A DNA stretch of 64,000 bases from Naumannella halotolerans. Lineage in GTDB: Bacteria; Actinomycetota; Actinomycetes; Propionibacteriales; Propionibacteriaceae. The DNA lies in NCBI RefSeq assembly GCF_004364645.1, contig NZ_SOAW01000001.1:682001-746000 (forward strand). Direction: 5' to 3'. The notes beneath the pieces were generated by a model. It was not told where the DNA came from. It searched no databases and saw nothing but the letters and a program-made list of their open reading frames with translations. Each line of letters begins with the position of its first letter. The stretch's first letter is position 1. A program made the position numbers and the translations under genes. Below are positions 1 through 64,000 of this stretch, piece after piece.

Positions 1-94
1 CCGAGCTTGCCCAGTTGGGGTGCTGTCGCCAGGACTCCGACGGCCGTTGGTCGCTGGCGAGATGAGGTCGGTCGAGGATGGTTCACCGCAGCGT

Positions 95-933
95 TCACGG
101 TTGCCGGGCGGTGATGCAGTACTGCAGACCGCCCGGGGCCGCCATCACGGTCCACTGCGGGTGCCGGCGGACGATCTTGGCACCGAGTCTCAGGTGCCGG
201 TCGGTCTCTGCCTCGACATCGGAGGTGGCCAGATCGAGGTGGGCTCGAGTCAGCGGTGCGGGCTGGGCCAGCTCCTGGACCAGCAGGCACAGCGGCTGGT
301 CGGGATGCGTGAGGCGAAGGAACGGGCCAGGTCCGGCATTACCCGATGGCGACCACCGGGTGAGTTCGGTCCAGAATCGGCGCTCGGTCGCAGCGTCATC
401 GGGTGACACGTCGATCACCACCTGATCGACCCGGCTGCGATGCCCCGACCACTGCGACGCAGCGGGGGCCGGCCCGGATCGGAGGCATCGACCAGGCAGA
501 ACCGCATGCCGCCGGGGGAGGTCATCACCTGCACGTCACCGTAGTCGGTGTGTTCACGCCCGCCCAGTGCGCGGACCCGCCCGACCATCGTCGGCCGATC
601 CTGCACATGCAGATCGATGTGCACCCCGGTGCCACCGTGGCCGGTGTTCTGCACCCGCAGATAGGCATCACCGCTGTCCGGCAGCAAGGTCGCGAACTGA
701 CCGTGATCGCCCCGGCTGGCCGAAAGCTGCGAACCGGTGACCGAACTCCAGAACTCGGTGCAGACTCGGTGCACCGCATCGGGGATGTCGACGAAGGCGG
801 TCACCCAGTCGATCTCAGTGGTGGGCGTACCCGAGCCGGCGCCGGCGGGTGAGCCGATCCCGGAACCTGTGTCGGTGGCGGCACCGGTACGCGAATCGTG
901 GCCGGGGCTGGAGAAGCTGTCGGCGGAGGGCAT
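95..933 (-). pseudogene. Two-domain VOC (glyoxalase-like) protein, frameshifted
   Basis: Two adjacent minus-strand reading frames each encode one glyoxalase-like (VOC) domain. The N-terminal part (415-933) contains GVHIDLHV and ends near SPGGMRFCLVD; the C-terminal part (95-421) has RAHLDLATSDVEAE and ends in APGGLQYCI. Read together they form one two-domain VOC protein of the kind common in Actinobacteria. The frames join if one C is added to the C5 run at 464-468 (G5 on the plus strand), giving a smooth linker ending QVVIDVSPDD. So a single base is missing, by mutation or by homopolymer sequencing error. The start at 933 is chosen because TACGGT lies 7 nt upstream of the ATG, a leaderless arrangement seen elsewhere in the window; ATG at 981 is an alternative. 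Substrate unknown. Confidence 0.75.
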
Positions 934-1086
934 GGGTCCAACCGTATGCGGGTCGTCGGTCAGTGCCAGGGTGCTCAGCATTCGATCCGGCCGAGGGGCG
1001 TCGCGCTTTCATGCTTCGACCGCGGTCGATGGATCCACGCGCGAACGGCGACTCGCGAGTGGGGCCGATTCGATCGGCTCGCGCTG

Positions 1087-1386
1087 TCACTCGGTGGCTG
1101 GCTCTGCCACCAAGGATGCATAGTCGGGATGGCGATCGATCCACCCACGGATGAAGGGACACAGCGGTTGGACCTTCAGGCCCCGGTCGCGGGCATCGTC
1201 GAGCGCGTGACGGGCGAGGGTGGAGCCGACACCACGGCCACCCAGCGACGGATCCACCTCGGTGTGGGTGAAGGTGATCAGACCGTCGCCGAGTTCGTAG
1301 GCGGCGAAGCCGAGCAGATCGTCACCGGCATGGATCTCGTAGCGTCGCCGAGCAGGGTTGTCGGCGACTGTGATCTGTGTGTCCAT
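1087..1386 (-). CDS. Small GNAT-like N-acetyltransferase (YjdJ/COG2388 type)
   Basis: A 99-residue protein of the short GNAT-like family. The sequence shows the core acetyl-CoA-binding pattern GGRGVGSTLARHALDDA (about residues 49-65) and the family's C-terminal block PFIRGWIDRHPDY. Members are single-domain proteins of about 90-100 residues, so this is full length. Family members resemble the acetyl-CoA-binding half of GNAT enzymes; a substrate is not known for most. The ATG at 1386 is preferred over the in-frame GTG at 1392 because an AAGGAG element lies 5 nt upstream of the ATG and would be too close to the GTG. It stands alone between two frameshifted genes and is itself intact. Confidence 0.8.
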   Translation of the reverse strand: MDTQITVADNPARRRYEIHAGDDLLGFAAYELGDGLITFTHTEVDPSLGGRGVGSTLARHALDDARDRGLKVQPLCPFIRGWIDRHPDYASLVAEPATE

Positions 1387-1602
1387 CTCCACTCCTTCGT
1401 GCCTACGTCCGGACCTGGCCGGAAAACCGGGCGGCGTTGCCCGGAGCGAGCTCAGGTCTGGTCACCCCCGAACGACACCGGGATTCACGGCAGCCCGGGA
1501 AACATCTCGTCCGACGATAACCGCAGTGGCCCCCGGAAGTCTGCTCCTGCAGGTGACAAGTTTCCCCACTCCACCGGTCGGTCGGTAGCCGGCAGACCAC
1601 AA

Positions 1603-1634
1603 CGGGCCGGGGATGGTCACCCATCCCCGGCCCG
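1603..1634 (-). terminator. Hairpin downstream of the aldehyde dehydrogenase gene
   Basis: A perfect 14-bp G+C-rich stem (1603-1616 with 1621-1634) closes a TCAC loop. It lies just past the restored stop codon (1659-1661) of the minus-strand succinate-semialdehyde dehydrogenase gene. The minus-strand sequence after the stem is only mildly T-rich (cgttgtggtc), as is common for high-GC terminators. Confidence 0.65.
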
Positions 1635-1658
1635 CGGATCAGCTGTGTCTCCTGTGGA

Positions 1659-3049
1659 TCAGAAGGCCGCGTCGATGTCGGTCACCCCGATCACCTTGAT
1701 GTTCAGGAACTCGTTGAAACCGAGGTCGATCAGCTCGTGGCCGTACCCGGAGTTCTTCACACCGCCGAAGGGGAGTCGGCCTTCACCCCGGTCGGATGGT
1801 TGACGAAGATCATGCCGGTGTCGACCTGCTGGGAAACCCGCTCGCCGCGATCGGGGTCACTGGTGAACACCGAACCGCCGAGACCGTACGGGCTGTCATT
1901 GGCGACCTTGATCGCCTCCTCCTCACCCGAGACCCGGTACACCTGCGAGACCGGTCCGAAGAACTCCTCGTGCCGGGCAGGATTGTCCGGGGCGATGTCG
2001 GTCAGGATCGTGGGCTGGAAGAAGTTGCCCTGCGTCGGTACGGGGTCGCCGAGCTGCTCGGCCTTGGCGCCGTTGGCGATCGCCTGCTCCACCTGGCTCT
2101 GCAACCGGCTGGCCGCGCCGTCGGAGGACAGTGGGGCCAAAGTGGTCGAACGGTCCATCGGGTCCCCGGCCTTGAGCGTCGCCACACCGGCCCGGTAGCG
2201 GTCCATGAAGCGGTCGTAGACCGAGTCGTCGACGATCAGTCGCTTGGAGGAGACACAGACCTGACCGGCGTTCCAGTGCCGGCCCAGGACGGCCCAGTCG
2301 GCGGCCTTGTCCACATCGGCGTCGTCGAGCACGATGAACGCGTCGGCACCGCCGAGCTCCAGGGTCGACTTCTTCAGGTTCTTCGCCGCCTCGGTGGCGA
2401 CCGCGGCGCCCGCGCGCTCACTGCCGGTCAGTGCCACCCCGCGTACCCGCTGGTCGGCGATCAGGGTGTTCGACAGCTCGTGGGAAATGAAGACGTTGGT
2501 GTAGATGCCCTTCGGGGCGCCGGCATCGGCCAGCAGCTTCTCGAAGGCCAGTGCGGCCTGCGGCACGTTCTCGGCGTGCTTGACGATCATCGTGTTGCCG
2601 GCGGCCAGCTGCGGTCCGGCCACCCGTGCCAGCTGGTAGTAGGGGAAGTTCCACGGCTCGATCGCATAGATCACTCCGAGCGGCTCGCGGGACAGGTACA
2701 CCCGGCCGGCGTTCGGATCCTTCACCTGCAGTGGCTGCGGTTCGAGGAACTTCGCGGCGTGCTGGGCGTAGTACTCGAGGATGTCGGCGCTGAGTTCCAC
2801 CTCGGCCTCGGCCTCACCGATGACCTTGCCCATCTCCAGGGTCAGGATCTCGGCGTATCGCGATTTGTCGGCCCGCAGCGCGTCAGCGGCACGCTGCAGC
2901 ACGACCTCACGATCGGCAACAGGTGTCGTCCGCCAACTGCGGAATGCCTCGTCGGCGGTGGTGACGACCTCGCGCAACTCGGCTTCGGTGAGCTCCTCGA
3001 ACTTCTGCACGACCTCACCGGTATAGGGATTCGTGGTCTGGTAACCCAT
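1659..3049 (-). pseudogene. NAD(P)-dependent succinate-semialdehyde dehydrogenase, frameshifted near the C-terminus
   Basis: Aldehyde dehydrogenase superfamily, closest by eye to the succinate-semialdehyde dehydrogenase group, oxidising succinate semialdehyde to succinate in the cytosol. The N-terminus GYQTTNPYTGE, EPWNFPYY (131-138), the general-base motif LELGGAD (Glu231) and the nucleophile motif GQVCVSS (Cys265) are intact. ATG at 3049 has a GAGGTGG Shine-Dalgarno. The open frame stops at 1757 after KADSPSAV. The next frame supplies the expected family ending (FGGVKNSGYG, then FNEFLNIKVI) through to a stop at 1659. One C is missing from the C4 run at 1770-1773; restoring it gives a normal protein of about 463 residues. 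About 30 C-terminal residues are affected, so this is either a late-truncated gene or a sequencing error. Confidence 0.8.
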
Positions 3050-3264
3050 GGTTGTCCACCTCGGTTCAGGACCCGTCCCGGCCTCACCTGCGCGGCGGAT
3101 CGGCGGCTGTGGCGTCGGAGAACTGTCGTTGCGGTGGAGTGGGCCGAGCGGATCGGCTTGTTGATCTCTACTTGTCTCAACGGCCTGCCCGGGCCGGCGC
3201 ATTCCGGATCGGGGGAGTCTGCTCGATCACGCCGCCTCGCTTGTCGCGATCTGTCGACCACCTA

Positions 3265-3283
3265 ACACATTTACGTGATGTGT
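3265..3283. promoter_or_regulatory. Inverted repeat in the divergent intergenic region
   Basis: ACACAT-N7-ATGTGT sits in a relatively AT-rich stretch between the divergent dehydrogenase (start 3049) and DUF255 gene (start 3457). It has the form of a repressor operator, but no regulator gene is adjacent. The remainder of 3050-3456 shows no credible gene. Confidence 0.3.
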
Positions 3284-3456
3284 GAACTGTTTCTGATATT
3301 CCTGACATGTTGATGGGAGCCGTTGAAGCAGTCGGCCTTGATGGCAGGGCCAGTGCTCAAATCGCCCCGCATTCTCTGCGGCATCCCGGCAGGGGGAGTT
3401 GTCTGCTGGCCGGCCGATGGCAGGCTGGCCACCAAGCGATCCACCCGGAAGGCCCC

Positions 3457-5412
3457 ATGACGAACCGATTGCGCGACAGTCTCTCCCCGTACCTGCAACA
3501 GCATGCCGAGAACCCGGTGCACTGGCAGGAATGGGGTGCCGAGGCCTTCGCCGAGGCCCGACGTCGCGACGTACCGGTCTTCCTGTCGATCGGCTACGCC
3601 GCCTGTCACTGGTGCCATGTGATGGCCCATGAGTCCTTCGAGGATCCCGAACTGGCAGCACTGCTGAACCGCGACTTCGTCCCGGTGAAGGTCGACCGGG
3701 AGGAGCGACCCGATGTCGATGCGGTCTATATGGCCGCCACCCAGGCGCTGACCGGGCAGGGCGGGTGGCCGATGTCGGTCTGGCTCACCCCGGAGGGTGA
3801 ACCCTTCTATGCCGGTACGTACTTCCCGCCGCGTCCACGCCAGGGCATGCCCGGATTCGAGCAGGTGCTGACGGCCCTGTCCCAGGCCTGGCAGGAGCGA
3901 CGCTCCGATGTCTCGGACAGTGCCACGGAGGTGGCCAGGTACGTGGCCGCAGCGCAGGAGGGCATCACCGGGGATCTGCAGTTGGCGACCGCGCTGGAGC
4001 AGCTGCACCACCAGTACGACAACAGGTACGGCGGTTTCGGTGCGGCACCGAAGTTCCCGCCGACACTGGTACTGGACGCGTTGCTGGCAGAAGGCAGCCC
4101 CGACAGCCTGCAATCGGTCACCGGCACTCTCGACGCCATGATCAACGGTGGAATCCATGATCAACTCGGGGGTGGGTTCGCCCGCTACTCGGTCGATGCC
4201 CGATGGATCGTGCCGCACTTCGAGAAGATGCTCTACGACAATGCGCTGCTGCTGGGCACGCTGGCCCGTGCTTCGCGGGTGGTCGATGCCGCACGGGCCG
4301 AGGACTACCAGCACGTCGGTGAGCGGCTGGTCGGTTGGTTGGAGCGGGAGATGCTCCTGGCCGGCGGCGGTTTCGCTGCCTCACTCGACGCCGACTCGGT
4401 CGATGCCGATGGGCGCATGCGCGAGGGGGCGTACTACGTCTGGACCCCCGCACAGCTGACCGAAGTGCTCGGTGAGGCTGCCGGGCCGGCCGCAGCGGCA
4501 TTCGGCGTCAGCGCCGAGGGCAGCTTCGAGCCCGGTACGTCCACCCTGCAACGTCTCGGCCCGACCGAACCGCACTGGCGCGAATCGCTGCTGCAGCGAC
4601 GCGCGTCGCGGCAACCTCCGGCCCGTGACGACAAGGTGGTCGCAGCGTGGAACGGCTGGCTGGTCGTCTCCCTGGTCGAGGCGGCGATGATCTGGCAACA
4701 ACCGCGTTGGCTCGAACTGGCCATCGGTGCGGCCGACTACCTGTGGCAGGTGCATGTCGACAGCGACCGGGTCCACCGGGTGAGCCGCAACGGGGCCAAC
4801 GGGACCGCGCCGGCGATCGCCGAGGACCACGGCGCGATGGCGCACGGCTTCGGCATGCTCGCCGCCGCCACCGGTGACCCGCACTGGCTGCAGCGCGCAG
4901 AGTTCCTGCTGGAGCTGGCCGATCGGCGGTTCCGCGCCGAGGACGGCGGTTGGTACGACAGCGCCGCCGATCATGACCTGATCACCCGGCCTCGGGACCT
5001 GACCGACAATGTCACCCCCTCCGGTGGCAGTGCACTGCTGGCTGCGCACCGGGTCCTCGCTGCCCTGAACGGCACCGGCCCGGGACGCCTGGACGCCGCC
5101 ACGGCCACCGGAGCCGGGATCGCCGCCCGGGCGCCGCGCTTCGCCGGCTGGTGGTTGCGGGAGTTGCTTCTCGCCGAGCGGCGCCGGGCCAAGGAGATCG
5201 CCGTCGTCGGTGATGCCCCGGAGTTGCTGCGGCAGGCCTGGTGCAGCGCGCCGGAGGGTTCGGTGATCCTGTCGGTGGCCGCCGACCGGACCGAGGACTT
5301 CGGTCTCAGCCGGGGACGGTCCACACCGTCACCGGCTGCCTGGGTCTGCAGCGGCAATGTCTGCCAGTTGCCGGTCGGCACGGTCGAGCAGTTGCAGGAC
5401 CAACTCGGCTGA
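3457..5412 (+). CDS. DUF255 thioredoxin-fold protein (YyaL/Spata20 family)
   Basis: A 651-residue protein of the YyaL/SPATA20 family. It has an N-terminal thioredoxin-like DUF255 domain (residues about 1-165) and an alpha/alpha-barrel C-terminal region resembling N-acylglucosamine 2-epimerases. The N-terminus NRLRDSLSPYLQQHAENPVHW is the family signature, and the CHWC redox motif is at residues 50-53. Other conserved blocks are VDREERPDVD, GQGGWPMSVWLTPEG and HFEKMLYDNA. The biochemical role of bacterial members is not established. ATG at 3457 follows a GGAAGG Shine-Dalgarno and begins the conserved region; longer in-frame extensions upstream have no similarity to the family. A hairpin overlaps the stop codon. 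Confidence 0.85.
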   Translation: MTNRLRDSLSPYLQQHAENPVHWQEWGAEAFAEARRRDVPVFLSIGYAACHWCHVMAHESFEDPELAALLNRDFVPVKVDREERPDVDAVYMAATQALTGQGGWPMSVWLTPEGEPFYAGTYFPPRPRQGMPGFEQVLTALSQAWQERRSDVSDSATEVARYVAAAQEGITGDLQLATALEQLHHQYDNRYGGFGAAPKFPPTLVLDALLAEGSPDSLQSVTGTLDAMINGGIHDQLGGGFARYSVDARWIVPHFEKMLYDNALLLGTLARASRVVDAARAEDYQHVGERLVGWLEREMLLAGGGFAASLDADSVDADGRMREGAYYVWTPAQLTEVLGEAAGPAAAAFGVSAEGSFEPGTSTLQRLGPTEPHWRESLLQRRASRQPPARDDKVVAAWNGWLVVSLVEAAMIWQQPRWLELAIGAADYLWQVHVDSDRVHRVSRNGANGTAPAIAEDHGAMAHGFGMLAAATGDPHWLQRAEFLLELADRRFRAEDGGWYDSAADHDLITRPRDLTDNVTPSGGSALLAAHRVLAALNGTGPGRLDAATATGAGIAARAPRFAGWWLRELLLAERRRAKEIAVVGDAPELLRQAWCSAPEGSVILSVAADRTEDFGLSRGRSTPSPAAWVCSGNVCQLPVGTVEQLQDQLG

Positions 5413-5434
5413 ACCACCCGCCGATGGTTCAGCC
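5407..5434 (+). terminator. Hairpin overlapping the DUF255 stop codon
   Basis: A perfect 10-bp stem (GGCTGAACCA with TGGTTCAGCC) around an 8-nt loop contains the stop codon of the upstream gene. It sits between convergent genes. There is no T-run. Confidence 0.5.
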
Positions 5435-5521
5435 GGAGTCCGTGGCCGAACCACCGCGCCCGGCGGGCGGCCCGGCCGGTCCGTCGGCGCCCAGCCTCCT
5501 CACCGACCTCGGTCCAGCAGG

Positions 5522-6127
5522 TCAGATCCAGCCGTTGCGGCGGGCGACTTGGGCTGCCTCGTGCCGGTTGGAGACACCGAGTTTGTTCACCGCGGCCGAC
5601 AGGTAGTTGCGTACCGTCCCCACCGACAGGGCAGCCCGGGAGGCGATCTCCTCCACCGGTGAGCCGGCGGCGGCCAGGGTCAACACATCGGCCTCCCGGG
5701 CCGAGAGTGGCGAGTCGCCGGCGCCGATCGCCTCGGCGGCCAGTTCGGGATCGACATAGCGCCCGCCGTCGTTGATCGTCCGGATCAGGTCGGCCAGGAC
5801 CTTCGCCGAGACGGTCTTCGGGACGAAACCGCGTACCCCGGCGGCCAGGGCGCCCTTCAGGTAACCGGGACGTCCGTGGGAGGTGACGATCACGCACCCG
5901 CAGTCGGGTAGGTCGAGGAGAATCTGCTTCGCCGCCTCGATCCCGTCCAGTCCGGGCATCTGCAGGTCGAGCACGGCCACATCGGGCCGGGAGTGCCGCG
6001 CCGCGGCGACCGCCTCCGGGCCGGAGGCGGCGACGGCGACGACCTCCAGGTCGTCCTCCAGATTGAGCAGGCCGACGAGAGCCTCGCGGATCAGCGCCTC
6101 GTCATCGGCGAGCAGGATCGATATCAC
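5522..6127 (-). CDS. NarL/LuxR-type response regulator
   Basis: A 201-residue response regulator: receiver domain (1-120) with acidic pair DD at 8-9 and phospho-acceptor Asp54 in VLDLQMPG, then a LuxR-type helix-turn-helix (LSAREADVLTLAAAG ... VGTVRNYLSAAVNKLGV) at about 137-195. It lies 45 nt downstream of the sensor kinase gene on the same strand, so the two form one transcription unit and a cognate pair. The kinase should phosphorylate Asp54 and the regulator then bind target promoters. The signal and regulon cannot be told from sequence. The kinase has multiple membrane segments and no large extracellular domain, like DesK-type envelope-stress systems, but this is only an analogy. Confidence 0.93.
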   Translation of the reverse strand: MISILLADDEALIREALVGLLNLEDDLEVVAVAASGPEAVAAARHSRPDVAVLDLQMPGLDGIEAAKQILLDLPDCGCVIVTSHGRPGYLKGALAAGVRGFVPKTVSAKVLADLIRTINDGGRYVDPELAAEAIGAGDSPLSAREADVLTLAAAGSPVEEIASRAALSVGTVRNYLSAAVNKLGVSNRHEAAQVARRNGWI

Positions 6128-6172
6128 GTCAACTCCTTGGGTACGGGAAGAGTCTGGCAGGGATCGGCCGGG

Positions 6173-7396
6173 TCAACGACCCGACTGGTCCGGTACAGCA
6201 GGTGCCTCGAGTCCGTCGTCGGCGACCGGACGGCGCCGGCCCGACCGCTGCTGCGGCGGGACCTCGGCGAGCAGGGTGAAGACATTCCGGTACACATCGG
6301 TGTGCATCGCGCCGCCGACCTGCTGCAGGCGTTCCTGCAGTCCCAACAGCCCCGAGCCGTTGCCGCTGCGGCCGGACGGATGGGCACCGTCATTGGTCAG
6401 GGTCAGGCGCCAGCCCTCACCGGCTGCGCCGCTGAGGCTGATCGTCACCACGGTCGCATCGCTGTGCCGCAGCACATTGGTGACGCCTTCGCGTACCACC
6501 CAGCCCAGGGCGGCTGAGCTGTCGCGATCCAGGTCGGCGTCGGCGATGTCGACCTCACAACGGACCCCGCCGGCTGCCAGCACCGACTTCGCCCCGTGCA
6601 GTTCCTGGGCGAAGTCGACCTGCCGGTAGCCGCGGACGACCTCACGTACCTCCTTGCCGGCCTGCTCGGCGACCTGGTGCACCTCACGCATCTGTGCGGC
6701 GGCCTCCGCCGACCGCCCCCGCTCGGCCAGTCCGGCAGCCAGTTCGCTCTTCACCGCCACCGAGGACAGGACGCGACCGAAGACATCGTGCAGGTCCCGG
6801 GAGAAGCGCAACCGTTCCTCGGCGACCGCCAATCGGGCCGCGGTCTGCCGGGCCGAATCGAGAGACCACACGACGCGCAAGGTCCACGCGCACAGCCAGA
6901 CCGTGGAGATCATGACCACCACCATGAAGAGGATCGCGAACCGCGAAGCGGGTTCCAGTCCGGCGGTGCAGGCAACCGTCACCACCAGTGCGATGATCTG
7001 GATGCCGAGTGCCACCCGGAAGGTCGCGATCAGCACCAGCGGCGAGACGGTCATGATCAGGATCGCCGGGGCGGTCGACGGGGTGACCAGGACACCGCTG
7101 AGTGTGGTGGTGGTCACGGTGAAACCGGTCCAGACGGCCACCTGTTTCCCGTGCGCACGCATCGTCTGTTCCTCGAGCACGCTCAGTGCCCGGATCAGCG
7201 CCAGCAGCGAGGCCACACCGGCGAGGACGAACAGTACCCACAAGACCACCTGCTGCCACGGCGCAAGCGCGATCAGGTCGCGGATCACGAAGGCCAGGAC
7301 CGCCAGACCGCCCAGTGGTACCGGGTAGAGCGACCACCGGAAGTACTGGTCGAGGCGCCGCGTGTTGGTGTGCAGCCAGCTCTGCGTGTCGCTCAT
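6173..7396 (-). CDS. Sensor histidine kinase (HisKA_3 type)
   Basis: A 407-residue membrane sensor kinase. About six hydrophobic segments occupy residues 22-175. The dimerisation/phosphotransfer domain follows, with phospho-acceptor His203 in RFSRDLHDVFGR. The C-terminal ATPase domain has an N-box-like segment (VVREGVTNVLRHS) and a G-box GSGLLGLQERL. The DLHD pattern is diagnostic of the NarX/DesK-like HisKA_3 class. It is the first gene of the pair with the response regulator. The first ATG at 7396 is kept because the hydrophilic N-tail before the first membrane segment is the usual length. The ligand is unknown. Confidence 0.92.
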   Translation of the reverse strand: MSDTQSWLHTNTRRLDQYFRWSLYPVPLGGLAVLAFVIRDLIALAPWQQVVLWVLFVLAGVASLLALIRALSVLEEQTMRAHGKQVAVWTGFTVTTTTLSGVLVTPSTAPAILIMTVSPLVLIATFRVALGIQIIALVVTVACTAGLEPASRFAILFMVVVMISTVWLCAWTLRVVWSLDSARQTAARLAVAEERLRFSRDLHDVFGRVLSSVAVKSELAAGLAERGRSAEAAAQMREVHQVAEQAGKEVREVVRGYRQVDFAQELHGAKSVLAAGGVRCEVDIADADLDRDSSAALGWVVREGVTNVLRHSDATVVTISLSGAAGEGWRLTLTNDGAHPSGRSGNGSGLLGLQERLQQVGGAMHTDVYRNVFTLLAEVPPQQRSGRRRPVADDGLEAPAVPDQSGR

Positions 7397-7492
7397 GGGC
7401 CGATCCTGCCATCCACCGCGCGGTGGGGGTCGGTACCCGGTTCACCGGAAGCCGGTGACATCTGTCAGATCGACCCTCCGGTCGTGGACCGG

Positions 7493-8086
7493 TCAGTCGA
7501 GGTCGGGATCACGCGGGCCGACCCACAGCCCGCGGGCCCTGGCTGTGACCTGGCCGTCGACGGTGATCTCCCCGTTGAGCCACACCTTCCGGCCGGACGT
7601 CTCCTCGGCGCGGGCGGTGACCACCAGATTGGTGTAGAGGGGAGTGCCGGCCAGGTAGTCGATGGTCAGGGTACGGGTGAACCGCGCCCGGTCCCGCGGC
7701 TGGGCCCCGCCAAGGGTGTGGTCGAGCAGGGCCGCCAGCATCCCGCCGTGCACCCGGCCGGGTGGTCCTTGGTAGGCCAGGCCCAGGTTGGCCCGGGCCT
7801 CGGCGCTGCCATTGTGCTCGGCCTTCCGGACCGGGGGAGCGATCGGGTTCGCCGTGCCGGTGAGCATCGATCGGTCGTGATCCATCGTCTCCACGCTCTG
7901 CATGGTGGCTTCGTCCTCGGCGATCACCTCCTCTGCGGGGGCGGCCAGCGGGCGCAGCAACTCCTTCGCCTGCTCCAGCAGGCCCCGCAGCTCCGGCGGC
8001 GGTGCGGATTTCCCGGCCCGGACCACCAGGTCGGTCAGGTCACGCAGTTGCTGTGCGGGTTCGTCCCACGTCGTCGTCGGTTTCAC
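7493..8086 (-). CDS. PaaI-type hotdog-fold thioesterase
   Basis: A 197-residue protein with a C-terminal hotdog domain. The signature GRVHGGMLAALLDHTLGG marks the acyl-CoA thioesterase (PaaI/4HBT) family; the segment corresponds to the helix holding the catalytic carboxylate, here Asp in LLDH. The N-terminal 70 residues look like a helical extension. Predicted activity is hydrolysis of a cytosolic acyl-CoA, substrate unknown. The GTG start at 8086 is supported by TAAGGT located 7 nt upstream on the minus strand, the TANNNT spacing that suggests a leaderless mRNA. It is divergent from yaaA, which starts 99 bp away. Confidence 0.85.
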   Translation of the reverse strand: MKPTTTWDEPAQQLRDLTDLVVRAGKSAPPPELRGLLEQAKELLRPLAAPAEEVIAEDEATMQSVETMDHDRSMLTGTANPIAPPVRKAEHNGSAEARANLGLAYQGPPGRVHGGMLAALLDHTLGGAQPRDRARFTRTLTIDYLAGTPLYTNLVVTARAEETSGRKVWLNGEITVDGQVTARARGLWVGPRDPDLD

Positions 8087-8184
8087 GGCATGGACCTTAG
8101 CGCTCGTTCAGAGCCGCCGCGGCGGGTGTCCCATCGGGCCGGTGTGAGGCAGCTGGATCGGCCAGTGGTCGCTAGCCTGCACGG

Positions 8185-8922
8185 GTGCAGATCTTGTTGC
8201 CCCCCTCGGAAGGAAAACGTCGACCCGGTCGTGGTCGGCGGTTGGAACTCGAGGACCTGTCCTTCCCCGAGCTCGGTGCGAAGCGGGAGGAACTGATCGA
8301 TGCCGTGGTCGCCGCGGCAGGATCACCGGAGGCGGCGACGACGTTCGGGGTGAGCGTCGGTCAGCTGGCGGCGGTCGCGGGGAACGCCGACCTGCCCAGC
8401 CTGCCGACCGCCCGGGCGGGCGAGATCTACGACGGTGTCCTCTACCAGGCACTGGACCTTCCGGGACTGGACGCCGGCGGCAAACGCCGCGCCGGCCGTA
8501 GCGTGTTGATCAGCTCGGCCCTGTTCGGGGTGCTTCGGCTGGGCGACCGGATCCCGCCGTACAAGCTGTCGATGGGAGCGAAGCTTCCCGGTGTCGGACC
8601 GCTGGCCAAGTACTGGCGCGCAGCGTTGGCCACGGCGTTGTCCGGTCGCGAGTTCGCCGGTCTGTTGGTCGATTGCCGTTCCGGCAGCTACGCCGCGGCC
8701 TGGCGGCCGGACTCGCCCGCCTGGGTGCAGGTGCTGGTCCCCGGCGCCACGCATCAGGCGAAGCACACCCGAGGGTTGGTCGCCCATGCGCTCTGCGCAG
8801 CCGCGCAGCAGCCGAGGAAACCCGCCGATCTCGCCGATCTGCTGACCGGTGACTTCGATGTCGACCTGCAACTGCCGGAGCGTCCCGGTGCTCCGTGGCG
8901 GTTGTCGGTCACCGCCCCTTGA
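8185..8922 (+). CDS. yaaA: Peroxide stress protein YaaA (DUF328/UPF0246)
   Basis: A 245-residue YaaA-family protein with the signature LLPPSEGK at residues 4-11 and conserved blocks such as RAGEIYDGVLYQALD, LISSALFGVLRLGD and IPPYKLSM. In E. coli YaaA lowers intracellular free iron and limits oxidative DNA damage; the family binds DNA in vitro. The GTG start at 8185 has TAGCCT exactly 6 nt upstream and no Shine-Dalgarno, which suggests a leaderless transcript. Its stop is 10 nt from the stop of the convergent AidB-like gene. Length matches the family. Confidence 0.9.
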   Translation: MQILLPPSEGKRRPGRGRRLELEDLSFPELGAKREELIDAVVAAAGSPEAATTFGVSVGQLAAVAGNADLPSLPTARAGEIYDGVLYQALDLPGLDAGGKRRAGRSVLISSALFGVLRLGDRIPPYKLSMGAKLPGVGPLAKYWRAALATALSGREFAGLLVDCRSGSYAAAWRPDSPAWVQVLVPGATHQAKHTRGLVAHALCAAAQQPRKPADLADLLTGDFDVDLQLPERPGAPWRLSVTAP

Positions 8923-8932
8923 GCGAGCGTTC

Positions 8933-10564
8933 TCAGGCCGCGACGGCGCGGTCGACGATGGCGCCGAAGTCGGTCCGGGCGGGCATGGTGCCGAAGGCGC
9001 CACCCCAGTCGCGGTCCAGCCGGGTGGCACAGAAGGCATCGGCCACGGCCGGGCTGGAGTACTGCAGCAACAACGATCCCTGGAAGACCAGGGCGAGTTG
9101 TTCCACGACGCGGCGGGCGCGGACCTCCAGGTCGGCGGGATCGGCGAACTCCTTCTTCAACCGCTGCAGGGCATCGTCGAAGCGCGGATCGGCACCGGTG
9201 GCGGCCTCCATCTCGGTGAAGTAGACCTCCAGCGGCTCGGGATCGCGGGCCAGGGCCCGCAGGGCGTCGAGGGCGGCGACATTGCCCGAGCCCTCCCAGA
9301 TCGACAGCAACGGCTGTTCTCGGTAGATCTGCGGCATTCCGGAGTCCTCGATGTATCCGTTGCCACCCAGGCATTCCAGGGCCTCGGCGGCGTGGATCGG
9401 GCCCCGTTTGCAGATGTAGTACTTCGACGCCGCCAACGCCAGCCGGCGCAGTGCGGCCTCGGTCGGGTCACCGTTGACCGCCCGGTCGTGGGCCTCGGCC
9501 AGTCGCATCGCCGCCAGCGTGGATGCCTCGGCCTCCACCGCCAGGTCGGCGATCACCTGACGCATCAGCGGCTGGTCGATCAGGGCCTTGCCGAAGGTGT
9601 GTCGGTGGCGCACATGGTGGCCGGCCAGTTTCAGGGCGGTACGCATCCCGCCGGTGGAGCCCAGGACGCAGTCCAGCCGGGTCAGGTTGACCATTTCGAC
9701 GATGGTCCGGACTCCGCGCCCCTGCTCACCGATCAGCCAGCCGATGGCGTGCTCGTACTCGATCTCGGAGGAGGCATTGGCCTTGTTGCCGAGTTTGTCC
9801 TTCAGTCGCATCAGCCGGATCTGGTTGCGCTCGCCTCCCGGCAGTACCCGGGGTACGAGGAAGCAGGACAGGCCGCGCGGAGCCTGGGCCAGGGTGAGGA
9901 AGAAGTCGCTCATTGGCGCCGAGGTGAACCACTTGTGCCCGGTCAGCGCGAAGCTTCCGTCGGCCAGTGGCTCGGCCCTGGTGGTGTTGGTCCGGACGTC
10001 GGAGCCGCCCTGCTTCTCGGTCATCGACATACCGGCGATCAGGCCCGGTTTCGTGGCGGGGTCGCGCAGTTCGGGGTCGTAGACGCGGCTGCTGAGCCTG
10101 GGCTCGAGGGAGGAGGCGATGCCGGGTGACATCCGCAGCGCGGGGACCACGGCATAGGACATGGAGATCGGGCAGGTGTGGCCGGGTTCGGGTGTCCAGA
10201 CCAGCAGCTTGGCCGCCCGGGCGAGATGGACGCCGCGACGGTTCTCCGCCCACGGCGCGGCGGCGATGCCGTGCTCGACGGCGGTGGTCATCAACTGGTG
10301 GTACGCCGGGTCGTACTCCACCTCGTCGATCCGGTTGCCGTACCGATCGTGGGTGTGCAGCTGCGGCGGATGCGCCTGGGCCAGTTGGCCGAGCTTCCGC
10401 ATGTGTTCGGAACCGGCCAGCCGGCCGACCGCGGAGACCTCGTCGACGGCCCATTCGGCGCCGCCCCGCACGAGGCTGTCGAGGAGTACCGGGTCGGCAC
10501 TGGTGTCGTAATCGCCCAGCGGGGGCGCCTGATTGAGAACCTGATGCGTCGTTGCCACGATCAC
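8933..10564 (-). CDS. AidB-like acyl-CoA dehydrogenase family flavoprotein
   Basis: A 543-residue FAD-dependent acyl-CoA dehydrogenase-fold protein of the AidB subgroup. The N-terminal NQAPPLGDYD is the AidB hallmark. Others are MSMTEKQGGSDVRTNTT, HKWFTSAPMSD and the C-terminal ECLGGNGYIEDSGMP. AidB is part of the E. coli adaptive response to alkylation, but related proteins in Actinobacteria are often annotated as isovaleryl- or short-chain acyl-CoA dehydrogenases, so the role is open. It is divergent from a PaaX-like regulator across 56 bp containing two palindromes. This implies that the regulator controls it and that acyl-CoA may be the signal. Confidence 0.85.
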   Translation of the reverse strand: MIVATTHQVLNQAPPLGDYDTSADPVLLDSLVRGGAEWAVDEVSAVGRLAGSEHMRKLGQLAQAHPPQLHTHDRYGNRIDEVEYDPAYHQLMTTAVEHGIAAAPWAENRRGVHLARAAKLLVWTPEPGHTCPISMSYAVVPALRMSPGIASSLEPRLSSRVYDPELRDPATKPGLIAGMSMTEKQGGSDVRTNTTRAEPLADGSFALTGHKWFTSAPMSDFFLTLAQAPRGLSCFLVPRVLPGGERNQIRLMRLKDKLGNKANASSEIEYEHAIGWLIGEQGRGVRTIVEMVNLTRLDCVLGSTGGMRTALKLAGHHVRHRHTFGKALIDQPLMRQVIADLAVEAEASTLAAMRLAEAHDRAVNGDPTEAALRRLALAASKYYICKRGPIHAAEALECLGGNGYIEDSGMPQIYREQPLLSIWEGSGNVAALDALRALARDPEPLEVYFTEMEAATGADPRFDDALQRLKKEFADPADLEVRARRVVEQLALVFQGSLLLQYSSPAVADAFCATRLDRDWGGAFGTMPARTDFGAIVDRAVAA

Positions 10565-10620
10565 ACGTTACGACGGCAGGTACGGATGTGTACACAAACG
10601 TAACCTGAGAAGATGATGAC
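10565..10620. promoter_or_regulatory. Divergent promoter region with nested inverted repeats
   Basis: Between the acyl-CoA dehydrogenase (start 10564) and the PaaX-like gene (start 10621) lie an inverted repeat GTTACG (10567-10572)/CGTAAC (10599-10604) and, between its arms, the perfect palindrome TGTGTACACA (10587-10596). This arrangement is typical of an autoregulated divergent pair. The sequence before the paaX-like start carries GAGAAG as Shine-Dalgarno. Confidence 0.55.
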
Positions 10621-11328
10621 ATGCAGGACCTGCTCCGCCCGCTCTCGGCCCGTTCGGTGGTCCTGAGCCTGTTGCTCGGGGCTCATCCGGATCCACTGCC
10701 ACCGGCATCGTTCGCCCGGGTGGCCGAGCGGTTCGGTCTGTCGGGAGTGTCGATCCGGGTGGCGCTGACCCGGGCGGTCGCCGCCGGGGATGTCGTGCGT
10801 ACCGAGGAGGGTTACCTGCCGGCACCGTCGCTGCTCGAGCGGCACATCGAACTGCTGGCGACCGAACAGGTGGGGGTGTGGGACCACGCCTGGGAGCTGG
10901 TCTCGGTGGTCACCACCGGTAGACCGAGTGCGGAACGCTCGCAGCTGCGTACCGAGTTGCGTCATGCGCGGCTGGCCGAACTCCGGGAGGGCTTCTGGCT
11001 CCGGCCGGCGAACCTGCATCGACCGGTCCCGGCACGGACCGAGCTGGAGCATTTCCGAGGCCGGCCGGCGAGTGATCCGTGCGTGCTCGTGAACAGATTG
11101 TGGGATCTCGAGGCGTGGCAGCGGCAGGGGAGCGGACTGCTGGAGCGGGTCCGGGCCGAACAGGAGCCGATGGCGCAACTGACAGTGGCGGCCGCACTGG
11201 CACGCCATCTGGGCACCGACCCGATGCTGCCGGCGGAGTTGCTGCCCGCGACCTGGGTGGGCCCTCGCCTGCGGGAGGGATACGACGACTACACCCGGGC
11301 GCTGCGTGGCGTACTGGCAGTCGGGTGA
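10621..11328 (+). CDS. PaaX-like transcriptional regulator
   Basis: A 235-residue protein resembling the PaaX family of GntR-like repressors, which in E. coli represses phenylacetate genes and responds to phenylacetyl-CoA. The N-terminal winged helix (residues about 1-70) shows SARSVVLSLLLGAHPDPLP and GLSGVSIRVALTRAVAAGDV. The C-terminal part has the family's HDAW-type block (here WDHAWELVSVVT) and a long helical effector domain. Its divergence from an acyl-CoA dehydrogenase rather than phenylacetate genes suggests another CoA thioester as effector. ATG at 10621 follows GAGAAG at an 8-nt spacing. Confidence 0.82.
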   Translation: MQDLLRPLSARSVVLSLLLGAHPDPLPPASFARVAERFGLSGVSIRVALTRAVAAGDVVRTEEGYLPAPSLLERHIELLATEQVGVWDHAWELVSVVTTGRPSAERSQLRTELRHARLAELREGFWLRPANLHRPVPARTELEHFRGRPASDPCVLVNRLWDLEAWQRQGSGLLERVRAEQEPMAQLTVAAALARHLGTDPMLPAELLPATWVGPRLREGYDDYTRALRGVLAVG

Positions 11329-11329
11329 G

Positions 11330-11348
11330 TGGCGAGATCAACTCGCCA
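11330..11348 (+). terminator. Short hairpin after the PaaX-like gene
   Basis: A perfect 7-bp stem (TGGCGAG with CTCGCCA) with a 5-nt loop, 2 nt past the stop codon. There is no T-run, so function is tentative. Confidence 0.4.
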
Positions 11349-11434
11349 TGACCGCTGCGGGGCTACTGTCGCGGCATGTCCAAGAGTGGAGCGGGCCTTG
11401 GCCCATGAAACGGCCCATGAAATGGAAATCCGCC

Positions 11435-11464
11435 TCTGACATCAGGTCGTTCGACCTGGTCAGA
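11435..11464 (-). terminator. Hairpin downstream of tRNA-Leu
   Basis: On the minus strand the tRNA transcript runs into a long stem: TCTGAC pairs with GTCAGA and CAGGTCG with CGACCTG, interrupted by a small bulge, with a 2-nt loop. A moderately T-rich sequence (ggatttccatttc) follows. Confidence 0.55.
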
Positions 11465-11480
11465 GACGGTTTCGTCGTTG

Positions 11481-11565
11481 TGTCCGAGGGGGGACTTGAA
11501 CCCCCACGCCCTAAATCGGGCACTAGCACCTCAAGCTAGCGCGTCTACCATTCCGCCACCCGGAC
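11481..11565 (-). tRNA. tRNA-Leu (anticodon GAG)
   Basis: An 85-nt class II tRNA read on the minus strand. The acceptor arm GTCCGGG pairs with CTCGGAC (one G-U pair), followed by discriminator A; CCA is not encoded. The D-arm region is GGCGGAATGGTAGACGC, the anticodon arm contains CTTGAGGTG (GAG), a long variable arm (GTGCCCGATTTAGGGCG) is present, and the T arm is GGGGGTTCAAGTCCCCC. The long variable arm and GAG anticodon identify tRNA-Leu reading CUC/CUU codons. Confidence 0.95.
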
Positions 11566-12063
11566 CGGGATCTCGGCGGCCAGCGCCGAAGCGGGAGCCA
11601 GCATAGCAAGCAGATGCCCCAGGCGCACTTCGTGCAGAAACCCGGGTAGACCGGGTCGGATCGGACGTCTGCAGAGCCCCCGTCGTCGGTGCCGGTCGCC
11701 GCAGACGCGCTCGATCGCGCATACGCCGGAGATGGAGACGGTTTCCCGACCCCGGCACCATCGACCCCAGCATCATCGACGAGACCGACTAGTTGACCGT
11801 CGGGGACTCCGAGCCCTGATGGATCGACGAGCGCTGCTTCTCCGGGGGTCTTCCTCAACGGGTTCATCGTCGACGTCTTCCTCGCCGTCGACTGAGTCGT
11901 CACCTGATCCGTCGAGCTCGGCGAGCCCGGGTGGCGAACTTCGCAGGAACAACAAAGATCGGGTTGCTCTCGGACTCAGGAAGCAGGCTGCATGGGTCGG
12001 TAAGAATCCTCCGGCGACGTTCAAGCTTGGGTTTGTGATCCATCTCCCCCTCACGGTATCGGG
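11566..12063. other. Atypical non-coding stretch next to tRNA-Leu
   Basis: About 500 bp without a convincing gene. Open frames exist on both strands but are low-complexity (Ser- or Asp/Glu-rich) and show no family features. Base composition appears less G+C-rich than the flanks from about 11940 on. It may be remnant sequence from a decayed gene whose end survives as the short frame at 12064-12207. Confidence 0.4.
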
Positions 12064-12207
12064 GTGAGTTTGTACCGCCGCTATGGCGCGGAAGGCGTCT
12101 CTGATGCACAGCTCGCTGCCGGGATCCGGGAGAATCTGACCCACCCCGACTGGAGCGACGTTGACCGCAATACGAGCAAAGTGAGGCCGTGGAATGACTT
12201 GGCGTAG
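12064..12207 (+). CDS. Short orphan reading frame (47 aa), possibly a gene remnant
   Basis: A GTG-initiated frame encoding 47 residues; it begins SLYRRYGAEGVSDAQ, contains HPDWSDVD and ends PWNDLA. The composition looks like real coding sequence rather than a shadow. There is no clear Shine-Dalgarno, the frame has a stop (12001-12003) only 60 nt upstream of the GTG, and the peptide reads like the C-terminal end of a larger protein. It overlaps the next gene by 14 nt, so the two were probably translated together. I do not recognise the family. One possibility is the tail of a toxin whose partner is the downstream exported protein; that is inference only. Confidence 0.35.
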   Translation: MSLYRRYGAEGVSDAQLAAGIRENLTHPDWSDVDRNTSKVRPWNDLA

Positions 12208-12733
12208 GGCAGTTGCGGCTTCGAGCGTGGCACTTCTTGTCAGTGGCGTGATACTGACGGTATTGCCGCGGGGTTCTCCCCGTGGGGTTCCGACCGAGCA
12301 GGTGCTCGATCAGCTGATCAGTCAGGACCCGGACTATGACGGTATCCGTCGCTCAGAGCCCGGGTACAGGCAGTACTCGTCACGCCAGGAGGGTGTGATG
12401 AATATAGGTTTTCATGGGCCTTACAAAAATCCGATCCAGACCTGGAGTGCACTCCAAGCGATTGCCAGCGAGGGCCCGAACGGACCAGAGGTGAGCGAGT
12501 TCTCTGTCGTGAATGGTGTCGCTGGGTCAAGGGTCATCGGAGAATTTTGCAAGGACGGCCAGTGCGACACGTGGTTGATCTACAGCTCATTCGATGACGT
12601 GGTGTTTGATACCAACTACGTGACCTCCCCTGAACGGACATCGGCGGATGAGGCGGCGCAGCGGGTATGTGCTACGTGGCGGGCGTTGGAGCTGGTGCAG
12701 GAGTGTGACGATCTGGAGTTCGTGCCGAAGTAG
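12194..12733 (+). CDS. Exported or membrane-anchored protein of unknown function
   Basis: A 179-residue protein. Residues 1-25 form a signal peptide or anchor: TWRR then a hydrophobic run AVAASSVALLVSGVILTVL. The rest is a soluble domain with two pairs of cysteines (C118/C123 in EFCKDGQCDT and C158/C170 near the C-terminus), which could form disulfides outside the cell. No lipobox and no known family was recognised. Codon choice is less G+C-biased than in neighbouring genes (aatatagg, aaaaatcc), which suggests a foreign origin. It overlaps the upstream short frame by 14 nt. Confidence 0.6.
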   Translation: MTWRRAVAASSVALLVSGVILTVLPRGSPRGVPTEQVLDQLISQDPDYDGIRRSEPGYRQYSSRQEGVMNIGFHGPYKNPIQTWSALQAIASEGPNGPEVSEFSVVNGVAGSRVIGEFCKDGQCDTWLIYSSFDDVVFDTNYVTSPERTSADEAAQRVCATWRALELVQECDDLEFVPK

Positions 12734-12795
12734 GTCTTCCCTGTCAGGGAGCGAGAATCCACCCGGTCGGGGAAGGTGCTGAGTAGCCTGACCCC

Positions 12796-12996
12796 ATGGA
12801 GGGCACAACCATCGAGTACGAGGTGCAGCGAGTCCGCCTCGATCGAACCCTGTCCCGCCGCGCGGTCAGCCGACTGTTGATCGACGAGGCCGAGTACAAG
12901 GGTTGGGAACTGCACCGGCTGCGTCGCTACCGTGACGGCACCAGGGATGCCTGGATGCGCCGCAAGATCATCAAGGCACGACGCACGATGCCATGA
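12796..12996 (+). CDS. DUF5703 family small protein
   Basis: A 66-residue basic protein matching the small actinobacterial DUF5703 family: an N-terminal EYEVQRVRL strand, SRLLIDEAEYKGWEL in the middle and a basic tail DAWMRRKIIKARR. The family is widespread and its function unknown. ATG at 12796 has TAGCCT exactly 6 nt upstream and no Shine-Dalgarno, which suggests a leaderless mRNA. Conservation across Actinobacteria contrasts with the atypical genes just upstream and marks the edge of that block. Confidence 0.8.
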   Translation: MEGTTIEYEVQRVRLDRTLSRRAVSRLLIDEAEYKGWELHRLRRYRDGTRDAWMRRKIIKARRTMP

Positions 12997-13005
12997 GCAG
13001 TCACG

Positions 13006-13069
13006 ACTGCCGAAGCTCTGAACTGCCGAAGCTCTGAACTGCCGAAGCACTGAACTGCCGAAGCACTGA
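13006..13069. repeat. Four tandem 16-bp repeats
   Basis: Four head-to-tail copies of actgccgaagctctga / actgccgaagcactga (two of each variant) occupy 13006-13069. They lie between the DUF5703 gene and the convergent aldo/keto reductase gene. The copies differ at one position only, so expansion is recent. Confidence 0.9.
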
Positions 13070-13191
13070 CCCGTCACGACCGACTGGCGGGCCGGGTTTT
13101 TCCCGGTACGCCGCCTCGCGTTGCGGAGCCCACAGGGGGCGCCTCCCAACCGGCGCCCGATGGCACCGGTGCACCAGCGCCCCCCGATCGA

Positions 13192-14157
13192 TCAGGGGCG
13201 TCCCTGCACCGGCCCGCCGGAGACGTCGTCCAGGGCGGCGGTGATCTCCGGCGGCAGGGTCAACTCCTCGGTCTGCAGACAGCAGGTCAACTGTTCGACC
13301 GTGCGCGCCCCGAGCAAGGGGGCGGTCACCCCCGGTGAGTCCCGGGTCCACAACAACGCCACCTGCGCTGGCTGCAGTTCCATTCCCTCGGCCGCCCGGG
13401 CGACCGCCTCCACCACACCGCGATAGCGATTGTCCAGGTACGGTTCGACGAACCAGGAGAAATGATCACTGGCGCCCCGCGAATCCCGCGGGGTCCCGTG
13501 CCGGTACTTGCCGCTCAGCACGCCCCGGCCCAACGGCGACCAGGGGAAGAACCCGGCACCCAGGCCGCGGACGGCCGGCAGTACCTCCATCTCAGCCCGC
13601 CGGGCCAGCAACGAGTACTCGACCTGCGCACTGGCCAGCGGGGTGCGTTGCGGGATCGCGCGTTGCCAGGCGGAGGCATAGGCGGTCTGCCAGCCGACGA
13701 AGTTCGAGACCCCGATGTAACGGACCCGGCCGGAGCTGACCGCGTAGTCCATCGCGGCCAGGGTCTCCTCGATCGGTGCATCACCCCAGGCGTGCACCTG
13801 CCACAGGTCGATCCAGTCCGTACCCAGTCGCTCCAGGGACTGGTCCAGGTCCCGCAACATGGCGGTACGGGAGGTGTCCACCACCCGGTGACCGTCACGC
13901 ACCCCGAATCCGGCCTTGGTGGCGATGATCATGTCGTCGCGCGGTACCACCGAGTCGAGCAGCGTGCCCAGCAGCTGCTCGGCACCGCCACGGCCATAGG
14001 CGGCCGCGGTGTCGATCAGGGTGCCACCGGCACGGTGGAAGGTGAGCAACAGATCACGGGCGTCGGCTGCGGAGATGTTGCTGCCGCCCCATCCCATCGT
14101 GCCCAGACCGAGCCTGGAGACCTGCAGACCGGTGTGGCCGACGTGACGACGGATCAT
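13192..14157 (-). CDS. Aldo/keto reductase
   Basis: A 321-residue NADP-dependent oxidoreductase of the aldo/keto reductase superfamily (TIM barrel). It starts IRRHVGHTGLQVSRLGLGTM. The catalytic set is recognisable: Asp in LIDTAAAYG with the Tyr of AAYG, Lys in IIATKAGFG, and His in WQVHAWGD; the cofactor end has LLGARTVEQL. The substrate is not predictable. ATG at 14157 is preferred over 14169 because TATGGT lies 7 nt upstream (leaderless pattern). It is divergent from an LLM oxidoreductase 99 bp away. Confidence 0.88.
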   Translation of the reverse strand: MIRRHVGHTGLQVSRLGLGTMGWGGSNISAADARDLLLTFHRAGGTLIDTAAAYGRGGAEQLLGTLLDSVVPRDDMIIATKAGFGVRDGHRVVDTSRTAMLRDLDQSLERLGTDWIDLWQVHAWGDAPIEETLAAMDYAVSSGRVRYIGVSNFVGWQTAYASAWQRAIPQRTPLASAQVEYSLLARRAEMEVLPAVRGLGAGFFPWSPLGRGVLSGKYRHGTPRDSRGASDHFSWFVEPYLDNRYRGVVEAVARAAEGMELQPAQVALLWTRDSPGVTAPLLGARTVEQLTCCLQTEELTLPPEITAALDDVSGGPVQGRP

Positions 14158-14256
14158 GGAGATGACCATACAATCGGCACCCGGAGAGCGCGCCAATCGG
14201 CGACTCCCGGCACGGTCGTGATCGACCGGCACCTGCTCGACCGACCGGAGGATCCA

Positions 14257-15312
14257 ATGAAGTTGTCCGTCGCCATCGGCTACATGACCGCCCGCGACCG
14301 GCCGGCCGATGCCGCCACGCTGACCCAGCACGCCGAGGCCCTGGGATTCGACACGGTCTGGGCCTCCGAGGCCTACGGCTCGGACGCGGTCAGTGTGCTC
14401 GGTTATCTCGCCGGACGGACCGAGAAGATCAACATCGGTTCGGCGGTGCTGCAGATCCCCGGTCGTACGCCGGCGATGACGGCCATGACCGCGAGTGGCC
14501 TGGATGCGGTCAGCGACGGCCGATTCCGGCTCGGGTTGGGGGTGTCCGGTCCGCAGGTGGTGGAGGGATGGCACGGCCAGCCGTTCGCCAAACCGCTCGC
14601 GCGTACCCGCGAGTACGTCGGCCTGGTACGCCAGGCGCTGTCGGGTGAGATCGTCCGCAGCGACGGCCCGCACTATCCGCTGCCGTTGCCCGGAGGTGCC
14701 GGGAAGCCGTTGAAGCTGATGGCCCGTCCGGTCGCCGATCGGGTGCCGATCTATCTGGCCGCGGTCGGTCCGAAGAACCTCGAACTCACCGGTGAGATCG
14801 CCGACGGCTGGCAGGGACTGTTCTATGCCCCGGACCAGTCGGCGGAGACCACCGAGGCGCTGGCCCGCGGACGGGAGAAGTCAGGGCGCAGTGCCGATGA
14901 TTTCGATGCCATGGTGTCGGTCGGTCTCGCCGCCGGTGACGACCTGACCACCTGTGCCGACGCCCTGCGCCCCTGGGTGGCGCTCTACATCGGCGGCATG
15001 GGCAGCCGGAAGCACAACTTCTACAACGCCCTGGCGGTCCGCATGGGTTATGCCGACGAGGCTGCCGAGATCCAGGACCTCTATCTCGCCGGCGATCAGC
15101 GGGCGGCTGCCAGGGCCGTACCGTCGGAGCTGATCGAGCGGGTCTCCCTGCTCGGCGACCAGACACGGCTACGGGATCAGCTGACCGCCTTCGCCGACAG
15201 CGGGATCACTCAGGTCGCGGTGATGCCGCAGGCCCGGAGCCTGCCGGCCAAGCTGGAGCAGCTGGACGCGATCGCCGCAGCACATGCCGAGACGAGCGCG
15301 CCGGGGGTCTGA
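14257..15312 (+). CDS. LLM-class F420-dependent oxidoreductase
   Basis: A 351-residue luciferase-like monooxygenase-fold protein of the actinobacterial F420-dependent group. It shows the N-terminal KLSVAIGYM, the segment HAEALGFDTVWASEAYGSDA and the block IGSAVLQIPGRTPAMTAMTA. Members use reduced or oxidised coenzyme F420 for hydride transfer; the substrate is unknown. ATG at 14257 follows GGAGGATCCA, a good Shine-Dalgarno. The stop codon lies inside a perfect 13-bp tandem duplication. Convergent with uppP. Confidence 0.87.
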   Translation: MKLSVAIGYMTARDRPADAATLTQHAEALGFDTVWASEAYGSDAVSVLGYLAGRTEKINIGSAVLQIPGRTPAMTAMTASGLDAVSDGRFRLGLGVSGPQVVEGWHGQPFAKPLARTREYVGLVRQALSGEIVRSDGPHYPLPLPGGAGKPLKLMARPVADRVPIYLAAVGPKNLELTGEIADGWQGLFYAPDQSAETTEALARGREKSGRSADDFDAMVSVGLAAGDDLTTCADALRPWVALYIGGMGSRKHNFYNALAVRMGYADEAAEIQDLYLAGDQRAAARAVPSELIERVSLLGDQTRLRDQLTAFADSGITQVAVMPQARSLPAKLEQLDAIAAAHAETSAPGV

Positions 15313-15331
15313 GTCCGGGGTCTGAGTCCGG
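15306..15331. repeat. 13-bp tandem duplication over a stop codon
   Basis: Two perfect copies of ggtctgagtccgg abut each other. The first contains the TGA stop codon (15310-15312) of the LLM oxidoreductase and the second repeats it. Confidence 0.85.
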
Positions 15332-15333
15332 GC

Positions 15334-16161
15334 TCAGGCGCTGGTGTAGGGCGGCAGCAGTCCGGCCAGCAGCAGGATCGCCAGGCCGGCTGCCAGCACC
15401 ACCCGGTAGATCACGAACGGCAGGAAGCTGTTGTGCGAGATGTAGCGCATCAGCCAATGGGTGACGGCCAGCCCGATCACGAAGGCGATCACCGTGGCGA
15501 CCAGGATCATCGTCCAGTTCGGGTCGGGTTCCTCGGCGATGTTGGTGAGGCTGTAGAAACCGGATCCGAAGACCGCCGGGATCGCCAGCAGGAACGAGTA
15601 CTCGGCGGCGTCCTTGCGCTTGTAGCCCATGAACAGGCCGGCGGTGATCGTGCCGCCGGAGCGGGAGACCCCGGGCACCAGCGCACATGCCTGGGCGAGT
15701 CCGAAGATGATGCCGTCGCGCCAGCCGATGTCATCCAGGGTCTTGGTGCCGGAGCTGAACCTGTCGCCGATGCCGATCAGCACACCGACGCCGGCAAGCA
15801 TCGCGATCGTCACCCACAGGTTGCGGAACGGGCCCTCGATCAGCGGTTCCAGCACCAACCCCAGCACCACGATCGGGATCGAACCGACGATCACCAGCCA
15901 GCCCAGACGAACATCGGGGTCGGCCTGCGGGATCTTGCCGAACAGCGCCAGACACCACCGGCTGAGGATCCGCCAGATCTTCTTCCGGAAGTAGACGACC
16001 ACGGCGGTCTCGGTGCCGATCTGCATGATCGCGGTGAAGGCGGCGCCCGGGTCGGCGCCGAAGACCTGACCGACGATCGAGACATGGGCACTGGAGGAGA
16101 CCGGGAGGAACTCGGTGAGTCCCTGGACGATGCCCAGAATGATCGCTTCCAGCCAACTCAT
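15334..16161 (-). CDS. uppP: Undecaprenyl-diphosphatase UppP (BacA)
   Basis: A 275-residue integral membrane enzyme that dephosphorylates undecaprenyl diphosphate, recycling the lipid carrier for peptidoglycan synthesis; overexpression gives bacitracin resistance. The two family motifs are present: EFLPVSSSAH at 17-26 and PGVSRSGG at 163-170, along with about eight hydrophobic segments. ATG at 16161 is preceded by AGAGGGAA. The frame is open far upstream but the added sequence is hydrophilic and unlike the family. Normal length. It stands alone, convergent with the LLM oxidoreductase. Confidence 0.95.
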   Translation of the reverse strand: MSWLEAIILGIVQGLTEFLPVSSSAHVSIVGQVFGADPGAAFTAIMQIGTETAVVVYFRKKIWRILSRWCLALFGKIPQADPDVRLGWLVIVGSIPIVVLGLVLEPLIEGPFRNLWVTIAMLAGVGVLIGIGDRFSSGTKTLDDIGWRDGIIFGLAQACALVPGVSRSGGTITAGLFMGYKRKDAAEYSFLLAIPAVFGSGFYSLTNIAEEPDPNWTMILVATVIAFVIGLAVTHWLMRYISHNSFLPFVIYRVVLAAGLAILLLAGLLPPYTSA

Positions 16162-16473
16162 GGGTTCCCTCTCGGCGCGTCGACGATCCCGACCGCGGTG
16201 TTGCGTCCTGTTCGTACCGGCCCGCTCGGCTCCCGGTGTGGGCGAGCGAGCCCCGGCAACCATAGACGCGATCCCGGGGTACCCGCAGCATTCGCGCCTC
16301 GGTCCGCGGTCGTCGGTGGTTCGGACCGTGGTCCCCGCCGACGTCGAGCAGGTGGGCCGCGCCCTCGGTCCCGTGCCTTCGGGCCTCACCCTGGGGTATC
16401 AGCGGTCGGCGCCTCCCCGAAGGTACGAGCGGTCGCCGCGTCCCCCACCTGCCGGGACCGGCAAGATGGACCC
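16162..16473. other. Intergenic region between uppP and the mycothiol neighbourhood
   Basis: About 310 bp holding the divergent promoters of uppP and the split-barrel gene. No gene, RNA or clear operator was recognised. Confidence 0.5.
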
Positions 16474-16992
16474 GTGAGCATTCATCCCGAGCATCCCTTC
16501 GCCACCCCGGAGGGACTTCGCGACCCGATCCGGCGACTCCGTGGACGATTGGCCCAGCCGGTCAGCATCTGGTCGGTCGGTGAGCTCGGGGCCAGGCCGG
16601 AGGGATGGACCATCTCCTCAATGCTGGTCGCCGAGGGTGACCCGCCGGAGGTGATCGGCCTGCTGGACCCCGATTCGGACCTGGCCGACCTGCTCGGTGA
16701 CGCCGATTCCGAGGTACGGGTGTGTGTCACTCTGCTCGCCGAGCCACAGGCGACCGTCGCCGAGGTCTTCGCCCGCCTCGCGCCTTCGCCCGGCGGCCCC
16801 TTCCGTACCGGCGACTGGACCGATTCACCCCACGGGCCACGGTTGGACGGGGCGGCCGGCTGGTTGGGTGTGCGGCTGCGGCGCGATGCGGTCACGGCCG
16901 GTTGGTCCCTGCTGCTGCGGGGAACGGTGGAAAGCGCCGAACTGGGCCCGGGGGTACCGCTGTTCCACCTGCGGGGTGCCTATCGGAGCTAG
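16474..16992 (+). CDS. Flavin reductase-like split-barrel protein
   Basis: A 172-residue protein resembling the FMN-binding split-barrel (flavin reductase-like) family. Visible features are PVSIWSVGELGARPEGWTIS at the expected N-terminal strand and loop and the segment GLLDPDSDLADLL. The catalytic role is not known. The GTG start is at 16474, with AAGATGGA just upstream. It is the first of a same-strand series (phosphomutase-like, DUF3090, SCO1664-like, mshC) conserved in order in many Actinobacteria, which hints at a role near mycothiol or related redox metabolism. Confidence 0.7.
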   Translation: MSIHPEHPFATPEGLRDPIRRLRGRLAQPVSIWSVGELGARPEGWTISSMLVAEGDPPEVIGLLDPDSDLADLLGDADSEVRVCVTLLAEPQATVAEVFARLAPSPGGPFRTGDWTDSPHGPRLDGAAGWLGVRLRRDAVTAGWSLLLRGTVESAELGPGVPLFHLRGAYRS

Positions 16993-17001
16993 GGTGAGGC
17001 C

Positions 17002-17754
17002 ATGACCACGGTGTTGCTGGTACGACATGGACGTTCCACCGCCAACACCGCTCGGGTGTTGGCCGGGCGCAGTCCCGGGGTGCATCTGGATGATCATGGA
17101 CGGGCCCAGGCAGAAGCGCTCGGTGAGGCCCTGATCGGCATCGACCTGGCCGCAGCGGTCAGCTCGCCGATGGAGCGTTGCCGGGAGACCACCGAGTTGC
17201 TGTTGCGCGGCCGCGACGTCGAGCTGAGCATCGATGAGGACCTGACCGAATGCGACTACGGGCAGTGGACGAACCGGCTGCTGTCGGAGTTGAGCGGGGA
17301 ACCGCTGTGGAAACGGGTGCAGTCGGCACCCTCGTCGGTCACCTTCCCCGAGGGGGAGGCGATGCAGGCCATGGCGGCGCGTGGGGTGCAGGCACTGCGG
17401 CGCCACGACCGGCGGATCGCCGCCGCCCACGGTGACCATGCGATCTGGCTGGCGGTCAGCCACGGTGACGTGATCAAGGCGATCCTGGCCGACGCGCTTG
17501 GGATGCATCTGGACCACTTCCAACGGATCTCGGTCGCACCGGCCGCGCTGTCGATCCTGGCGATCAACGACGGCAGCCTGCGAGTGCTGACCCTGAATGC
17601 CGGTACCGACCTGGCAGCCCTCGTACCCCGGGCGCCGGTCACCGAGGGAACACCCGGTGGCGATGTCGGTGCGGAAGCCGCCGGCGACACCCGGGCCCAG
17701 CCGTCGAGTTCACCGGCAGCGCAATCGGCCGATGCGGATCGGCCCCGGGCCTAG
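17002..17754 (+). CDS. Histidine phosphatase, MSMEG_4193-type putative phosphomutase
   Basis: A 250-residue histidine-phosphatase superfamily protein. The catalytic RHG is in LLVRHGRSTANTA (His9), SSPMERCRETTELL supplies the second arginine, a conserved Glu lies in LTECDYGQW, and the second His is in VSHGDVIK. The C-terminal 45 residues are a low-complexity tail. This group (phosphomutase, MSMEG_4193 family) is typically next to DUF3090, SCO1664-like and mshC, as here. Substrate unknown. ATG at 17002 has TAGGGT exactly 6 nt upstream, a leaderless arrangement, although GTGAGG could act as a weak Shine-Dalgarno. Confidence 0.87.
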   Translation: MTTVLLVRHGRSTANTARVLAGRSPGVHLDDHGRAQAEALGEALIGIDLAAAVSSPMERCRETTELLLRGRDVELSIDEDLTECDYGQWTNRLLSELSGEPLWKRVQSAPSSVTFPEGEAMQAMAARGVQALRRHDRRIAAAHGDHAIWLAVSHGDVIKAILADALGMHLDHFQRISVAPAALSILAINDGSLRVLTLNAGTDLAALVPRAPVTEGTPGGDVGAEAAGDTRAQPSSSPAAQSADADRPRA

Positions 17755-17764
17755 ACTGGAACCC

Positions 17765-18343
17765 ATGTCGATAGTCGAGCACCGTTACGACTCGCCCGAC
17801 CGGTTCGTCGTCGGCACCGTCGGGGAGCCCGGTGACCGGGCGTTCTTCCTGCAGGCACGCCAGGGCAACCGGATCACCTCGGTCGGTTGCGAGAAGCAGC
17901 AGGTCTCGGTGCTGGCCGAGCACTTGAACCGGATCCTGGACGAGATCGTCAGCGCGCGGGCACCGATCCCCGCCGCCTACAGCCAACCCCGCGACACCCA
18001 GCCGCTCGATGCCCCGATCGACGAGGAATTCAAGGTCGGCACCATGACACTGGCCTGGGACCCCGAACAGCTGCGGGTGGTGATCGAGATGTTCCCGCAG
18101 TCCGACGAGACCGAGATGCCCGAACCGGATGCGCCCGCCGACGAGGTCTCGGCCGCCGAGGCCGCCCGGGCCAGTGAGGTCTTCGTCGTCCGGATCACCC
18201 CGGACGAGTGCCGCGAGTTCGCCGCCCGGGCCGAGGCGGTCGTCTCCGCCGGACGGCCGGCCTGCCCGTTCTGCGCTCAGCCGGTGGATCCCGAGGGGCA
18301 CATCTGCCCACGCGCCAACGGCTACCGGCGCCCCCTGTTCTGA
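17765..18343 (+). CDS. DUF3090 family protein
   Basis: A 192-residue actinobacterial DUF3090 protein. Family features are RFVVGTVGEPGDRAFFLQAR (about 13-32), FKVGTMTLAWD, and a C-terminal zinc-ribbon-like end CPFCAQPVDPEGHICPRANGY with Cys-x2-Cys and a later Cys. The C-terminal pattern implies metal binding. Function is unknown, but the gene is almost always beside mshC. TAGACT lies 7 nt upstream of ATG at 17765, so it may also be expressed from its own leaderless promoter within the operon. Confidence 0.9.
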   Translation: MSIVEHRYDSPDRFVVGTVGEPGDRAFFLQARQGNRITSVGCEKQQVSVLAEHLNRILDEIVSARAPIPAAYSQPRDTQPLDAPIDEEFKVGTMTLAWDPEQLRVVIEMFPQSDETEMPEPDAPADEVSAAEAARASEVFVVRITPDECREFAARAEAVVSAGRPACPFCAQPVDPEGHICPRANGYRRPLF

Positions 18344-18371
18344 TGCCGGCCGATCCGCTGGACCGTTCCTG

Positions 18372-19157
18372 ATGGAGTTCTCGGGCGGGGACCCCGATCT
18401 GGTCCTGGATCCCGACTTCGACGGTGACTGGGACCTCAAGGGACGGCTCAGTGGCGCCTCCAATGCCACCTTCCTCGCCCAGGTGGGGGAGCGTCTGGGC
18501 GTCTACAAACCGGTACGCGGTGAGCGACCGCTGGGCGATTTCCCCGACGGCACCCTGGCCTGCCGGGAGGTGGCGGCCTACCGACTGTCGGCGGCGGCGG
18601 GCTACGACCTGGTCCCGGCCACGGTCCTGATCGACGGTCCGTTCGGCACCGGATCGCTGCAGGCCTGGGTCGACCCGGCCGAGGAGGATCCGGTGCAGGT
18701 GGTCGGTGACGGCGACGACCTGAGGGATCGGATCCCGGTGATCGAGGCCTACGGTCGTTTCGACGAACCGCTGTGGGTGGTCCACGACAACTCCGACCGG
18801 CTGCGGGAGCTGGCGCTGTTCGACCTGGTGGCCAACAATGCCGACCGCAAGGGCGGCCATGTGCTGGCCCAGGCCCGGCCGGACGGCCCGACCCGGATCT
18901 TCGGCATCGACCACGGCATCTGCTTCCACGCACTGGACAAGGTACGTACCGTGCTCTGGGGATTCGCCGAGGAGAAGTTCAGCGATCATCACCGTGAGCT
19001 GTTGCAGCGCAGCGGCGAGGTCGCCGGTGAGTTGTCCGAACTGCTCAGCATCACCGAGGTGATCGCCATCGAGCAGCGGGTGGAGAACCTGCTACGGCTG
19101 GGCAGATTCCCCGAACCGGTCGAGGATCGCTACCCGTTCCCCTGGCCGCCGCTGTGA
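18372..19157 (+). CDS. SCO1664 family protein (kinase-like fold)
   Basis: A 261-residue protein of the SCO1664 family, related to PI3/PI4-kinase-like catalytic folds. It contains GVYKPVRGERPL (nucleotide-binding Lys region), CREVAAYRLS, FDLVANNADRKGGHVL with a catalytic-loop-like Asn-Asn-Ala-Asp-Arg, and GIDHGICF resembling a metal-binding DHG. Protein or small-molecule kinase activity is possible but not shown. ATG at 18372 begins just before the conserved region; no strong Shine-Dalgarno, and the gene is 28 nt from the DUF3090 stop. Conserved partner of DUF3090 and mshC. Confidence 0.85.
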   Translation: MEFSGGDPDLVLDPDFDGDWDLKGRLSGASNATFLAQVGERLGVYKPVRGERPLGDFPDGTLACREVAAYRLSAAAGYDLVPATVLIDGPFGTGSLQAWVDPAEEDPVQVVGDGDDLRDRIPVIEAYGRFDEPLWVVHDNSDRLRELALFDLVANNADRKGGHVLAQARPDGPTRIFGIDHGICFHALDKVRTVLWGFAEEKFSDHHRELLQRSGEVAGELSELLSITEVIAIEQRVENLLRLGRFPEPVEDRYPFPWPPL

Positions 19158-19281
19158 GCCCGCGGCGCCCAGCGCGGTACGCCGACGGCCCTACCCGGGT
19201 GCCGACCGGTGAGGCTGCACGGTCGGGTGCCCGGCGTGGACCGTTAACGCCTTCGGCGACAACTGCCCTAGCATCGCGACC

Positions 19282-20520
19282 ATGCAGGCGTGGCCCCATC
19301 CAGCGATCCCCTCGTTGTTGCCCGATCCGACGGCAGGGCCGGTCCGGATCTTCGACTCCCTCACCGATCAGGTGACCGAGGTCGGACCCAGCAGCGGTAC
19401 AGCCCGGCTCTACGTCTGCGGGATCACTCCCTACGACGCCACCCATCTGGGTCACGCCGCGACCTATGTCGCCTTCGACCTGTTGCAACGGCAGTGGCGC
19501 GATGTCGGGCTGAACGTCAACTACGTGCAGAACATCACCGACGTCGACGACCCGCTGCTGGAGCGCGCCCGGGCGACGGGGGAGGACTGGCAGGAGCTGG
19601 CCGCCCGGGAGGTGCAGCTGTTCCGTACCGACATGGCGGCGCTGAACGTCATCCCGCCCGCCGATTACGTCGGTGTGGTCGAGGCGATCCCGCTGATCAC
19701 CGAGTTGTTGGCGACCTACGGCGAGGACGCGATCTACCAGCTCGACGACGAGTACCCCGACTGGTACTTCCGGGCCGACCGGGCACCGCACCTGGGCGAG
19801 TTGTCCAAACTCGGCCCCGAGGAGTCGCTGCGACTGTTCGGAGAGCGTGGCGGTGATCCCGACCGGGCCGGCAAACAGAACCCGCTCGACTGGCTGGTCT
19901 GGCGTGCGGCCCGGCCGGACGAACCCGCCTGGGATTCCCCACTGGGACCGGGCCGGCCCGGATGGCACATCGAGTGCACCGCCATCGCGAATCGCTTCCT
20001 GGGACAGACCTTCGACGTCGAGGGCGGTGGATCGGATCTGATCTTCCCGCATCACGAGATGTCGGCCGCCGAGGCCGAGGTGGCCTTCGGTGTCCCCTTC
20101 GCGAAGGTCTATGCCCACGCCGGGATGGTCGGGTACGAGGGCGAGAAGATGAGCAAGTCGCTGGGCAATCTGGTGCTGGTCAGCAAGCTGCGGGAGGCCG
20201 GTGAGGATCCGATGGCGGTACGACTGGTACTGCTCTCCCACCACTGGCACGAGGACTGGAGCTACGACGACGCCCAGCTGCAGGCCGCGACCGAGCGGCT
20301 GACCCGCTGGCGGGAGGCCGCCGGCCGGGAGACCGTACCGGAGGTGAGCTCGGTGATCGCCGCGGTCCGCACCGCGATGCGGGACAACCTGGACAGCCCC
20401 AGCGCCCTGGCGGCGATCGACGAGTGGGCGGCGAGCGACGGTGAGGAACCCGGTGCCGGTGCCGCCGATCTGGTCGACGCCATCGATGCGCTGCTCGGCG
20501 TCCGCCTGGGCAACCGGTGA
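19282..20520 (+). CDS. mshC: Cysteine--1-D-myo-inosityl 2-amino-2-deoxy-alpha-D-glucopyranoside ligase MshC
   Basis: A 412-residue ATP-dependent ligase joining cysteine to GlcN-Ins, the penultimate step of mycothiol biosynthesis. It is a paralogue of cysteinyl-tRNA synthetase: zinc ligand Cys46 in [17 protein letters not shown], the HIGH-like THLGHA (54-59), second zinc ligands Cys232 (WHIECTA) and His257 (FPHHEM), and KMSKS at 289-293. The shortened C-terminus without an anticodon-binding domain separates it from CysS. TAGCAT stands 7 nt upstream of ATG at 19282. Its presence indicates mycothiol as the main low-molecular-weight thiol. Confidence 0.96.
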
Positions 20521-20581
20521 GCCGGTCTCATCCGACCCGATGACCATCGGTGCCGATGGGCACCAGACACAGGAGGAACCC

Positions 20582-20848
20582 GTGGCCAAGGACTTCGCCG
20601 CGCTCTACGCCGAGCTGGTCGACAAGGCCCGTACCCGTCCCGAAGGCTCGGGTACGGTCGCCCGTCTGGACGCCGGTGCGCACGAGATCGGCAAGAAGAT
20701 CGTGGAGGAGGCGGCCGAGGTCTGGATGGCCGCCGAACACGAGGGCCGGGAGCGGGCAGCCGAGGAGATCAGCCAGTTGATCTACCACCTGCAGGTGATG
20801 ATGCTGGCGCTCGACCTGGAACCGAAGGACATCTGGGAGCACCTGTGA
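20582..20848 (+). CDS. hisE: Phosphoribosyl-ATP diphosphatase HisE
   Basis: An 88-residue enzyme that hydrolyses phosphoribosyl-ATP to phosphoribosyl-AMP in histidine synthesis. The MazG-like metal-binding motif [14 protein letters not shown] and the later [14 protein letters not shown] (E-x-x-D/H type) are present, with the family's usual single-domain length. The GTG start at 20582 has AGGAGGAACCC, a strong Shine-Dalgarno. It is immediately followed by hisG, as in other Actinobacteria, so histidine synthesis is initiated from this pair. Confidence 0.95.
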
Positions 20849-20925
20849 TCGATCGGATCGAGCGGGCCCGGGGCCTGCTGAACGCCGACCGGGAGGCTGT
20901 GGTCGAGGCAGTAGGCTCTTCGCCC

Positions 20926-21813
20926 GTGGACAACGCGCAGACGAACCCGCAGACCGATCGGCCCCGATTCCTCAAGGTGGCGGTGCCGAACAAGGGATCG
21001 TTGTCCGATGCCGCGATCCAGATGTTGCGGGAGGCGGGCTATCGCCAGCGGACCGACTCCAAGGAACTGACCCTCAGCGATCCGGCGACCCGTACCGAGT
21101 TCTACTACCTGCGGCCCCGCGACATCGCCGTCTATGTCGGCGAGGGGATCCTCGATGTCGGGATCACCGGCCGCGACATGTTGTTGGATTCGGCAGCCGA
21201 GGCCGATGAGGTGAAGGCGCTCGGATTCGGTGGCACCCGGTTCCGCTTCGCCGCACCGGCCGGACAGGACTGGACGATCGAGCGGCTCGACGGGGCGCGG
21301 ATCGCCACCTCCTACCCGGGTCTGGTCGATGCCTGGCTGGCCGACCGTGGCGTGAAGGCACGCCTGATCAAACTCGACGGCGCGGTGGAGTCGGCGATCC
21401 GGCTCGGCGTGGCCGATGCCGTCGCCGACGTGGTGGAGACCGGGACCACCTTGCAGCGGGCCGGTCTGGAACTGTTCGGTGACCCGATCCTGGAATCGGA
21501 ATCGGTGCTGATCACCCGCCGGGGTGGTCCCGAGCCCGAGGGTTTCGGCCACTTCGCACGTCGCCTGGACGGTGTCCTGGTCGCGCGCAACTGGGTGATG
21601 ATGGACTACGACATCGACACCGCCTATGTCGAGCAGGCCTCCGCGCTCACCCCCGGTTTCGAGTCGCCGACGGTCTCACCGTTGGCCCGCGAAGGCTGGG
21701 TGGCGGTACGGGTGATGGTGCCGCGGGCCGATGCGCAGTTGCTGATGGACCGGCTCTACGACTTGGGTGCCCGGGCCATCCTGGTTACCGACATCGCCGC
21801 CTGCCGGATCTGA
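20926..21813 (+). CDS. hisG: ATP phosphoribosyltransferase HisG
   Basis: First enzyme of histidine biosynthesis, condensing ATP and PRPP. It is a long-form HisG with a C-terminal regulatory domain for histidine feedback (about residues 215-295). The family start FLKVAVPNKGSLSD, the GILDVGITGRDMLLD segment and the PRPP-binding ADVVETGTTLQRAG are intact. Two starts are possible. GTG at 20845 overlaps hisE by GTGA but adds 27 residues unlike the family. GTG at 20926 is preceded by TAGGCT with an 8-nt gap and gives 295 residues, close to the usual length. I prefer 20926. Confidence 0.9.
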   Translation: MDNAQTNPQTDRPRFLKVAVPNKGSLSDAAIQMLREAGYRQRTDSKELTLSDPATRTEFYYLRPRDIAVYVGEGILDVGITGRDMLLDSAAEADEVKALGFGGTRFRFAAPAGQDWTIERLDGARIATSYPGLVDAWLADRGVKARLIKLDGAVESAIRLGVADAVADVVETGTTLQRAGLELFGDPILESESVLITRRGGPEPEGFGHFARRLDGVLVARNWVMMDYDIDTAYVEQASALTPGFESPTVSPLAREGWVAVRVMVPRADAQLLMDRLYDLGARAILVTDIAACRI

Positions 21814-21821
21814 GGTCATCC

Positions 21822-22259
21822 GTGCCTGTCGTGTACCGCTCCCGGGTCTCGATCCTCTGGGCGCTGATCGGTACGATCACTGTCACCGCGGCCGCGATCT
21901 TCGGCTGGCTGGTCCTGCCGGAGGTCAACCGGGTGGCGTTCACCGTGCCGCAGGCGCTGACCCTGCTGCTGATCATCCTGGCGCTGGATGCGATCATCCT
22001 GGGTCTGGCCTTCTCCAGCGTCCGGGCCGACAGAGAAGGTGTGACCATCCGCAACGGTCTGCGCAAGCGGCACTACCCGTGGTCGGAGATATCGGCGATC
22101 AGCTACCGCCGCTCCGATCCGTGGGCGCATCTGGTGCCGAAGTCGATCGGCGAGACCGAACGGACCCGCCGCCCGATGGTCGGCATCCAGCGGGTCGACG
22201 GCGACCGGGCCGTGTCGGCGGTGGCGACTCTGCGGCAGCTGCTGCGCGAGGCCGCCTGA
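21822..22259 (+). CDS. PH-domain (bPH) membrane protein
   Basis: A 145-residue protein with two N-terminal hydrophobic segments (about 10-33 and 43-65) followed by a small bacterial PH-like domain: SVRADREGVTIRNGLRKRHY then PWSEISAISY and a Trp-containing strand. This pattern is common in actinobacterial membrane proteins directly downstream of hisG. Function unknown; a membrane-associated structural role is possible. GTG at 21822 is 8 nt after hisG, so it is co-transcribed. Confidence 0.8.
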   Translation: MPVVYRSRVSILWALIGTITVTAAAIFGWLVLPEVNRVAFTVPQALTLLLIILALDAIILGLAFSSVRADREGVTIRNGLRKRHYPWSEISAISYRRSDPWAHLVPKSIGETERTRRPMVGIQRVDGDRAVSAVATLRQLLREAA

Positions 22260-22288
22260 CCGTCGGCAGGTGAGCCCGTCCCGGCGGT

Positions 22289-23536
22289 TCAGGCGAGCAC
22301 GGTCGGTACGGCGGTGATCAGCCAGGCCAGGCCCGGTCCGATCAGGCACATCAGTCCGGCGTAGATCAACATCTGGCGGTAGTAGCGCTCGCGTACCCGT
22401 TCATCGACATTGGCCAGCAGCATCGCACCATTGGTGGAGAAGGGACTGATGTCGACGATCGTGGCTGCGATCGCCAACGCCACCACGAAACCGATCACGT
22501 TCACCTCACCGGAGGCCAGGAAGGGTCCAGCGAGCGCGATCACGAGACCGATGATCCCCAGCGACGAGGCCAGCGCGGAGACGAGACCGGCGACGTAGAA
22601 CAACAACAAGGCAGCCACCAACGGCACACCGAGACCGGCGATGCCGGCCGAGACCCAGTCGACCGTGCCTGCCTCCTGGAGCATCGTGATGTAACACAGG
22701 ACACCGCAGATCAGCACCACCACCGGCCAGGAGACCTTCGACAGCGCAGCGCGTCCCTCCTTGGGTTTCCACGCAGCCAGCACGATCGCCACAGCCAGCG
22801 CCGTGACGCCGATGTCGGCCCCGAACCCGATCACCGCCACCGCCATCACCAGCAGACCGATCAGGGTCAGGATCTGGTAGCGGTCCAGTGGGGTCCGGGT
22901 CGGTCCCGACTCGGCAAGCGCGACATCCTCGGCGACCTGCGGGCCCGGGCGGTTCCGGAGCACCAGCCAGACCACCGCGGCGAAGACCAGGTTGAAGATC
23001 AGCGGGATCACGAACAGCGCCGCGGCCGAGGTCGCGAAGCCGTTGCTGGTCAGGTAGTCGTTGATGAAGATGCCGTACACGCTGATCGGCGAGAACGCAC
23101 CGGCAAGGGCACCGTGGACCACCAACAGACCGGTCATGAAGGAGTTCAACCGGTTGCGCCGGGCGAAGCGCAATGCCAATGGCGCGACGATCGCCACGGC
23201 GAACAGCGCACCGGCGGCGATCAACGCTGCCGTCAGCCAGAAGAAGATCCACGGGGCCAGGCCGACGCGCCCGCGCAGGGCCCGCAGGCACCAACCGACG
23301 ATCACATCGATCACACCGTTGTTCTGCGCGAACCCGAACAGATAGGTCAGGCCGACCAGGGCGACGAAGAGGTCGACGGGGAAGCCGGCCAGGGAGTCCT
23401 CGATGTCGAGTCCGAGACCGAACATGCCGAAGCGCGCCGCCGCAACGAATCCGAGCAATCCCATGTTCACACCCCGCCAGGTGGCGAGAACGAACATGGC
23501 GGCCAGGATGATGATGCTGACGACTTGCAAGGTCAT
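22289..23536 (-). CDS. SLC13/MatC-type dicarboxylate carrier
   Basis: A 415-residue integral membrane protein with about eleven hydrophobic segments. The N-terminal block (GLLGFVAAARFGMFGL, then LFVALVGLTYLFGFAQNNG) resembles the dicarboxylate carrier MatC N-terminal domain. The C-terminal half has the ion-transporter repeat ending ISPFSTNGAMLLAN. Relatives import malonate or other dicarboxylates with sodium or protons. ATG at 23536 has GGGAG upstream; an upstream in-frame start (23584) lacks one. No metabolic partner gene is adjacent, so the substrate is open. Convergent with the hisG-PH unit. Confidence 0.8.
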   Translation of the reverse strand: MTLQVVSIIILAAMFVLATWRGVNMGLLGFVAAARFGMFGLGLDIEDSLAGFPVDLFVALVGLTYLFGFAQNNGVIDVIVGWCLRALRGRVGLAPWIFFWLTAALIAAGALFAVAIVAPLALRFARRNRLNSFMTGLLVVHGALAGAFSPISVYGIFINDYLTSNGFATSAAALFVIPLIFNLVFAAVVWLVLRNRPGPQVAEDVALAESGPTRTPLDRYQILTLIGLLVMAVAVIGFGADIGVTALAVAIVLAAWKPKEGRAALSKVSWPVVVLICGVLCYITMLQEAGTVDWVSAGIAGLGVPLVAALLLFYVAGLVSALASSLGIIGLVIALAGPFLASGEVNVIGFVVALAIAATIVDISPFSTNGAMLLANVDERVRERYYRQMLIYAGLMCLIGPGLAWLITAVPTVLA

Positions 23537-23689
23537 GGGCTCTCCCGCCTCGGCGTTGGGGACCGGGTGAGCTAGCACCCCCACCGCGGCGCTGGCACTC
23601 CCGTCCCCCTTGCGGGCAGTCCCCGAACGTACCCGTAGGTCGTGTGGGTTCGGGCCGGGTCGGCTGCGGGGTGTGGCAGCCTTGACCGC

Positions 23690-24166
23690 ATGGATCCTCA
23701 GGCGTACCTGCTGCCACTGTGTGTCGGTCTGACCCTGCTCGGGGTGTTCGCGACCATCCTCACCTGGCAGTTCAGCAAGCGACGCGGCAAGGTCGTCCAG
23801 GTGATCGGGCTGACCCTGCTGCCGGTAGGCCTCTACCTCAGCGGCCTGTTGCTGATCGTCTGGAACTTCGTCGCCGCCGTGGTCGGCTGGGTCACCTCGG
23901 TGGCCTTCACCCCGATGATCTGGGCCGGTGTCGGTTTCCTCGGCCTGGCGGTCCTGCTGTGGGTGATCGGTGGGATCCTGGTGGCCCGGCGCACCAACCG
24001 GGCGCTGAAGGCGACCTCACCGGCAGCCGCCGGACGCCCGGCCAAGGAAGCCACACCGAAGTCGGTCAGCGGGCCGGGACAGCAGGCGGCGCCGAAGGGG
24101 GCGGCCACCGGCGATCCCGAGATGGATGAGATCGAGGAACTGTTGCGCCGACGGGGGATCGAATGA
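23690..24166 (+). CDS. Small membrane protein of unknown function
   Basis: A 158-residue protein with three hydrophobic segments (about 7-25, 37-56, 73-98), a cytosolic linker rich in Ala, Pro and Lys, and a conserved-looking acidic/basic end MDEIEELLRRRGIE. I do not recognise a named family. It overlaps the SseB-family gene by ATGA, so the two are translationally coupled and probably functionally connected. CAGCCT, 7 nt before the ATG, resembles the leaderless pattern but lacks the initial T. Confidence 0.7.
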   Translation: MDPQAYLLPLCVGLTLLGVFATILTWQFSKRRGKVVQVIGLTLLPVGLYLSGLLLIVWNFVAAVVGWVTSVAFTPMIWAGVGFLGLAVLLWVIGGILVARRTNRALKATSPAAAGRPAKEATPKSVSGPGQQAAPKGAATGDPEMDEIEELLRRRGIE

Positions 24167-24654
24167 GTCTCGGCGGGTACGACGAACGCTTCGCCGACGA
24201 TTCCGGTGAGGCCGATGCCCAGGTACGGTCCCGGGTCGCGGCGGCCGCTGACGGTACGCCGGAGAACTACCTGACCGCAGTGGTCGCGCTGTGCGGCAGC
24301 CGGCTGCTGGTGCCGGTACTGGCCGGTGGGGACGACTCGCTGACCGCCGACCCCGAACGGGCCGGCGAGGTCTCGGCGGTGCTGTTGCAACGCCCCGACG
24401 GGGCACGTGCTCTGCCCGTCTTCACCGGTGTCGACTCCGCCCACGAGTGGCATCCGGCCGCCCGGCCGATTCCGGCGACCCTGGACCGGGTGGCGCAGAC
24501 CGCCCGGGCCGAGGGCGCCGACACGGTGCTGATCGACATCGCCGGCCCGAGCCCGCTGACCATCGAGGGGGAGTTGTTGGCACAACTCGCCCAAGGGCAC
24601 CGACTCGTCCGATTGCCCGACGGGTTCGGCTGGATCGCCACCGGGACGTCCTGA
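24163..24654 (+). CDS. SseB family protein
   Basis: A 163-residue protein resembling the SseB N-terminal domain common in Actinobacteria. Features are LCGSRLLVPVLAGG, the residue run ALPVFTGVDSAHEWHP and DTVLIDIAGPSPLTIEG. Actinobacterial members have no settled function; E. coli SseB is linked to serine sensitivity. ATG at 24163 overlaps the upstream stop as ATGA. It lies directly before the infC leader, an order seen in other Actinobacteria. Confidence 0.83.
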   Translation: MSLGGYDERFADDSGEADAQVRSRVAAAADGTPENYLTAVVALCGSRLLVPVLAGGDDSLTADPERAGEVSAVLLQRPDGARALPVFTGVDSAHEWHPAARPIPATLDRVAQTARAEGADTVLIDIAGPSPLTIEGELLAQLAQGHRLVRLPDGFGWIATGTS

Positions 24655-24710
24655 CCGTCCCTCGTCCCGGCCGCCTACACCGTCGATGTGATATTCGGTG
24701 CCGAAGCGGC

Positions 24711-24716
24711 TATCAT
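24711..24716 (+). promoter_or_regulatory. Candidate -10 element of the infC operon
   Basis: TATCAT in an otherwise G+C-rich region 239 nt upstream of infC, placing a likely transcription start near 24723 and giving a long leader. No consensus -35 hexamer is visible at the expected distance. Confidence 0.35.
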
Positions 24717-24825
24717 GGACGGCGTTCATCCAGCGGCGACAGTCGCTGGAGACAGATTCCGAACAAGTGGGGACCTGATCTCCCACCCGTACGGCGCCCA
24801 TCGAGGCAGCTGTCGGGTCAGCAAC

Positions 24826-24845
24826 GGATACGGTCCACCGTATCC
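24826..24845 (+). promoter_or_regulatory. Stem-loop in the infC leader
   Basis: A perfect 8-bp hairpin (GGATACGG, loop TCCA, CCGTATCC) just before the terminator-like hairpin. It may be part of an r-protein or IF3-responsive leader structure. Confidence 0.5.
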
Positions 24846-24851
24846 GGATCA

Positions 24852-24884
24852 GGCCTTCGCTCGTGCGGAGGCCTTCTTGTTGTT
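24852..24884 (+). terminator. Attenuator-like terminator in the infC leader
   Basis: GGCCTTCGC pairs with GCGGAGGCC (9 bp, one G-U) around a TCGT loop, followed at once by TTCTTGTTGTT. It lies 70 nt upstream of infC and downstream of the likely promoter, not between genes of different units. That position fits premature termination control of infC-rpmI-rplT. Bacterial infC operons are known to be controlled by L20 or IF3 through their leaders; the mechanism here is inferred. Confidence 0.6.
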
Positions 24885-24954
24885 CCCGGCCCCGTCGGCC
24901 GACGGCGAGTGGGCACACAGAAGGCCGCAGACACATCGTCCATGAGGAGGACAC

Positions 24955-25644
24955 ATCAGCAGCGAACCGCGCATCAACGACCGCATCCGCGTACCCGAGG
25001 TCCGACTGGTCGGACCTGGCGGTGAGCAGGTGGGGATCGTACGTATTGAAGACGCCCTCCGGCTCGCCCGGGAGGCCGATCTCGATCTCGTCGAGGTTGC
25101 CGCCATGGCCAGGCCGCCAGTGGCCCGGTTGATGGACTACGGCAAGTTCAAGTACGAGAGTGCGCAGAAAGATCGCAACAGCCGCCGGAACCAGACGAAC
25201 ACGGTCATCAAGGAGATGAAGCTCCGACCGAAGATCGACAACCATGACTACGAGACCAAGAAGGGTCACGTGGTCCGGTTCCTGAAAGCCGGCGACAAGG
25301 TCAAGATCACCATCATGTTCCGTGGCCGCGAGCAGTCGCGTCCCGAGCTCGGTTTCAACCTGTTGAAGCGACTGGCCGACGATGTCGAGGAGTTCGGTTT
25401 CGTCGAGGCCAGCCCGAAGCAGGACGGTCGGAACATGTTGATGGTTCTCGGGCCGCACCGCAAGAAGTCCGAGGCGAAGGCGGATGTCGACGCCGAGCGC
25501 GACGCCAAGGCAGCTGCGCGTACCTCGGATGCCGAGGCCGAACAGGCCGAGCGTCGAGAGATGGCCGCAGCCAGCGCCGCGGCACCGAAGAAAAAGAAGA
25601 AGAAGGGTCCGGCCGACAACATGGACCCTGATATCGACCTGTGA
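24955..25644 (+). CDS. infC: Translation initiation factor IF-3 (ATC start codon)
   Basis: IF-3 binds the 30S subunit, prevents premature 50S joining and rejects non-standard start codons and initiator tRNAs. The N-domain begins [19 protein letters not shown], followed by [14 protein letters not shown] and, in the C-domain, [19 protein letters not shown] Lys- and Ala-rich tail of about 45 residues is typical of actinobacterial IF-3. The conserved N-terminus extends 25 codons upstream of the first GTG, and a TGA closes the frame at 24943-24945. No ATG, GTG or TTG lies between. ATC at 24955 sits 4 nt after AGGAGG and is the evident start. Rare infC starts (AUU in E. coli, AUC in Myxococcus) mediate autoregulation. 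Confidence 0.93.
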
Positions 25645-25691
25645 GAACGGGTATCGACTTGTGAGAGCAGGCATCGACCTGTCCATCATGG
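25632..25691. repeat. 20-bp tandem repeat over the infC stop codon
   Basis: Units tatcgacctgtgagaacggg, tatcgacttgtgagagcagg and catcgacctgtccatcatgg follow each other. The first holds the infC stop (25642-25644); the second repeats it; the third is diverged at its 3' end. Confidence 0.75.
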
Positions 25692-25789
25692 ATCGATCCG
25701 AGCAATCGGAACCGATCTGACCACCAGTGCTGATCAGCCGATCGGCGCAAGGCCGGGACCACCGGTCGAGCAAGCTTGAGGAGGGGCCA

Positions 25790-25984
25790 ATGCCCAAGAT
25801 GAAGACGCACTCCGGTGCGAAGAAGCGGTTCCGGATCACCGGTTCGGGCAAGGTCATGCACCGCAAGGCCGGCAAGATGCACCTGAACGAGCACAAGCCC
25901 AGCACCCGCACCCGCCGTCTGGACGGCGATGCCGTGCTGACCAAGGGCGATGCGAAGACCGCCAAGAAGTTGCTCGGCAAGTGA
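25790..25984 (+). CDS. rpmI: 50S ribosomal protein L35
   Basis: A 64-residue ribosomal protein of the large subunit. The start [20 protein letters not shown] and the internal [12 protein letters not shown] are the L35 signature. ATG at 25790 is preceded by GAGGAGGGG. Second gene of the infC-rpmI-rplT block. Confidence 0.97.
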
Positions 25985-26113
25985 GCCCCGTCCCGGCCAC
26001 CCGGTCGGGTCCCGGACCTGCCAGCCAGGTCGCGCGCCCTCGCGGCGCACACCACCACCGTTTCGGTGCTCATCGGGTGTGAGCGAGCACCACATCGCAA
26101 GGAGAAGATCGAC

Positions 26114-26482
26114 ATGGCACGCGTCAAGCGTTCCGTCAACGCGCACAAGAAGCGCCGGGAAATTCTGGATCAGGCATCGGGCTACCGCGGTCAGCGTTCG
26201 CGTCTGTACCGCAAGGCCAAGGAGCAGATCCTCCACTCCAACGTCTACGCCTACCGGGACCGCCGGGCCAAGAAGGGCGACTTCCGCAAGCTGTGGATCC
26301 AGCGGATCAACGCTGCGGTTCGCGCCGAGGGACTGACCTACAACCGGTTCATCGCCGGTCTGAAGGCCGCCGAGGTCGAGGTCGACCGGAAGATCCTGGC
26401 CGATCTGGCCGTCACCGACCCGAAGGCGTTCTCCGCCCTGGTCGCGGTCGCCAAGGCCAACCAGCAGGTGTCTGCTGCCTGA
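26114..26482 (+). CDS. rplT: 50S ribosomal protein L20
   Basis: A 122-residue protein needed early in 50S assembly; it binds 23S rRNA and, in other bacteria, its own operon leader. Signature segments are [51 protein letters not shown] and [22 protein letters not shown] at 26114 has AAGGAGAAG upstream. The following rRNA methyltransferase frame begins within or just after its stop. Confidence 0.98.
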
Positions 26483-26555
26483 GCGCGCGCGCTCCGACAA
26501 CTCCTCCGGGCCGATCCGGGCTGCCAGCACTGGTCAGCTCCGGTCGGCCCGGAAG

Positions 26556-27299
26556 TTGTTGCAGCGCAAACAACGCCTGGCCCGTGGGCAGTTCCTGGTG
26601 GAGGGACCGCAGGCGGTACGCGAAGCACTGGCCGCCGGACTGGTCGACACGGTCTTCGTCACCGAGGCCGCCGCGCAGCGCCATCCCGAACTCGTGGTCG
26701 ACGACAGTTACCTGCTCGCCGCCGAACAGTTGCAGACGCTGGCCGACACCGACAGCCCGCAGGGCATCGTGGCGATCGCCAGGGCCGACGAGGTGAGCCT
26801 GGACCGGGCACTGGGGGAGGCGCCGCAGTTGGTCGTCATCTGCGCCCAGATCCGCGATCCGGGCAATGCGGGTACGGTCATCCGCTGCGCCGACGCCTTC
26901 GGGGCCGACGCGGTCGTGCTGACCGAATCTTCGGTGGAGCTGACCAATCCGAAGGTCGTCCGGGCCAGTGTGGGCAGCCTCTTCCATCTGCCGATCGTCA
27001 CCGGCATCGACCTGGCCCGGGCCGTCGACGCCTGCCGTACCCGTGGGATGCAGATCCTCGCCGCCGACGGCGGATCGGCCGACCGGCTGGACCTGCTGCA
27101 GGCCAGCGGTGAGCTCGCCGCCCCGACCGCCTGGATCCTCGGCAACGAGGCCTGGGGGTTGCGGGCCGAGGCCGCGGCCCTGGCCGACAGATCCGTCGGC
27201 ATCCCGATCTGGGGCCGCGCCGAGAGCCTGAACCTCGCGACCGCGGCCTCGGTCTGTCTCTACCAGAGTGCGGCTGCCCAGCGAGCCGCTCACGACTGA
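26556..27299 (+). CDS. TrmH/SpoU family 23S rRNA 2'-O-methyltransferase
   Basis: A knotted (SPOUT) S-adenosylmethionine-dependent RNA methyltransferase with an N-terminal L30e-like substrate-binding domain. Visible motifs are QFLVEGPQAVREAL (family start), IRDPGNAGTVIRCADAFGAD (motif 1 with Asn and Arg), ILGNEAWGL (motif 2) and IPIWGRAESLNLATAASVCLY (motif 3). The start is uncertain. TTG at 26556 is the first standard codon, but family similarity (SARKLLQRKQR) begins upstream of it, and no ATG, GTG or TTG is in frame before rplT. CTG at 26475, which would overlap rplT, is one option. Confidence 0.85.
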   Translation: MLQRKQRLARGQFLVEGPQAVREALAAGLVDTVFVTEAAAQRHPELVVDDSYLLAAEQLQTLADTDSPQGIVAIARADEVSLDRALGEAPQLVVICAQIRDPGNAGTVIRCADAFGADAVVLTESSVELTNPKVVRASVGSLFHLPIVTGIDLARAVDACRTRGMQILAADGGSADRLDLLQASGELAAPTAWILGNEAWGLRAEAAALADRSVGIPIWGRAESLNLATAASVCLYQSAAAQRAAHD

Positions 27300-27308
27300 C
27301 CTCCTGCG

Positions 27309-27366
27309 CCGGGCCCCGCGGTCTGAACCGGGCCCCGCGGTTTGCGCCGGGCCCCCGCGGTCTGAG
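27309..27366. repeat. G+C-rich tandem repeats, 19-20 bp x3
   Basis: Three head-to-tail copies of ccgggccccgcggtctgaa and close variants follow the methyltransferase gene. A second pair, ttcacggcggcggac/ttccacggcggcggac, lies just downstream (about 27390-27420). No gene is visible in 27300-27811. Confidence 0.75.
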
Positions 27367-27430
27367 CCGACCTTCACGGGGGCGCGCCTTCACGGCGGCG
27401 GACTTCCACGGCGGCGGACCTCCTTCTCCC

Positions 27431-27515
27431 TCGTCCGTACCCCTCCGTCTCTGTTCCGCAGCATTTGCGCTCATCCGGGTCGGATGGGTGCGTTTGCTGC
27501 GGAACGGATGGGGCG
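27431..27515. repeat. Palindromic repeat element, copy A
   Basis: A 53-bp imperfect palindrome (27453-27505) with 25-nt arms GTTCCGCAGCATTTGCGC.../...GCGTTTGCTGCGGAAC, loop GGT, inside a direct repeat of about 85 bp that also includes the flank tcgtccgtacccc and the 3' flank ggatg. The arms tolerate only five differences, three of which are G-U compatible. Confidence 0.9.
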
Positions 27516-27539
27516 TGTGGGCGTACCTGTGGTCGTTCT

Positions 27540-27624
27540 TCGTCCGTACCCCTTCGCGTCTGTTCCGCAGGATTTGCGCTCATCCGGGTCGAATGGGTGC
27601 GTTTGCTGCGGAACGGATGAGGCG
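27540..27624. repeat. Palindromic repeat element, copy B
   Basis: Second copy of the same element; core palindrome 27562-27614 (53 bp), flanks as in copy A. The two copies differ at a few positions only and are offset by 109 bp. Confidence 0.9.
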
Positions 27625-27811
27625 CGCAGCGTCGTCGCCCTGATGGTGAACCCGGTCCTGTGCCGAACCTGTGGGTGACATAGCTGACACCACTCGATCC
27701 TTCGGTGCGGCCGATCCGACACCTACGGTCGGAGACCGGGCCTGCTCGCGCCGGATCGGTCGATTCCGGCGCCGTGCCCTTCCCTGAAGATCGAAAGGAG
27801 CACACCACACC

Positions 27812-28903
27812 TTGGACGAGATCCTCGCTGTCGCACTGCCGATCGGCATTACCGTGCTGGTCGGCGCGCTCGGAGCCGTTGCCGTCACCCTGCTCTCCGG
27901 AGCGGTGATCAAGATGGCCAGTCGCCGGCCGAGAATCCAACAGGTGTTGCGGCGCCAACTGCGCTGGCCGGGCGCGACCTTCGCCTTCACCGTGGCCGCC
28001 ACCATCGCCGGTACGGCCAGTGGTGCGATCTCCCTCGCCGGGGATCTCGGGCCGGGCATCCGGCAGACCTTGATCATCTGCTGCATCGCCGCCGGGGCCT
28101 GGTTGCTGACCAGGATCATCGCCGTCATCGGTGACAGCCTGGCCAGTGAGTTCACCACGACCACCAGCAGCGGACAGACCCGGCGGATCCGGACCCAGGT
28201 GATCCTGCTCCGACGGGTGGCGATCGCGGTGGTGGTGATCATCGCCATCGGTGCCGCACTGTTCACCTTCCCCGGTGCCCGGGCCATCGGCACCTCCCTG
28301 CTCGCCTCGGCCGGCCTGGCCTCGGTGATCGCCGGTCTGGCCGCACAATCGGTGCTCGGCAACGTGTTCGCCGGGATGCAACTCGCCTTCTCCGACGCCA
28401 TCCGGGTCGACGATGTGGTCGTCGTGGAGGAGGAATGGGGAACCATCGAGGAGATCACCCTCACCTACGTCGTCGTCCGGATCTGGGACGACCGCCGGCT
28501 GGTGCTGCCGTCCACCTACTTCACCCAGACCCCGTTCACCAACTGGAGCCGGCGTACCCCGATGATCCTCGGCACCGTCGAGTTCGACCTCGACTGGGGT
28601 GTCGACATCGACCGGATGCGCGACGAACTCGACCGGATCCTGGCCGCCTCGAAGCTGTGGGACGGCCGCTCGCAGGGCCTGAACATCACCGAGGCGACCG
28701 GTGGTTGTCTGCGGGTACGGGTGGTGCTCAGCACCGACTCGACCGACAAGGTCTTCGACCTGCGCTGTGAGGTACGCGAGGCGCTCACCAAGTGGCTGCA
28801 GACCGAGCACGCCGACGCCCTGCCGGTGAACCGGCTCACCTTCGCCGATGCCGATCCGCTACGGGTACGCACCAGCGAGCGCGCCGACGTGAGCGTGGGC
28901 TGA
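27812..28903 (+). CDS. MscS-family small-conductance mechanosensitive channel
   Basis: A 363-residue membrane protein: four hydrophobic segments in the first 160 residues, then the pore-lining helix and MscS core (SLLASAGLASVIAGLAAQS, GNVFAGMQLAFSDAIRVDD), the beta domain (VVVEEEWGTIEEITLTYVVV, RLVLPSTYFTQTPFTNWSRR) and a C-terminal alpha/beta domain. It releases solutes on hypo-osmotic shock. It is a smaller MscS-like type rather than MscL. The TTG start at 27812 has AAAGGAG about 11 nt upstream. It stands alone downstream of the repeat region. Confidence 0.88.
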   Translation: MDEILAVALPIGITVLVGALGAVAVTLLSGAVIKMASRRPRIQQVLRRQLRWPGATFAFTVAATIAGTASGAISLAGDLGPGIRQTLIICCIAAGAWLLTRIIAVIGDSLASEFTTTTSSGQTRRIRTQVILLRRVAIAVVVIIAIGAALFTFPGARAIGTSLLASAGLASVIAGLAAQSVLGNVFAGMQLAFSDAIRVDDVVVVEEEWGTIEEITLTYVVVRIWDDRRLVLPSTYFTQTPFTNWSRRTPMILGTVEFDLDWGVDIDRMRDELDRILAASKLWDGRSQGLNITEATGGCLRVRVVLSTDSTDKVFDLRCEVREALTKWLQTEHADALPVNRLTFADADPLRVRTSERADVSVG

Positions 28904-28977
28904 CCGTCTGCCCCGGCCCTGCCGCCTCAACCCATCCGGTCCCGGAAACAGATGGACGGCGCCCGCGGCACGCTGGG

Positions 28978-28983
28978 TATGCT
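28978..28983 (+). promoter_or_regulatory. -10 element upstream of the pheST leader reading frame
   Basis: TATGCT, 6 nt before the GTG of the short reading frame at 28990, in the same spacing as the other leaderless-type starts in this window. Confidence 0.45.
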
Positions 28984-28989
28984 GATCGG

Positions 28990-29076
28990 GTGAACCTCAT
29001 GCGGCGATTCATCCGCCCCCGGCCGGAACAGGGCCGTGGGGGCTGGGTGATGCACGTGGCGGCACCTCTGTCCTGA
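28990..29076 (+). CDS. Possible leader peptide of pheST (28 aa)
   Basis: A short GTG-initiated frame preceded by TATGCT at 6 nt. The encoded peptide begins NLMRRFIRPRPEQ and ends HVAAPLS. It lies 167 nt before pheS with no other gene between, and it would be translated from the 5' end of a leaderless mRNA. It contains a single Phe, so a classical Phe-run attenuator is not supported. The sequence after the stop contains GGTCCGGACC and G+C-rich segments that could fold. A regulatory leader peptide is plausible but unproven. Confidence 0.4.
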   Translation: MNLMRRFIRPRPEQGRGGWVMHVAAPLS

Positions 29077-29220
29077 CGGTCCGGACCCGGCCGGGGGAGC
29101 GCCCACCGCCCCATCCCGAGAGCCGAGGAATTCATGAACCCCCACCCGTCAGCGCCGAACAGGCACAGCAACCGATCTGTCCCTAGACTGTCCCGCGCGG
29201 GTCGTCCGACCCGCAGCAAC

Positions 29221-29240
29221 ACCCCGTCGCCGAACGGGGT
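29221..29240 (+). promoter_or_regulatory. Hairpin immediately before pheS
   Basis: A perfect 7-bp stem (ACCCCGT, loop CGCCGA, ACGGGGT) ends 2 nt before the first ATG of pheS. It could influence ribosome access; there is no T-run, so it is not an obvious terminator. Confidence 0.4.
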
Positions 29241-29242
29241 CG

Positions 29243-30388
29243 ATGATGCAGGGAAGTGAGAAGATCGTGGCCGCCGAAACGGACGAGTCCAACGACGCAC
29301 AGGCGATCCCGGCCGCGCCGGCGCTGGATGAGACGACCGTCAGCGGACTGGTCGAAGCAGCTCTGGCCGCCGTCGCCGAGGCCGCCGACAGTGCCTCGCT
29401 GAAACAGGTACGGATCGACCACACCGGTGAGCGGTCACCGCTCGCCCTGGCCAACCGTGCCATCGGTGGCCTGCCCGGTGCCGAGCGCAAGGACGCCGGC
29501 AAACGGATCGGCCAGGCCCGCGGCCGGGTCAACCAGGCACTGAAGGCGCGCGAGGGCGAGCTGGGCGAGGCCGAACTCGCCCATCGGCTGACCGAGGAGA
29601 CCGTCGACGTCACCTTGCCGGTGAGCTTCGGCCCGGTCGGCGCACCGCATCCGATCACGGCCATGATCGAGCTGATGAGCGACACCTTCCTCTCCATGGG
29701 CTGGGCCGTCGCCGAGGGCCCGGAGGTGGAGACCGAATGGATGAACTTCGACGCCTTGAATCTGCACCCCGATCACCCCGCCCGGGCGGAGTCGGACACC
29801 TTGTTCGTCGCCCCCGCCTCCTCCCATGTGGTGCTGCGGACCCAGACCTCCCCGGTGCAGATCCGTTCGCTGCTGACCCGCGCCCTGCCGGTCTACGTGG
29901 TCTCCCCGGGCAAGGTGTTCCGCGCCGACGAGTACGACGCCACCCATCTGCCGGTCTTCCACCAGATCGAGGGACTGGTGGTTGACGAGGGGATCACCCT
30001 GGGGCACCTGAAGGGCGCCGTGGAACAGTTCGCCCGAGCCCTGTTCGGTGAGATCACCCTGCGGTGGCGGCCGAACTACTTCCCGTTCACCGAGCCGAGT
30101 GTCGAGGTCGACCTCGAATGCTTCGTCTGCCACGGCGAGTCGGTGGGCAATCCCGATCGCCCCTGCCGTACCTGCTCCTCGGAGGGGTGGATCGAGTGGG
30201 GCGGCAGCGGCGTGGTGAACCCGCGGGTACTGGCCGCCGCCGGGGTGGACACCGATCGGTACACCGGTTTCGCCTTCGGCATCGGTGTCGAGCGGGCGTT
30301 GATGTTCCGCAACGGCGTGAAGGACATGCGCGACATGAGTGACGGTGATGTGCGGTTCAGCCGCGCCCTGATGGGAGATGCACGATGA
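29243..30388 (+). CDS. pheS: Phenylalanyl-tRNA synthetase alpha subunit
   Basis: A 381-residue class II synthetase subunit; with PheT it forms an alpha2beta2 enzyme that charges tRNA-Phe. The N-terminal coiled coil is followed by the catalytic core: motif 2-like VFRADEYDATHLPVFHQIEG and FPFTEPSVEVDLEC, and motif 3 GFAFGIGVERALMF. An additional CHGES...CRTC cysteine pattern is visible in the insertion before motif 3. ATG at 29243 is used; GTG at 29267 is a possible alternative start. It overlaps pheT by ATGA. Confidence 0.97.
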   Translation: MMQGSEKIVAAETDESNDAQAIPAAPALDETTVSGLVEAALAAVAEAADSASLKQVRIDHTGERSPLALANRAIGGLPGAERKDAGKRIGQARGRVNQALKAREGELGEAELAHRLTEETVDVTLPVSFGPVGAPHPITAMIELMSDTFLSMGWAVAEGPEVETEWMNFDALNLHPDHPARAESDTLFVAPASSHVVLRTQTSPVQIRSLLTRALPVYVVSPGKVFRADEYDATHLPVFHQIEGLVVDEGITLGHLKGAVEQFARALFGEITLRWRPNYFPFTEPSVEVDLECFVCHGESVGNPDRPCRTCSSEGWIEWGGSGVVNPRVLAAAGVDTDRYTGFAFGIGVERALMFRNGVKDMRDMSDGDVRFSRALMGDAR

Positions 30389-32895
30389 GGGCCCCGATCG
30401 GCTGGTTGGCCGAGTACGCAGCACTGGGTGATGATCTCGATCCGGTGACGCTGCGCGAGCAGTTGATCAACATCGGGTTGGAGGTCGAGCGGATCGACTC
30501 CGCCGGTGCCGATGTCAGCGGGCCGGTGGTGATCGGCAAGGTGGTCTCCTTCGAGGCCGAGCCGCAGAAGAACGGCAAGACCATCCGCTGGTGTGCCGTC
30601 GACGTCGGTGAGTACAACCAGACCTCGGAGATCACCGACGGTGGACCACGGGGCATCGTCTGCGGCGCGAGCAACTTCGCCGAAGGGGACCTCGTGGCAG
30701 TGGCGCTGCCCGGCGCGGTGCTGCCCGGCGATTTCGCGATCTCGGCCCGCAAGACCTACGGCCACGTCTCCGACGGCATGATCTGCTCGGCCCGCGAGCT
30801 GGGTCTGGGCGATGAGCACGACGGGATCCTGGTCCTGTCCCCGGTCGATGATCATGGCAATCCCCGCGAGCTCGGTACGCCGGTGGTCGATGCCCTCGGA
30901 CTCCGCGAGGACGTGCTGGACATCGCCGTCACCCCCGACATGAGCTACTGCCTGTCGATCCGCGGGATCGCCCGGGAGTCGGCGCTGGCGAATTCGGTGG
31001 CCTTCACCGATCCGGCCGCCGAGGCGTTGCCCGCGCCGATCGCCGAGGGACAGTCGGTGGAGCTGCAGACACCGAAGGCGCCGCTCTACACGATGCTGAG
31101 CATCAGCGGAGTGGACCCGAGCCGTCCGAGCCCGCAGTTCATCACTCGCCGGCTGCAACTGGCCGGGGTACGCCCGATCTCGCTGATCGTCGATGTCACC
31201 AACTACGTGATGTTGGAGATCGGCGTACCGCTGCACGCCTTCGCCACCGATCGGGTGCAGGGCGGGATCGTCGTCCGGGAGGCGACCGAGGGGGAGACCC
31301 TGGTCACCCTCGACGACAAGCGGCGCACACTCGCCGCGGGCGACCTGCTGATCACCGACGACTCCGGCCCGATCGGGCTGGCCGGGGTGATGGGCGGTGC
31401 CAGCACCGAGATCGACGAGACCACCACCGAGGTGTTGTTGGAGGCGGCCTGGTTCGACCCGATCCAGATCGGTCGTACCTCACGACGCCTGAAACTGGTC
31501 TCCGAGGCGTCCAAGCGATTCGAACGGACCGTCGATCCGCGCGCCACCTATGCCGCGGCCGCACGTGCGGCCGAGTTGCTGACCCGCTACGGCGGCGGCA
31601 CGGTCACCGGGACGACGATCGTCGGCCGGGCGCCGGAATCGCCACGACAGACGATGGATCCGCAGCTGCCCTCCCGGGTGCTCGGTGCCAAGATCGACGA
31701 CCAGTGGGTGATCGACACCCTCACCGCCAGCGGGGTCGAGGTGACCGTCGGTGAGACGGGTCTGCAACTGCGGCCGCCGAGCTGGCGCCCCGACCTGGTC
31801 GACCCCTTCGACTACGTCGAAGAGGTCGGTGCGAAGTGGGGCGTCAACGACAAGATCGCCTCGGTCGTACCGCGGGCTCCCGGTGGACACGGGCTCAGTC
31901 CGGTGCAGCGGGCCCGGCGGGCGGTGAACCGGGCCGCCACCGCCGCGGGCTTCGTCGAGGTGTTGTCGTTCCCGTTCACCTCGGCCGCCGATCTGGACAA
32001 GCTCGGGATCGCCGCCGATGATCAACGACGTGACCAGGTCAGCTTGCTGAACCCGCTGTCGGAGCTGCAGGACAAGCTCCGGACCACGGTGCTGCCGGGG
32101 TTGTTCGCCGCCGTGGCGAAGAACACCTCCCGCAGCCAGGACGACCTCGCCCTGTTCGAGTTCGGCTCGGTCTACTTCGGTGCCCAGCGTCCGGATGCGC
32201 CCACCCCGGGAGTGCTGGACCGCCCAACCGATGCCGAACTGCTCGCCCTGGATGCGGCACTGCCGCGCCAGCCATGGCATTTCGGTGCCGTGCTCACCGG
32301 GCTCTGGCAGCCGAAGGGCTGGGACAACCCGGCGAAACCGGCCGGCTGGCAGCAGGCGCTGGCGCTGGTCGACGTGGTTGCCGCCTCGCTCGGGCTGCGG
32401 GTCACCCGACGCGCTGCTGAGTACGCACCCTGGCACCCGGGTCGGTGCGCGGCGATCTCGGTCGGCGACACGCTCATCGGGTACGCCGGTGAGCTGCATC
32501 CGAAGGTGGTCCAGGCGTTCGGGTTGCCTGAACGCACCGCTGCCGTGGAACTCGACTTCGATGCCCTGATCGCGCTGGTGCCCGGTCCCGGACAGGTGCC
32601 GCTGATCTCGCCGTACCCGGTGGTGAAGGAGGATGTCGCCCTGGTCGTCGACGAGGCGGTTCCGGTCGCCGATGTCGAACAGGCGCTGGTCCAGGGTGCC
32701 GGTGAGCTGCTGGAGAGCGTCCGGTTGTTCGACATCTACCGCTCCGAGCAGCTCGGCGAGCAGAAGAAGTCGCTGGCCTACTCCCTGCGGTTCCGGGCTG
32801 CCGACCGTACCCTCACCGAGGCAGAGGCCTCGACGGCACGCGATGCCGCGGTGCAGGCGGCTGCCGAGCGGTACGGAGCCGTGCAGCGCGCCTGA
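30385..32895 (+). CDS. pheT: Phenylalanyl-tRNA synthetase beta subunit
   Basis: An 836-residue subunit with the usual domain order: N-terminal B1, tRNA-binding OB domain (about 40-155; GIVCGASNF and the CSARELGLGDEH segment), B3/B4 editing domain, B5 (about 400-475), catalytic-like core, and the anticodon-binding ferredoxin-fold domain ending SLAYSLRFRAADRTLTEAEA. Length is standard. ATG at 30385 overlaps the pheS stop as ATGA. The stop is followed directly by the convergent amidohydrolase stop. Confidence 0.97.
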   Translation: MRAPIGWLAEYAALGDDLDPVTLREQLINIGLEVERIDSAGADVSGPVVIGKVVSFEAEPQKNGKTIRWCAVDVGEYNQTSEITDGGPRGIVCGASNFAEGDLVAVALPGAVLPGDFAISARKTYGHVSDGMICSARELGLGDEHDGILVLSPVDDHGNPRELGTPVVDALGLREDVLDIAVTPDMSYCLSIRGIARESALANSVAFTDPAAEALPAPIAEGQSVELQTPKAPLYTMLSISGVDPSRPSPQFITRRLQLAGVRPISLIVDVTNYVMLEIGVPLHAFATDRVQGGIVVREATEGETLVTLDDKRRTLAAGDLLITDDSGPIGLAGVMGGASTEIDETTTEVLLEAAWFDPIQIGRTSRRLKLVSEASKRFERTVDPRATYAAAARAAELLTRYGGGTVTGTTIVGRAPESPRQTMDPQLPSRVLGAKIDDQWVIDTLTASGVEVTVGETGLQLRPPSWRPDLVDPFDYVEEVGAKWGVNDKIASVVPRAPGGHGLSPVQRARRAVNRAATAAGFVEVLSFPFTSAADLDKLGIAADDQRRDQVSLLNPLSELQDKLRTTVLPGLFAAVAKNTSRSQDDLALFEFGSVYFGAQRPDAPTPGVLDRPTDAELLALDAALPRQPWHFGAVLTGLWQPKGWDNPAKPAGWQQALALVDVVAASLGLRVTRRAAEYAPWHPGRCAAISVGDTLIGYAGELHPKVVQAFGLPERTAAVELDFDALIALVPGPGQVPLISPYPVVKEDVALVVDEAVPVADVEQALVQGAGELLESVRLFDIYRSEQLGEQKKSLAYSLRFRAADRTLTEAEASTARDAAVQAAAERYGAVQRA

Positions 32896-33801
32896 TCATC
32901 CGACGCCCCGGTCGGTGAGTCCGAGCAGCCGGGCGCCGTTGTTCCACAGCACATCGCGCAGCCAGTCCTCACCGGGGCTGAGGCGTTGCAGCACCTCGAT
33001 CTGGTGGGCGTAGGGGTAGGGGATGTTCGGGAAGTCGGTGCCGAGCACGACCTTGTCCTGCAGTGCGGCCAGCCGCTCGACATAACCCGGCGGCATCGGC
33101 CAGGCCGATTCGGTGAAGTCGGTGCCGACCATCGTGGTGTCGAGGTGGACCCGGGCGAACTGCTCGGCCAGGTCGGCGAAGGCGTCGTACTCGGGTAGGC
33201 CGGCATGGGCCACGACGAGGGTCAGTTCCGGCCAGCGCTGGAGCACCGCGCGTACCCGTTCGACGCCGGTGTACGGGCCGGGTTCGGGGCCCGATCCGGC
33301 ATGGATCACCACCGGGACGCCACTGTCGCTCAGCAGTCGCCAGGCGTCGTCCAGCAATGGGTCGGTGGGGGAGTAGGCGCCGACCTGCACATGCAGTTTG
33401 AAGACCCGCGCCCCGGATTCCAGGGCTCGGGCGACGTAGTCGGTGACGCCGGGTTCGGGGTACAGGGTTGCGGAGTGGACGGCGTCGGGGACGCGGTCGG
33501 CGAACTCGGCACACCACTGGTTGAGCCAGGTCGCCATCCCGGGTTTGTGCGGGTAGGTCAGGGACGGGATGGCGCGTAGCCCGAGGCTGCGCAGGATCTG
33601 CAGCCGTTCCTCCTCGGGCAGTCGGTAGGTGATCGGCCAGCGTCCACCCGGTGTCTGCACCGCGTCGAAGTAGGCCCACACCTTGCGCAGCATCGGTTCG
33701 GGCAGGAAGTGGACATGGATGTCGGCCAGTCCGGGGATCCCCAGGTCACGCCACAGGTCGGGTACTTGCTCATCGGTGAGAGGCACGACGCGATGATAAT
33801 C
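32896..33801 (-). CDS. Amidohydrolase family protein (amidohydrolase 2 fold)
   Basis: A TIM-barrel metal-dependent hydrolase or decarboxylase, about 301 residues from this start. Metal ligands are visible: DIHVHF near the N-terminus, VVIHAG in the middle, VAHAG and a C-terminal GTDFPN. Substrate unknown; relatives act on cyclic amides or decarboxylate aromatic acids. The start is either ATG at 33813 or ATG at 33801; both lie next to or within the palindrome shared with argC. Convergent with pheT and divergent from argC. Confidence 0.8.
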   Translation of the reverse strand, partial: DYHRVVPLTDEQVPDLWRDLGIPGLADIHVHFLPEPMLRKVWAYFDAVQTPGGRWPITYRLPEEERLQILRSLGLRAIPSLTYPHKPGMATWLNQWCAEFADRVPDAVHSATLYPEPGVTDYVARALESGARVFKLHVQVGAYSPTDPLLDDAWRLLSDSGVPVVIHAGSGPEPGPYTGVERVRAVLQRWPELTLVVAHAGLPEYDAFADLAEQFARVHLDTTMVGTDFTESAWPMPPGYVERLAALQDKVVLGTDFPNIPYPYAHQIEVLQRLSPGEDWLRDVLWNNGARLLGLTDRGVG

Positions 33802-33821
33802 CATGGAATACATATTCCATG
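33802..33821. promoter_or_regulatory. ARG-box-like palindrome at the argC promoter
   Basis: CATGGAATA-CA-TATTCCATG is a perfect 20-bp palindrome. Its 18-bp core ATGGAATACATATTCCAT closely resembles known ArgR operators (T-x-GAAT-N4-ATTC-x-A type). It lies just upstream of CATACT (33827-33832), the likely -10 for argC, so bound ArgR would block RNA polymerase. The argR gene is in the operon that follows. Confidence 0.7.
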
Positions 33822-33839
33822 TGTGGCATACTCATGGCC

Positions 33840-34871
33840 ATGACGATACGGGTAGGCGTTGCCGGGTGCACCGGTTACGCAGGCGGTGAGGCGCTACGCC
33901 TCCTGCTGGGGCATCCCGAGGTGGAGATCGGTACGTTGAGTGCCGGCGCCTCGGCAGGATCGACCTTGGGGACCCAACAGCCCCATCTGCGACCGTTGGC
34001 CGACCGACGAATCGCCGAGACCAGCGCTGCCGAACTGGCCACCAACGATGTGGTGATCATGGCCCTGCCGCACGCCACCTCCGGGCCGATCGCTGCCGAA
34101 CTGCCCGACGATGTCGCGGTGATCGATTGCGGGGCCGACTTCCGTCTGGCCGATGCCGAGGACTGGGAGAAGTTCTACCGCACCCCGCACGCCGGGACCT
34201 GGCCCTATGGGCTGCCGGAACTGCCCGGACAACGGGAGAAGCTGACCGGCACTCGCCGGGTCGCCGTACCCGGCTGCTACCCGACCTCGGTGACCCTCGC
34301 GCTGCTGCCCGGGCTGGTGCACGGGGTGATCGACGGCTCCGATGTGGTCGTGGTGGCCGCGAGTGGTCCCTCCGGTGCCGGCAAGGCGGCCAAACCGCAT
34401 CTGCTCGGTGCCGAACTCATGGGGTCGGCTTCGGCCTACGGCGTCGGTGGTGTGCACCGGCACGTACCGGAGATCCTGCAGAACTTCCGTACCCTCGGCG
34501 CGGTCGATCCCAGCGTGTCCTTCACCCCCGTCCTGGTGCCGATGCCGCGGGGGATCCTGGCCACCTGCACCGCACCGCTGGCGGCCGAGGTCGACGCCGC
34601 CGAGGTCCAGCGGATCTGGACCGAGACCTACGCCGACGAACCGTTCATCACGGTGCTGCCGCCCGACCAATGGCCGCAGACCCAGTACGTGACCGGGGCC
34701 AATGCCGCACACATCCAGGTGACCGTGGACACCGCTGCCCACCGGGTGGTGGCCGTCGCCGCGATCGACAACCTGACCAAGGGGACCGCCGGTGCGGCGG
34801 TCCAATGCCTGAACCTGGCCATGGGCCTGCCGGAGACCACCGGGCTGCCGGTCGTGGGGGTGGCGCCATGA
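33840..34871 (+). CDS. argC: N-acetyl-gamma-glutamyl-phosphate reductase
   Basis: A 343-residue NADPH-dependent enzyme reducing N-acetylglutamyl phosphate to the semialdehyde (third step of arginine synthesis). The Rossmann motif GCTGYAG (9-15) and the catalytic Cys146 in VPGCYPTSV are present. Three in-frame ATGs (33819, 33834, 33840) exist. 33840 is selected because CATACT lies 7 nt upstream, matching the leaderless spacing seen in this window, and it gives the family length. First gene of argCJBDFR; the stop overlaps argJ by ATGA. Confidence 0.95.
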   Translation: MTIRVGVAGCTGYAGGEALRLLLGHPEVEIGTLSAGASAGSTLGTQQPHLRPLADRRIAETSAAELATNDVVIMALPHATSGPIAAELPDDVAVIDCGADFRLADAEDWEKFYRTPHAGTWPYGLPELPGQREKLTGTRRVAVPGCYPTSVTLALLPGLVHGVIDGSDVVVVAASGPSGAGKAAKPHLLGAELMGSASAYGVGGVHRHVPEILQNFRTLGAVDPSVSFTPVLVPMPRGILATCTAPLAAEVDAAEVQRIWTETYADEPFITVLPPDQWPQTQYVTGANAAHIQVTVDTAAHRVVAVAAIDNLTKGTAGAAVQCLNLAMGLPETTGLPVVGVAP

Positions 34872-36019
34872 GTGTCACCGCACCCCACGGCTTCACCGCT
34901 GCCGGGGGCACCGCCGGGTTGAAGCCCAGCGGCCGCCCGGACCTCGCGGTGGTCCACAATGTCGGGCCCCGGGCCAGTGCAGCGGCGGTCTACACCTCCA
35001 ATCGTTTCCCCGCAGCACCGGTACAGGTCTCCCGGGAACACACCGCCGACGGGGAACTGCGCGCGGTGGTGCTCAACTCCGGCGGCGCCAACGCCTGCAC
35101 CGGGGAAGCGGGCCTGAGCGCCGCCCGGACGATGGCAGCCACCGTTGCCGAGGCGATCGGGCTCCTCGAACAGCAGGTTGCGGTCTGTTCGACCGGTCTG
35201 ATCGGGGTCGAGTTGCCGCTGGAGCTGGTGGTACCGGGGATCGTCGAGGTCACCGCTGCCCTGCATCCCGAAGGCGGTCAGGCAGCCGCGGAGGCGATCA
35301 TGACCACCGACACCATGCCCAAACAGTCGGTCGTCGGTGGCAACGGCTGGGTGGTCGGGGGGATGGCCAAGGGTGCGGGGATGCTCGCCCCGGGTCTGGC
35401 GACGATGCTCGTGGTGATCACCACCGATGCCGAACTCGAACCCGCAGAACTGGACTCCCACCTGCGGGCGGCGACCAGGGTGACCTTCGACCGGGCCGAT
35501 TCCGATGGATGCATGTCGACCAACGACACCGTGATCGCCATGGCCAATGGCGCCAGCGGGATCCGACCCGATCCGCAGACCTTCGGCGATGCGCTGACCG
35601 CGGTCTGCGCCGATCTCGCCCGGCAATTGATCGCCGATGCCGAGGGTGCCTCCCACGAGATCGCGATCACCGTGGCCGGAGCGGCAACCGAGGACCAGGC
35701 CGTCGCCGGCGCCCGTACCATCGCCCGTTCCAACCTCTTCAAATGTGCGGTCTTCGGCGGCGATCCCAACTGGGGCCGGGTGCTGTCGGCGATCGGCACC
35801 ACCGACATCGCCTTCGAACCCTCCCGGGTCGATGTCACCTTCAACGACATCACCGTCTGCCGTGGCGGTGGTATCGGTGAGGACCGCAACCTGGTCGACC
35901 TCTCCGGCAGACAGGTCGAACTGTTGGTCGAACTGAACGCCGGCGATGCCCGGGCGACCGTGCTGACCAACGACCTGACCTATGACTACGTCAAGGAGAA
36001 CGCGGAGTACTCCACATGA
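34868..36019 (+). CDS. argJ: Glutamate N-acetyltransferase (bifunctional ornithine acetyltransferase) ArgJ
   Basis: A 383-residue enzyme that transfers the acetyl group from N-acetylornithine to glutamate (cyclic pathway); some members also use acetyl-CoA. The precursor self-cleaves before the nucleophilic Thr179 in [11 protein letters not shown]. Other family blocks are [22 protein letters not shown] and [19 protein letters not shown] at 34868 overlaps argC by 4 nt and the stop overlaps argB by 4 nt. Whether it is mono- or bifunctional is not decidable by eye. Confidence 0.95.
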
Positions 36020-36975
36020 GTGATCATCTGACCCTGGTCGAGAAGGCATCCATCCTGACCGAGGCACTGCCCTGGCTGGACACCTACGCGGGCAAGCGAA
36101 TCGTGATCAAGTACGGCGGCAACGCCATGATCAACGAGGACCTCAAGCGCGCCTTCGCCCAGGACATCGTCTTCATGCGGCGGTGCGGTCTCTACCCGGT
36201 GATCGTGCACGGCGGTGGTCCGCAGATCTCCTCGATGCTCGGTCGGCTCGGCATTCCCTCGGAGTTCAAGGGCGGTCTGCGGGTCACCACCCCGGAGGTG
36301 ATGGAGATCGTCCGGATGGTCCTGGTCGGGCAGGTGGGAAGGGATCTGGTCGGATTGATCAACTCCCACTCCGCTCTCGCCGTGGGTATGTCCGGTGAGG
36401 ACGGAGGCCTGTTCACCGCTCAGCGACGCGGTGCCGTCGTGGACGGGGTGGAGACCGACATCGGCCTGGTCGGCGACGTCACCGAGGTCAGCACCGAGGC
36501 GATCGAGGGGTTGTTGGCCGCCGGGCGGATCCCGGTCGTGGCCAGCATCGCCCCCGATGCCAACGGGGTGGTGCACAACGTCAATGCCGACACCGCCGCA
36601 GCCGCCTTGGCGGTGGGTCTGCAGGCCGAACGGCTGGTGGTGCTCACCGATGTCGAGGGGCTGTACGCCGACTGGCCCAACTCCACCGACATCGTCAAGG
36701 AGATGCCGGCCTCGGCACTGCGGGAGCTGTTGCCCACCCTGGAATCGGGCATGGTCCCGAAGATGGAGGCATGTCTGCGGGCGGTGGAGGGTGGACTCAC
36801 CAGGGCGACGGTCAGTGACGGCCGGATCGCCCATGCACTGCTGTTGGAGATCTTCACCAATGCAGGCATCGGCACCATGATCACCCAGGATGGCATGATC
36901 CGCCTGGGCAGTCGGGTCTTCTCCGCCGAGTCGGGGATCCCGGAGAACGAGTACTACAACGGAGGCGCACCGTGA
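36016..36975 (+). CDS. argB: Acetylglutamate kinase
   Basis: A 319-residue amino-acid-kinase family enzyme phosphorylating N-acetylglutamate. [10 protein letters not shown] (phosphate-binding Lys), [11 protein letters not shown] (substrate loop) and GMVPKMEAC (catalytic Lys) are intact. An N-terminal helix of about 25 residues is present, as in arginine-inhibited hexameric kinases, so feedback inhibition is expected. Four-nucleotide overlaps with argJ and argD. Confidence 0.96.
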
Positions 36976-38192
36976 CCGAACTGGTCTCACCGGCCAGTGG
37001 CAGCACCGAGGTGCTGCGGGCCTACAACGGATCGATGATCAACAGCTTCGGTCCACCCAAGCGGGTCTTCGTGCGGGGAGAGGGGGTGCACGTCTGGGAT
37101 GCCGAGCAGAACAAGTACCTCGACCTGCTCTCCGGCCTGGCCGTGAACGCCCTGGGGCATGCGCATCCGACCGTCCTCGCCGCGGTCACCGGTCAGCTGA
37201 GCACGCTCGGTCATGTGTCCAACTTCTTCGCCACCCCGGCCCAGGTGACGCTGGCCCAGCGACTCAGCGCGCTGGCCGGAGGTGATGCGAAGGTGTTCTT
37301 CACCAACTCCGGGACGGAGGCGAACGAGGCTGCGCTGAAGATCACCCGGCTGACCGGTCGAGCGAAGATCATCGCTGCCGAGGGCGCATTCCACGGTCGC
37401 ACGATGGGGGCCTTGTCGATCACCCACAAACCGAAGTACCGCGAACCGTTCGAGCCGTTGCCCGGTCCGGTCGAGTTCGTTCCCTACGGTGACGCCGAGG
37501 CCTTGGCGGCAGCGGTCGACGAAACGGTCGCGGCCGTGGTGCTGGAACCGATCCAGGGTGAGAACGGCATCGTCGTGCCCCCGCCGGGCTATCTCGCCGC
37601 TGCTCGCGCCATCACCGCCGAGCACGGTGCACTGCTGTGGTTCGACGAGGTGCAGACCGGGCTCGGCCGGGCCGGGGAATGGTTCGCCCACCAGGCCGAG
37701 GATGTCGTACCGGACCTGATCACCATCGCCAAGGGCCTGGGCAACGGTTTCCCCGTCGGCGCCTGTCTGGCCCTGGGTGCGACCGCCGACCTGATGTATC
37801 CCGGCTCCCACGGCACCACCTTCGGTGGCAACCCGGTGGCGGCAGTGGCGGCGCTGGCGGTGCTCGGCGTGATCGAACGCGACGGGTTGCTGGACCGGGC
37901 CCGGCGCAACGGTGATCAACTCGCCCGCGACATCGAGACACTTGATCACCCGCTGATCGCCGAGGTACGCGGACGCGGACTCCTGCGCGGAGTGGTGCTC
38001 ACCGAGCCGGTGGCACCGGCGGTATCCGATGCCGCCCTGGACGCCGGATTCATCATCAACGCCCCACGACCGAATGTGCTCCGACTGGCGCCGCCGTTGA
38101 TCATCGGAGCCGATGACCTGAGCTCCTTCGTCCAGGCCCTGCCCGGCCTGTTGGACACCGGTCGGGTGGCTGCAGGGGAGGCGCGGGTATGA
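36972..38192 (+). CDS. argD: Acetylornithine aminotransferase
   Basis: A 406-residue PLP-dependent class III aminotransferase converting N-acetylglutamate semialdehyde to N-acetylornithine. Segments include [37 protein letters not shown] and the PLP-lysine block [15 protein letters not shown]. The GTG start at 36972 overlaps the argB stop. The stop overlaps argF. No features of succinyl-lysine-specific relatives can be separated by eye. Confidence 0.95.
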
Positions 38193-39133
38193 GGCACTTC
38201 CTGGCCCCGAACGACTTCAGCCCTGCCGAACAGGCGCGGGCGATCGACCTGGCCGCCGAACTGACCCGGGACCGGTGGTCCCACCGTCCCTTCAACGGCC
38301 CACGGTCGGTGGCCATCATCTCCGACAAACCGACCCTGCGTACCCAACTCTCCTTCCAGGTCGGTATCGCCGATCTGGGCGGGAACGCGCTGATGGTCGA
38401 TGGCAATCTCGCCGGCGTCGGAACCCGGGAGTCGATTCCGGATTCCGCGCGGGTGCTCGGACGGCAGGTGGCGCAGATCGTCTGGCGGACCGGGGCGCAT
38501 GAACGGATCGAGGAGATGGCCCGTCATGCCGGGGTGCCGGTGATCAACGCCCTGACCGATGACCACCACCCGTGTCAGGTACTGGCCGACCTGCTCACCA
38601 TCGCCCAGCATCAGGGGGACGGCACCGCGGGCTCGCTGCGGGGTCTGTCGATGACCTATCTCGGCGACGGGGCGAACAACATGTCCCACTCCTACCTGCT
38701 CGGTGCCGCGCTGGCCGGGATGCACATCACCATCGCCTCACCTGCGGGCTACCAACCCGATCCGGCCGTGGTCGAGTCGGCGAACCTGATCGCCGCCGAC
38801 ACCGGGGCCACGATCCGGATCACCGACGAACCTGGCGCCTTCGGTGCCGACGCGGTGATCACCGACACCTGGGTCTCGATGGGTCAGGACGGCGCCGAGG
38901 AACGGGCGCGGGTGTTCGCGCCCTATCGCGTGACCACCGAGCTCATGGAGACCGTGCCGCAGGCGATCGCGATGCACTGCCTGCCGGCCTACCGGGGCAA
39001 GGAGATCGACGCCGAGGTGATCGACGGACCGCGTTCGGTGGTCTGGGACGAGGCCGCCAACAGGCTGCCGGTGCAGAAGGCCGTGATGATCATGCTGGAC
39101 GAATGGGCAGGTCAGGACGGCGAAGCCCGATGA
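38189..39133 (+). CDS. argF: Ornithine carbamoyltransferase with variant phosphate loop
   Basis: A 314-residue transcarbamylase forming citrulline from ornithine and carbamoyl phosphate. [10 protein letters not shown] (HPCQ motif), DTWVSMG (ornithine-binding) and MHCLPAYRG (HCLP) are conserved. The carbamoyl-phosphate motif, normally S-T-R-T-R, reads T-L-R-T-Q within [10 protein letters not shown] (47-56): the key Arg-Thr pair is retained while Ser, Thr and the last Arg are changed. The gene context (argD before, argR after) supports a standard role. Overlaps both neighbours by 4 nt. Confidence 0.93.
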
Positions 39134-39621
39134 GTGCGCCGACGACGAAGGCGGCCCGACAGAACCTGATCATCAGCCTGGTCGGGGGACAGGCGATCCG
39201 ATCCCAGAGCGATCTGGCCGAGCTGTTGAACGTCCACGGGATCGAGGTGAGCCAGGGGACCCTGTCCAAGGACCTCCTGGAGATCGGTGCCATGCGTGTG
39301 CGGTCCAGCGACGGCCAGTTGATCTACGCCGTACCGGGGGAGGGCGGTGACCGCAGCGCCACCGCCGCGGAATCGGGGACCTTCGAGAAGCGCCTCACCC
39401 GGGTGTGTGAGGAACTGTTGGTCTCGGCCGAGGGGTCGGCGAACCTGGCGGTGCTGCGTACCCCACCCGGTGCGGCGCAGTACGTCGCCTCAGCCATCGA
39501 CCGGGTTGCCTGGCCCGACATCCTCGGCACCATCGCCGGTGACGACACCGTGATGGTGATCAGTCGCGACGGTGCCGGTGGTGCCGCGCTCGCCGAACGA
39601 TTCCTGTCGCTGAACGCATGA
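39130..39621 (+). CDS. argR: Arginine repressor ArgR
   Basis: A 163-residue repressor/activator. The N-terminal winged helix (residues about 5-75) includes [20 protein letters not shown] and [14 protein letters not shown]. The C-terminal hexamerisation and arginine-binding domain includes [12 protein letters not shown] and the pocket segment [12 protein letters not shown]. It presumably binds the palindrome at 33802-33821 when arginine is high, so the operon encodes its own regulator. ATG at 39130 overlaps argF by 4 nt. Confidence 0.95.
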
Positions 39622-39631
39622 TCGGACCGTC

Positions 39632-40420
39632 GTGATCGAGCTCGACCTCGATGACCGGTTACGCGCGGTACGCCACTGGTTGGGGACCTGGCCGGCCGCG
39701 GAGGTGGTCGAGACCTCCGGCTGGTTGCTGCAGGCCACCGAGGGGTTCACCAAACGTGCGAATGCCGCGCTCCGGTTGGCCCCGGATGCACCGATCGACC
39801 CGGTGATCGAGTTCTACACCGCCCGCGGCCTGCGCCCGAGTGTGGTCGACTATGCCGGGTTGGCCGACCCCTTGCCCGCTGAACTGCTCGGCGACGGTTG
39901 GCACGCCCTGGAGTTCGATCCGGTGCTGGCGATGCCGATCACCGGCCTGCGCCTGCCAGAGCTCCGCGGCACGGTGGAGGTGCAGTTGCATGGACAGACT
40001 CCGCCGGAGCGGTGGCTGGCCGGTTGGTTCGCCTCCGGCAGGCAGGACTCGGCGGTGGCCCGCGCACTGGTCACCGGGTCGGCGTGGCAGGCTTTCGCGC
40101 TGATCGACGATCCCGACGCCTCACCTGCGAACGAGCTTCCGGTGGCCGTCGGCCGGATCGCGGTGGACGGTGGATGGGCCGGGGTGAACGCGATGTGGAC
40201 CCGTCCGGATCAGCGCGGACGCGGGTACGCCGGGATGGTGCTGCAGGCGCTCGCCGGCGCCGCACAGCAGATCGGTGCCGGGTATCTCCAACTGAGCGTC
40301 GAGCACGACAACCACGCCGCCCGGGCTGCCTATGCGAAGGCCGGTTTCGGCCAGGTCGATCGCTACCGCTATCTCTTCGCACCTGCCGACGGTCGTGAAC
40401 GCAGTGGGCACCAAGGGTGA
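39632..40420 (+). CDS. GNAT N-acetyltransferase (Rv0428c-like) inside the arg operon
   Basis: A 262-residue two-domain protein. The N-terminal half has ETSGWLLQATEGFTKRANAALRL, which resembles the W-x-x...F-x-x-RAN block of the actinobacterial Rv0428c/Cg3035-type acetyltransferases. The C-terminal half is a GNAT fold with the acetyl-CoA loop DQRGRGYAGMVLQAL and HDNHAARAAYAKAGF. GTG at 39632 lies 10 nt after argR, so it is in the operon. It could acetylate a pathway metabolite, even glutamate, but no sequence feature shows this. The substrate is unknown. Confidence 0.75.
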   Translation: MIELDLDDRLRAVRHWLGTWPAAEVVETSGWLLQATEGFTKRANAALRLAPDAPIDPVIEFYTARGLRPSVVDYAGLADPLPAELLGDGWHALEFDPVLAMPITGLRLPELRGTVEVQLHGQTPPERWLAGWFASGRQDSAVARALVTGSAWQAFALIDDPDASPANELPVAVGRIAVDGGWAGVNAMWTRPDQRGRGYAGMVLQALAGAAQQIGAGYLQLSVEHDNHAARAAYAKAGFGQVDRYRYLFAPADGRERSGHQG

Positions 40421-40522
40421 GCGTGCGGCAAGCTTGCCTACCGTGCGAGACCGTCGGTGCAGCCGCCGGCCTGCCGAGCACGGTGCATCAGGGCCGGACG
40501 GCACCGAGGCGCAACCCGTTGA

Positions 40523-42019
<1,497 letters not shown>

Positions 42020-42046
42020 GCGCGCCGATCGGGCAGGATTGGACCC

Positions 42047-43318
42047 GTGAATGTTTTCGATGAGCTGTCCTGGCGGGGTCTGATCGCCAATTCGACCGAT
42101 CCGCAGGCACTGTCCTCGGCATTGGCCGGAAGGCTCACCTTCTACGTGGGGTTCGATCCGACTGCTCCCAGTCTGCACATGGGCAACCTGGTGCAACTGA
42201 TGGTCGCGCGACGGCTCCAGGCCGCGGGCCACCGGCCGCTGCTGCTGGTCGGCGGATCGACCGGTCTGATCGGTGATCCGAAGGAATCGGGTGAGCGGAC
42301 GATGAACCCGAAGGAGGTGGTTGCCGAGTGGGTTGCCCGGATCCAGGGCCAGGTTAGCGGATTGCTGGATCTGGACGGTGACAACCCCGCCACCCCGGTG
42401 AACAACCTCGACTGGACCGGGCCGATGTCGGTGATCGACTTCCTCCGCGACATCGGCAAGCACTTCCCGGTGAACCGGATGCTGGCCCGCGACGTGGTGC
42501 GCAACCGGCTCGAGGACGGGATCTCCTACAGCGAGTTCTCCTACGTGCTGCTGCAGTCCCTGGACTACCTGGAGCTCTTCCGACGCTACGACTGCACCCT
42601 GCAGTTCGGTGGCAGTGACCAGTGGGGCAACATCACCGCCGGTGCGGAGCTGATCCGGCGGGTGACGGGTGAGCGGGTGCATGCGATGGCCAGTCCGCTG
42701 CTGACCAAGGCCGATGGGACGAAGTTCGGCAAGACCGAATCCGGCACCGTCTGGCTGGACCCCGGGCTGACCAGTCCCTACGCCTTCCACCAGTTCTTCC
42801 TGAACGCCGAGGACGAGAAGGTGATCGACTACCTGAAGGTGTTCTCGCCGCGAGGGGAGGACGAGATCGCCCAACTCGCGGTGGAGACCGCCGAGCGCCC
42901 GCAGGCAAGGCGAGCCCAGCGCGTACTCGCCGACGACATCACCACCTTGGTCCATTCCGCGGCGGAGGCCGAAGCAGCCAATGCCGCCGGCCAGGCACTC
43001 TTCGGCAGAGGGGACCTGTCGACGATGGACGAGACCATGCTCCGCAATGCACTCACCGAGGTGGGGCTGACCGAGGTCGGCGGACCTGAACTGCCAACCG
43101 TGGCCGATGCCTTGGCTCTGTCCGGTGTGGTCGCCAGCAAGTCCGCCGGCCGGCGTGCAGTGGCCGAAGGTGGCGCGTACCTGAACAACGAACGAGTCAC
43201 CGATGCCGATGAGCGTCTGCGGCCGGATCAGCTGTTGCACGGCCGCTACGTGGTGCTGCGCAGGGGCCGGAAGACGGTCGCCGGACTCCGATTTGAAACC
43301 TCGGCAGCAGGGGTCTAG
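42047..43318 (+). CDS. tyrS: Tyrosyl-tRNA synthetase
   Basis: A 423-residue class I synthetase charging tRNA-Tyr. The HIGH-type motif is PSLHMGN (41-47), tyrosine-binding GGSDQWGNI is at 188-196 and the KMSKS equivalent KFGKT at 226-230. A C-terminal S4-like RNA-binding domain follows (residues about 355-420, SKSAGRRAVAEGGAYLNN). The GTG start at 42047 is preceded by CAGGAT at 7 nt, close to the leaderless pattern. It precedes the rrn promoters on the same strand. Confidence 0.96.
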   Translation: MNVFDELSWRGLIANSTDPQALSSALAGRLTFYVGFDPTAPSLHMGNLVQLMVARRLQAAGHRPLLLVGGSTGLIGDPKESGERTMNPKEVVAEWVARIQGQVSGLLDLDGDNPATPVNNLDWTGPMSVIDFLRDIGKHFPVNRMLARDVVRNRLEDGISYSEFSYVLLQSLDYLELFRRYDCTLQFGGSDQWGNITAGAELIRRVTGERVHAMASPLLTKADGTKFGKTESGTVWLDPGLTSPYAFHQFFLNAEDEKVIDYLKVFSPRGEDEIAQLAVETAERPQARRAQRVLADDITTLVHSAAEAEAANAAGQALFGRGDLSTMDETMLRNALTEVGLTEVGGPELPTVADALALSGVVASKSAGRRAVAEGGAYLNNERVTDADERLRPDQLLHGRYVVLRRGRKTVAGLRFETSAAGV

Positions 43319-43370
43319 TGTCTCTCCTCGTTGCCGGTTCCGGGGTCACTCGGAACAGCCGGGGAACGAG

Positions 43371-43400
43371 TTGACATCAGTTCGACGAAGGCCCTAGCTT
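43371..43400 (+). promoter_or_regulatory. rrn promoter P1
   Basis: TTGACA, 18-nt spacer, TAGCTT. First of five similarly built promoters upstream of the 16S gene. Confidence 0.8.
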
Positions 43401-43450
43401 TGGCAGCCGCCGCAGGTCCGAAAGACACTTCGAACCGCGCTGGGAGCGAG

Positions 43451-43479
43451 TTGACATCAGCTCGACGAAGCCCTAGCGT
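43451..43479 (+). promoter_or_regulatory. rrn promoter P2
   Basis: TTGACA, 17-nt spacer, TAGCGT. Its surrounding sequence repeats that of P1 almost exactly (gagttgacatcag...tcgacgaag). Confidence 0.82.
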
Positions 43480-43524
43480 AGGCAGTCGCCGCAGGCCGAG
43501 GGTAACCGGAGCCAAAGAAGCGAG

Positions 43525-43553
43525 TTGACAACAAGTCAGCGAGCATCTAGAGT
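43525..43553 (+). promoter_or_regulatory. rrn promoter P3
   Basis: TTGACA, 17-nt spacer, TAGAGT, with the flank gcgagttgaca and downstream aggcg shared with P1 and P2. Confidence 0.85.
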
Positions 43554-43697
43554 AGGCGAGGCCCAAGAGACGGCCTGACGAAAGTCAGGAGCCTGGGCAA
43601 CCACCATCCAAAGGCGGGGTAAGGCTTGAGTCCAATACGGACCAGCTGAGGCCCTTCCTTCAGGTGCGTCTCCCGGACTTCGGTCCGGACCGGAGAT

Positions 43698-43726
43698 TTG
43701 ACGAGAGTCGGATCGAAGGGTAGAGT
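43698..43726 (+). promoter_or_regulatory. rrn promoter P4
   Basis: TTGACG, 17-nt spacer, TAGAGT, followed by aggcc. Confidence 0.8.
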
Positions 43727-43876
43727 AGGCCAAGCCTTCTGGGGCAGAAAGCTTCGCAAGAAGCACAGCCCGAAGGCACCAACCTCAACCTTCACCGGGA
43801 GTGGTGCGCGTCCTAGTCGGACCCACTGAAGCTTCCGGAACTGGGTTGTCGGCTGGGCCGGCTCGAGAAAGCGGAT

Positions 43877-43905
43877 TTGACTCCGCCGGATCGGATCGGT
43901 AAAGT
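43877..43905 (+). promoter_or_regulatory. rrn promoter P5
   Basis: TTGACT, 17-nt spacer, TAAAGT. Nearest to the 16S gene (about 250 nt). Confidence 0.8.
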
Positions 43906-43962
43906 AGTACGGGTTGCCCCAAGCGGAGGTCGAGAGGCCAAAGCGCGGAGCGCGAACGAAAC

Positions 43963-43982
43963 TTGAGAACTCAACAGCGTGC
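43963..43982 (+). promoter_or_regulatory. BoxA-like antitermination signal before 16S rRNA
   Basis: ttgagaactcaacagcgtgc matches the leader element found before actinobacterial 16S genes, thought to act in Nus-dependent antitermination. A similar segment precedes the 23S gene. Confidence 0.65.
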
Positions 43983-44156
43983 TTAAAAGTCAATGCCAAG
44001 CAATGCATTAAAACCTCGTCGATCGAGGAAGCAGATCTTCGGATCTGGTGACTCGTGACGAAGTTCCTTTGATGAATGATATGGGTCCTATCCTTTGGAC
44101 CCGGTCAGGCATCTCAAAGTTGACTTCCTGCCTACTTCGGTAGGCAGGGCAAGTTT

Positions 44157-49113
<4,957 letters not shown>

Positions 49114-49187
49114 TACAAAGATGCTACGCGTCCACTGTGGGGTTCCCGAGATACGGTCGGGAACCACCTGATCGAAATCTCAATAGA

Positions 49188-49306
49188 GTTTCGGTGATCA
49201 TTGCGAGAGGGAAACACCCGGTCCCATTCCGAACCCGGAAGTTAAGCCTCTCAGCGCCGATGGTACTGCACGGGGGACCGTGTGGGAGACTAGGACGTCG
49301 CCGGAC
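49188..49306 (+). rRNA. rrf: 5S ribosomal RNA
   Basis: About 119 nt, starting gtttcggtgatcattgcga and ending in gacgtcgccggac. The conserved CCGAACCCGGAAGTTAAG and GCGCCGATGGTACTG segments identify it. It follows the 23S gene by 74 nt. That spacer contains a hairpin GGTTCCCGA/TCGGGAACC (49141-49165), likely a processing structure. Confidence 0.97.
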
Positions 49307-49311
49307 ATCAC

Positions 49312-49350
49312 AACAACCCCCGGGTCGCATCGCGACCGCGGGGGTTGTTT
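49312..49350 (+). terminator. rrn operon terminator
   Basis: A long G+C-rich stem (acaacccccg.ggtcgc with gcgacc.gcgggggttgt) around a short loop, followed by tttatttc, just after 5S. A canonical intrinsic terminator. Confidence 0.92.
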
Positions 49351-49629
49351 TATTTCTGGGCCCTTTCGTGTCTTGGCTTGCCTTGTGGGCTGCAGCATTG
49401 GTCATCGTGGCCATCGGCCATCGGCCGTCTGCCTCGGCAAGGCCGTGCATGAACGGGCCGGCACCTGGGGTGATCCTGCTTCGGTTTGTTCGGTCGTCCG
49501 ACCTGTTGCTTTCCGGGGTTGCACCGGCTTCAGCGGGCCACCGGTTGGGCGAGTGGCCCGTCGGGCTGGTGCCGTTGTTCCCGGCATGGCCCAGACCGCG
49601 CAGGAACGCAGTTTGCAGCCGACACCGAT

Positions 49630-50919
49630 ATGAACAACGATGTAGCGGTGAAGGATTCTGAGCAGAACGAACCCGAGGATCGCCGCCGTCGACCAGGTAA
49701 CGGCGAGGATTCGGGCCGTGGTGGTGAGCGTGGAGGCTCGGGACGCAGTGGGTCCAGGGGGCCGAAGAATGGCGGTGGCTCGCGCCGTACCGGTGACGAT
49801 TCCTCACGCTCCGGCAACCGGCGTTCCAGTGACGGCGGTCGACGTCCCGCCGGCGAGCGCCGCGGTCGCTCCACCGACAGCCGTGACCAACGGTCGGCCG
49901 ATCGGCGGCCCGGGCAGTCCCGCAGCTCCAGTGGGCGCGACAGCAATCGCGCCGATGAAGCCTCGCAGGACCGGGCACGCGGTCGTGGTGGTGACCGTGG
50001 CAGGTCCGGGGCCCGGGCCGAGCGGTCGGATGGTCGGGATCGGCAGGGGGCTGGCCGCGGTGATCGTCGTGATCGCCGCAGTGAGGGTTCCCGGCCCCGC
50101 GGTGGTGACTCGCGTCCAGGCCGCGATGGCAACGGACGTCCGCAGCGTGCCGGTGACCGACCCCCGCGCTCCTTTTCTCGAGACGACGACCGGCGTTCCT
50201 CGCGCGAGGTTCACCCCGACGATCCACAATTGCCGGCTGATCTCGACCTGTCCCCGTTGCCGAGGGCGGTCAAGGCCGAGCTCCGGGGACTTCCTGCGGA
50301 TCTGGCCGAGAAGGTCGGTGGTCATCTGCTGATGGCTGGGCAGCTGATCGACACCGACCCGGTCGAGGCGCAGCGTTACGCCGCGGTTGCTCGGCGGCAC
50401 GCCGCCCGGCTTCCGGTAGTACGCGAGGCAGCCGCCGAGACGGCGTATGCGGCCGAGGACTTCGCTGCAGCCCTGCAGGACTTCCGTACCCTACGGCGGA
50501 TGACCGGCTCCGATGAATACCTACCGGTGATCGCGGACTGTCTTCGCGCCCTGGGCAAACCCGATGAAGCGCTGGCCACGGCACGCGAGGGCAGTGGCGG
50601 GCGGCTTCCGGTGGCGACCCGGGTGGAACTTCGTATCGTCGAGGCCGGCGCCCGCGAGGACCTCGGGCAGGTGGCCGAGGCGAAGCGGCTGCTGCGCAAG
50701 GCCTGGGACGCCGAGCACAATTCGCCCGCGGAGGTACGGGCGCGGCTGGCCTATGCCTACGCGGCCGTGCTCGAACGAGAGGGCAACACCGCCGACTCGC
50801 GGGCCTGGTTCGCCCGGGCGGCAGATGCAGATCCGGAGGCCACTGACGCCGCCGACCACCTCAGGGTCGACCGTACCGACGACATCGAGGTGGAGTTCGA
50901 CGCCGAAGGTGAGGAGTGA
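49630..50919 (+). CDS. TPR-like protein with long RG/SR-rich disordered N-terminus
   Basis: A 429-residue protein. Residues about 18-195 are low complexity, dominated by Arg, Gly, Ser and Asp with many RG, RGG and RSG motifs. Residues 205-420 form a helical TPR-like domain with repeats such as RYAAVARRHAARLPVVREAAAETAYAAE and LRRMTGSDEYLPVIADCLRALGKPDEAL. RGG-type tails often bind RNA, so an RNA- or ribosome-associated role is possible. Similar genes precede the HAD phosphatase in other Actinobacteria. ATG at 49630 is chosen where coding-like composition starts; no strong Shine-Dalgarno. Confidence 0.75.
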   Translation: MNNDVAVKDSEQNEPEDRRRRPGNGEDSGRGGERGGSGRSGSRGPKNGGGSRRTGDDSSRSGNRRSSDGGRRPAGERRGRSTDSRDQRSADRRPGQSRSSSGRDSNRADEASQDRARGRGGDRGRSGARAERSDGRDRQGAGRGDRRDRRSEGSRPRGGDSRPGRDGNGRPQRAGDRPPRSFSRDDDRRSSREVHPDDPQLPADLDLSPLPRAVKAELRGLPADLAEKVGGHLLMAGQLIDTDPVEAQRYAAVARRHAARLPVVREAAAETAYAAEDFAAALQDFRTLRRMTGSDEYLPVIADCLRALGKPDEALATAREGSGGRLPVATRVELRIVEAGAREDLGQVAEAKRLLRKAWDAEHNSPAEVRARLAYAYAAVLEREGNTADSRAWFARAADADPEATDAADHLRVDRTDDIEVEFDAEGEE

Positions 50920-51974
50920 GCGTGGGAGGTTCGGCCGAGGTGGTCGATCGTCGTACCGATGAGGAGGGCTCACTGGTCGAAGGGCTGGACGCCGTGCTCT
51001 TCGACCTCGACGGGGTGATCTACCGAGGTCCGGAGCTGGTACCCGGTGCCGATGATGCTGTCGGCAGACTGCGCGCTGCCGGCAAGCAGGCGCTCTTCGT
51101 GACCAACAATGCCGCCCGGACCCCGGACGCCGTGGCGGCCCATCTGACCGAGATCGGCGTCCGAGCGGTCGGGTCCGATGTCGTCACCTCCGCCCAGGCG
51201 GCGGCGAAACTCCTCGCCTCCCGGGTGGCGCCGGGTTCGAAGGTGCTGGTGGCCGGGTCGGCGCACCTGCGCGAGGAGGTGACGGCGAACGGTCTGCAGG
51301 TCGTCGCTGCTGCGGCCGAAGAGCCGGTTGCCGCGGTCCAGGGTTACACCCCGGACCTGACCATGGCGCAACTGGCCGAGGTGGCCTATGCGGTACAGGA
51401 CGGAGCGTTGTGGGTGGCCACGAACACCGATCCCACCCGGCCCACCGAATCCGGCCTCGCCCCCGGTGCGGGCACCATGGTCGATGCCGTGGCGACGACC
51501 CTGCCGGGCAGGTTCCCCGAGGTCGCCGGGAAGCCCGAGCCGGCGTTGTTGGCCGAGACCCTGGAACGGGTCGGCAGCGATCGGGCAGTCTTCGTCGGTG
51601 ACCGTCTGGACACCGACATCGCCGGTGCCCACTCCGTCTCCATCCCCGGCGTCCTGGTCCTGACCGGGTCACATGGCAAGGCCGATCTTGTGGCGGCCCC
51701 GCCGGCCCAACGGCCGGCGCAGGTCATCGCCGACCTCGGCGGCCTGTTCGCACCAGCCCGGGAAGCGGTCGGTGACCATCACCGGGTGCAGGTCAACGCA
51801 GTGACCGCAGTGATCGACGGTGACACCGTGACGCTGGACGGCCCGCTCGAGGGGACCGCGGAGCAACTCGACGCGCTCTGGGCACTGCTGAGCCTGGTCT
51901 GGGCGCGGACCGATGCAGGGCTGCCAGTTCCGGACACCGACCGGATGCTCGCCGGTCTCGATCAGATTCACTAG
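50916..51974 (+). CDS. HAD-IIA family hydrolase (NagD/phosphoglycolate phosphatase-like)
   Basis: A 352-residue haloacid dehalogenase-type phosphatase. Motif I is VLFDLDGVIYRG (nucleophile Asp), motif II lies in FVTNNAARTPD, and the C-terminal motifs are KPEPALLAETLERVG and VFVGDRLDTDIAGAHSV. The order with an inserted cap domain fits class IIA. Substrates in the family include phosphoglycolate, nucleotides and sugar phosphates. The extra C-terminal 80 residues are typical of the actinobacterial version. The GTG start overlaps the TPR-type gene by GTGA. The stop codon lies in a tandem repeat. Confidence 0.88.
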   Translation: MSVGGSAEVVDRRTDEEGSLVEGLDAVLFDLDGVIYRGPELVPGADDAVGRLRAAGKQALFVTNNAARTPDAVAAHLTEIGVRAVGSDVVTSAQAAAKLLASRVAPGSKVLVAGSAHLREEVTANGLQVVAAAAEEPVAAVQGYTPDLTMAQLAEVAYAVQDGALWVATNTDPTRPTESGLAPGAGTMVDAVATTLPGRFPEVAGKPEPALLAETLERVGSDRAVFVGDRLDTDIAGAHSVSIPGVLVLTGSHGKADLVAAPPAQRPAQVIADLGGLFAPAREAVGDHHRVQVNAVTAVIDGDTVTLDGPLEGTAEQLDALWALLSLVWARTDAGLPVPDTDRMLAGLDQIH

Positions 51975-52010
51975 GGGCGGATTCACTAGAGGCGGATTCA
52001 CCAGGGGCGA
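51966..52010. repeat. 15-bp tandem repeat x3 over a stop codon
   Basis: Units attcactaggggcgg, attcactagaggcgg and attcaccaggggcga. The first contains the TAG stop (51972-51974) of the HAD hydrolase; the second repeats it. Confidence 0.85.
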
Positions 52011-52079
52011 CCCGTGCCCGATGTCCGACCGGGTTCGGCTGCTGGCCCGGTGTGGGTGACAGATCAACAGGAGGTGGAG

Positions 52080-52418
52080 ATGAACGATTCGAGCGGACCC
52101 GATCGCGGGGAACGTACACCAGGCGAGGGCGGACACCGGATGACCGGTACGCCGACGCCTGCTTCCCTCGCCGGCCCAAGGAGCACCGGCGCCGCGGCAC
52201 CACGAGTGGAGGCCGAGCCGGAGACCACGGGTGCGTCCCGCAACGGTGACCCCCAGGACGCACCTCGGCTCACCGACCCGCCGCACACCGGCGAGCCCGA
52301 GGTCGACGCCGTACTCGCCGAGCTGGGTGAACTCGCCACCGACCCTGCCCAGGTGCAGGCCCAGCTCAGCCGCGCCCACGAGGCGCTGCAAGAGATCATC
52401 AACCGCCGCGGTCAGTAG
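52080..52418 (+). CDS. Small unknown protein with C-terminal helical segment
   Basis: A 112-residue protein. Residues 1-70 are Pro-, Gly-, Thr- and Ala-rich and probably disordered. Residues 72-112 form a likely amphipathic helix pair (EPEVDAVLAELGELATDP, QVQAQLSRAHEALQEIINRR). The pattern and the place between the HAD phosphatase and tlyA are conserved in Actinobacteria, but no function is known. ATG at 52080 has GGAGGTGGA as a strong Shine-Dalgarno. Confidence 0.7.
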   Translation: MNDSSGPDRGERTPGEGGHRMTGTPTPASLAGPRSTGAAAPRVEAEPETTGASRNGDPQDAPRLTDPPHTGEPEVDAVLAELGELATDPAQVQAQLSRAHEALQEIINRRGQ

Positions 52419-52426
52419 GTGGGTGG

Positions 52427-53158
52427 GTGAGCGAACGGCTCGACGTCGCCCTGGCAGCCAGGGGATTGGCACGTTCTCGTACCGCTGCGGCAGCGATGAT
52501 CCGGGCCGGTGAGGTCACCGTCGACGGGACAGTGGTCACCCGGCCGGGCATCACCGTCTCCCCGGATGCCCGGATCGGCGTCGCCGAGGCCGCCCGGTGG
52601 GTCTCTCGGGCCGCGGACAAGCTCATCGGTGCACTGGACGCGTTCGACCTGCAGGTCGGCGGCCGGGCGCTGGACGCCGGTGCGTCGACCGGCGGTTTCA
52701 GCCAGGTGCTGTTGGATCGCGGCTGCCGGGAGGTCTACGCCGTCGACGTCGGGCACGACCAGCTCGCCGCACCCCTGCGCCAGGATCCCCGGGTGCACAA
52801 CCTGGAAGGGCTGCACCTGCGCGATCTCGAGCTCGACCGCCACCTGGCCGGCCGCCGGGTGGACCTGGCCGTGGGGGATGTCTCGTTCATCTCCCTGACC
52901 AAACTGCTGGCTCCGATCCTCGATGTCGTCGATCCGGCCGGTTGGGCACTGCTGCTGGTGAAGCCGCAGTTCGAGGTGGGCCGCTCAGGGTTGGACAAAC
53001 ATGGTGTGGTCGCCAATCCGGGCCTGCGGCAGCAAGCAGTGGACAGGGTCGTCGCCTGTGCGGATGCGCTGGGATGGCACTGCCGGGGGACGATGCAGAG
53101 CCCGCTGCCCGGGACGACCGGAAACCTCGAACACTTCGTCCACCTGACCGGGAGCTGA
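52427..53158 (+). CDS. tlyA: TlyA family rRNA 2'-O-methyltransferase
   Basis: A 243-residue methyltransferase with an N-terminal S4 RNA-binding domain (about 1-60: SERLDVALAARGLARSRTAA, AGEVTVDG) and an FtsJ-like SAM domain. ALDAGASTGGFSQVLLDRG is the SAM-binding motif. DVSFISLTKLL and LLVKPQFE hold the catalytic Asp and Lys of the K-D-K-E set. In mycobacteria TlyA methylates 16S and 23S rRNA and gives capreomycin sensitivity. The GTG start at 52427 is 8 nt after the preceding gene. Confidence 0.93.
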   Translation: MSERLDVALAARGLARSRTAAAAMIRAGEVTVDGTVVTRPGITVSPDARIGVAEAARWVSRAADKLIGALDAFDLQVGGRALDAGASTGGFSQVLLDRGCREVYAVDVGHDQLAAPLRQDPRVHNLEGLHLRDLELDRHLAGRRVDLAVGDVSFISLTKLLAPILDVVDPAGWALLLVKPQFEVGRSGLDKHGVVANPGLRQQAVDRVVACADALGWHCRGTMQSPLPGTTGNLEHFVHLTGS

Positions 53159-53291
53159 CCAAGCTTCCACCGATGCCGTGCTCCGACGTACCCCTCGGTC
53201 GGACGAGGCCGAGGACGCAAGACGGGATCACCAGCCTGTCGAAGCACCGGCGAGCGGCTGCTCACGGACGGTGGCTGCTCACGGGCGGAGG

Positions 53292-54839
53292 TCAGGTCCG
53301 CGGTTCGTCCTGTTCGGCGATCTGCTGCTCCAGGTCGCTCAGTTCCCCCTCCTGCATGTCGTCGGGGTCACCGCGGAGTCCGCCGCTGTTGGCGTACTCC
53401 TCCTCCGGCGACAGGACCAGCCGATGGCGCCCGTAGACGGCGAACACGGCGAAGATCAACACATAGATCACGATGATCGCGATGATCGCCGGGCGGAACG
53501 TCTCGTTCAGCAGGAACCCGACGAAGACGAATGCGGCGATCACCGCTGCCGAGGCGGCACCGAACCGTCCCATCGGCGAACGGTACGGGCGCTTGGCGTC
53601 GGGGAACTTCTTGCGCAGCAGCAGGAACGAGACCATCTGCATGAAGTAGGCCAGCACCGCACCCCAGACCGCGATGTTCAACACGATCGCACCGGCCGGG
53701 CTGGAGTCACCACCGCTGGCCTGCACGATCACCAGCGCCAGGAAACCGATCACCGCTCCGACCAGCAGCGCCACCCACGGCGTCTGCCGCTTGCCGGTCA
53801 GGGACAGGAAGCGCGGGTAGTAACCGGCCCGCGACAGCGAGTACATGTTCCGGCCGTAGGCGAACATGATGCCCATCAGCGAGGCGAACAGGCCGACCAG
53901 TGCGAGCAGCGAGAAGACCGCCGCGGCCTGATCGCCGACGATCGCGGCGAATCCCTCCAACAACGGCTCGGTGGAGACACCGGTCGCCTCCGAACCGAGC
54001 ACACCGGTGTTCAGGAAGAGCACGATCAGTCCGGTGACGATCAAGGTTCCGCGGGCCCACAGACCGGCCCGCGGGATGTCCTTGGTCGGGTTGCGCGACT
54101 CCTCGGCTGCCAGGGGGAGCTCCTCGATCCCAAGGAAGAACCACATTGCGAAGGGCAGGGCGAAGAGGATCGGGAAGACCCCGTGGGGCAGGAAGGACGA
54201 GCTGCCGACCGCCGCGGCATCGACCTCGATGTCCCACAGCGAGGCCCAGCTGAACGCGCCCGAGGCCAGCGCCATCACCCCGAAGACCACCAGGATGCCG
54301 ATGGAGATCACCGAGACCACGATCGCGAAGGTGAAGGAGACATTCGCACCGGCCGCGTTCAAGGCGATGAAGACCGCGTACAACAGGGCCCACCACACCG
54401 GCGCGGGCAGACTCACCCCGAGCAGCGTGGAGGTGATGCCGTCGGCGTAACTGGCCGAGAAGTACACCACCACCGCGGTGGTCGCGACGTACTCCACGGT
54501 CTCGGCCAGGCCCGTCGCCAGGCCTCCCCAGGGACCCATCGCCGAGCGGGCGAAGGAGTACGCGCCACCGGTGTGCGGCATCGCCGCGGCCATCTCACCG
54601 ATGGAGAAGGTCAGCCCGTAGTACATGACCACCAAGATCACGAAGGCGATCAACATCCCACCGAAGCCGGCGAAGTCGATGCCGAAGTTCCACCCCGAGA
54701 AATCCCCGGAGATGACGGCCGCCACGGCCAGCCCCCACAGTCCCCAGACCCCGGCGCTGCGCTTCAGCTGCCGGTTCTTGAAGTACTCGGTGTCCGCAGT
54801 GGTGTAGGTGACCCCTTGGGTACGCGACGACTCGGCCAT
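53292..54839 (-). CDS. APC-family permease, ethanolamine permease-like
   Basis: A 515-residue transporter with about twelve hydrophobic segments. The N-terminal YFKNRQLKRSAGVWGLWGLA, the unusual AAVISGDFSGWNFGI and MAAAMPHTGGAYSFARSAMGP resemble the ethanolamine permease (Eat) subgroup rather than general amino-acid permeases. It probably imports ethanolamine or a related amine. ATG at 54839 has GTGAGGAG upstream. It is divergent from the glutamine synthetase-like gene by 141 bp, so the two are expected to be co-regulated. The C-terminal 60 residues are acidic and cytosolic. Confidence 0.82.
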   Translation of the reverse strand: MAESSRTQGVTYTTADTEYFKNRQLKRSAGVWGLWGLAVAAVISGDFSGWNFGIDFAGFGGMLIAFVILVVMYYGLTFSIGEMAAAMPHTGGAYSFARSAMGPWGGLATGLAETVEYVATTAVVVYFSASYADGITSTLLGVSLPAPVWWALLYAVFIALNAAGANVSFTFAIVVSVISIGILVVFGVMALASGAFSWASLWDIEVDAAAVGSSSFLPHGVFPILFALPFAMWFFLGIEELPLAAEESRNPTKDIPRAGLWARGTLIVTGLIVLFLNTGVLGSEATGVSTEPLLEGFAAIVGDQAAAVFSLLALVGLFASLMGIMFAYGRNMYSLSRAGYYPRFLSLTGKRQTPWVALLVGAVIGFLALVIVQASGGDSSPAGAIVLNIAVWGAVLAYFMQMVSFLLLRKKFPDAKRPYRSPMGRFGAASAAVIAAFVFVGFLLNETFRPAIIAIIVIYVLIFAVFAVYGRHRLVLSPEEEYANSGGLRGDPDDMQEGELSDLEQQIAEQDEPRT

Positions 54840-54980
54840 GCTGCTCCTCACTCGGAACTGATCTGCCGCGGGTGGGAACCCGCTCAGAAGAGAATGCTCC
54901 TGAATGCCGGGGTGCACTACCGTTGTAACCGAATTGGTCCCGAACTGTGCGCTCGGCGACCACGGACCCGGGAGGTACGC

Positions 54981-56345
54981 ATGGCTGATGGGCATGGGCT
55001 GTTGACGCCGGAGGATCTTGCCACGGCCGTGACTGAGCGCGAAGTCGACACGGTGGTTGTCGCCTTCGCCGATATGCAGGGTCGGCTGGTCGGCAAACGG
55101 GTCAGTGCGCGACTGTTCGTCGAGGAGGTTTCCGATCACGGTGCCGAGGCCTGCAACTACCTGCTGGCCGTCGACGTCGACATGAACACCGTCGACGGGT
55201 ATGCCCTGTCCAGTTGGGAATCCGGGTATGGCGACATGGTCCTGCGACCCGACCTGTCGACCCTGCGCCGACTCCCGTGGCAGCCGGGCGCAGCGTTGGT
55301 GATGGCCGATCTGGAGTTCGTCGACGGGGGAGCGGTCGGACCGAGCCCACGGGCGATCCTGAAGCGCCAACTCGATCGGCTGGCCGAGCGGGGATTGACC
55401 GCCCATGTCGGGACCGAGTTGGAGTTCCTGGTCTTCGACGAGACCTATCGCGACGCCTGGGCCAAGGGTTACCGGGAGCTGCGGTACGCGACCGACTACA
55501 ACGTCGACTACGACCTGCTCGCCTCCGGTCGACTGGAGCCGTTGTTGCGCGACATCCGCAACGGCATGGACGCAGCCGGGATGTACTGCGAGGGCGTGAA
55601 GGGCGAGTGCAACTTCGGCCAGCAGGAGATCGGCTTCCGTTTCGACGAGGCCTTGATCACCTGTGACAACCACAGCATCTACAAGAACGGTGCAAAGACG
55701 ATCGCCGATGCCCATGGCAAGGCCCTGACCTTCATGGCCAAGTACAACGAGCGGGAGGGCAACTCCTGCCACATCCACCTGTCGGTCCGGGGTGTCGAGG
55801 GGGAACCGGTGATGGCCGGTGATCAGCCCCATGGCTTCTCCCCGCTGATGCAGCACTGGATCGGCGGGCTGCTGGGCAGTATGCGGGAACTGACGCTGTT
55901 CAGCGCCCCGAACATCAACTCCTACAAGCGATACGTCGACGGCAGCTTCGCTCCGACCGCCATCGCCTGGGGTGTCGACAACCGCACCTGTGCCCTGCGG
56001 GTGGTCGGTCACGGGCCGTCCCTGCGGGTGGAGAACCGGGTCCCGGGAGGTGACGTCAACCCGTACCTCGCGACCGCCGCGATCATCGCCGGCGGGCTGT
56101 ACGGCATCGACCACGAATCCGAGCTGCCGGAGCTGACCAGCGGCAATGCCTATCACTCCGATGCACCCCGGGTGCCGACCACGCTGAGCGAAGCGGCGCA
56201 GCTGTTCGCGAACTCGGTGATCGCCCGCGAGGCCTTCGGCGACGAGGTGGTCGATCACTACCTCAACTACGCCGCCGTGGAGATCAGGGCATTCGAGTCC
56301 GCAGTCACCGACTGGGAGAAGTTCCGCGGATTCGAGAGGTTGTGA
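54981..56345 (+). CDS. Glutamine synthetase-like gamma-glutamyl-amine ligase (GlnA4-like)
   Basis: A 454-residue type I glutamine-synthetase fold. Active-site segments are GTELEFL (144-150), GECNFGQQE (208-216), NSCHIHLS (261-268), GVDNRTCALRV (331-341) and ENRVPGGDVNPY (351-362). Overall it groups with the actinobacterial paralogues that glutamylate amines: GlnA4 of Streptomyces acts on ethanolamine, GlnA3 on polyamines, PuuA in E. coli on putrescine. The ethanolamine-permease-like neighbour favours ethanolamine. ATG at 54981 has GGGAGGTAC upstream. The PuuD-like gene follows by 3 nt. Confidence 0.88.
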   Translation: MADGHGLLTPEDLATAVTEREVDTVVVAFADMQGRLVGKRVSARLFVEEVSDHGAEACNYLLAVDVDMNTVDGYALSSWESGYGDMVLRPDLSTLRRLPWQPGAALVMADLEFVDGGAVGPSPRAILKRQLDRLAERGLTAHVGTELEFLVFDETYRDAWAKGYRELRYATDYNVDYDLLASGRLEPLLRDIRNGMDAAGMYCEGVKGECNFGQQEIGFRFDEALITCDNHSIYKNGAKTIADAHGKALTFMAKYNEREGNSCHIHLSVRGVEGEPVMAGDQPHGFSPLMQHWIGGLLGSMRELTLFSAPNINSYKRYVDGSFAPTAIAWGVDNRTCALRVVGHGPSLRVENRVPGGDVNPYLATAAIIAGGLYGIDHESELPELTSGNAYHSDAPRVPTTLSEAAQLFANSVIAREAFGDEVVDHYLNYAAVEIRAFESAVTDWEKFRGFERL

Positions 56346-56348
56346 GCG

Positions 56349-57122
56349 GTGACCGACTCCATCCGGGGTGACCGCCCAGCACCGCTGATCGGCCTGACCA
56401 CCTACCTCGAACAGTCCCAGACCGGTGTGTGGGATGTCCGCGCCTCGTTCCTGCCGAAGGTCTACCTCGACGGCGTCACCGACGCCGGAGGGGTGGCGAT
56501 GCTCCTGGCACCGCAGCCGGTGGATGCCATGATCGCCCGTCGGGTCGTCTCCGCGCTCGATGCGCTGATCCTCACCGGCGGCCGCGATGTCGACCCTGCC
56601 CGCTACGGGCAGGAGCGATTGGCGACGACCGATCAGCCGCGGTTGGACCGCGATGCCTGGGAGGCCGCGCTGCTGGAGGCGGCGATCGACATCGATCTTC
56701 CCGTGCTCGGGATCTGTCGCGGTCTGCAGATGATCAACGTCTGCCTCGGAGGTACCCTGCACCAGCACCTGCCGGAGGTCATCGGTGGTGATCACTACAG
56801 CGGTGGTCAGGGTACGTTCACCGTCAACCCGGTCCGGGTGGAACAGGGCACGCGGCTGTCGGAGGTACTGGCCGATGTCGACGCCATCTCGGTGATGAGC
56901 CATCACCACCAGGCCGTCGACATGGTGGCCGACGGCCTGGTGGTCAGTGCGCGTGGGGAGGACGGGGTGATCCAGGGACTGGACCTGCCACAACTGAGCT
57001 ACGGTCTGGCCGTGCAATGGCATCCGGAGGAGACGATCGAGGACCGCCGCCTCTTCCGCAGCATCGTCGAAGCGGCCGAACGCCGGATGGCCCGCCGGGC
57101 CGCGAGCGGGGATCGCGCGTGA
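56349..57122 (+). CDS. Gamma-glutamyl-amide hydrolase, PuuD-like class I amidotransferase
   Basis: A 257-residue class I glutamine amidotransferase-like hydrolase. The nucleophile is Cys123 in LGICRGLQMIN, with His225 and Glu227 in VQWHPEE. The family signature LILTGGRDVDPARYG is at about 73-87. PuuD in E. coli removes glutamate from gamma-glutamyl-GABA; here it may release the oxidised amine product after the dehydrogenase step. The GTG start at 56349 is 3 nt after the ligase stop. Confidence 0.88.
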   Translation: MTDSIRGDRPAPLIGLTTYLEQSQTGVWDVRASFLPKVYLDGVTDAGGVAMLLAPQPVDAMIARRVVSALDALILTGGRDVDPARYGQERLATTDQPRLDRDAWEAALLEAAIDIDLPVLGICRGLQMINVCLGGTLHQHLPEVIGGDHYSGGQGTFTVNPVRVEQGTRLSEVLADVDAISVMSHHHQAVDMVADGLVVSARGEDGVIQGLDLPQLSYGLAVQWHPEETIEDRRLFRSIVEAAERRMARRAASGDRA

Positions 57123-57153
57123 ACGGCCACGTACCCGGCCGAGAAGGAGAGTC

Positions 57154-58515
57154 ATGAGCAGCATCACCTTGATCAATCCCGCCGACGAATCGGTGATCAC
57201 CGAACTCTCGTTCAGCACCGTCGCCGACGTCGACGCTGCGGTGGAGCGTGCCCTGGGCGCCCAGCGGGTATGGGCCGAACTGGCTCCGTCGGACCGGGCC
57301 AAGGCATTGCGTACCTTCGCCGAGGCGGTCGACAACCACACCGAGGAACTGGCCCAGCTGGAGGTGCGCAACTCCGGGCACCCGATCGGCAACGCCCGCT
57401 GGGAGGCCGGCCACGTCCGCGACGTCCTGCACTACTACGCCGCGGTGCCCGAACGGCTGATCGGCAAGCAGATCCCGGTGGCCGGTGGCCTCGACGTCAC
57501 CTTGTTGGAGCCCTTCGGCGTGGTCGGGGTGATCGTCCCCTGGAACTTCCCGATGACCATCGCCACCTGGGGCTTCGCGCCGGCCCTGGCCGCCGGCAAT
57601 GCGGTGGTGCTGAAACCTGCGGAGTGGACCCCGCTGACAGCACTGCGGCTGGCCGAACTCGGGCTGCAGGCAGGACTGCCGGAGGGGCTGTTCCAGGTGC
57701 TTCCGGGGGAGGGATCGGTCGTCGGTTCCCGACTGGTCGAACATCCCGCGGTACGCAAGATCGTCTTCACCGGATCCACCGTCACCGGGGAGAAGGTGAT
57801 GGCCGGGGCGGCCAGGCAGATCAAGCCGGTGACACTCGAACTCGGTGGAAAGAGTGCCAACATCGTCTTCGCCGATGCCGACCTCGAAGCGGCGGCGGCC
57901 GCCGCACCGGGAGGTGTCTTCGACAACACCGGTCAGGACTGTTGCGCCCGCAGCCGGCTGCTGGTGCAGAACTCGGTGCTCGACCGGTTCCTGGAACTGC
58001 TCGAGCCTGCGGTGAAGTCCTTCCGGGTGGGGGATCCCCACGACGAGGCGACCGAGATGGGTCCGCTGGTGTCGAAGCCGCATCTGGAGCGAGTACGGGC
58101 GATGTTGGCCGATCCCGGTCGCGTCGCCTTCCGCGGGCAGGAGCCGCAGGGACCCGGCTACTGGTTCGCCCCGACCGTGCTCCTGCCCAGCTCGCCGGCC
58201 GATCGACTCTCCCGGGAGGAGATCTTCGGCCCCGTCGTCTCCGTGATCGGATTCGATGACGAGGCCGACGCGATCCGATTGGCCAATGACTCCGACTACG
58301 GTCTGGCCGGATCCATCTGGACCCGTGATCTCGGTCGGGGACTGCGCCTGGCGAAGTCCGTGCAGGCGGGCAACCTGTCGGTGAACTCCAACTCCGCGGT
58401 CCGTTACGCGACGCCCTTCGGCGGGTTCAAGCACAGCGGTATCGGCCGCGAGCTCGGGCCGGACGCCGCACTGGCCTTCACCGAGACCAAGAACGTCTTC
58501 TTCGCCTCCACCTGA
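57154..58515 (+). CDS. Aldehyde dehydrogenase of the amine cluster
   Basis: A 453-residue NAD(P)-dependent aldehyde dehydrogenase. General base Glu229 is in VTLELGGKS, the nucleophile is most likely Cys263 in TGQDCCAR, and FTGSTVTGEK is the cofactor segment. In the puu-type route it would oxidise a gamma-glutamyl-aminoaldehyde (or glutamyl-glycolaldehyde-type product) to the acid before hydrolysis. ATG at 57154 has GAAGGAG upstream. Two cysteines in tandem (263-264) are usual in this family. Confidence 0.88.
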   Translation: MSSITLINPADESVITELSFSTVADVDAAVERALGAQRVWAELAPSDRAKALRTFAEAVDNHTEELAQLEVRNSGHPIGNARWEAGHVRDVLHYYAAVPERLIGKQIPVAGGLDVTLLEPFGVVGVIVPWNFPMTIATWGFAPALAAGNAVVLKPAEWTPLTALRLAELGLQAGLPEGLFQVLPGEGSVVGSRLVEHPAVRKIVFTGSTVTGEKVMAGAARQIKPVTLELGGKSANIVFADADLEAAAAAAPGGVFDNTGQDCCARSRLLVQNSVLDRFLELLEPAVKSFRVGDPHDEATEMGPLVSKPHLERVRAMLADPGRVAFRGQEPQGPGYWFAPTVLLPSSPADRLSREEIFGPVVSVIGFDDEADAIRLANDSDYGLAGSIWTRDLGRGLRLAKSVQAGNLSVNSNSAVRYATPFGGFKHSGIGRELGPDAALAFTETKNVFFAST

Positions 58516-58558
58516 GCGGCGACTCACCGCCCGAACGAACTGATCAAGGAGAACAGCA

Positions 58559-59362
58559 GTGTCCGAATCCGCCCGTCCAGGACCCTCGATCGACCTCACC
58601 CAGCGTCTGGCCGGGAAGGTCGCGGTGATCACCGGCGGTGCCAGTGGCATCGGCTTGGCCACCGCCCGACGCCTGGCCGCCGAAGGAGCCAAGGTGGTGA
58701 TCGGCGACCTGTCGGTCGAGGCCGGTGAGCGCGCCGCCGCGGAGGTCGGCGGCGCCTTCGTCGTCGTCGACGTCACCAACCAGGCACAGGTCGATCATCT
58801 CTTCGACAGCACCGCGGAGCTCTTCGGCTCGGTGGACATCGCGTTCAACAACGCAGGCATCTCACCCGACGACGACGATTCGATCGAGACCACCGAGTTG
58901 CCTGCCTGGGAGAAGGTGCAGGACGTCAACCTGAAGAGCGTCTATCTGTGTTGTCGAGCCGCTCTGCGGCACATGACCCAACAGGGGTCAGGGTCGATCA
59001 TCAACACCGCCTCCTTCGTTGCGCTACTGGGATCTGCCACCTCGCAGATCTCCTACACCGCCTCCAAGGGTGGGGTGTTGGCGATGAGTCGGGAGCTCGG
59101 CGTGCAGTTCGCCCGGCAGGGCATCCGGGTGAACGCGCTGTGCCCGGGACCGGTGGACACCCCGTTGCTGCGGGAGCTGTTCGCCGCCGACCCCGAGCGG
59201 GCACAACGGCGGCTGATCCACGTACCGATCGGCCGGTTCGCCCAGCCCGAGGAACTGGCGGCAGCCGTGGCCTTCCTGGCCAGCGACGACGCCTCCTTCG
59301 TCACCGCCTCCAGTTTCGTGGTCGACGGCGGCATCTCCGGCGCCTACGTGACACCGCTCTGA
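58559..59362 (+). CDS. Short-chain dehydrogenase/reductase
   Basis: A 267-residue classical SDR. VAVITGGASGIGLATA is the NAD(P)-binding motif, FNNAGIS the core Asn segment, and SYTASKGG holds the catalytic Tyr and Lys; Ser precedes in the NTASFVALLG region. It likely oxidises an alcohol to the aldehyde used by the preceding dehydrogenase: if the substrate is ethanolamine, gamma-glutamylethanolamide carries a primary alcohol. The GTG start at 58559 has AAGGAG upstream. Last gene of the cluster. Confidence 0.85.
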   Translation: MSESARPGPSIDLTQRLAGKVAVITGGASGIGLATARRLAAEGAKVVIGDLSVEAGERAAAEVGGAFVVVDVTNQAQVDHLFDSTAELFGSVDIAFNNAGISPDDDDSIETTELPAWEKVQDVNLKSVYLCCRAALRHMTQQGSGSIINTASFVALLGSATSQISYTASKGGVLAMSRELGVQFARQGIRVNALCPGPVDTPLLRELFAADPERAQRRLIHVPIGRFAQPEELAAAVAFLASDDASFVTASSFVVDGGISGAYVTPL

Positions 59363-59474
59363 GGGACTCGCCGGCCAGCCAGCAGCCGGTCGCGTCTGGA
59401 ACACGTGCGCCGAGTCCGGTGAGCCGTGAGAGAACCGTCCGTGGGAGGTCGTAGGACCGTCGTCCCTTGAATCT

Positions 59475-59527
59475 GTTCCGCAGGATTCGCACTCAAGATT
59501 CTCTTTGAGCTGCGTTTCCTGCGGAAC
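59475..59527. repeat. Palindromic repeat element, copy C
   Basis: A 53-bp imperfect palindrome, GTTCCGCAGGATTCGCACTC.../...GCGTTTCCTGCGGAAC, flanked by tct on the left and ggatg on the right like copies A and B at 27.4-27.6 kb. Its loop differs but the outer arms are conserved. Confidence 0.85.
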
Positions 59528-59557
59528 GGATGCAGGCGGGATCGCTGTGAAAATGCC

Positions 59558-59602
59558 CGGACAGACATGACCTCGGTCGAGGACCGGGGTCATGTCTGTC
59601 CG
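59558..59602. terminator. Large bidirectional hairpin between convergent genes
   Basis: A perfect 15-bp outer stem (59558-59572 with 59588-59602) continues through a T-G pair into a 5-bp inner stem CGGTC/GACCG with loop GAG. It separates the SDR from prpC. It lacks a T-run but is the strongest hairpin in this gap. Confidence 0.7.
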
Positions 59603-59617
59603 AATCGGGCCTTCCGA

Positions 59618-60817
59618 TCAGGCGCTCTCCTCCGGGCGTTCGAGTGCTTCCTTCTCGGTCTCGGTGGCGACATAACCTTCGATGTGTCGCTCATCCGGGC
59701 CGTTGTAGGCCGACAGCGGACGGATCAGCGCATTCGAGGCCGCCTGCTCCAGCACGTGGGCGCTCCAGCCGGTCACCCGGGAGGCGACGAACAGCGGGGT
59801 GAAGGTCAACGTGTCGAAACCGATCAGGTTGTAGGCCGGGCCCGAGGGGTAGTCCAGGTTCGGATAGATCCCCTTGCGCTCGACGAACTCGCTCTCCAGC
59901 GCGGTGTAGAGCTCCAGAACGTCCTGTCGGTCGTAGTGCTCGACCAGCGAGTCCAGCGCATCCTTCATCGTCGGTACGCGGGAGTCGCCGCGCTTGTAGA
60001 CGCGGTGGCCGAAGCCCATGATCTTGCGCTTCTCCGCCAGCGCCTTGTCCAACCACGGCTTCACGTTCTCGGCGCTGCCGATCTCGTCGAAGACGTGCAG
60101 CACGGCCTCGTTCGCCCCGCCGTGCAACGGGCCCTTCAAGGCGCCGATGGCGGCGGTGATCGCCGAGTACAGGTCGCTCATGGTGGAGGTGACCACGCGG
60201 GCGGTGAAGGTGGAGGCGTTGAAGGAGTGCTCGGCATACAGGATCATCGAACGGTTGAAGGCATCGACCACCAGCGGATCGGCCTCCTCGCCGAAGGTCA
60301 TCCACAAGAAGTTCGCCGCATAGTCAAGATCATCACGCGGCTCGACGACCTCCTCACCGCGACGCCGACGCTGGCCGTAGGCGACGATCGCCGGCAGTGC
60401 GGCATAGAGCCGGATGCTGCGGGCCAGATTGTCCTCGGCCGTACCACCGGCTTCCATCACCGACTTGGCGCCGCTGGTGTCGTTCGCACCGATGGCGCTC
60501 ACCGCAGTGCGGACCTCGTCCATCGGGTGGGCGTCGGTCGGCAGCAGGTCGATCACGGCCTTCACGTTGTCGGCCAGAGGACGATTCTCCCGCTCCACCT
60601 TGCGCAACTCCGCCAGTTGCTCCGCGGTCGGCAGCTCGCCGTTCCAGAGCAGGTAGGCCACGGCCTCGAACGGCTGGGTGGCGGCCAGCTCCTGCACCGG
60701 GTAGCCGCGGTAGAGCAGGCTGTTGGTCTCCGGGTTCACCTTCGAGACCGCGGTGTAGTCGACGACGACACCGGCGAGTCCCTTCTTGATGTCCTCGGGC
60801 TTGATCTCATCTGACAT
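59618..60817 (-). CDS. prpC: 2-methylcitrate synthase / citrate synthase
   Basis: A 399-residue citrate-synthase fold enzyme condensing propionyl-CoA with oxaloacetate (2-methylcitrate cycle). The active-site triad is visible: His232 in LHGGANE, His271 in GFGHRVYK and Asp322 in NLDYPSG. Its compact length and clustering with prpB and prpD point to the methylcitrate enzyme; such proteins often also accept acetyl-CoA. It is last in the operon, 33 nt after prpB. Confidence 0.93.
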   Translation of the reverse strand: MSDEIKPEDIKKGLAGVVVDYTAVSKVNPETNSLLYRGYPVQELAATQPFEAVAYLLWNGELPTAEQLAELRKVERENRPLADNVKAVIDLLPTDAHPMDEVRTAVSAIGANDTSGAKSVMEAGGTAEDNLARSIRLYAALPAIVAYGQRRRRGEEVVEPRDDLDYAANFLWMTFGEEADPLVVDAFNRSMILYAEHSFNASTFTARVVTSTMSDLYSAITAAIGALKGPLHGGANEAVLHVFDEIGSAENVKPWLDKALAEKRKIMGFGHRVYKRGDSRVPTMKDALDSLVEHYDRQDVLELYTALESEFVERKGIYPNLDYPSGPAYNLIGFDTLTFTPLFVASRVTGWSAHVLEQAASNALIRPLSAYNGPDERHIEGYVATETEKEALERPEESA

Positions 60818-60850
60818 GGTCGTGCTCCTTTGCGACGTGCGGGATCGGGA

Positions 60851-61750
60851 TCACTTGGTGATCTGGAAGTTGAAGATCGAGGAGTCGAAGCTGTTGTACT
60901 CCTCGTAGTCGAGCAGGTCGTACAGATCGGCCCGGTGTTGCATGGCGCCCAACTGGCTGGTCAGGTTGCCCTCGGAGAGCAGGGTGTCCAGTGCCCGCTC
61001 GGTGGCCCCCATCGCCATCCGCAGGGTCGACACCGGCCAGATCACCATCCGTACCCCGACATCGCGGAGTTGATCGACGGTGAACAGCTCGCTCTTGCCG
61101 AACTCGGTCATGTTCGCCAGCACCGGTACGTCCAGCGCGGCGGCGAGCTGCTCGAACTCCGACAGGTCACGCATCGCCTCACCGAAGATGGCATCGGCGC
61201 CGGCGTCGACCAGGGCCTTGGATCGGTCGATCGCCGCGTCCAGACCTTCCAACGCCCGGATGTCGGTCCGGGCCATGATCAGGAAGTTGTCGTCGCGGCG
61301 GGCATCGGCGGCCGAACGGATCCGCTGGACCGCGGTGGAAGTCCCGACGACCTCCTTGCCGTCCAGGTGACCACAACGCTTCGGGTTCACCTGGTCCTCG
61401 ATGTGACAACCGGCCAGACCGGCGTCCTCCAGGGTCTGCACGGTACGGGCGACATTCATCGCCTCACCGAAACCGGTGTCGGCGTCGACGATCGACGGCA
61501 GGTCGGTCACCCGGGCGATCTGCCCGGCGCGCTGGGCCACCTCGGTCAGCGTGGTCAACCCGATGTCGGGCAGACCCAGATCGGCCGACAGCACCGCGCC
61601 GGAGATGTAGACCCCGTCGAAGCCCTTGCGCTCGATCAGCTTCGCCGACAGCGGATTGAACGCACCGGGGAAGCACAGCAGCTCACCGGTGGCGAGTCGC
61701 TCACGGAACAGGCGGCGCTTCTCGTGGGCCGGTGTCTTCGCGTACAACAT
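60851..61750 (-). CDS. prpB: Methylisocitrate lyase
   Basis: A 299-residue isocitrate-lyase-superfamily TIM barrel that cleaves 2-methylisocitrate to pyruvate and succinate. The catalytic KRCGH motif is at 124-128 (Cys126). Metal ligands are in VDADTGFG (Asp89, Asp91) and HIEDQ (Glu118, Asp119). ATG at 61750 has AAGGGAG upstream; the frame is open upstream but unlike the family. It lies between prpD and prpC. Confidence 0.95.
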   Translation of the reverse strand: MLYAKTPAHEKRRLFRERLATGELLCFPGAFNPLSAKLIERKGFDGVYISGAVLSADLGLPDIGLTTLTEVAQRAGQIARVTDLPSIVDADTGFGEAMNVARTVQTLEDAGLAGCHIEDQVNPKRCGHLDGKEVVGTSTAVQRIRSAADARRDDNFLIMARTDIRALEGLDAAIDRSKALVDAGADAIFGEAMRDLSEFEQLAAALDVPVLANMTEFGKSELFTVDQLRDVGVRMVIWPVSTLRMAMGATERALDTLLSEGNLTSQLGAMQHRADLYDLLDYEEYNSFDSSIFNFQITK

Positions 61751-61784
61751 CAGCGCACTCCCTTCCTGGGTGATGACGGTTGCA

Positions 61785-63311
61785 TCAGAACAAGCCCTTC
61801 GGGGCACTGACTGAGTCGAGCAGACCGGGCTTGGCGATGATCGTCAACTGCGCGACCTCTTCGGCGCTCAGCTCCGGCAGACGCTGCACCAACTCCAGGA
61901 AGCGATCGATCTCGGACTGTTCCAACATCGGCTCGGCGAGCAGCTTGAACTTGTTGATGTAGTTCTCCCGGACGAACGGGCGGGCGCCCAGCGGATGCGC
62001 ATCGGCGACCGCGATCTCCTCGGTGATCGTGGAGCCGTCGGTGAGCTTGATCTCCACCCGGCCGCCGAAGGCCTTCTCGTCGGGATCCTCGGAGTGGTAG
62101 CGACGGGTCCACTCCGGGTCCTCGGCGGTGGTGATCTTGTTCCACAGCTCGACGGTGTCAGGACGTGCCGCCCGCTCGGGGGCGTAGGAGTCGACGTGGT
62201 GCCAGCCACCGTCCTGCAGGGCGACGGCGAAGATGTAGGGGATCGAGTGGTCCAGGGTCTCCCGCGAGGCCGACGGATCGTACTTCTGCGGATCACCGGA
62301 ACCCGAACCGATCACATAGTGCGTGTGGTGACTGGTGTGCAGGACGATCGAATCGATCTTGCTCGGATCCTTCAGCTCCGGGTGCTCGTTGCCCAGCCGT
62401 CGGGCCAGATCGATCCAGGCCTGTGCCTGGTACTCCGCGGAGTGCTCCTTGGTGTAGGAGTCGAGGATCGCCCGCTTCGCCTCACCCGGTGCCGGCAGCG
62501 GCACCTCGTAGCGGCCCTCGGGTCCGTCGAGCAGCCAGGCGATCACGCCGTCCTCACCCTCGTAGATCGGCGACGGGCTGGTCTGCCCGCGCATGGCCCG
62601 GTCGACGGCCTCGACCGCCAGCTTGCCGGCGAAGGCCGGGGCGTGTGCCTTCCAGGTGGAGATCTCGCCCTTGCGGGACTGCCGGGTGGCGGTGGTGGTG
62701 TGCAGGGCCTGACCGACGGCCTGGTAGATCACCTCGGTGGGCAGACCCAGCATGGTGCCGATGCCGGCGGCGGCCGACGGGCCGAGGTGGGCGACATGGT
62801 CGATCTTGTGCTTGTGCAGGCTGATCGCGCGGACCAGATCCATCTGGATCTCGTACCCGGTGGCGATGCCGCGCAGCAGGGCGGCACCGTCGGAGCCGAC
62901 GTGCTGGGCGACGGCGACGATCGGCGGGATGTTGTCACCGGGGTGGGAGTACTCGGCGGCCAGGAAGGTGTCGTGGTAGTCCAGCTCGCGGACCGCCACA
63001 CCGTTGGCCCAGGCAGCCCACTCCGGGCTGGAACGGACATCGAGCTGGCAGCCGAAGGTGGTCGAGCCGTTGCCGTTGCGGGTGACCGGATGGTCGAGGG
63101 CCTGGGAGCGGGCGGAGACGATCGGTCCGCGCAGCAGCGAGGCGGCGGCGACCGAGGCATTGTCGATGATCCGGTTGATCACCATCTCGGTGACCTCGGG
63201 GTCGACCGGCACCGGATCGGTGGCGACCTCGGCGATCTTCCAAGCGAGCTGGTCCTCACGTGCGAGGTTCTCGTCGCTGCGGTACATGCGGACGGGATGG
63301 TTGATTGTCAT
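61785..63311 (-). CDS. prpD: 2-methylcitrate dehydratase (MmgE/PrpD family)
   Basis: A 508-residue dehydratase converting 2-methylcitrate to cis-2-methylaconitate without an iron-sulfur cluster. Conserved segments include [51 protein letters not shown] and [15 protein letters not shown]. Length is normal for the methylcitrate-specific type. ATG at 63311 overlaps the gntR stop by ATGA. First catabolic gene of the operon. Confidence 0.95.
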
Positions 63312-63979
63312 CGATGACCTTCCGGGAGTGTGTCGAGGATACTTGTCAGGGCGTTGTGCAGATGGACATGGGTGGCATGGGCCGCCAGGTCGGAGTCACC
63401 GGCGGCGATCGCCGAGGCGATCAACCGGTGCTCGGTGACCGAGGCGGCCAGACGGTCGGGTTTGTCCCGGGCGAGCCGGCGTACCCGCACCAGGTGGGTA
63501 CGGACTCCGCGCAGCGCCGAGGTGAGGAAGTCGTTGCCGACAGCAGCATCGATCGCCGCGTCGAAGCGGGCGATGCAGGAGTAGTAGACGTCGCGCCCAG
63601 CCTTCTCCGCCAGCCGCAGTCGCGCCGGGTCGAACTCCTCGGCCAGGGCTGCGAAGACCTCGGGGTCACCACGCCGAGCCGCCGCGCGGGCCGCAGCCTC
63701 CTCCAGGGCACGACGCAGTTCGAACAGCGAACGGATGTCCTCGGCGCCGATGGCCGAGACCACGGTCACCCGCGGGGACTGCTGGACCACCAGGCCATCG
63801 GCGACCAGGCGACGGATCGCCTCTCGCAGCGGGGTCCGGCTGACACCCAGTCGCGCGGCCTGTTCCACCTCGCCGAGCACGGCTCCGGGTGGGAGCGTCC
63901 CGGCCTGGATGTCGGACAGCAACGTCGCGTAGGCCCGGTCACTGGCCCGCGTCTGCGGTCGCTCGTCCAACGTTGACAT
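63308..63979 (-). CDS. GntR-family regulator (FCD domain) of the prp operon
   Basis: A 223-residue FadR-subfamily GntR protein. The N-terminal winged helix (13-75) has [20 protein letters not shown] and [20 protein letters not shown]; the C-terminal FCD domain (about 85-210) has an Asp/His metal or ligand site pattern ([28 protein letters not shown]). It is encoded first in gntR-prpDBC and likely senses a methylcitrate-cycle intermediate or propionate. The start ATG at 63979 lies just downstream of TGTATACA, which overlaps the likely -10, consistent with autoregulation. Confidence 0.9.
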
Positions 63980-63986
63980 CAGTCAA

Positions 63987-63994
63987 TGTATACA
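63987..63994. promoter_or_regulatory. Candidate GntR operator overlapping the -10 of gntR-prpDBC
   Basis: A perfect TGTATACA palindrome in the context CAATGTATACACTG, a form typical for FCD-type GntR sites. On the minus strand TATACA ends 7 nt before the ATG, so operator and -10 coincide. Confidence 0.55.
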
Positions 63995-64000
63995 CTGCCG

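Follow-up and report, generated by a model that had tools for sequence, protein, structure and literature searches.

What are the long palindromes that lie between two genes in the window, here the whole 64,000-nucleotide stretch of Naumannella halotolerans DNA that was analysed? The original prediction described two 53-bp imperfect palindromes in direct copies, and offered both a REP- or MITE-like dispersed family and a structured RNA as readings.

Palindromic elements in the window

Both palindromes are present, with arms, flanks and length as described. They are GTTCC...GGAAC sequences at 27453-27505 and 27562-27614 that read GTTCCGCAG...CTGCGGAAC, are preceded by TCT and are followed by GGATG. 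The full element is a 63-bp dyad, CRTCYG-TTCCGCAG-N35-CTGCGGAA-CRGATG. The count of two copies holds for A and B below; copy C was overlooked.

27448-27510, plus strand: copy A of the 63-bp palindromic element (core 27454-27504)
27557-27619, plus strand: copy B of the 63-bp palindromic element (core 27563-27613)
59470-59532, plus strand: copy C of the 63-bp palindromic element (core 59476-59526); flanking genes convergent
27431-27515, plus strand: unit 1 of an 85-nt direct duplication, with copy A
27540-27624, plus strand: unit 2 of the 85-nt direct duplication, with copy B
26556-27299, plus strand: left neighbour, TrmH/SpoU-family RNA methyltransferase-like (translation inspected), outside the system
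27812-28903, plus strand: right neighbour, MscS-family channel-like (translation inspected), outside the system

Copies A and B are found within a 0.5-kb gap between two co-directional genes, and no convincing gene lies within them, in agreement with the original reading. In each copy the half-sites point inward from both ends, and the two copies are arranged head-to-tail in 85-nt units that show 93% identity and a period of 109. The palindrome pattern matches the window three times; 100 dinucleotide shuffles gave no match.

Other repeats are also present in the window. Past the methyltransferase stop codon and just upstream of copies A and B, positions 27311-27369 display three tandem 20-nt G+C-rich units (GGGCCCCGCGGTCTGAACCG), followed by a duplicated 16-nt unit. 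A short tandem repeat of ~16-nt GAACTGCCGAAGCACT-like units is at 13008-13080. An unrelated 45-bp palindrome (CGGACAGACATGACCTCGG...) at 59558-59602, ~30 bp after copy C, may be an ordinary terminator.

A dispersed family in the genome

Further copies exist: allowing for mismatches, about 50 are dispersed over the 3.47-Mb assembly to which the window belongs (G000). A 61-bp query against this genome gave 75 alignments, which represent ~45 places. The spaced pattern TTCCGCAG-N-CTGCGGAA, searched with N from 20 to 49, occurs exactly at 40 places, and the spacing is 35 in all of them. For statistics 48 copies were extracted; two more are known from the spaced-pattern search. The half-site consensus is CRTCYGTTCCGCAGSANNYGCASYYMW and dyad symmetry extends over 63 bp, the outer boxes being almost invariant and the inner part variable among the 48 copies. 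Six head-to-tail pairs are found, all in direct orientation and at 98-221 bp.

With gene calls from a crude home-made caller, 42 of the 48 copies are intergenic, between convergent (16), co-directional (20) or divergent (6) gene pairs, and six are inside predicted open reading frames that are possibly over-extended. Gaps of at least 63 bp in the window comprise 5 convergent, 14 co-directional and 5 divergent pairs. A shared regulon was considered and rejected: neighbouring genes belong to every orientation class and there is no promoter preference. The dispersed-family part of the original prediction is thus borne out by ~50 copies that are lineage-specific and intergenic.

Leaving the tandem pairs aside, two copies share on average 44.3 of 63 positions, against 44.4 in simulations of independent draws from one motif. 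Very close pairs are slightly over-represented, and beyond that there is no subfamily tree. The 48 copies show no excess of flanking direct repeats that would represent a target-site duplication. No tetranucleotide of the GTAG/CGTC type stands out at the foot of the hairpin, which is CRTCYG/CRGATG. Additional single half-sites are found at C1:634754, C1:1351460, C1:347946 and C2:283391, and two of these four follow a full palindrome at a distance of 36-41 bp and share its orientation.

Function at the RNA or the DNA level

Folded as RNA, copies A and B are far more stable than shuffled sequences (z of -8.6 and -5.8), and this applies to both strands of each. The very stable folds and the enrichment of copies between convergent genes speak for a structured RNA, or for a bidirectional transcription terminator common to many genes. 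However, at variable arm positions of the 48 copies pairing is no more frequent than after the arms are shuffled, and G-U mismatches are about as common as A-C ones (86 and 68 over positions 9-25). The compensating G-U pairs noticed at the outset are real in copies A and B, but given the arm statistics they do not point to an RNA. As the arms of the copies in the window's species do not covary, this part of the prediction is unlikely to hold there; the copies show no strand bias, and an Rfam scan of the window returned only rRNA and tRNA and no family at the palindromes. In addition, the hairpin has no T-tract after it, the sequence is confined to one species, and an RNA would leave the bracketing of one gene family, described below, unexplained. 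The RNA or terminator reading is therefore very improbable.

The family of the congener (G004), also described below, displays covariation in the inner stem, with z of 2.3-2.6 at three positions; palindrome correction can also explain this. The half-sites in the window's genome vary independently, and this is as expected for recognition at the DNA level.

A nuclease gene bracketed by the palindromes

Proteins near the palindromes of the two species were compared, and one gene was found associated with the element in both. In the window's genome it is ~1 kb in length (C1:633681-634646), is 48 kb before the window, and is bracketed by copies at C1:633652 and 634683. The product of the congener's orthologue is 52% identical and the gene is bracketed by elements at 2507083 and 2508171; its palindrome has diverged and is likewise dispersed. 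In both species the last codons of the gene and the stop codon are inside the downstream palindrome.

By profile searches, the N-terminal region of the product is an AbiEi-like winged helix and the C-terminal domain a nuclease of the DUF559/Vsr type (EDxHD-like). The two closest proteins alone gave nothing over the cut-off with Pfam and NCBIfam, and the domain assignment relied on more divergent homologues and a profile. Pfam matches among the homologues are DUF559/MTES_1575 and AbiEi_4, with DUF559 above the cut-off in the homologue L135, and PADLOC AbiEi profiles match most homologues at 1e-6 to 1e-17. A profile search against the PDB matched the DUF559 protein 3hrl (E=0.0019) and, weakly, the mobile-intron protein 3r3p (E=0.03). 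E227, D259 and G273 do not vary in an alignment of 31 sequences, and R288 hardly does; these residues surround a D-...-(E/Q)-x-(D/E)-G-...-(H/K) arrangement. The closest characterised mobility-linked relatives of the nuclease domain are the EDxHD homing endonucleases.

The layout resembles that of the RAYTs, where the cognate gene is between two palindrome copies and extragenic palindromes are found in dozens (PMC2817692). A classical REP moved by a RAYT (Y1 transposase), or a MITE of an ordinary DDE insertion sequence, would share these two features. However, no match to the Y1 transposase profile (PF01797) was found in the window's genome, with control genomes including E. coli positive, so the RAYT-type transposase that had been suggested as a partner is refuted for this genome in its Y1 form. 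The missing target-site duplication counts against a MITE, and the bracketed gene is a nuclease in which profile searches recognised no transposase domain. Of the readings weighed here this is the least probable.

A defence or self/non-self role is improbable as well, if less so. The AbiEi-derived nuclease would then use the palindromes as marks, decoys or a means of titrating the enzyme. The PADLOC AbiEi matches and the restriction-like character of the nuclease domain are in its favour. No AbiEii partner toxin or methylase was recognised in the viewed flanks of the two closest genes, however, and dispersal with a target-flanking layout is typical of mobile elements and not of restriction systems.

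Distribution and the congener

The exact pattern is absent from all 195 genomes of other genera in the family (28 genera). Among 84,980 species genomes it has one match, a Planctomycetota stretch with a non-palindromic interior that was rejected as chance. Viral contigs as carriers were also rejected; they gave 17 exact-pattern stretches, again with non-palindromic interiors, and these are attributed to chance. In the congener the exact pattern has only two copies, in which the interior is different.

When these two copies were used as a starting point, a homologous family of ~18 copies was recovered in the congener, with the same geometry and with AATTGTTTCCGTAGTTATGCCCGCYMW and its complement as consensus. 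Many of these copies are near-perfect palindromes, in which the inner stems differ from copy to copy yet remain paired. Six copies in the window's genome could be tested for position, i.e., their two neighbouring genes also adjoin in sampled stretches of the congener, and in all six the orthologous gap has no palindrome. Thus sites have turned over, through gain or loss of copies since the two species diverged. Conservation in relatives therefore holds for the architecture, which the congener shares, but not for the sequence, which has diverged, nor mostly for the places.

A second paralogue in the congener is flanked on either side by a palindrome of its own, which has ~11 dispersed copies besides (~13 places). 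In the congener a variant arm that encodes the last codons of the nuclease gene recurs in dispersed hybrid copies, and this suggests that the palindrome at the gene end was a source. In both families of that genome a GATCCCTYCGTSAGSTNATGCC-like arm is present at the 3′ end of the nuclease gene and in the hybrid copies (L118, L108, L185-L193), and the upstream copies are symmetric palindromes. At C1:598652/598774 and 2535515/2535633 of the same genome, copies of the two families are ~70-120 bp apart, suggesting insertion hot spots or co-spread.

The main rival to a mobile repeat is a regulatory or chromosome-organising site, whereby an AbiEi-like winged helix, as a host factor, would bind an operator and selected scattered dyads. 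AbiEi antitoxins bind inverted repeats and autoregulate, which favours such a site. The independently varying half-sites, the symmetric degenerate motif and the invariant spacing are as for a dimeric DNA-binding protein, and the motif-like independence of the copies also fits a selected protein-binding site, the non-tandem copies being draws from one motif. However, the spread over convergent, co-directional and divergent gene pairs (16, 20 and 6) is not promoter-specific, and positions are not conserved between the two species. A palindrome at both gene ends, including one within the 3′ end of the gene, a nuclease domain in the protein, and perfect palindromes with differing inner stems in the congener are also against it. 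Bracketing on both sides and site turnover are left unexplained, and we regard the regulatory reading as unlikely, although it is the most serious of those set against the mobile repeat.

Nuclease loci in other genera

Homologues of the nuclease are present in 45 of 58 sampled genomes of the family, in 23 of 27 genera. At 34 loci, from ~25 genera, sequence was available on both sides of the gene, and the left flank was compared with the right, with mismatched locus pairs providing the 99% control level. In 29 of them the two flanks share a repeat above that level. Among 210 random length-matched genes of the congener six exceed it, and the only one with a flank-repeat score of at least 40 is the nuclease gene itself. 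The shared repeats are family-specific and mostly long palindromes. Of 64 adjacent flanks of 450 bp, 30 have a palindrome scoring at least 26, compared with 3 of the 64 distal flanks (Fisher P=3e-8).

The palindrome differs from lineage to lineage, e.g., in L124, L125, L135, L136, L144, L145 and L153, so that the repeat is specific to its cognate locus. Palindromes of several other lineages were searched genome-wide, and those tested are dispersed. The palindrome from G059, a member of another genus, gave 152 alignments at ~70 or more places, often as ~61-bp tandems; the L120-type palindrome has one extra copy within the 191 kb of the window's genome that was examined. For distant homologues palindrome similarity hardly follows protein similarity, and rank correlation does not support a relationship (Mantel test, Spearman 0.03, P=0.43; Pearson 0.18, P=0.012).

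In a later test with homologues from a plasmid collection, five of six have cognate palindromes on both sides. The three Arthrobacter loci and the two Tsukamurella loci agree and the Nonomuraea locus does not. One Tsukamurella palindrome has copies on 8 records, and one Arthrobacter palindrome recurs elsewhere in its genome.

Most loci have a full palindrome on each side. L129, L132 and L133 have inverted flank repeats, and in L121 (C3:263037-264155 of the window's genome) and L126 (G014) the gene is between inverted half-sites only. In these last two, to judge by the sequence layout, it is as if the gene had been inserted in the middle of a palindrome, either as an insertion sequence with terminal repeats or as a homing gene that splits its target.

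Proposed mechanism and significance

The elements in the window are probably non-autonomous members of a nuclease-associated, REP/RAYT-like family of selfish palindromic repeats. As related actinobacterial nuclease genes are bracketed by their own palindromes, this looks like a selfish-repeat system not described before. In the open-access literature searched, no account of the association was found and no paper mentioned AbiEi together with DUF559, an absence that is weak evidence.

The EDxHD homing enzyme I-Bth0305I dimerises on its target, which spans nearly 60 bp (PMC3943268). As this is the size of the palindrome, it is proposed that the protein binds the dyad, cuts it and causes copying in trans. 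A protein dimer would read the two half-sites of ~26 bp, and the nuclease domain would nick or cut the palindrome as a duplex, a cruciform or a single-stranded hairpin. Through break repair or template switching, copies could then arise in trans at new intergenic sites, or in tandem with the original. Since the coding sequence runs into the downstream palindrome, the gene together with its two palindromes looks like the autonomous unit, from which solo palindromes would derive. The system would work like REP/RAYT, with an enzyme of the homing-endonuclease type in place of the Y1 transposase. Binding, cutting, copying and mobilisation, and any benefit from them, are what we infer from the arrangement. 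Several observations weigh against this model: the dispersed copies lack a target-site duplication and resemble independent draws from one motif, the arms vary independently in the window's genome (although inner-stem positions covary in the congener), and palindrome similarity hardly follows protein similarity among distant homologues. A host that keeps intact targets alongside an active nuclease must also tolerate cutting or limit it.

Whether the AbiEi-DUF559 nucleases form a large unrecognised class in Actinomycetota, each mobilising its own dispersed palindromes of ~60 bp as a counterpart of RAYT/REPIN, is in our judgement evenly balanced. If they do, a function would be given to widespread AbiEi/DUF559 genes annotated as "endonuclease domain" or "hypothetical", and scattered long palindromes in high-GC genomes would be explained. 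REP-like repeats would have a second, independent origin with an unrelated enzyme, one in which homing-endonuclease chemistry is fused with repetitive extragenic palindromes. With a compact nuclease and a defined target of ~60 bp, the spread of extragenic palindromes could be put to the test.

Comparison with known systems

MITEs and other palindromic miniature elements (RUP, Nemis) are similarly short, non-autonomous and intergenic, with terminal inverted arms. The elements described here differ from MITEs in having no target duplication, and their presumed autonomous partner has a nuclease of the PD-(D/E)XK/EDxHD type and not a DDE transposase.

The AbiEi antitoxins of type IV toxin-antitoxin systems share the N-terminal winged-helix region, as detected by profile. 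Here, however, this region is fused to a nuclease domain, no AbiEii was recognised beside the two closest genes, and palindromes are found genome-wide.

REP/REPIN-RAYT (TnpA-REP) systems also have clustered extragenic palindromes, numbering from tens to hundreds, species-specific dialects and a cognate gene flanked by two copies. The RAYT is a Y1 transposase, whereas the enzyme here consists of an AbiEi-like winged helix-turn-helix and a DUF559/Vsr-type nuclease. The palindromes are ~57-74 bp in length compared with 20-40 in REP, the GTAG/CGTC foot is absent, and the hosts are Actinomycetota.

The EDxHD (Vsr-fold) homing endonucleases have a related catalytic domain, as indicated by the weak profile match to 3r3p, and a separate DNA-binding region. 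The target of I-Bth0305I, nearly 60 bp and bound by a dimer (PMC3943268), is comparable to the palindrome, for which dimer binding is presumed, and in L121 and L126 the gene lies between inverted half-sites as if it had entered its own target. Unlike these enzymes, the gene described here is outside any intron or intein, most loci consist of a gene flanked by full palindromes, and dozens of intact targets coexist.
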